Assembly: GCA_002457745.1 (NCBI GenBank)
Contig: NTKV01000009.1
Span: 1 to 32,790 of the forward strand
Direction: 5' to 3'
Length of the DNA stretch: 32,790 nt
From: SAR116 cluster bacterium MED-G06
Lineage (GTDB): Bacteria; Pseudomonadota; Alphaproteobacteria; Puniceispirillales; Puniceispirillaceae
Shown here: piece by piece, positions 1 to 32,790 of the stretch
Layout of the letters: the number at the start of each line of letters is the position of its first letter
Numbering within the stretch: the stretch's first letter is position 1
Position numbers and translations under genes: made by a program
Notes under the pieces: generated by a model
Databases searched by the model: none
What the model saw: the letters and a program-made list of their open reading frames with translations, nothing else
What the model was told of the DNA's origin: nothing

Positions 1-1128
<1,128 letters not shown>

Positions 1129-1137
1129 GGCCTTACG

Positions 1138-1848
1138 CTAACCGGCAAACCGCGCCAGAAACCTGTTCAGAATGGCCGTCACCTCATCCGGTGTCTCCAG
1201 CGGCGACAGATGCCCGATGCCATCGAGGATCACCAGCTCGGACTGCGGCGCCAGCGCCGCCATTTCCTCGGAAATCCGTGGCGGTGTCAGCGTGTCAAGG
1301 CTGCCACACAGGATCAGGGCCGGCACAGTCAGGCCGCGAAGCGTGTCCGACTGGTCGCGCCGCCCCAGAATGGCGCGTTGCTGCAGGACAAAATTCTCGC
1401 GCCCGACCTCCTCTGCCATGGCGATGATGCGCGCCACAAGCACCTCGTTCTCCAGTGCCGCCGGCGACAGGAAACTTTTCATCAGATGCCGTGTGACACC
1501 CCGAAACCTGTCGCTTTCTGCCATCTTGATGGTGGCCTCGCGCTGTTCACGCTTCTCTGGCGTGTCCTCGCGATAGGCGGTGTTGAGCAGGGCGACGCCG
1601 GCCATCCGGTCCGGGGCAAGACGCGCCATCTCAAGCGCGATATAGCCCCCCATCGACAGGCCGACAGGCACCAGCGGCCCCTCGGCAAGCGCCAGCGCGG
1701 CTTCGGCCATCGCGGTCACGCTGTCGCGGCCGGTGGTTGCGGCGATATATGGCGCGACCGGATAGGCAAGATCACGAAGCTGGGACGTGAACAGATCGGA
1801 CGTCAACACCAGTCCGGGAATGAAAATGGGGGTTGGAATCTGGTCCAT
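1138..1848 (-). CDS. alpha/beta hydrolase
   Basis: Nucleophile elbow GLSMGG, C-terminal LCGSLDTLTPP and DGIGHLSPLETPDEV typical of alpha/beta hydrolases. Confidence 0.85.
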   Translation of the reverse strand: MDQIPTPIFIPGLVLTSDLFTSQLRDLAYPVAPYIAATTGRDSVTAMAEAALALAEGPLVPVGLSMGGYIALEMARLAPDRMAGVALLNTAYREDTPEKREQREATIKMAESDRFRGVTRHLMKSFLSPAALENEVLVARIIAMAEEVGRENFVLQQRAILGRRDQSDTLRGLTVPALILCGSLDTLTPPRISEEMAALAPQSELVILDGIGHLSPLETPDEVTAILNRFLARFAG

Positions 1849-1892
1849 ATGCGCGAAATCCGGGCAATGCAGCGTCAGGAGGCGAAGTTGGA

Positions 1893-1921
1893 TTGACCTT
1901 TGGGCATTAAGTCTGTATCAC
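1893..1921 (+). promoter_or_regulatory. Candidate sigma70-type promoter for the DEAD-box helicase gene
   Basis: TTGACC (1893-1898), 17-nt spacer, TATCAC (1916-1921), in the divergent intergenic region upstream of the helicase gene. Confidence 0.5.
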
Positions 1922-2043
1922 CTCGATCTAGCATTGCCCAGCGTAAATCGCCGATCCACAGACCCGCCACGAAAGACGGACGTGAAAATCGAGAGGCAGA
2001 ACCCCGTGCACAATGTCACTCACCTTTGCAAAGGACGTAACTG

Positions 2044-3429
2044 GTGAATTTTTCTGAACTTGGCCTGTGCGATGAGCTCAGCCAGGCGGTAGCCGATCTG
2101 GGCTACACCGCCCCCACTCCGATCCAGGAAAAATCGATCCCCTATGTATTGATGGGACGCGATATTCTGGGCTCGGCGCAGACAGGCACAGGCAAGACTG
2201 CCTCCTTTACCCTGCCGATGATCGAAATTCTGGCATCCGGCCGCGCCAAGGCGCGCCTGCCACGTTCACTGATCCTGGCACCCACCCGAGAGCTGGCCGC
2301 ACAGGTGGCCGACTCCTTCGAGAAATTCAGCACCTATCACAAGCTGTCCATGGCGCTGCTGATCGGGGGCGTCAGTTTTGCTGACCAGAACGCCGCCCTC
2401 AGCAAGGGTGTGGATGTTCTGATTGCCACCCCCGGCCGCCTTCTCGACCATTTCGAGCGTGGCAAGGTGCTGCTGACCGATGTGAAGGTTCTTGTGATCG
2501 ACGAGGCGGACCGCATGCTGGACATGGGCTTCATCCCCGATGTCGAGCGTATTGTCGGGCTTCTGCCACCGCTGCGCCAGACACTGTTCTTCTCGGCCAC
2601 CCTGTCGGACGACATCAAGAAGCTGTCCGACAAATTCGTCTCCAACCCGAAGGTCATCGAGGTGGCGCCGCCGGCAAGCACCGCCGACACGGTTGCACAG
2701 CACCTGACCTGGACCACACCGAAGAGCAAGCGCGAAGCACTGCGCTCGCTGCTGCAAAGCGAAGATGTGAAGAACGCTGTGATTTTCTGCAATCGCAAGC
2801 GGGACATCAGCACCCTGGTCACCTCATTGAAACGCCACGACTTCAGCGCTGTTGCCCTCCATGGCGACATGACCCAGTCGGCCCGTCTTGAGGCATTACA
2901 GAGTTTCAAGAATGGTGAAGTGCCGCTGATGATCGCCTCTGACGTGGCGGCGCGCGGTCTTGATATTGCCGGCCTCAGCCATGTCTTCAATTTCGACGTC
3001 CCGTCGAACGCCGAGGATTATGTGCACCGCATCGGACGCACCGGCCGCGCCGGCAAGTCCGGGCGTGCCTTCACCATCGCAGCTGGCGACGATGACCGCA
3101 AATATGTCTCCGCCATCGAAAAGCTGATCGGCAAAGCCATCCCGCTGACCGATGGGGACACGGCACCGGCGAAGACCAGCGCTGCCAGGTCCGAAAAACC
3201 ATCCGGCAAAGCCTCAAAGTCTGCCAGTGGCACAGCCTCAAAATCAGCCAGTGGCAGCGCCACAAAATCATCCAGCGACGAGACCGCAAAGAAGGCCGAA
3301 AATGGCCGTGGTCGCGGAAAGTCGCGCAAGTCATCCGAAGCGCATCCGGGTGAACTGGCACCGCCGCCAGACTGCAAGGGCAACACCCTGCACGACACCG
3401 GTCATGTGCCGGCGTTCCTGCTGCGCTAG
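2044..3429 (+). CDS. DEAD/DEAH-box RNA helicase
   Basis: Q motif (PTPIQEKSIP), AQTGTGKT, PTRELAAQ, DEAD (VIDEADRMLDMGF), SAT, HRIGRTGRAG. GTG start; low-complexity Ser/Ala/Lys tail. Confidence 0.93.
   Translation: MNFSELGLCDELSQAVADLGYTAPTPIQEKSIPYVLMGRDILGSAQTGTGKTASFTLPMIEILASGRAKARLPRSLILAPTRELAAQVADSFEKFSTYHKLSMALLIGGVSFADQNAALSKGVDVLIATPGRLLDHFERGKVLLTDVKVLVIDEADRMLDMGFIPDVERIVGLLPPLRQTLFFSATLSDDIKKLSDKFVSNPKVIEVAPPASTADTVAQHLTWTTPKSKREALRSLLQSEDVKNAVIFCNRKRDISTLVTSLKRHDFSAVALHGDMTQSARLEALQSFKNGEVPLMIASDVAARGLDIAGLSHVFNFDVPSNAEDYVHRIGRTGRAGKSGRAFTIAAGDDDRKYVSAIEKLIGKAIPLTDGDTAPAKTSAARSEKPSGKASKSASGTASKSASGSATKSSSDETAKKAENGRGRGKSRKSSEAHPGELAPPPDCKGNTLHDTGHVPAFLLR
3211..3282 (+). repeat. 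Three imperfect 24-bp tandem repeats in the helicase tail (ASKSASGT-like octapeptides)
   Basis: GCCTCAAAGTCTGCCAGTGGCACA / GCCTCAAAATCAGCCAGTGGCAGC / GCCACAAAATCATCCAGCGACGAG. Confidence 0.8.
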
Positions 3430-3455
3430 CCTGTGCTTCTACCCTGTCGCAGGCG

Positions 3456-6029
3456 CTACAGCGCCTTGCCGACAACCTCTTTCAGGTCATTTGACTGGGC
3501 CCCGGCGCTGATCCGGTTCAGCGCGGAGCGCATCCGCTCCCGGCGCGCTGCGTCATAGGCCGCCATGCGGGTCATTGGCAGCGCCATACGGGCGGCAATC
3601 TGCGGATTGCGTGAATCAATCTCGACCAGCCGGTCGGCCATATAGTCGTAGCCCGACCCGTCTGCCGCATGGAATCGCGGCGTATTGCCCATCATGAACG
3701 CGCCAAGCACCGCGCGAAGCTTGTTCGGATTCTTCGGATCGAACTCAGGATGCCGCATCAACGTATCAAGCCGGTCGATGCTGCCGCCAACCGACGACAT
3801 CGATTCCATCTGGAACCATTTCTCCATCACCAGGGCATTGCCCTTCCAGCGGTCGTGGAACGCCGCCAGCGCCCGGACCCTTGCGTCATCCTCGCAGTGG
3901 ATCAGCGCCCTCAGCGCCCCCTGCGAGATCGTCATGTTCTGATCCATCACCATGGCCTCGGCAGCGGCCAGCGCCGCGCTGTCATCCGCCGCCACACCAA
4001 GCTCGACAAACTGCATCAACAGGGCCCGGCCACCGGCGCTGCCAGCCATATCCCCACGTGCATCCAGCGCTGCGGCGATGGTGGGCGCGAGCGCGGCACC
4101 AAGCGCCGCCATCAGCCCACGTCGGGCGGTAAACAACGCCACCGGATCAGCAGGCATACGTGCCGCCTCAAGCACCGCCAGTCCCGGAAGCCGCAGCGCC
4201 CCAGCCTTGAATTCGTCAAGCAGGCTGTCATCCTGAAGAAGAGTGTCGAACCCGCCAGCCAATGCCGCAACAGAGGCATCGTCGCCAGCTGCCAGTGACA
4301 GGATCGCATCGGTGGCCAGAATCTGTGCTGAATCCCAGCGGTTGAACAGGTCGCTGTCATGCGCCACCAGATGCAGCCTCTCCGCCGCATCCAGATCATC
4401 ACTCAACCGCACCGGCGCGGAGAAGCCGCGAAGCACGCTTGGCGTGGCCTGTGCAGGCATTCCGGCGCCCTCCTCGGCATGAAAGCGGTACTTCGCCTCG
4501 GCACCCTCAAACAGCACAACATGCTCGTCACGCGCCTCGTTATCACCGTCCAGGCGAAGGCGCACCGGGGCACCGTCAGCTCCGACAAAGCCAAGCCTGA
4601 CAGGAATGGCAAGCGGGTCACGCGGGGTGCCGGCTGCCGTCTCGGGAATCTCCTGACGAAGCGCCAGCGTCACACCGCTGTCATCTGCCGAGCGCTGCAT
4701 CTCCAGCCGCGGGGTGCCGGCCTGGCTGTACCAGCCATGGAAGGCCGACATGTCACGGCCGTTGGCATCTGCCATCGCGGCGACAAAGTCATCACAGGTC
4801 ACAGCAGTGCCGTCATGCCGCTCGAAATACAGGTCCATGCCGCGACGGAAGCCATCCCGCCCAAGATACCCCGCCATCATACGGATCACCTCGGCGCCCT
4901 TTTCATAGACGGTCGGGGTGTAGAAATTGTTGATTTCACTGTAGGATTCAGGACGGATCGGATGAGATGTCGGGCTGCTGTCCTCAGGGAACTGGGCGGC
5001 ACGGAGAAGGCTGACATCACCGGCACGCTGGACGCCTTCATCATGCATGTCGGCCGAAAAGCACTGGTCGCGATAGACCGTCAGCCCTTCTTTCAGGGTC
5101 AGCTGGAACCAGTCACGGCAGGTCACCCTGTTGCCGGTCCAGTTGTGGAAATATTCATGCGCGACAATGGATTCGACGCGGTCCAGATCCTCGTCTGTGG
5201 CCGTTGACGGATCGGCCAGCACGAATTTGCTGTTGAAGATGTTGAGGCCCTTGTTCTCCATCGCGCCCATATTGAAATGGCTGACGGCAACGATCTGGAA
5301 CAGGTCGAGATCATATTCCAGCCCATATGTGTCCTCATCCCACTTCATCGACTTCTTCAGCGAGTCCATGGCGTGACCTGTCAGCTCCAGATTGCCCTTC
5401 TCGACATAGATATGAAGATCGACGGCGCGGCCTGACGCGGTGGTGAACCTGTCAGCCGCAAGGTCAAGGTCACCGACAACACAGGCAAACAGGTAGCTTG
5501 GCTTGGGGTGCGGGTCATGCCACAGCGCAAAATGCCGGTCCCCGTCAAGTTCGCCGGTCTCGACAAGATTGCCGTTCGAGAGCAGCTGCGGGAACCGGCG
5601 GTCTGCCTCGATCCGCACGGTGAAGACAGTCATCACATCCGGCCGGTCAGGGAAGAAACCGATCCTGCGGAAGCCCTCAGGCTCGCATTGCGTGCAATAC
5701 ATGCCGCCGGACAGATACAGTCCCTCGAGCGCGGTGTTGGTCTCGGGGTGGCATTCCGCGCGGATGCTGACAACACAGCGCTCCGGCAGCCCTTCAAAAC
5801 TCAGACCCTCGGCGCTGACCGGCCAGTCAGCTTCGTCAAGGATGCGGCCATCAAGGCTGATTTCATGAAGCGTCAGGTCGCGTCCGTTCAGAACGAACGG
5901 TGCCTCACCGGTGCGCACAAGCGCCAGCGTCGTGGTGACATAGGTCCGATCATCGAAGATCCGGATATCGAGTTCCGCCGTTGCAACACGGGCGGAAGGC
6001 GGCTGGTAGTCCGAGCGATGTTTCAGCAT
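3456..6029 (-). CDS. pepN: Aminopeptidase N (M1 family)
   Basis: GAMENKGLNIFN, HEYFHNWTGNRVTCRDWFQLTLKEGLTVYRDQCFSAD (HExxH-x18-E-type zinc site), full length. Confidence 0.95.
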   Translation of the reverse strand: MLKHRSDYQPPSARVATAELDIRIFDDRTYVTTTLALVRTGEAPFVLNGRDLTLHEISLDGRILDEADWPVSAEGLSFEGLPERCVVSIRAECHPETNTALEGLYLSGGMYCTQCEPEGFRRIGFFPDRPDVMTVFTVRIEADRRFPQLLSNGNLVETGELDGDRHFALWHDPHPKPSYLFACVVGDLDLAADRFTTASGRAVDLHIYVEKGNLELTGHAMDSLKKSMKWDEDTYGLEYDLDLFQIVAVSHFNMGAMENKGLNIFNSKFVLADPSTATDEDLDRVESIVAHEYFHNWTGNRVTCRDWFQLTLKEGLTVYRDQCFSADMHDEGVQRAGDVSLLRAAQFPEDSSPTSHPIRPESYSEINNFYTPTVYEKGAEVIRMMAGYLGRDGFRRGMDLYFERHDGTAVTCDDFVAAMADANGRDMSAFHGWYSQAGTPRLEMQRSADDSGVTLALRQEIPETAAGTPRDPLAIPVRLGFVGADGAPVRLRLDGDNEARDEHVVLFEGAEAKYRFHAEEGAGMPAQATPSVLRGFSAPVRLSDDLDAAERLHLVAHDSDLFNRWDSAQILATDAILSLAAGDDASVAALAGGFDTLLQDDSLLDEFKAGALRLPGLAVLEAARMPADPVALFTARRGLMAALGAALAPTIAAALDARGDMAGSAGGRALLMQFVELGVAADDSAALAAAEAMVMDQNMTISQGALRALIHCEDDARVRALAAFHDRWKGNALVMEKWFQMESMSSVGGSIDRLDTLMRHPEFDPKNPNKLRAVLGAFMMGNTPRFHAADGSGYDYMADRLVEIDSRNPQIAARMALPMTRMAAYDAARRERMRSALNRISAGAQSNDLKEVVGKAL

Positions 6030-6069
6030 CTGTCAGGCACTCCTGCCCGGCAGACGCGGGCGGTCGGGA

Positions 6070-6477
6070 TCAGCGGTTGTCGCGTGAGGTGGTATAGGCT
6101 TCTTCGCAATGTTTCAGGCAATAGGGCTTGCCCGGAACAATGGTGTCACCACAGAAGGAGAAGCCGTTCAGCTTTGGATCGCCAGACGGCCAGCAGCACT
6201 TGCTCCGCGACCATTGCAGCTTGCGAAGCTCGAGGCGGAGCGGCAGGTTCACCGGTTCGACAGGTGCCTTCGGCTTGGCGGGTTTCTTGGTTTCACTCGT
6301 AGACTTGGAAATTGGCGACGGGCGCTTGGGAAGACCCATACGGTGCGCCTTGCCGGCAATGGCGTTACGCGATACGCCGAGGGCGTCACCTATCTGCGAG
6401 ATCGACAGCCCCTGATCCCAGAGCTTGCGCAGTTCGGCAAGTCGCTCTTCGGTCCAGGCATTGGCGGTATCGGTCAT
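6070..6477 (-). CDS. gcrA: GcrA cell cycle regulator
   Basis: WTEERLAELRKLWDQGLSISQIGDALGVSRNAIAGKAHRMGLPKRPSPI; start set at the internal MTDTANAW rather than the ORF start at 6570. Confidence 0.92.
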   Translation of the reverse strand: MTDTANAWTEERLAELRKLWDQGLSISQIGDALGVSRNAIAGKAHRMGLPKRPSPISKSTSETKKPAKPKAPVEPVNLPLRLELRKLQWSRSKCCWPSGDPKLNGFSFCGDTIVPGKPYCLKHCEEAYTTSRDNR

Positions 6478-6588
6478 TGCATCCTCACTTCCCTGCGCCT
6501 CATATGTCGGTGAAGTCTGCGGCGCGGTGCAACAGATATACTCACGCGGCCGCGCAAACTCAATTGCCAAATGGCCGCGATACCGGCA

Positions 6589-7416
6589 CTACAGCGCGCC
6601 GATGAAGCCACCGATCAGGTCGATCTGACAATCCAGCATATGTCGGCCATAATGCGTCACCAGGCCTCGGGCCTCGGCGGCGGCCAGCCATTCGGTGCGC
6701 GCGGGCACCATAATGATCTCGGCAATCACCGTGTCGGCCCCTGCGGCATCCAGCGCGATGGGAAGGGCATCCCCCTGATGAAGACCGAGGCTGGTGGTGT
6801 TGACGATCAAATCGACACCGCTGCCATCATGGCCGGTGGCAACCTCAGCCTGGTGATGTCCCCCGACCTCGGCAAGTGCGGCAACAATGGCAGCAGCCTT
6901 GTCAGGTGTCCTGTTCAGAATGCGAAGACGGCCAACCCCGGCGGTGCACAGCGCCAGCGCGATCGCCCGTGCCGCGCCGCCTGCCCCCAGCATCAGAATA
7001 TCCATGCCGGCAGGGTCATGGCCCTGCTGGCGCAGGCCGGCGACGAACCCGGCACCATCAAAATTATCGCCATGCATACTGCCGTCAGGCTCAAACCGTA
7101 TGGCGTTGACCGCACCGGTCAGCTTCGCCTCCGGGCCAAGGCTGTCGCACAGTTCGGCGATTGCCATCTTGTGCGGGATGGTGACAGCCATACCCTGGAA
7201 ATTGGCCATACCGCGCAGCGCGGTCACCATATCCTCCAGCGCTGCCGGCGGCACATCCATCGGCACCATCACCCGGTCCAGACCATGTTCGGCGAACAGG
7301 CGGTTGAACACCATCGGCGCCCTTACATGGTCAGCCGGATGCGCAATCGTCGCAAAAACCTGACTGGTACCTGTCACCCAGGGCATGTCCCCGCGATCAT
7401 CAGTCATCATTCGCAT
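6589..7416 (-). CDS. Shikimate dehydrogenase family protein (divergent)
   Basis: VTIPHK catalytic Lys motif, GDNFDG, GAGGAARAIALAL NADP fold, NTTSLGL. The canonical N-terminal shikimate-binding SxS motif is not evident (IAHPADHVRAPMVFN). Confidence 0.82.
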   Translation of the reverse strand: MRMMTDDRGDMPWVTGTSQVFATIAHPADHVRAPMVFNRLFAEHGLDRVMVPMDVPPAALEDMVTALRGMANFQGMAVTIPHKMAIAELCDSLGPEAKLTGAVNAIRFEPDGSMHGDNFDGAGFVAGLRQQGHDPAGMDILMLGAGGAARAIALALCTAGVGRLRILNRTPDKAAAIVAALAEVGGHHQAEVATGHDGSGVDLIVNTTSLGLHQGDALPIALDAAGADTVIAEIIMVPARTEWLAAAEARGLVTHYGRHMLDCQIDLIGGFIGAL

Positions 7417-7557
7417 CTTTCATTCCAGAGACAGCCCGCAGGCAGCCAGATGGCGAAACCTCGCCGGCGAAATGCGGCGCAGTGGCCACAAAAGTTCGTG
7501 AAATGGTCACGGCCCTGTCACCATTGTGCCGTTTTCCGAGGCCAGAAAGACCCTCGG

Positions 7558-7605
7558 CACCGGTACACAGGACCGGACCACCCACCGCAGGTCAGTGTAC
7601 CGGTG
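7558..7605. repeat. 11-bp perfect inverted repeat CACCGGTACAC / GTGTACCGGTG, 26-nt spacer
   Basis: Arms 7558-7568 and 7595-7605, about 70 bp upstream of the EF-hand gene. Confidence 0.85.
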
Positions 7606-7676
7606 TCACGACAGGTTTCAACCTTCACCACAGCCACCAACCGGGCCAAAGCCACTAACCGAAAGGAACACATAAA

Positions 7677-8105
7677 ATGAAAACACTCAGCAAGACCATG
7701 GTGATCGCCAGCGGGCTGGCACTGTCCGGCCTGATTGTCGCCAGCCTCGCGGTCGCCGGAAATAGCGGGGGCCATCACAAGAAGCACCGCATGTTCAACG
7801 CTGCCACCATCGACAGCAATGGCGATGGTGCCTTGAGCAAGGACGAGGTTCTTGCCCATAACAGGATCCACTTTGACAGGATCGACCGTGATCGCGACGG
7901 CGTGATCAGCACCGATGAATTCAGCGCCAGACTGGTTACGATGTTCACCCGCATGGATGCCAATTCGGACGGGCTTCTGCAGGGTGAAGAACTGCCGCGC
8001 CGTATGGGCAAGCCTGGCCATGGACACAGACATGGTTACGGCCAAGGCCACAACAAGTCCCCGCACAGCGGGACCGGTACCGGCACCTCCCGAGGCACCT
8101 CCTGA
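7677..8105 (+). CDS. Secreted/periplasmic EF-hand domain protein with His-rich tail
   Basis: N-terminal signal-like segment; EF-hand loops DSNGDGALSKDE, DRDRDGVISTDE, DANSDGLLQGEE; tail HGHRHGYGQGH. Upstream GAAAGGAAC can act as RBS. Confidence 0.85.
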   Translation: MKTLSKTMVIASGLALSGLIVASLAVAGNSGGHHKKHRMFNAATIDSNGDGALSKDEVLAHNRIHFDRIDRDRDGVISTDEFSARLVTMFTRMDANSDGLLQGEELPRRMGKPGHGHRHGYGQGHNKSPHSGTGTGTSRGTS

Positions 8106-8134
8106 CGGTTTGGTTCGATGTATGACAGAGGCCC

Positions 8135-8155
8135 GGGCGGCTCAGGGCCGCCCGC
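8135..8155. terminator. Hairpin between convergent genes, possible terminator without T-tract
   Basis: CGGGCGGC TCAGG GCCGCCCG perfect 8-bp stem between the EF-hand gene and msrB. Confidence 0.4.
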
Positions 8156-8161
8156 ATGGCC

Positions 8162-8575
8162 CTAGACGTCTTCGGGCGCGCCGTCTCCGGAGAAGGACAG
8201 CGACGCCGAATTGATGCAATAGCGCAGTCCCGTTGGCTGTGGTCCATCTGGAAAGACATGGCCAAGATGCGAATCGCAGCGGTTGCAATGCACCTCGGTG
8301 CGGCGCATGAACATGCTGTTGTCCTCGGTCTCGCCAACCGCGTCATTGCCAAGCGTGTCGTAGAAGCTTGGCCAGCCGCTTCCTGAATTGAACTTTGTCC
8401 CTGACGAGAACAGCTCCTCACCGCAGCATACGCAGTGATAGACACCATCCTCGTAATGCTTGTCCAGCGCACCGGTGAAAGCGCGTTCGGTGCCATGCTC
8501 GCGCGTCACGTGATATTGCTCGGCTGTCAGCTGGGCGCGCCATTCCGCTTCCGTCTTGATCACCTTTCCGCTCAT
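8162..8575 (-). CDS. msrB: Peptide-methionine (R)-S-oxide reductase MsrB
   Basis: CVCCGEELFSSGTKFNSGSGWPSFYD, HCNRCDSHLGHVFPDGP, RYCINSASL. Confidence 0.95.
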   Translation of the reverse strand: MSGKVIKTEAEWRAQLTAEQYHVTREHGTERAFTGALDKHYEDGVYHCVCCGEELFSSGTKFNSGSGWPSFYDTLGNDAVGETEDNSMFMRRTEVHCNRCDSHLGHVFPDGPQPTGLRYCINSASLSFSGDGAPEDV

Positions 8576-10884
8576 TCTGCTGCCTCCTTCTGGCCGTTCA
8601 ACGCCTCCCAGATGGCCTGCGGTGTTGCCGGCATGTCGATGTGAGCCACGCCAAGAGCATCGGTCAGGGCCGAGATCACCGCCTGTGGTGCGCCGATGGC
8701 GCCGGCCTCGCCGGACCCCTTCACACCCAGAAGGTTGTTCTCGCAGGGAATGTTGCGGAAATGGATGTCGAACGCCGGCAGATCGGACGCGCGGGGCAGC
8801 GCGTAATCCATCAGCGACCCGGCAACCAGCTGCCCCTGCGCATCAAAGGCCGCATATTCATGGATGGCCTGGCCGATACCCTGGGCGATACCGCCATGGA
8901 TCTGACCCGCCAGTGTCAACGGGTTGATCACAGATCCGAAATCATCAACCACCGTATAGCGAAGCAGATCGACCTTGCAGGTGCCGGGATCGACCTCAAG
9001 CTCAACCACATGGCATCCGTAGGGATAGGTCGCGCCATCGGTCGTGTACTGATGCTTTATGTCGAAAGGGTGCCCCCCGTCATCCGGCACCAGACGCAGG
9101 GCGAGATCCTCGATGGTGATGGACCGGTTGGTGCCGGGGGCCGAGAACAGCCCGTCGGCAAAGATGACCTCGTCAGCCTCGCAATCCAGAGCCTCAGCAG
9201 CATACGGCATGCCAGTCGCAATCGTCTTCGCGGCAACCTCGGCAACCGCCGAGCCCAGAATCGTCGTCATCCGCGCGCCACCTGTGGTGCCGGGCGGCGT
9301 CATGGCACTGTCACCCTGCAGGATCTCGATCTTGTCGGCATCATACCCAAGCCTGTCAGACAGGATCTGCGTGAGCGTGGTGCGGTGCCCCTGTCCGTTA
9401 TCCTGCTGTGCGGCCAATACCAGGATCGTGCCATCCTCACGGAATCTGACATCGACACCGCCATCGGTACCACCGCCACATTGCTCCAGATACATACCAA
9501 AACCGAAGCCGCGAAGCTTGCCCCGCGCCGCTGAATCCGCCTTGCGGGCAGCAAAGCCGTCATGGTCGGCGCGCGACAGCGCCTCCTCCATCAGCTCTGG
9601 CATCTCGCCACTGTCCACGGTGCCGCCACAGACCATGGCAAACGGTATCTGGTCAGCCCGGATCAGATTGCGGCGACGCACCTCGACCCGGTCGATCCCG
9701 ACATGGTCCGCGATGTGGTCCATCAGCCGTTCCATCACATAATTCGCCTCGGGGCGTCCAGCACCACGATAGGCATCTACCGCCGGGGTGTTCGTCATGA
9801 TCCCCAGAACGCGGAGACTTGCCACCGGAATGGCATAGTTCGTTGTGAGCGTGCGCGATCCCGACAGCGTCGGGATATAGGTGCTGTAGTTTGACAGCCA
9901 TGATCCCATATTCGCGTGCACGGTCACGGCCAGCGCGTGAACCTTGCCATCGGCATCAATCACGGCGCGCGCCTTGGTGCGGTTGTCACGGCCATGCAGA
10001 TCAGACACGAAACTGTCGGACCGTGCCTGCTTCCAGCGCAGCCTGCGGCCAAGCCGCCGCGCAGCCCAGGCGATGACCAGCTGTTCAGGATGGAGGAAGA
10101 TCTTGAAGCCGAACGCACCGCCGACATCGCCGGTGCGGATGCGGAGCGCGGCGCGGTCCATGCCAAGGGCATCAGCCATCTGTTCGGCAAGCCCGACCGG
10201 CCCCTGCGTGCCACACCATATATCCAACGTCCCGGGCGCCTCTCCCGGCTCGGCAATCATCGGGCGGGTTTCCATCGAATTGATGATCACCCGGTTGTTG
10301 ATCACATCGATGTCGAACAATTCCATGCCGGCTGCCGCGGCCCCCTCGATGACCGCATCGGTGGCGGCATGATTGCCTTCCACCCAGTTGAAGGCGATGT
10401 TGTCCGGATATTCCGCATACAGCTGCGGTGCCCCGGGCGCGATGGCGTCATAGACATCAGTCACAGCTGGCAAGCTGTCATAGCGGGCATCGATCAGTTC
10501 GACGGCGTCCTGTGCGATGGTGTCATTATCCGCCACCACAACAGCGACAACATCTCCGACGGTGCGGTTCACATCGCGCACCATCGCCGGATGGGTAACC
10601 TTTGTCATGGTCTGGCCGTCTTCGTTCTTCAGCCAATGCATACACTGGATTTCCCCGACACCGTCAGCGTCGAGATCGGCCTGTGTGGCAACAAGATGAA
10701 CCCCGTCAAGCGCGGCCGCCGCCGATACATCCACAGACAAAAGCCGCGCATGCGCCATCGGCGCCCGCAGAAAGGCAACGACAAGACCGGTTCCGGGATC
10801 GATATCATCCGTATACCGTCCCTGACCGGTGATCAGACGTGCATCCTCAAGGCGCGGGATGGCCTGGCCAACACCAAACTTCAT
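8572..10884 (-). CDS. Xanthine dehydrogenase / aerobic CO dehydrogenase-family molybdopterin-binding large subunit
   Basis: RLEDARLITGQGRYTDDI, GGAFGFKIFLHPEQ, AYRGAGRPEANYVMERLMD (form II type, not the CSFR form I motif), GVKGSGEAGAIGAPQAVISAL. Confidence 0.92.
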   Translation of the reverse strand: MKFGVGQAIPRLEDARLITGQGRYTDDIDPGTGLVVAFLRAPMAHARLLSVDVSAAAALDGVHLVATQADLDADGVGEIQCMHWLKNEDGQTMTKVTHPAMVRDVNRTVGDVVAVVVADNDTIAQDAVELIDARYDSLPAVTDVYDAIAPGAPQLYAEYPDNIAFNWVEGNHAATDAVIEGAAAAGMELFDIDVINNRVIINSMETRPMIAEPGEAPGTLDIWCGTQGPVGLAEQMADALGMDRAALRIRTGDVGGAFGFKIFLHPEQLVIAWAARRLGRRLRWKQARSDSFVSDLHGRDNRTKARAVIDADGKVHALAVTVHANMGSWLSNYSTYIPTLSGSRTLTTNYAIPVASLRVLGIMTNTPAVDAYRGAGRPEANYVMERLMDHIADHVGIDRVEVRRRNLIRADQIPFAMVCGGTVDSGEMPELMEEALSRADHDGFAARKADSAARGKLRGFGFGMYLEQCGGGTDGGVDVRFREDGTILVLAAQQDNGQGHRTTLTQILSDRLGYDADKIEILQGDSAMTPPGTTGGARMTTILGSAVAEVAAKTIATGMPYAAEALDCEADEVIFADGLFSAPGTNRSITIEDLALRLVPDDGGHPFDIKHQYTTDGATYPYGCHVVELEVDPGTCKVDLLRYTVVDDFGSVINPLTLAGQIHGGIAQGIGQAIHEYAAFDAQGQLVAGSLMDYALPRASDLPAFDIHFRNIPCENNLLGVKGSGEAGAIGAPQAVISALTDALGVAHIDMPATPQAIWEALNGQKEAAE

Positions 10885-10908
10885 GTTATCTCTCCTGCGA
10901 TTGCAGTC

Positions 10909-11517
10909 TCACCCGTCGCTGAACTGCATGATGGCACTCCAGACCCGCGTACCCGTCGTGATCCAGCATAGCAATCCGAACACCCATGCCAATGGCACAA
11001 AGACCTGCGGGAACAGGACCACTATGACTAGGAAAATGATGGTCTCCCCGCCCTCGGTCAAGCCGCCGAGATAGAAGAAGCCCTTTTTTCCACGCGCCTC
11101 TGTCGAAATGCCGCGCTTCTGCGCGATGATGGCATAGGCCAGAAAACTTGAACCGGTGCCGACAAAACTGAAGATCAGAAAAGCGGCGGCAAGCGCGTGG
11201 CCCGGGTCGGCGAGCGCAAGGCCGAAGGGCACCGCGCTGTAGAAAATGAAATCCAGCGTGATATCAAGGTAGGCCCCGAGGTCGGTCGACCCGCTGGCCC
11301 GCGCCACCGCGCCGTCAAGGCCATCACACAGCCGGTTCGCGAGGATCAGCAGCGCGGCAGTCACCGGCGCGCCGAGGGCCGCCGCCATCGCCGCCGCGAT
11401 TCCCAGGCCAAAGCCGAACCAGGAGACAGCATTTGGCGACACCCCGATGCGCGCCAGACCACGGCCGACCGGGTCAAGACACCGGTCTATCCATGGCCGG
11501 AGGGCGGCGTCAAACAT
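10909..11517 (-). CDS. CDP-alcohol phosphatidyltransferase family membrane protein
   Basis: CDP-alcohol phosphotransferase motif DGLDGAVARASGSTDLGAYLDITLD, multiple TM segments. Confidence 0.9.
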   Translation of the reverse strand: MFDAALRPWIDRCLDPVGRGLARIGVSPNAVSWFGFGLGIAAAMAAALGAPVTAALLILANRLCDGLDGAVARASGSTDLGAYLDITLDFIFYSAVPFGLALADPGHALAAAFLIFSFVGTGSSFLAYAIIAQKRGISTEARGKKGFFYLGGLTEGGETIIFLVIVVLFPQVFVPLAWVFGLLCWITTGTRVWSAIMQFSDG

Positions 11518-11522
11518 GGTGA

Positions 11523-12209
11523 TTAGCTACGCCGTCTGGCAAGCATCGTTTCGCCGGCAAGAACGGTCTGCCCGGGCGCGACCATGATCGCCGCGTCGGC
11601 TGGCAGAAACAGGTCGGTCATGCCGCCGATCCGCGCCATGCCAAGCGGCGCGCCAGCCGCCAGATATTTCCCCGGACCGAAGCGACAGACAAGGTGGCGC
11701 GCGGTGTTGCTGCCAATCTGTACCAGCAGGACACGGGTACCATCCTCGGCCTCGATGGTGATTTCGCGCCGTTCATTGTCGCGGCGGGCCAGAGCCATAT
11801 CCTCGCTCGACCGGAACAGCCCCGGAATGAGGAAATTATCGACAATCCGTCCACCAAGCGGGCTTCGCTGCAACTGGGCATCGGCAAGGCCTGTGCGGAT
11901 GGTGATGCGATGACCTGCCTCAATTCCGGTGCCGGCTGGCCCCTCAACAGCGCCGCTGACCACTGCCAGCACCTTGCCGTCGGCGGGTGCCAGGATGGCA
12001 GTGTCGTCATCCGGAATCTGCCGTGCAGGAAGGCGCAGGATATAGCGGAGCCAGACCATCAGACCAAGCGCGAAACTGCCAAGCGGCAGGGCGATGAAGG
12101 TCAGGATGATGGTGATCATGCCGGCAAGTGCCAGGACTGGCCAGCCCTCGGCGGCGATCCAGCCTTCCGGCGGGTCGTTGCGACTATGCTGTGAATGCTG
12201 GTCTGTCAT
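11523..12209 (-). CDS. Phosphatidylserine decarboxylase-like protein (catalytic residues apparently degenerate)
   Basis: Short-form PSD architecture: TM segment, LAPADGKVLAV, RSPLGGRIVDN, VLLVQIGSNTARHLVC, DLFLPADAAIMVAPGQTVLAGETMLA. Start set at MTDQHSQ; the ORF extends to 12245. Confidence 0.8.
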   Translation of the reverse strand: MTDQHSQHSRNDPPEGWIAAEGWPVLALAGMITIILTFIALPLGSFALGLMVWLRYILRLPARQIPDDDTAILAPADGKVLAVVSGAVEGPAGTGIEAGHRITIRTGLADAQLQRSPLGGRIVDNFLIPGLFRSSEDMALARRDNERREITIEAEDGTRVLLVQIGSNTARHLVCRFGPGKYLAAGAPLGMARIGGMTDLFLPADAAIMVAPGQTVLAGETMLARRRS

Positions 12210-12228
12210 TATCCTGCCTGCCACACAC

Positions 12229-13410
12229 CTATTTCGGAATGGCAAAGATCTGGTTCGGGAAAATCAGGTCGGGATCGTTGATCGCCGCTGCATTGCGACG
12301 GACTATATCGACATATTTGATGCCCTCGCCGTAAGAGCGATAGGCAATCCGCCATAGCGCGTCACCCTGCTGCACGATCACCAGACGGCTGCCGTCCAGC
12401 CCCTGCGACAGGTCCCGCGTCGCCACCGGCAGCTCGTAGGTGGCAACAGTCCTGCCATCGCTGTCAGCCAGCGCGAACCGCATCACCCGCTGCGCCCGGC
12501 TGGCATCCACGCGGCCGACCACCTGCCAGCGACCATCCGCCCCGACATCGGCAACACCAAAGGCCTTGTCCCCTGCCTCGACACGAACCGAAACACCGCC
12601 ACGCGATGCCCCGGATACAGTCAGCCTGCCATCGTCCTGCCAGGACAGTGAGCGCGGCGCGATCGCCGGCCCGGCCACCGGCATCTCCGGATCATCGACT
12701 GTCACCGCTTCGGTTGTGTCACCGGAGGCATCGGCCACAACAACCTGCTGCGCGGTATCCGGCGCGTCATCCGGTGATTGCAGAAGTTCGGGAATTGCGG
12801 TTTCGGTCTGCGGCAGCAGCGCAACAAGGGGCCGTTGGTCATCGCTCTCGCCAACCTTGATGGCGAGTGTCTGAGCGGCGATCTCGGTTTCACCATCCGC
12901 AGTCTTTGCGCCGACGGATACCAGATGCTCACCGGTGCCGAGCGCCTTGTCCGGAACAATGACCCACTCACCGGAGGCATCGGCAGTGGTTGTCCCGAGA
13001 ATGATTTCACCTTCAAAAACTGTCACCTCGGCAAAAGGCGGAGCCTTGCCAGCAAACACAGCATTCCCGTCCGGCTTTACCTGCGCCAGATCGATAATCA
13101 CGAGGGATGTCGACCCGGGCACAGCGGCGTCGGACGTGCCCGCCGCCTCACCGGCATCGGATCCGGCAGAAGCGTCATTGGCCGTGCTGGCCGCGCCGCC
13201 GGCTGTCGCCGGGCCTGCCCCTTCCGGGGCGGCTGTCTCGGCCACCACAACCGCCGGCTGTCCCGTTTCAGCCTGCGGCGCAACGGTCTGTTGCTCGCCA
13301 TCGTCCAGAAGCACGACCGCAAGCGCAACCACCGCAATCGCGGCACCCGCACCAACAAGGATATAGGTCAACAACCTCACGAAAACATACCTTTTCACTG
13401 GCGAATTCAC
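12229..13410 (-). CDS. LysM-domain peptidoglycan-binding membrane-anchored protein
   Basis: N-terminal TM segment, Ala/Thr-rich linker, C-terminal LysM VIVQQGDALWRIAYRSYGEGIKYVDIVRRNAAAINDPDLIFPNQIFAIPK. Confidence 0.88.
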   Translation of the reverse strand: MNSPVKRYVFVRLLTYILVGAGAAIAVVALAVVLLDDGEQQTVAPQAETGQPAVVVAETAAPEGAGPATAGGAASTANDASAGSDAGEAAGTSDAAVPGSTSLVIIDLAQVKPDGNAVFAGKAPPFAEVTVFEGEIILGTTTADASGEWVIVPDKALGTGEHLVSVGAKTADGETEIAAQTLAIKVGESDDQRPLVALLPQTETAIPELLQSPDDAPDTAQQVVVADASGDTTEAVTVDDPEMPVAGPAIAPRSLSWQDDGRLTVSGASRGGVSVRVEAGDKAFGVADVGADGRWQVVGRVDASRAQRVMRFALADSDGRTVATYELPVATRDLSQGLDGSRLVIVQQGDALWRIAYRSYGEGIKYVDIVRRNAAAINDPDLIFPNQIFAIPK

Positions 13411-13477
13411 TGGCGAAAAACTGCTACCAGCGTAATGCTATAAAGAAATCGATACAATCATGGGATAGACGTTAAAC

Positions 13478-14044
13478 ATGAAAAAAATCTGCGTTTTTGC
13501 CGGTGCCGCCCCCGGCGTTGACCCTGTTTACAGCGAAGCAGCCTACGAACTGGGTCGGGTGGTCGCCGGCCTCGGGATGGGGCTGGTCTATGGTGGCGGA
13601 CGCAGCGGATTGATGGGACAGGTGGCCGATGGGGCGATCGATGCCGGCGGCCATGTGACCGGGATCATCCCGAAATTTCTCGACAGGGTGGAAATCGGAC
13701 ATGAAGGCGTAACCAAGCTTCATGTGATCGATACCATGCATCAGCGTAAAGAGATGATGTATAGCGAAAGCGATGCCTTCATGGTGTTGCCTGGCGGGCT
13801 TGGCACCCTTGACGAGACCATGGAGATCACCACCTGGCGCCAGCTTGATCTTCACAAGAAACCGGTCATCATCCTGAACATCAACGGGTATTGGGACCAT
13901 CTGCTTGCCATGCTGCAAAAGGTCATCTCGGAAGGCTTCATGCATCATGATCATCTTGATCATTTCGAGACGGTCGCGAAGGTATCGGAAGTGGTCCCGC
14001 ATCTGAAATCACTTGGTCATGACACCCCCATGACAAAGCCATGA
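13478..14044 (+). CDS. LOG-family (TIGR00730-type) Rossmann-fold protein
   Basis: VYGGGRSGLMGQVADGA, PGGLGTLDETMEITTWRQLDLHKKP (PGGxGTxxE motif). Confidence 0.93.
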   Translation: MKKICVFAGAAPGVDPVYSEAAYELGRVVAGLGMGLVYGGGRSGLMGQVADGAIDAGGHVTGIIPKFLDRVEIGHEGVTKLHVIDTMHQRKEMMYSESDAFMVLPGGLGTLDETMEITTWRQLDLHKKPVIILNINGYWDHLLAMLQKVISEGFMHHDHLDHFETVAKVSEVVPHLKSLGHDTPMTKP

Positions 14045-14225
14045 CAGCCCCGTGGCGAAGCCGTGACAAGGCTGTGAAGGGCCACTGATCACACCTGCAT
14101 CGCGGCGCATTTGCCTTGCGAAACCATGCCATGAACAGTACAAGACCCTGACGCCGCGCAGGGGGAGCGCCGGTGCCTATCCGTACGCCCTCCCGCAGCA
14201 TGACAGCCCTCCGCTCTGGCCAGGT

Positions 14226-14253
14226 GCCGGCGATGGGCTCACCGGCGTTTTTT
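14226..14253 (+). terminator. Candidate rho-independent terminator upstream of icd
   Basis: GCCGG...CCGGC stem (with short inner extension) followed by GTTTTTTG. Confidence 0.45.
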
Positions 14254-14323
14254 GTGTGCCGGACCTTGTGTTCCGGTCGGGCGCTGCGGCACCCGCACTA
14301 TGCCATGACGGAAGGATTGATGG

Positions 14324-15541
14324 ATGTCCCGGATTAAAGTGAAGACCCCCGTTGTCGAGATCGACGGCGACGAGATGACCCGCATCATCTGGCAGAAGAT
14401 CAAGGACAAGCTGATCTTCCCCTATCTCGATATCGACCTGAAATATTACGACCTCGGAATCGAAAAACGCGACGAGACCAACGACCAGATCACCGTCGAC
14501 AGCGCCAACGCCATCAAGGAATATGGTGTCGGTGTCAAATGCGCGACGATCACGCCGGACGAAGACCGGGTCGAGGAATTCGGTCTGAAGGAAATGTACC
14601 GTTCGCCGAATGGCACCATCCGCAACATCCTTGGCGGCACCGTGTTCCGGCAGCCGATCATCTGTGAAAACGTGCCGCGTCTGGTGCCTGGCTGGACCCG
14701 CCCGATCGTCATCGGCCGTCATGCCTTTGGTGACCAGTATCGCGCCACCGACTTTGTCGTCGAAGGCGCCGGCAAGCTGACCATGACTTTCACCCCGGCA
14801 GACGGCAGCGCGCCTGTCACCCGCGAGGTTTTTGACTTCCCGGACGGCGGCGTGGCGATGTCGATGTACAATCTTGACGAGTCGATCCGCGGCTTTGCAC
14901 GGGCCTGCATGAATTACGGGCTTGATCTTGGCTGGCCGGTCTATCTGTCGACCAAGAACACCATCATGAAAGCCTATGACGGCCGCTTCAAGGATCTGTT
15001 CGAGGAGGTCTTCGAGACTGAATTCGAGGACAAGTTCCGCGACGCCGGCATCACCTACGAGCACCGCCTGATCGACGATATGGTCGCCTGCGCGCTGAAG
15101 TGGAACGGCGGCTTCGTCTGGGCCTGTAAGAACTATGACGGCGATGTGCAGTCCGACACCGTGGCCCAGGGCTTTGGCTCGCTTGGCCTGATGACATCGG
15201 TTCTGATGACCCCCGACGGCAAGACTGTCGAAGCAGAGGCCGCGCATGGCACGGTCACCAGACATTACCGCCAGCATCAGCAGGGCAAGGACACATCGAC
15301 CAACCCGATTGCGTCAATCTTCGCCTGGACCCGTGGCCTCGGCTACCGCGCCAAATTCGACGATACACCGGATGTTGCAGCCTTTGCCGCAACGCTGGAG
15401 CGTGTCTGCATCGAGACGGTTGAAGGTGGCCAGATGACCAAGGATCTGGCGCTGCTGATCGGCAAGGACCAGCCGTTCCTGACCACGGACGCGTTCCTCG
15501 ACGCGCTGGACGACAATCTGAAGACAGCGATGAACGTCTGA
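14324..15541 (+). CDS. icd: NADP-dependent isocitrate dehydrogenase
   Basis: [31 protein letters not shown]...; homodimeric eukaryote-like IDH signatures ([69 protein letters not shown]). Confidence 0.97.
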
Positions 15542-15578
15542 TCAGGCGGTCTGAAAAACCTGCAGGTGTCGGCGGCGG

Positions 15579-18212
15579 TTAAAGCGCGGCCGACACCGCT
15601 TCGATAGCCGCCGCTGCAGCTGCGGCATTCGGGCCACCAGCCTGCGCCATGTCAGGCCGGCCACCGCCGCCGCCACCGCCAAGCGCGGCAGAGCCAAGCT
15701 TCACAAGATCCACCGCATTGCGGCTGTCCGCCAGATCCGGCGTGACGGCGACGACAATCGACGCCTTGCCATTGTCCGTGGCGACCAGACAGATCACCGC
15801 ATTCGACATGTTCGCCTTGATCTCGTCAGCCATCGATTTCAGTTCACGTGCCGGCGTATCCTCAAGAACCCGCCCGACAAAATTCACCCCGTTGATCTCG
15901 CTTGGCGCGTCACCACCGGTGCCTCCGGCGGCAAGCTTGCGCCGCAGGGTGGACACATCACGTTCAGCCTTGCGGTTGTCCTCGACAAGACGGGCAACCC
16001 GCTCGGCAAGCTGCTCAGGCGAGACCTTCAGCAGATCGGCAGCCTCGTTCAGCGCACGCTCGCGCCCGTCAATCCATTCAAGAGCGCCAGCTTCGGTCAC
16101 CGCCTCGATCCGGCGGACACCACCAGCAACGGCGGATTCAGATACAATGCGAAGAAGGCTGATATCACCGGTGCGCCCGACATGGGTGCCGCCACACAGT
16201 TCCACAGACCAGGCACCACGCCCCGCCTCCTCGGCATCGCCGCCCATCTGCACGACGCGCACCTCATCGCCATATTTCTCGCCGAACAGCGCCAGTGCGC
16301 CAAGATCGATGGCGGCATCAGGTGTCATGATCCGGGTCGAGACATCGCTGTTCATGCGGATGCGTTCATTGACGATGGCCTGCACCCGGACAAGCTCGTC
16401 AGCGGTGACCCCGCGCGGATGCGAAAAGTCGAAACGAAGCCTGTCAGGCGCGACAAGCGAGCCCTTCTGCGCCACATGGTCGCCAAGAACATGGCGGAGC
16501 GCCTCATGCAGAAGATGTGTCGCCGAATGGTTGGCCCGCAGCCGGCGGCGGCGGTCATGGTCAATCTCCATGCGAAGGCTGGTGCCGACGCTGATTTCAC
16601 CCTCGGTGACATCGGCGCGATGCACGAACATGCCGGCCGGTGTCTTGAAGGTGTCAGTGACGGTCGCGCTGCCACCATCCCAGCTGATCACGCCGCTGTC
16701 GCCCTGCTGGCCGCCCGACTCGGCGTAGAATGGCGTCTGGTTGGCAATCACGGCGACGCTGCCGCTGGCGCTGTCTGTCTCGGCGCCCTCGACGACAAGC
16801 GCGGTCACCTGCCCTTCGGCACTTTCCGAGGTGTATCCGAGGAACTCAGTGGCACCAAGCCGCTCGCCAAGGTCAAGCCAGATGGTCTCGGTGGCAGCGT
16901 CTCCAGAACCGCTCCAGGCCCGGCGCGCAGCGGCCTTCTGCTCGGCCATGGCGGCGTCGAAACCGTCAGTGTCCACCTGCCAGCCATAGCCCCGCATGAA
17001 ATCCTGCGTCAGGTCGAGCGGAAACCCGAAGGTGTCATAGAGCTTGAAGGCTGTCGCCCCGGCAAGGGTCCCACCGGACTCCTTGCCCTCGATCTCCTCG
17101 TTCAGAAGACGAAGGCCACGGCCAAGCGTTTCCTTGAAGCGGGTTTCCTCAAGCTTCAGCGTTTCCGAAATCAGCGACTGCGCCCGGCCAAGCTCGGGAT
17201 ATTGCGCGCCCATCTCGGCGACAAGCGCCGGCACCAGCCGAAACATCACCGGATCCTGACAGCCAAGCTGGTGAAGATGGCGCATCGCGCGGCGCATGAT
17301 ACGGCGGAGCACATAGCCGCGCCCCTCGTTCGACGGCAGCACCCCGTCAGCGATCAGGAAAGAGGTCGCCCGAAGGTGGTCGGCGACAACACGGTGCGAT
17401 ACATTCTTCTCGCCATCGGGATCGGTGTTCGAGGCATCGGCCGACGCCTCGATCAGGGCGCGCATCATGTCGATGTCATAATTGTCGTGCTTGCCCTGCA
17501 TGACAGCGGCAATGCGCTCAAGCCCCATGCCGGTATCGATGGAGGGGCTGGGGAGGCTCACCCGCTCGTCAGGCAGCTGTTCGAACTGCATGAAAACGAG
17601 GTTCCAGATCTCGATGAAGCGGTCGCCATCCTCGTCAGGAGAGCCGGGCGGACCACCGGGGATGTGATCACCATGATCATAGAAAATCTCAGAACAGGGG
17701 CCACAGGGGCCGGTATCGCCCATTGCCCAGAAATTGTCTGACGTGGCGATGCGGATGATCCGGTCATCCGTCAGCCCGCCGATCTTCTTCCAGTATTCCG
17801 CCGCCTCGTCATCCTCATGATAGACCGTGACAAGAAGCTTGTCCCTGGCAAGGCCGAATTCCTTTGTCACCAGATTCCAGGCCAGCTCGATGGCGTGTTC
17901 CTTGAAATAGTCGCCAAAGGAGAAGTTGCCGAGCATCTCGAAGAAGGTGTGGTGGCGGGCGGTATAGCCGACATTCTCGAGGTCGTTGTGCTTGCCACCG
18001 GCACGCACGCATTTCTGCGATGTCACGGCGCGGTTGTAGCCACGTGTCTCAAGCCCGGTGAACAGATTCTTGAACTGCACCATACCGGCGTTGGTGAACA
18101 TCAGGGTCGGGTCGTTCTGTGGCACCAGCGGGCTGGACCCGACGACCTCGTGACCATGCTCTCCGAAATAATCGAGAAATGCTGTTCTGATGTCGTTGAC
18201 GCTGCTCATCAC
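15579..18212 (-). CDS. alaS: Alanyl-tRNA synthetase
   Basis: [67 protein letters not shown]; editing domain [24 protein letters not shown]. Confidence 0.97.
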
Positions 18213-18390
18213 TCTTTATCCTATGATCCTGATGATCTGGTGGGCGGTTTGACGGGTATGCGCACAGGCTGACCGAGGCCCCGCCGCGCGTCACGTTTTA
18301 CGCGGCGCACCGATCGGATGTCCAGCCTATCATGTCGGAATTCGGGCCAGCTTGACAGCCGCGCCCGGGCTGCCGTGATCATTCAGACAG

Positions 18391-18425
18391 GAAAAAGGCC
18401 CCGTCAATGGTCCTGACGAGGCCTT
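18391..18425 (-). terminator. Rho-independent terminator of recA
   Basis: Minus strand AAGGCCTCGTCA-GGACCAT-TGACGGGGCCTT then TTTCC; 11 of 12 stem positions pair. Confidence 0.8.
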
Positions 18426-18480
18426 CCTGAAACCATGATTGCACGCCTGCGCGGTGCCGGGACCAGCGATTGCCGGCCCC

Positions 18481-18517
18481 TGATCACCCTACGATGATCA
18501 CCCTACGATGATCACCC
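18481..18517. repeat. 14-bp tandem direct repeat (about 2.6 copies) at the recA stop codon
   Basis: TGATCACCCTACGA TGATCACCCTACGA TGATCACCC; recA stop codon at 18512-18514. Confidence 0.9.
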
Positions 18518-19624
18518 CTGATCCGGGGCCATCGGCTCATCCGGTGAGTCCGGAACAGCAGCCTCTGGCGACTCGGCGATCGACTGGTCAAGCATCTGGT
18601 CGCCAACCAGACCGGCATTCTGCCGGATGGCTGCCTCGATCTCGTCAGCAAGCGCCTTGTTCTCACGCAGGAAATTCTTCGCGTTCTCACGTCCCTGCCC
18701 GATACGCTGGCCATTATAGGAAATCCAGGCTCCCGATTTCTCGACAATGCCGGCAGCCACACCAAGATCGAGAAGCTCACCCATCTTCGAGATGCCCTCG
18801 CCATACATGATGTCGAACTCGACGGTGCGGAACGGTGCCGCCACCTTGTTCTTCACCACTTTCACGCGGGTCTGGTTGCCAATCACCTCGTCACGGTCCT
18901 TGATCGCGCCGATGCGCCGGATATCGAGTCTGACCGAAGCGTAGAACTTCAGCGCGTTACCACCTGTGGTGGTTTCCGGGTTGCCGAACATCACACCGAT
19001 CTTCAGCCGGATCTGGTTGATGAAGATAACCAGACAGTTGCTGCGCGCAATCGACGAGGTCAGCTTGCGGAGCGCCTGGCTCATCAGACGTGCCTGCAGG
19101 CCGACATGGGTATCACCCATCTCACCCTCCAGTTCGGCCCGTGGCACCAGCGCCGCGACGGAGTCGATGACAAGAACATCGATGGCACCGGACCGCACAA
19201 GCGTGTCGGCAATCTCAAGCGCCTGTTCACCGGCGTCCGGCTGCGAGATCAGCAGCTCGTCAATATCAACGCCAAGCTTGCGGGCATAGGCAGGGTCGAG
19301 CGCGTGTTCAGCATCGACGAAGGCACAGTTGCCACCGTCCTTTTGCGCCTCGGCAACAGCGTGCAGCGCCAGCGTTGTCTTGCCCGAGGATTCAGGGCCG
19401 TAGATCTCGATGATCCGGCCTTTCGGAAACCCGCCGATACCAAGGCCAATGTCCAGACCGAGCGAGCCGGTCGAGATGGCCTGAATATCCACGACCGATT
19501 CGCGCTGCCCGAGCTTCATCACCGAGCCCTTGCCGAACGCCTTCTCGATCTGGCCGATGGCCGCCTCAAGCGCTTTTGACTTGTCTTCATTCTTCATTTG
19601 CAGGTCCACCACGACTCCAGCCAT
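18512..19624 (-). CDS. recA: Recombinase RecA
   Basis: [63 protein letters not shown]; start at MAGVVVDLQ (19624), with AGGAGG 6 nt upstream on the minus strand. Confidence 0.97.
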
Positions 19625-19802
19625 TTCAGTCCTCCTTCTTGCACAGCCTCCGGACCCTGTCCATTTTGAATTCCGGGTCGTTTGGAGTTTCTGGCCCAGT
19701 TGCAATTTCCAAATGCACATTCCGGGTGGAACTTCCTGACGAAGATCCGGGGCTGCCAGCGCCGTCATCAGACGGCAGGGTTATGTGTACTGTCGCGATG
19801 AT

Positions 19803-19884
19803 GTACCTGTTTTGTTCTTTTTTCAAGTCAATTTTCCTGTTTTGTTCACATTTTGCCGCGAAAGCATGTGAACAAAGCAAAAAC
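19803..19884 (-). promoter_or_regulatory. recA promoter region with three near-consensus alphaproteobacterial LexA (SOS) boxes
   Basis: Plus-strand readings: GTAC-CTGTTTT-GTTC (19803-19817), TTTC-CTGTTTT-GTTC (19833-19847), GAAC-AAAGCAA-AAAC (19870-19884); each matches GTTC-N7-GTTC (or its complement) at 7/8. Minus-strand TTGACT at 19831-19826. Confidence 0.6.
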
Positions 19885-19912
19885 GGCCTGCCAGAAACCG
19901 GCAGGCCGTCAC
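19882..19912 (-). terminator. Rho-independent terminator of dksA
   Basis: ACGGCCTGCC AGAAACC GGCAGGCCGT perfect 10-bp stem; on the minus strand followed by TTTTGC. Confidence 0.85.
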
Positions 19913-19940
19913 TCATGCTGTGATCCTGATGTGAGGCAGA

Positions 19941-20450
19941 TCAGTCGTCGCGGTGGATCCGCTCCATGCGCTCATGCTGTTCTTGCGCATGAAGGCTGAG
20001 CGACGCGATCGGACGCGCCTCAAGCCGGCGAAGATTGATCGGCTCATCGGTTTCCACACAATATCCGTAGCTGCCGTCATCAATCCGCCGAAGCGCGGCC
20101 TCGATCTTCTGCAGCAGCTTCCTCTCGCGGTCGCGGGTGCGAAGGTCGATGGCGGCGTTGCTTTCGATCTGCGCACGGTCCATCTGGTCCGGCCGGTGCA
20201 GGTTTTCCTGCGACAGGTCGGTGATGGTCTCGCTTGCCTCGTTCAGCAGCTCGGCACGCCAGGTCTCGAGCTTCTGCCGAAAATAGGCAAGCTGCATCGG
20301 ATTCATGAACTCCTCGTCCTCACTAGGACGATACCCTGCTGGCAACAGGATCGGTTCAGACGTGTTTTTGGTCGTGGCTGTGTCGGCCTTGACCGCGGAT
20401 TTCGTTGTTTTGGTGGCACCAGAAACAGGTTTTTTTGTCTTTTCGGCCAT
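19941..20450 (-). CDS. dksA: RNA polymerase-binding protein DksA (TraR/DksA family)
   Basis: ALRRIDDGSYGYCVETDEPINLRRLEARPIASLSLHAQEQHERMERIHRDD; LAYFRQKLETWRAELLNEA. Confidence 0.92.
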   Translation of the reverse strand: MAEKTKKPVSGATKTTKSAVKADTATTKNTSEPILLPAGYRPSEDEEFMNPMQLAYFRQKLETWRAELLNEASETITDLSQENLHRPDQMDRAQIESNAAIDLRTRDRERKLLQKIEAALRRIDDGSYGYCVETDEPINLRRLEARPIASLSLHAQEQHERMERIHRDD

Positions 20451-20832
20451 GTGAGGTCCCATTTCTAAGACGGAATCAAGGCCGGGATTTCACCATGAAA
20501 GAACGCTTGACTCTACAACCAGAATTCGAGACTCAGCGCGACTTTCAGAAGTTTTTCCCGACATGTTGGCAAGGAGTTACACAAAAACGGAAAGGGCTTC
20601 AAGCGCTCTTTTATCATGCATTTTCTTAAAAAAAGGCTTTTAACGGTTGATTATTGTTACTAAAAAGTAAATCACGCATATGTGAATTGAGGGTTTGTAC
20701 ACGGTGGATTACCGTTCACTTAATGTCTAATTCGGGGTTTGGCAGCTCCAGGTGATCATCAGAGATCCTCCCGCCAGGCCATTTCCGGGCAGGCAGACAA
20801 GAGTACGAACGCAAGAAGTGGGAACATAGGCC

Positions 20833-21633
20833 ATGCATATTTTGATTGTAGAAGATGATCCGGTTGTAGCAGACGTTCTGGGCATGACTCTCGAGGAAGC
20901 GGGGCATTTCCAGTCGACAGCGCACAACATCGAGACGGCTCTTGCCGAGCTGAAACTCAATGCCATTGATGCCGTGCTGCTCGATCTCAACCTTCCCGAT
21001 GGCGACGGAACGCGCCTTGCCAGGCTGATTCGCAAGAATCACATGCCCGTCCCGATCCTTGTGGTGTCCGGCAATTCCGGCACTGACGACAAGATCGCGG
21101 CACTTGGCGCCGGCGCCGATGGCTATCTGACCAAGCCGTTCGACAGGTTTGAACTGCTGGCCAACCTTGACGCCATTATCCGGCGCACGCACGGCCACAG
21201 CTCGGCGACCGTTTCGGTCGGCAATCTCGAGGTCGACCTGAACCGCCATCTGGCACTTGTCGATGGCGAACAGCTGTCGCTGACAGGCAAGGAATTCCGG
21301 ATTGTTGAATTCCTGGCGCTTCGCAAGGGGTCTGTCCTCAGCAAGACCGCGCTCCTCAGCCATCTGTATGGTGGCATGGACGAGCCGGAGCCGAAGATCA
21401 TCGATGTCTTTGTCTGCAAGCTGCGGCGCAAGCTGGAAATCGCCGGCGCCCGCGGTGTCAGCATCGACACGGTCTGGGGACAGGGCTACATCCTTCGCGA
21501 AACCGAGGCTGTGGGCCAGTCGCCAAGTGCGCTGCCGAGCTCGATCGAGGATATCGACATCGAGGAGCCGATCGCCAAGCCGGTTGCCAAGCGGCGCACA
21601 CGCTCTGCTCCGCAGCAAATGTCGGCACGCTAG
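20833..21633 (+). CDS. ctrA: Cell cycle response regulator CtrA
   Basis: Receiver domain MHILIVEDDPVVADVL plus OmpR-type DNA-binding domain SLTGKEFRIVEFLALRKGSVLSKTALLSHLYGGMDEPEPKIIDVFVCKLRRKLEIA, characteristic of CtrA. Confidence 0.95.
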   Translation: MHILIVEDDPVVADVLGMTLEEAGHFQSTAHNIETALAELKLNAIDAVLLDLNLPDGDGTRLARLIRKNHMPVPILVVSGNSGTDDKIAALGAGADGYLTKPFDRFELLANLDAIIRRTHGHSSATVSVGNLEVDLNRHLALVDGEQLSLTGKEFRIVEFLALRKGSVLSKTALLSHLYGGMDEPEPKIIDVFVCKLRRKLEIAGARGVSIDTVWGQGYILRETEAVGQSPSALPSSIEDIDIEEPIAKPVAKRRTRSAPQQMSAR

Positions 21634-21670
21634 GCCAGCCCTCGCAACCGATACTGAAACACCGCGAAAC

Positions 21671-21695
21671 AGGGGGCGTCACAGCCCCCTTTTTT
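21671..21695 (+). terminator. Rho-independent terminator after ctrA
   Basis: AGGGGGC GTCACA GCCCCCT TTTTT. Confidence 0.9.
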
Positions 21696-21736
21696 GCGCC
21701 CGCAACCCTGCGCAGCAGCAAGACGGTGCCTGACAG

Positions 21737-21925
21737 ATGCTCTATTTCACCCTTGGCGACTTTGTGACACACCCGGCGCGTCCGGACTGGGGTGTTGGCC
21801 AGGTCCAGTCGATCGTCGGCACCAATGTGACAGTGAATTTTCCCAATGCTGGCAAGCAGATGATCAACTGTGCCATAGTTGAACTGGTCAAGACTGATCT
21901 TCCCGACGACAGGACGCGGAAATAA
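21737..21925 (+). CDS. DUF3553-type small protein
   Basis: 62 aa, MLYFTLGDFVTHPARPDWGVGQVQSIVGTNVTVNFPNAGKQMINCAIVELV; family recognised from pattern. Confidence 0.8.
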   Translation: MLYFTLGDFVTHPARPDWGVGQVQSIVGTNVTVNFPNAGKQMINCAIVELVKTDLPDDRTRK

Positions 21926-21933
21926 CATCCTGT

Positions 21934-21951
21934 TTGCGTCACGCAATGACG
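21934..21951. promoter_or_regulatory. Candidate operator upstream of the formate dehydrogenase operon
   Basis: TTGCGTCACGCAA (perfect 6-1-6 palindrome, T-N11-A) overlapping CGTCA-CGCAA-TGACG. Confidence 0.45.
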
Positions 21952-22055
21952 TATCTGGTGATGCCCAGAGACGGTCTTGACCGGATAGTGTGCAGCTATG
22001 TGGTCGAGACACGCTTCAGGCGCGGAACCACAGGTCTGACAGAGGGGAGCGTCAG

Positions 22056-23783
22056 GTGGACGAAGCATCGATTCCCGCCGAACGGCAACAGGGCCAGAAA
22101 TCCAGTCGTGGCAAAGGCAACTACAAGCCCAAGGGGCGCGTTGCCGATCCGCAGGCTCGTGCCGAGATAACCAGGATCCTTGGTGACGAGCCGCCGCGCC
22201 GTGACCTTCTGATCGAGGCCCTTCATCAGATACAGGACCATTACCGTCATCTCTCGGCGCGCCATCTGGCAGCGCTGGCCGACTTCATGCGCCTTCCCAT
22301 GGCAGAAGTCTGGGAGGTTGCGAGTTTCTACGATCATTTCGACCTTGTGCGCGAGGGTGAGGACGCCCCTGCCCCCTGTACTGTGCGGGTCTGCAACTCG
22401 CTGTCCTGCATGATGGCAGGCGGCGAAACCCTTCTTGCCGAGCTTCAGGCGTTCGCTTCGGACAAGGTGCGGTTTGTCGGCGCGCCCTGTATCGGCGCGT
22501 GTGACAAGGCACCGGCTGCGGCTGTTGGCCACCAGCTTGTCGCGCATGCGGATCGCGACACCCTGTCTGCGGTTACTGAAGACGGGCATGTGGATGTACC
22601 GGCAACCGCCCGTCTGTTCGACGAATATTGTGCAGATGGCGGCTATGCCACACTGCGCCGGCTGCTGTCCGGCGCATTGAGTGCCGAGGATGCGCTGACC
22701 ACGCTGGAGGCTACCGCGCTTCGCGGGTTGGGCGGTGCCGGCTTCCCGACCGGCCGTAAATGGCGGATTGTCAGCGGGCAGCCTGGCCCGCGCCTGATGG
22801 CGGTGAATGGTGATGAGGGCGAGCCCGGCACCTTCAAGGACCGTCTTTATCTCGGCACCGACCCGCACCGTATGGTTGAAGGCATCCTGATCGCCGCGCA
22901 TGTCGTCGGGATCGAGACCTGCTACATCTACATGCGCGACGAATATCCCGAAATCATCGCCCTTCTGCGTCAGGAACTCGACAAAGTGCGCGCCGCCGGA
23001 CTGGCCGACCATGTGGCAGTGGAGCTTCGTCGCGGCGCCGGCGCCTATATCTGCGGCGAAGAGTCGGCGATGATCGAATCCATCGAGGGCAAGCGCGGCC
23101 TGCCAAGACATCGTCCGCCCTATGTTGCCGAGGTCGGCATTTTCGGTCGCCCGACGCTGGTCAACAATGTCGAGACACTGCACTGGATTCGCGACATTCT
23201 CGAACAGGGTGCTGACTGGTTCAACACTCAGGGACAGGACGGCCACCCGGGGCCACGAAGCTATTCGGTGTCCGGCCGGGTGAAGACCCCCGGAGTGGTC
23301 ATTGCCCCGGCGGGATCGACAGTCGAAGAGCTGATCGAACGCTGCGGCGGCATGGCGGACGGCCACAGCTTCAAGGGCTATCTGCCGGGTGGCGCCTCTG
23401 GCGGCATCCTGCCAGCAAGCAAAGGCGATATCCCGCTGGATTTCGGTGGCAAACTGGCCGAGGAAGGCTGTTTTGTCGGCTCTCACGCTGTTGTTGTGCT
23501 GTCGGATCAGGACAATATGTGGGACGCCGCTACCAACCTTATGAAATTCTTCGCGCATGAAAGCTGTGGGCAATGCACCCCCTGTCGCAACGGCACCGAA
23601 AAGGCGGTGGCGATGATGACGGCGGCCGCCCCCGACACCGACCTTCTTGGCGAGCTTTCGGTGGCGATGGCAGATGCCAGCATCTGTGGACTTGGCCAGG
23701 CAGCATCGAACCCGCTTGTCAGCGTGATGAAGCATTTCCCGGAGGATATCGGTCCGCACGGCACCGGTGGAGGCAGCAAATGA
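22056..23783 (+). CDS. NAD-dependent formate dehydrogenase beta subunit (NuoE-like + NuoF-like fusion)
   Basis: N-terminal thioredoxin-like 2Fe-2S (CNSLSCMMAG...GAPCIGACDKAP) fused to NuoF-like (GLGGAGFPTGRKW, NGDEGEPGTFKDR, ESCGQCTPCRNGTEK). GTG start with AGAGGGGAG RBS. Confidence 0.92.
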   Translation: MDEASIPAERQQGQKSSRGKGNYKPKGRVADPQARAEITRILGDEPPRRDLLIEALHQIQDHYRHLSARHLAALADFMRLPMAEVWEVASFYDHFDLVREGEDAPAPCTVRVCNSLSCMMAGGETLLAELQAFASDKVRFVGAPCIGACDKAPAAAVGHQLVAHADRDTLSAVTEDGHVDVPATARLFDEYCADGGYATLRRLLSGALSAEDALTTLEATALRGLGGAGFPTGRKWRIVSGQPGPRLMAVNGDEGEPGTFKDRLYLGTDPHRMVEGILIAAHVVGIETCYIYMRDEYPEIIALLRQELDKVRAAGLADHVAVELRRGAGAYICGEESAMIESIEGKRGLPRHRPPYVAEVGIFGRPTLVNNVETLHWIRDILEQGADWFNTQGQDGHPGPRSYSVSGRVKTPGVVIAPAGSTVEELIERCGGMADGHSFKGYLPGGASGGILPASKGDIPLDFGGKLAEEGCFVGSHAVVVLSDQDNMWDAATNLMKFFAHESCGQCTPCRNGTEKAVAMMTAAAPDTDLLGELSVAMADASICGLGQAASNPLVSVMKHFPEDIGPHGTGGGSK

Positions 23784-26563
23784 GCGGCACAAACGACAAG
23801 GCCGGCACGCCGGTCACCTTCACCCTCGACGGACGCAGCATCGATGCCGCGCCAGGTGAGACCATCTGGCAGGCTGCTGCCCGCCACGGCACCGACATCC
23901 CGCATCTGTGTTACAAGGACAGCGCCGGCTACCGCGCTGACGGCAACTGCCGCGCCTGCATGGTCGAGATCGAAGGTGAACGTGTCCTCGCCGCAAGCTG
24001 CATCCGCACGCCAACCGATGGCATGGTGGTGAACAGTGACAACCACCGCGCGAAAACCGCCCGCAAGATGGTGATGGAGCTTCTGGTTGCTGACCAGCCG
24101 CCTCGCGACCAGTCCCACGACCCCGATTCCGAGCTCTGGCGCTATGCCGAGACCCAGCATGTCGAGGGTGCACGGTTTCCGGCAAAAGCCGCGCCAGACG
24201 CCGACAGCAGCCATCCGGCGATCGCCGTCAATATGGATGCCTGCATCCAGTGCAACCTGTGTGTGCGTGCCTGCCGCGAGGTTCAGGTGAATGATGTGAT
24301 CGGTCTCGCCGGCCGGGGTGCTGACGCGCATATTGTCTTTGATTTTGACGACGAGATGGGGGCCTCGACCTGTGTCGGGTGCGGTGAATGCGTTCAGGCC
24401 TGCCCGACCGGTGCGCTGATGCCAAAGACCCTGCTTGATGACAGCCAGGCTCTTGCCATCACCCCTGACAAGCAGGTTGATTCTGTCTGCCCCTATTGCG
24501 GCGTCGGCTGCCAGCTGACCTTTTCGGTGAAGGACGAGAAGATCGTCGCCGTCTCTGGCCGCCAGGGGCCGGCCAACCAGGGCCGCCTCTGCGTGAAGGG
24601 CCGCTATGGGTTTGATTACATTGCGAATCCTGAACGCCTGACACAGCCGCTTATTCGCCGTGAGGATGTGCCCAAATCAGCATCGATGCCGTTCGATCCG
24701 GCCAATCCGCTGACCCATTTCCGCGAGGCAAGCTGGGACGAGGCTCTTGAGCTTGCCGCCGGCCGCCTGACCGCAGTGCGCGATGCGCATGGGCCGGCCG
24801 CCATGGCAGGCTTCGGGTCCGCCAAGGGCACCAATGAAGAGGCCTATCTTGTCCAGAAGCTGGTGCGAACCGGGTTTGGCACGAACAATGTCGACCATTG
24901 CACGCGCCTGTGCCACGCGTCATCTGTCGCGGCGCTGCTGGAGAATATCGGATCAGGCGCGGTCACCGCGTCCTTTTCGGAATGCCGCAATGCCGAGGCG
25001 ATCATCGTGATCGGTGCCAACCCGACGGTGAACCACCCGGTCGCCGCCACCTTCATCAAGAATGCGGCCCAGCGCGGCGCGCGGCTCTATGTGCTTGACC
25101 CCCGCGGCCAGCATCTTGACCGCTATGCAACGGATTCACTGCGCTTCACCCCGGGAAGCGACGTCGCCATGCTGAATGCGATGATCAACGTGATCATTGC
25201 CGAAAAGCTGTATGATTCCAGCTATGTCACCACCCATACCGAGGGGTTCGAGGAGCTGAAGGCGCGCACCGCGCACACCACACCCGAGGCCATGGCCCCG
25301 ATCTGCGGCATTGATGCCGATCGTTTGCGCGAGGTCGCCCGCGGCTATGCCACAGCCGGCAGCGCGATGATCTTCTGGGGCATGGGCATCTCGCAACATA
25401 CGCATGGCACCGACAATTCGCGGTGTCTGATTTCGCTGGCGCTGCTGACCGGCAATGTCGGACGGGCCGGCACCGGCCTTCATCCGCTGCGGGGCCAGAA
25501 CAATGTTCAGGGCGCGTCGGACGCCGGCCTGATCCCCATGTTCTTTCCGGACTACAAGCCGGTGACAGATGCCGAGACACGCACGAAATACGAGGAATTC
25601 TGGGGATCACAGCTTGACCCCGACCGTGGTCTGACGGTCGTCGAGATCACCGAGGCCGCCTATGACGGCGACATCAAGGCGATGTATATCATGGGCGAGA
25701 ACCCGGCGATGTCGGACCCGGACCAGCAGCATGCCCGCGCGGCGCTGGCCAATCTCGACATTCTGGTGGTGCAGGACATTTTCATGACCGAGACCGCCGC
25801 CTTTGCGGACGTCATTCTGCCGGCTTCGGCCTTCCCGGAAAAGGACGGCACGGTGACCAACACCGACCGCCGCGTGCAGATGGGTCGTGCCGCCGTGCCA
25901 ATGCCGGGCGAAGCGCGTCAGGACTGGTGGATCATCCAGGAGCTTGCCAACCGCATGGGGCTGGGCTGGTCCTACACGCACCCGCGCGACGTCTTTGCCG
26001 AGATGCGCATGGTGATGCCGTCTCTGACCGGCATCAGCTGGCAGCGTCTGGAGGCCGAGGACGCCGTGACTTACCCCTGTGCCGACGAGACCAGCCCGGG
26101 CCGCGATGTGATTTTCGGCGAAGGCTTCCCGACACCAACTGGCCGTGGACGCATGACCCCGGCCGAGGTGCTTCCACCTGCCGAGACACCGGATGAGGAA
26201 TACCCGATTGTGCTGACCACCGGCCGCCTGCTGGAACATTGGCATACAGGATCGATGACCCGCCGCAGCACGGTGCTTGACGCCATCGAGCCGGAGCCGG
26301 AGGTGCATATGGCGCCGGAAACGCTTCAGGGGCTGCAGGTCGAACCCGGGGCGCTGGTCCGGGTTGTCACCCGCCGCGGCGAGATCGAGCTGGCAGCGCG
26401 GGTAGACCCGAAACTGCCAAGCGGTCTGATTTTTGTTCCCTTCTGCTTCTTCGAGGCCCCGGCGAACTATCTGACCAACCCGGCGCTCGATCCCTATGGC
26501 AAGATTCCGGAACTGAAATTCTCTGCTGCGCGGATCGAGGTGGCCACCGAGGCCGCCGAATAG
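23780..26563 (+). CDS. fdsA: NAD-dependent formate dehydrogenase alpha subunit (molybdopterin/tungstopterin)
   Basis: N-terminal 2Fe-2S (CYKDSAGYRADGNCRACMVEIEGERVLAASC), 4Fe-4S ferredoxin clusters, VCPYCGVGCQL, NVDHCTRLCHASSVAALL; ATGA overlap with the preceding gene. Confidence 0.94.
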   Translation: MSGTNDKAGTPVTFTLDGRSIDAAPGETIWQAAARHGTDIPHLCYKDSAGYRADGNCRACMVEIEGERVLAASCIRTPTDGMVVNSDNHRAKTARKMVMELLVADQPPRDQSHDPDSELWRYAETQHVEGARFPAKAAPDADSSHPAIAVNMDACIQCNLCVRACREVQVNDVIGLAGRGADAHIVFDFDDEMGASTCVGCGECVQACPTGALMPKTLLDDSQALAITPDKQVDSVCPYCGVGCQLTFSVKDEKIVAVSGRQGPANQGRLCVKGRYGFDYIANPERLTQPLIRREDVPKSASMPFDPANPLTHFREASWDEALELAAGRLTAVRDAHGPAAMAGFGSAKGTNEEAYLVQKLVRTGFGTNNVDHCTRLCHASSVAALLENIGSGAVTASFSECRNAEAIIVIGANPTVNHPVAATFIKNAAQRGARLYVLDPRGQHLDRYATDSLRFTPGSDVAMLNAMINVIIAEKLYDSSYVTTHTEGFEELKARTAHTTPEAMAPICGIDADRLREVARGYATAGSAMIFWGMGISQHTHGTDNSRCLISLALLTGNVGRAGTGLHPLRGQNNVQGASDAGLIPMFFPDYKPVTDAETRTKYEEFWGSQLDPDRGLTVVEITEAAYDGDIKAMYIMGENPAMSDPDQQHARAALANLDILVVQDIFMTETAAFADVILPASAFPEKDGTVTNTDRRVQMGRAAVPMPGEARQDWWIIQELANRMGLGWSYTHPRDVFAEMRMVMPSLTGISWQRLEAEDAVTYPCADETSPGRDVIFGEGFPTPTGRGRMTPAEVLPPAETPDEEYPIVLTTGRLLEHWHTGSMTRRSTVLDAIEPEPEVHMAPETLQGLQVEPGALVRVVTRRGEIELAARVDPKLPSGLIFVPFCFFEAPANYLTNPALDPYGKIPELKFSAARIEVATEAAE

Positions 26564-26598
26564 GGTCGGCCAGCTGCGCCACTGCCAGTGCTGCACGA

Positions 26599-26616
26599 TG
26601 TCACATCTCTGTGACA
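26599..26616. promoter_or_regulatory. Perfect palindrome upstream of hemA, candidate operator
   Basis: TGTCACA-TCTC-TGTGACA. Confidence 0.55.
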
Positions 26617-26676
26617 GCGGTTCCCTTTTGCAAAACGCTGGCGTAGGTTTCGAAAAAAGGGTGCCAACACGTAACA

Positions 26677-27915
26677 ATGACTTTCACCGGGGACTACAAC
26701 GCCTATTTCAGGGCGCAGCTGAACCGTCTGAAGACCGAGAACCGCTATCGGCATTTTGTCGAGCTCGAGCGGGTCGTCGGGCGGCATCCTGTGGCCCTGC
26801 GCCATCATGACGGTGGCACCCAGGAGGTCACCGTCTGGTGCTCCAACGACTATCTTGGCATGGGACATCACCCCGAGGTGATCGCGGCGATGCGTGCGGC
26901 AGCTGCCGACAGCGGCACCGGCGCCGGCGGCACCCGCAATATCTCGGGCACCAGCCACGCGCTTGTCGCGCTCGAGGAAGAGCTTGCCGCCCTTCACAAC
27001 AAGGACTGCGCCCTGACCTTCACCAGCGGCTATGTCGCGAACGAGGCAAGCCTGTCGGCACTTGTCGCACAGCTTCCGGGAACGCTGATCCTGTCGGATG
27101 CGATGAACCATGCCTCGATCATCTCCGGCATCAAGCTGGCGCGCACCGAAAAGGCGATCTTCCGGCACAATGATGTGGCCCATCTGGAACAGCTTCTGGC
27201 AGAACAGCCCAAAGACCGCCCGAAAATCATCGTCTTTGAATCCGTCTATTCGATGGATGGCGACACCAGCCCGATCGCCGAGATCGCCGCGCTGGCCCGC
27301 CATTACAACGCGCTGACCTATCTTGACGAGGTCCATGCTGTTGGCATGTATGGCGACCAGGGCGGCGGCATTGCCGCGATGCGCGGGCTGGACCATGAGA
27401 TCGACATCATCCAGGGCACGCTTGGCAAGGCGTTTGGCGCCAGTGGCGGCTATATCGCCGCCAGCGACGTGATCTGCGATACCGTCCGCAGCAACGGGTC
27501 AGGCTTCATTTTCACAACCGCCCTTCCGCCGGCGGTGGCCGCGGCGGCGCATGCGGCGGTAGCCCATCTTCGCGCCGACAACAGCCGTCGCGCAGCGCAG
27601 CAGCGCCAGGCAGAGCGGCTCAAGACAGCCGCGCGGGCGGCTGGCATTCCCATTCTGGAAGGCGATACGCACATCGTCCCGGTGATGGTTGGCGATGCGG
27701 CGGCGACCATGCGGATCTGCCAGCTTCTTCTGGCGGAGCACGGCATCTATGTACAGCCGATCAACTACCCGACGGTGCCACGCGGCACCGAACGGCTGCG
27801 GCTGACGCCGGGGCCGTTCCATACCGACGAGATGGTGGACCAGCTTGTCACCGCGCTGCAGAGCGTGATGGACCAGGTGTCGGATGAGGGCGCACAGGCG
27901 ACTGTGGCGGAGTAA
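26677..27915 (+). CDS. hemA: 5-aminolevulinate synthase
   Basis: [65 protein letters not shown]. Confidence 0.96.
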
Positions 27916-28006
27916 ATCCCCTTCTGCGACAACGCCGGGCTGGCATGTCGGGCCGTGGCTTCCTATCTCTATGGCAGGTTGAAACCACCCGTCTTCGAGG
28001 CCCCAC

Positions 28007-29101
28007 ATGCCGCTTAATGCCAAGCCGTCCGACCACCCCAATTTCCCGCCGCATGGCCGCACCGGCCTGCTTCTTGTCAATCTCGGCACACCCGAGGGCA
28101 CCGACAAGAAAAGCATGCGCAAATATCTGAAACAGTTCCTGTCCGACGAGCGTGTCATCGAAATCTCGCGGCCGCTCTGGTGGCTGATCCTGAACGGCAT
28201 CATCCTGAATGTACGGCCAAAGAAATCCGGCGCGCTCTATGACCGGATCTGGCTTCATGACGACCCTGACGGATCGCCGCTCAGAAAGATCACCCGCCTG
28301 CAGGCAGAGCATCTGGCGAAAACCTTCAAGCAGGATGGTCTCGTCGTTGACTACGCCATGCGCTATGGCGAGCCGTCGATCCCGAACCAGTTGCAGAAGC
28401 TTACCGATCAGGGATGCACACAGATCGTGGTGATGCCGCTCTATCCGCAATATGCCGCCTCGACCACGGCGACGGTGAATGACGAGCTGTTCAAATGGAT
28501 GCTGGATCTGCGCTGGCAGCCGGCCATCCGCACCGTGCCACCATGGCATGACAACCCGACCTATATCAGCGCACTTGCCAATTCGGTGCGCGCCGCCGTC
28601 GCCGAGAACGGCAAGCCGGACGCGCTCGTCATCTCCTTCCACGGCATTCCCAAGCGCTATCACATGTCGGGCGACCCCTATCACTGCCACTGCATGAAGA
28701 CGGCGCGCCTGCTCCGCGAGGAGCTTGGATGGGACACCGGGACGTTCCACGCCACTTTCCAGTCACGCTTTGGCTCTGAACCCTGGCTGATGCCCTATAC
28801 CGACGAGGCGGTGACCGAGATGGCCGAACATGGCCACAAGCATGTGATGGTATTGGCCCCGGGCTTTGTCGCCGACTGCCTGGAGACGCTTGACGAGCTC
28901 GGCAACGAGCTGGAAGAGGAGTTTCACGAGGCCGGCGGTGAGACGCTGACCTATATCCCCTGCCTGAATGACAGCGATGACGGGATGAAAGTGATCGAGG
29001 AGTTGGCAGCTGCCAACCTCGCCGGCTGGGTTGATGTTGCCCCGCGCCCGGCGGCAAAAGCACCAAAGCCGAAAGCTGTCAGAATGAAAAAGGCGGGATA
29101 G
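28007..29101 (+). CDS. hemH: Ferrochelatase
   Basis: LLVNLGTPEGTDKKSMRKYLKQFLSDERV, SFHGIPKRYHMSGDPYHCHC, PWLMPYTDEAV. Confidence 0.95.
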   Translation: MPLNAKPSDHPNFPPHGRTGLLLVNLGTPEGTDKKSMRKYLKQFLSDERVIEISRPLWWLILNGIILNVRPKKSGALYDRIWLHDDPDGSPLRKITRLQAEHLAKTFKQDGLVVDYAMRYGEPSIPNQLQKLTDQGCTQIVVMPLYPQYAASTTATVNDELFKWMLDLRWQPAIRTVPPWHDNPTYISALANSVRAAVAENGKPDALVISFHGIPKRYHMSGDPYHCHCMKTARLLREELGWDTGTFHATFQSRFGSEPWLMPYTDEAVTEMAEHGHKHVMVLAPGFVADCLETLDELGNELEEEFHEAGGETLTYIPCLNDSDDGMKVIEELAAANLAGWVDVAPRPAAKAPKPKAVRMKKAG

Positions 29102-29114
29102 CACCCAGGCTGGT

Positions 29115-29768
29115 CTACGTCGCCGCTTTTGCAGCGTCGTAGGCTGTCACCAGTGCCGCCGCCGCCGCGCCGATCTCTGCGGTGGTCCGGCCGGGTTGAT
29201 AGAGGCTGGAGCCGATGCCGAAGCCGGTGATACCGGCCTTCATCCAGGCCGCAAAATCATCCGGCCAGACCCCGCCAACGGCGCAGACCGACGCATCTTC
29301 CGGAAGAATCGTGCCGATCGCCGCCACACCGGCCGGGCCAAGCACCGACGCCGGGAAGAATTTCAGCCCGGTCGCCCCGTCCGCCAGCGCGGCAAGCGCC
29401 TCGGTCGCGGTGAACACCCCCGGCAATGTCACCATGGCGGCGGACCGCGCCGCGCGGACAACCTGCGGGTCATGGTTCGGGGCAACGATCAGATTGCCAC
29501 CGGCCTCATGAACCTGGCGGACCGCCGCTGCCGACAGCACCGTCCCAGCCCCGACAAGACAGGCCTTCCCCGCCATCTGTGCGCTGCGCACGGCAATCTC
29601 CACGGACTGCATCGCATGCGGGCGGTTCAGCGGAATCTCGATGGCGCGAATTCCGGCACCGATCAGCGCCATGATCACCGCCTCGGTCTCGTCAGGCTGC
29701 AAGCCGCGGAGGATGGCGACAATCCGCCGTGGCATACTGTTCCAGATGTCGGCTGCGTTCATGGTCAT
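29115..29768 (-). CDS. dgoA: 2-dehydro-3-deoxy-6-phosphogalactonate aldolase
   Basis: KDPG/KDPGal aldolase fold (IVAILRGLQPDETEA, GAGTVLSAAAVRQVHEAGGNLIVAPNHD, LKFFPAS) directly coupled to a dgoK homologue. Confidence 0.9.
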   Translation of the reverse strand: MTMNAADIWNSMPRRIVAILRGLQPDETEAVIMALIGAGIRAIEIPLNRPHAMQSVEIAVRSAQMAGKACLVGAGTVLSAAAVRQVHEAGGNLIVAPNHDPQVVRAARSAAMVTLPGVFTATEALAALADGATGLKFFPASVLGPAGVAAIGTILPEDASVCAVGGVWPDDFAAWMKAGITGFGIGSSLYQPGRTTAEIGAAAAALVTAYDAAKAAT

Positions 29769-30754
29769 GTCCCTGTTGGTATGTCGGCCAGTCTGCGCGC
29801 CGCGCTGCCAAGCCCGGCGATGGTCACAGCCTCGGCGTCCAGAATGGTGTGGTTGATGCCGGCGCTGTCACATCCCCGTGCATAGAGCGCGGCCAGTGAC
29901 GGATCACCAATGATGCTGACCACGCCGTCGAGTGACCTGCGGATATGCGCGATCTCTGCGCCGATCAGCAGCCCGGACAGCCGCGCTGCCGTTGCCGCGC
30001 CATCCCGCTGGCCGGTCACCACCGCGGCACGAAGCGCAAACAGCCGATCCCAGCTGCCCCCCTCATCCGCCAGCGCCGTCGCCACCATCGCGTCAAATTC
30101 GGCAAGATGCGCCGCCATCAGGTCATGGTCCGCGCCATCAGGTGCCATCAACCCCGCCAACGCGCCATGCCGGCCAAGCGCGGCATAGAGGTCGCCAGTC
30201 ATATAGGTGCTGAAATGCTGCACCATCCCGTCCTGCAGCCGGACCCATTTCGAATGGGTTCCGGGAAGACAGAGCCAGCCATCACCGACACCGCCGACAT
30301 GCGCGCCAAGGCATTGGGTCTCCTCGCCGCGCATCGCATCGGGATGGGTGTCATCGCGCCGCGCAACCCCGGGAAGGATGGCGCATCGCGGCAGACGGTC
30401 CGACACCGGAATGGCATGGTCGGCAAGGGTCATGAGGGTGGCCGGGCAATCGAGATAGGGCGCTTCCCGCCAGCCTGCCAAGGCGCCAGCCATGCCGCAA
30501 ATGGCGATCGGCAGGTCATAAGACAGGCCATGCCGGTCAAGATAGCCGGTCAGGAGTGGCTCATAGTCCTGCGGTGTCAGGCTTGCCTGACCCTGCGGCC
30601 CGGATTCGCGGTCAAGCACCGCAAGCCTGTCATCAACCAGCCAGAGGCGAAGCCGCGTGCTTCCCCAGTCGACCAGAAGACAGGCCGGCTTTCCGGATCC
30701 GGTCACAGCATGCCGGTGGTCTGCAGCCGCCAATGTGGGGTCATCAACTGTCAT
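29765..30754 (-). CDS. dgoK: 2-dehydro-3-deoxygalactonokinase
   Basis: LVDWGSTRLRLWLVDD, PIAICGMAGALAGWREAPYLDCPA, LPGTHSKWVRLQDGMVQHFSTYMTGDLYAAL; ATGA overlap with dgoA. Confidence 0.93.
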   Translation of the reverse strand: MTVDDPTLAAADHRHAVTGSGKPACLLVDWGSTRLRLWLVDDRLAVLDRESGPQGQASLTPQDYEPLLTGYLDRHGLSYDLPIAICGMAGALAGWREAPYLDCPATLMTLADHAIPVSDRLPRCAILPGVARRDDTHPDAMRGEETQCLGAHVGGVGDGWLCLPGTHSKWVRLQDGMVQHFSTYMTGDLYAALGRHGALAGLMAPDGADHDLMAAHLAEFDAMVATALADEGGSWDRLFALRAAVVTGQRDGAATAARLSGLLIGAEIAHIRRSLDGVVSIIGDPSLAALYARGCDSAGINHTILDAEAVTIAGLGSAARRLADIPTGT

Positions 30755-30769
30755 TGTGGCAGCATCGTA

Positions 30770-31999
30770 TCAGTCAGTAGGAAAATCGTTCAAGGGGGCG
30801 GCACGAAGGCCTGCCAGGCGCGCGAACCTGTCAAGCTCGACGCGAAGCCTGTCGGCACGCCCCTGCCCCCAGCGCACCCCGGGCTCGGGCCAGAACCCGG
30901 TCACCTGCAGACCCCCGCCAGACCGGTCACCCTTCGCCTCGATGCGGCCAACAAACCTGTCCCCTTCCAGAAGCGGATAGACATAATAGCCCCACCGCCG
31001 CCGGGCTGCCGGAACGAACATCTCGTTGGTGTATTCGAAGCCGAAAATCCGCTTCAGACGGCTGCGGTCACGGATCGCCGGGTCGAACGGGTTGATGATC
31101 CGTATCTGCGATGTCATTGGCGGAATCGCCGCCAGACGCGATTCAATATCCGGCGCGGCCCAGCTGTCCTGCCAGCGCCCGTCCGCGCCTTCGACCCGCA
31201 CCGCCAGCAGATCGCCGGCCTGATGTCCCGGCCGAAGCCACGTCTTCACATCCTGCACCGAGACCGCATCCCAGAAGCGCCTGATCTCGCCGGCATTGGC
31301 GATGCCCATGCGGGTGATGGCAAGGTCGCACAGCGCCCTGCCCGCGGCATCCTCATCCGGAGCGCCAGCGGCAAGCTGTGGAAAGACGCGGGTGCCAAGG
31401 TCGTAATATTTCACGAAATTGCGGCGCTCGGCGGTGCCAAGTTCCCCGGCATACCACATCTGCTCCAGCGCCTTCTTGTGCGGCTTGCGGGCCCACATCT
31501 CGCGGCTTTCGGCGGTGCTGTCAAACGCATGGGTGGAGAGTGGCCCTTCATCGGCAATGCGGTCGCGAAGCGCGGCGATCTCAGCCGCCGTCATGCCGGA
31601 GCGATACCAGGCTGCCTGCGCGGCGCGCGCGCCAAGCCGGCGAAACTGGCGCTGCCACAGCGGATAGATCTCCATCGGGATCAGCGAGGCATCATGGGTA
31701 AAATGCTCGAACAGCCGTCGCTGGCGCAGCAGCGGCCAGAGCATGCGTTCGCGATAGTTGCGATTGCGCGACCACAGGATGTGATCCTGCGCGCGCACCA
31801 CATTGCGGACCGTGTCGATCTGCAGGAACCCCAGCCGCCGGATGATCGTCATCACATCGACAGGACCCGACGGCACCCCGACAAGATCATGCGACGCCAG
31901 CCATAGCCGCCGCAGCGCGCGATTGTCGATCTGAAGGTTGTTGGAGGCGTTGCCTGCAGCCATGGGTGCCGCGCCGCCTGCCGCGTTTTGTCCTGTCAT
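30770..31999 (-). CDS. Winged-helix DNA glycosylase of the YcaQ/AlkX (HTH_42) family
   Basis: RRLWLASHDLVG, LGFLQIDTVRNVVRAQDHILWSRN (Q-x-D motif), FEHFTHDASLIPMEIYPLW. Confidence 0.87.
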   Translation of the reverse strand: MTGQNAAGGAAPMAAGNASNNLQIDNRALRRLWLASHDLVGVPSGPVDVMTIIRRLGFLQIDTVRNVVRAQDHILWSRNRNYRERMLWPLLRQRRLFEHFTHDASLIPMEIYPLWQRQFRRLGARAAQAAWYRSGMTAAEIAALRDRIADEGPLSTHAFDSTAESREMWARKPHKKALEQMWYAGELGTAERRNFVKYYDLGTRVFPQLAAGAPDEDAAGRALCDLAITRMGIANAGEIRRFWDAVSVQDVKTWLRPGHQAGDLLAVRVEGADGRWQDSWAAPDIESRLAAIPPMTSQIRIINPFDPAIRDRSRLKRIFGFEYTNEMFVPAARRRWGYYVYPLLEGDRFVGRIEAKGDRSGGGLQVTGFWPEPGVRWGQGRADRLRVELDRFARLAGLRAAPLNDFPTD

Positions 32000-32042
32000 G
32001 CTTCACCCATGACACAAACCGGCACCCCGCCGCAACGCCCTC

Positions 32043-32270
32043 TTACATGAACCGGCTCCAGGCGCGTTCATGCGCGTAATAGAGAAACATCTTGGTGACG
32101 ATCTCGACCGACATGATTGAGCCCGCCAGTGTGAAGCTGCCGGTCAGCACCCAGGCGATGATCAGCGTATCGGTTGACGCGAGGACGCGCCAGGTCAGGG
32201 TTTTCAAAGCCGATTTCGCCCGCGGATCATTCGCGCTGTGGCGCTTCAGCCCCGGAAATTTGAGGGCCAT
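32043..32270 (-). CDS. DUF2061-type small membrane protein
   Basis: KTLTWRVLASTDTLIIAWVLTGSFTLAGSIMSVEIVTKMFLYYAHERAW. ATG at 32270 preceded by GAGG; the ORF extends to a GTG at 32276. Confidence 0.85.
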   Translation of the reverse strand: MALKFPGLKRHSANDPRAKSALKTLTWRVLASTDTLIIAWVLTGSFTLAGSIMSVEIVTKMFLYYAHERAWSRFM

Positions 32271-32515
32271 GCCCACCTCTTACGCTGTTTCACTCAAGAA
32301 ATAGGAGGTGGGGAAGACAGCATGAATTTTCAATAAAGGGGCAGGAGTCCTGCGAGGCCGTCACCCGGCCCCGAAGGCCAATGCATCAACCGGACGTCTA
32401 ACAGGATTGACATGACGAACGGGTTACAGGCGATGATCGGACCGTGCCGCCGGCGCGCCATCAGAAATCGCTGGACCCGCACCACCGGATACTGGCATAA
32501 CCTGCGCAAAGCGAT

Positions 32516-32589
32516 GCGGCTGTGGTGTAGTGGTAGCACAAGAGCCTTCCAAGCTCTTAGGGCCAGTTCGAGTCTGGTCAGCCGCTCCA
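32516..32589 (+). tRNA. tRNA-Gly (anticodon UCC), CCA encoded
   Basis: GCGGCTG acceptor pairs with CAGCCGC; D-loop GTGTAGTGGTAGCAC; anticodon arm AGAGC-CTTCCAA-GCTCT; T-arm GTTCGAGTC; followed by TCCA. Confidence 0.93.
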
Positions 32590-32643
32590 ACTCCCCCGAA
32601 AATCAGCGGGTTCCCTGACATTTACGGCGAACTCATCCGGTCT

Positions 32644-32790
32644 GGCCCCGCCTAGCCCGGCCTGCCTTCATATGACCTGACGCGCCTTGGCCCCGCCTAG
32701 CCCGGCCTGCCTTCACATGACCTGACGCTCCTTGGCCCAGACTGCCTTGGCCCGCCTTGGCTCCGCCTAGCCCGGCCTGCCTTCATATGA
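32644..32790. repeat. 45-bp imperfect tandem repeat downstream of tRNA-Gly, running off the window edge
   Basis: GGCCCCGCCTAGCCCGGCCTGCCTTCATATGACCTGACGCGCCTT at 32644; second copy at 32689 (2 mismatches); 25-bp degenerate insert at 32734; third copy begins at 32759. Confidence 0.9.

Follow-up and report, generated by a model that had tools for sequence, protein, structure and literature searches.

The window analysed here, a stretch of 32,790 nucleotides from SAR116 cluster bacterium MED-G06, encodes a protein of the phosphatidylserine decarboxylase (PSD) family in which both the Gly-Ser self-cleavage site and the catalytic histidine of the enzyme are absent. The status of this protein as a pseudoenzyme is well supported, and we refer to it as pPSD (pseudo-PSD). 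The best explanation for the whole, to which we assign a probability of roughly 0.55, is that pPSD is a membrane-anchored PSD pseudoenzyme which comes from an ancestral operon and is retained for non-catalytic work together with the adjacent CDP-alcohol phosphotransferase (PTase). The features on which the analysis is based are as follows.

10909-11517, (-) strand: PTase, 202 aa, PF01066 match of 40.2 bits; starts 5 bases past the pPSD stop
11523-12209, (-) strand: pPSD, 228 aa, PF02666 fold with an N-terminal membrane helix, without Gly-Ser and catalytic His
11622-11627, (-) strand: Gly195-Gly196 (GGC GGC), in place of the Gly-Ser self-cleavage site
11874-11876, (-) strand: Gln112 (CAG) in DAQLQRSPLGG, in place of the catalytic His
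11979-11981, (-) strand: Asp77 (GAC) of the PADG motif in APADGKV, kept
12033-12146, (-) strand: long membrane helix predicted in the AlphaFold2 model, residues 22-59
12229-13410, (-) strand: LysM/Ig-like membrane-anchored protein, PF01476 match of 26.9 bits; immediately upstream of pPSD, same position in relatives

Active-site residues and predicted structure of pPSD

In PSD, Ser254 becomes the pyruvoyl group and His144 is the main activator (PMC7952604). The Pfam profile PS_Dcarbxylase (PF02666) matches pPSD with 85.7 bits against a cut-off of 22 (E 4.3e-24), over residues 56-223 and profile positions 7-197 of 198. The score is thus above the curated cut-off across the domain, as for a member of this sequence family, and because of the strength of the alignment the active-site columns could be placed without ambiguity. 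The segment at the self-cleavage site reads R-I-Gly195-Gly196-Met, with single codons of GGC at 11625-11627 for G195, GGC at 11622-11624 for G196 and ATG for M197. The initial annotation had described Gly-Gly at the Gly-Ser site, glutamine for histidine and a retained aspartate, and all of these were confirmed by translation and codon check; the intact Gly-Ser or histidine elsewhere in the protein, which it had named as a possible refutation, was not encountered, since the conserved domain has neither a Gly-Ser nor an HxNRxP at any other place. With respect to the enzyme, the Gly-Ser site and the triad His are therefore absent and the triad Asp is present. Scores against the short-form PSD equivalogs of NCBIfam do not reach the respective cut-offs (the best is 131.5 bits, with a cut-off of 252), and neither does the score against TIGR00164, the archaetidylserine decarboxylase profile (94.6 bits against 230). 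Judged from its sequence, pPSD is a member of the PS_Dcarbxylase family which fails on the catalytic features that define the enzyme.

The AlphaFold2 model of pPSD, built from a 22-row alignment, is fairly confident (mean pLDDT 82.4) and predicts one long N-terminal helix and a beta-rich domain. Significant matches (E < 0.001) in a structural search of the PDB with this model were limited to four chains of PsiD, for which PDB entry 8x4q gave an E of 2.4e-4, a probability of 1.00, a TM-score of 0.46 and 17% identity. Sequence searches of the PDB with pPSD or its alignment returned no match.

Loss of the serine across the SAR116 family

The SAR116-cluster family of the window genome is coded f1 in the following, and G and L numbers are codes of genomes and loci. 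A pPSD paralogue is located at the same place in 52/52 f1 genomes with a readable locus, and all f1 genera with such a locus carry this second PSD paralogue resembling that of the window. The Gly-Ser pair is found in none of the 49 alignable copies, in which the Gly-Ser-Arg columns read AGV (12 copies), GGL (6), YGE (4), GGM (3), GGV (3) and others. Serine does occupy the column in three copies of genus g2, but it is preceded there by R, Q or C and never by Gly. The histidine column contains Q in 30 copies, H in 9, K in 5, R in 4 and L in 1; His is kept in G005 and G008 (DAHLQRSP) and in several g10 and g5 copies, and both Gly-Ser and His are missing from 40 of the 49. The triad Asp column is occupied by D (46) or E (3).

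Loss of the serine is therefore the feature common to the clade, with glutamine frequent and not universal. The initial annotation had proposed to look for a clade sharing the glycine and glutamine substitutions; a clade sharing the serine loss does exist, while neither G nor Q is strict in it (His in 9/49). Chance and the sequencing error which had been considered at the outset are excluded, because the Gly-Ser pair is present in 0/49 copies from dozens of separate assemblies. The pPSD frame is broken only in the drafts G082 and G098, and draft errors are the likely reason because the XDH frame is also split in both; in G098 the LysM frame is broken as well. Identity of pPSD between f1 genera goes down to about 26%.

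Gene neighbourhood in the order

Gene order around pPSD is largely kept across f1 as AlaS - ICD - LOG - LysM - pPSD - PTase - XDH - aroE - GcrA - pepN. In every readable f1 locus pPSD lies between the LysM gene and the PTase, though its identity falls below 30%, and the link to a neighbouring CDP-alcohol phosphatidyltransferase which had been drawn from the window is thus real and conserved. The PTase is present order-wide, in 102 of 121 genomes and in 42 of 43 genomes of good quality. In the sister families f2, f3 and f4 the LysM and PTase genes are directly adjacent in 19/19 loci with both flanks, and no PSD-like gene is seen between them in these 19 loci, where the profile gives no match even with E allowed to rise to 10.

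The PTase scores 81.8 bits against a cut-off of 180 with NF040950, the equivalog for archaetidylinositol/phosphatidylinositol phosphate synthase, and is not clearly a phosphatidylinositol-phosphate synthase. A phosphatidylinositol role was dropped, as inositol-1-phosphate synthase (PF01658) was found in none of 16 genomes. In the CDP-alcohol motif of the window PTase (10909-11517), AR and G are separated by 7 residues, as they are in its f169 homologue; in the genome's own pssA the number is 8.

The same operon position in other Alphaproteobacteria

Within the class, the PTase occurs in 87 of 385 genomes, and 63 PTase loci outside the order were read. In twelve of the 63, from other families, the genes are arranged as LysM - psd - pssA - PTase and psd is intact, and three further ones show psd - pssA - PTase; in one f55 locus an intact psd stands just ahead of the PTase and no pssA was detected, and in one f78 locus (L305) the psd that directly precedes the PTase is diverged but intact. 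A Ser/His-less PSD-like protein directly precedes the PTase in four loci, three of f52 (L202, L203, L205) and one of f169 (L275); in the last of these the PSD-like and PTase open frames overlap by about 26 bases. No PSD is near the PTase in the other 42 loci. The Ser-less PSD-like examples tested are mostly above the Pfam cut-off. L142, which was first taken as a relative, contains a canonical PSD instead.

In SAR116, pPSD takes the place which psd has in this operon of other alphaproteobacterial families. As it holds the psd position of LysM - psd - pssA - PTase, we infer that pPSD is a descendant of the psd of the ancestral operon. In the tree, the f1 pPSDs form one clade (91/66). The branches are long, which makes finer claims unsafe, and the trees do not place the f1 clade: neither an origin from the family's own canonical psd (p-AU 0.143) nor a single origin of all Ser-less copies tested (p-AU 0.547) is rejected.

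Other PSD-like proteins without the serine were also observed. A Ser/His-less short PSD of the gammaproteobacterium G410 (L143:3745-4389, (+) strand) lies between ilvC and pssA and is, by its residues, apparently another pseudo-PSD adjoining a CDP-alcohol phosphotransferase; a separate, much stronger PF02666 match (207.7 bits) is present elsewhere in that genome. In the 0.6 Mb genomes of f21 (L200:809-2930, L201:803-2990), a PSD-like protein without Gly-Ser stands in tandem with a canonical PSD, then pssA, and these dead copies retain His (DIHVSRMP, DIHANRMP). The complete 3.7 Mb genome G305 (f149) encodes a Ser/His-less PSD-like protein adjoining an ABC-transporter gene (L204:1264-2166), with no PTase detected beside it.

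Canonical PSD and genomes with the dead copy alone

The window genome is a 1.67 Mb draft, 67% complete. It encodes a second, canonical PSD (FMNVFDVHVNRAP ... IIRFGSRVD) with pssA directly after, and a third PF01066 protein on another contig. The search for a canonical psd/pssA pair in the same genome, suggested in the initial annotation, thus located one away from the pPSD locus. GSR and His are kept in 21/21 canonical PSDs of the order, a count which is descriptive and not a test, as these proteins were selected by those motifs.

Most SAR116 genomes contain pPSD plus an active PSD. No intact PSD was found in the pPSD-bearing genera g7 (G017, 95% complete; G025, 95%; G030, 92%) and g11 (G021, 94%), and in G021 and G025 pPSD is the sole PF02666 protein found. 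The only further PF02666 protein found in g7 likewise lacks both Ser and His (FGGK, His to Ala) and is not beside pssA; it was seen at L057, L062, L068, L165 and L166 (FGGK, SLHAP), in genomes where no intact PSD was found. The f52 and f169 genomes contain no other PF02666 protein and no pssA over the cut-off; because this strict cut-off also fails to detect pssA in many named controls, the absence of pssA is less firm than that of PSD. The genomes with the dead copy alone are drafts (81-95% complete), in which the pattern repeats. Retention of pPSD in genomes for which no intact PSD was found means that it is not simply a helper of the canonical PSD.

Several g15 genomes of f2 (96-99% complete) and g13 drafts of f3 have no PF02666 protein at all, and PSD loss is therefore recurrent in the order.

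Selection and residue conservation

Pairwise dN/dS (Nei-Gojobori) of pPSD ranges from 0.10 to 0.32 over 15 non-independent pairs, as compared to 0.06-0.27 for the PTase and 0.16-0.26 for the LysM gene, and to 0.06-0.14 for canonical PSD in its own set of pairs. On these values pPSD is under purifying selection, yet fast-diverging. Residues conserved in at least 94% of pPSD copies are mostly Gly and Pro, together with D77, R147, E149, R171 and T221. Canonical PSD shows the same invariance at D77, R147, R171 and T221, which are therefore probably structural; E149 alone is specific to pPSD. The columns N104, H109, N111, R112, S192 and R193 (numbering of the genome's own canonical PSD) show no conservation among f1 pPSDs, and the columns of the former active site are degenerate, reading differently from genus to genus (GGM, AGV, HAR, RPK, YGE). 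Since the old active-site columns are not conserved and the conserved polar residues are mostly those of canonical PSD, the residue pattern favours a retained fold over a new active site.

Proposed role of pPSD and its alternatives

It seems plausible to hypothesize that an ancestral alphaproteobacterial LysM - psd - pssA - PTase operon gave rise to pPSD through its psd, and that the decarboxylase job in SAR116 is done by the separate canonical psd-pssA pair. The operon-resident protein has lost the Gly-Ser site and usually the His. From the known chemistry of PSD, pPSD is expected to stay one uncleaved chain without pyruvoyl: with the serine gone no pyruvoyl is possible, and hence no Schiff-base decarboxylation. 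The initial view that pPSD is no conventional decarboxylase accordingly holds, as the Gly-Ser route of maturation is closed to it and the serine of this pair is gone in 49/49 f1 copies. The gene is kept by selection, in this reading because the PSD-fold domain on its membrane helix has a non-catalytic job with the adjacent PTase, and pPSD is most likely an accessory subunit of it, which might bind phospholipid head groups or anchor, regulate or stabilise the PTase. A lipid-binding or regulatory role, as suggested in the initial annotation, is plausible.

This reading of pPSD as a non-catalytic PSD-fold partner of the PTase is favoured by f52 and f169, in which a Ser/His-less protein stands directly before the same PTase and neither another PF02666 protein nor a pssA over the cut-off was found. 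Against it, inheritance of the operon could also account for the adjacency, the sister families retain the PTase but have no pPSD, and the five polar residues conserved in at least 94% of copies leave some room for an unrecognised reaction. As a broader and tentative proposal, with odds somewhat short of even, alphaproteobacterial PSD-fold proteins may recurrently have been turned into non-catalytic subunits of CDP-alcohol phosphotransferases, and kept even after phosphatidylethanolamine synthesis by psd/pssA was gone.

The co-occurrence of pPSD and an active PSD in most SAR116 genomes would also suit a prozyme-like partner, a dead paralogue which assembles into a heteromer with the cell's own active PSD and regulates that enzyme. 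In E. coli, PSD forms a dimer of heterodimers (PMC7952604), and AdoMetDC of trypanosomes, another pyruvoyl decarboxylase, provides a precedent for a prozyme (PMC5201418). We consider this unlikely, as pPSD is kept without any intact PSD found in g7, g11, f52 and f169 and was not seen adjoining an active psd in SAR116. A partnership with the upstream LysM protein instead of the PTase, for example as a membrane sensor or anchor in envelope maintenance, is if anything slightly less likely: the LysM gene is always the other neighbour of pPSD in SAR116 and the first gene of the class operon, but no LysM gene was detected within 7 kb in f169, where the PTase is directly adjacent, none was seen in the short f52 loci examined, and what these loci have in common is the PTase next to the dead copy.

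Different chemistry on the PSD fold, which had been raised initially, could make use of the conserved polar set with its pPSD-specific E149; however, the other four residues probably have a structural role, the columns of the former active site are degenerate from genus to genus, and across f1 the old active site shows no conserved nucleophile and no conserved group of residues that looks catalytic. We regard such an enzyme as improbable. Decay into a pseudogene or neutral relic would explain the fast divergence and the broken frames of G082 and G098. It is very improbable in view of the frames intact in other loci, the dN/dS, the invariant residues and the fixed position, and in G098, with LysM and XDH also broken, sequencing error is likely. 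A conventional decarboxylase, or substitutions arising from sequencing errors, deserves hardly any credence: His144 mutants of E. coli PSD still cleave slowly (PMC7952604), but the serine of the pair is gone in every copy, across dozens of assemblies.

Significance and comparison with known systems

Profile searches label these Ser-less proteins phosphatidylserine decarboxylase, so that lipid pathways are mis-predicted for SAR116 and for bacteria with the dead copy alone. If the partner role of pPSD is true, it would be a bacterial phospholipid pseudoenzyme, a regulator in phospholipid synthesis, and would offer a handle on the function of a class-wide CDP-alcohol phosphotransferase. No report of PSD pseudoenzymes was found in the part of the open-access literature covered, which is weak evidence of novelty.

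Short-form bacterial PSD (PF02666; NF003677-NF003685) shares with pPSD the fold, the membrane helix and the PADG, P117, R147, R171 and GET motifs and, in other Alphaproteobacteria, the position in the LysM - psd - pssA - PTase operon. In contrast, pPSD is without Gly-Ser, usually without the His, N or R of HVNRAP, and far below the equivalog cut-offs (131.5 against 252). Archaetidylserine decarboxylase (TIGR00164) belongs to the same superfamily, with pPSD below its cut-off (94.6 against 230), and that family keeps the Gly-Ser site. PsiD, an L-tryptophan decarboxylase of the PSD family (PDB 8x4q) and the sole significant structural match to pPSD, is an active pyruvoyl enzyme. In function, the AdoMetDC prozyme of trypanosomatids (PMC5201418) is the nearest precedent: like pPSD, it is a dead paralogue of a pyruvoyl decarboxylase, retained alongside an active copy. 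However, it belongs to another fold family and has another partner, that of pPSD appearing to be the PTase, and pPSD is kept also where no active PSD was found.
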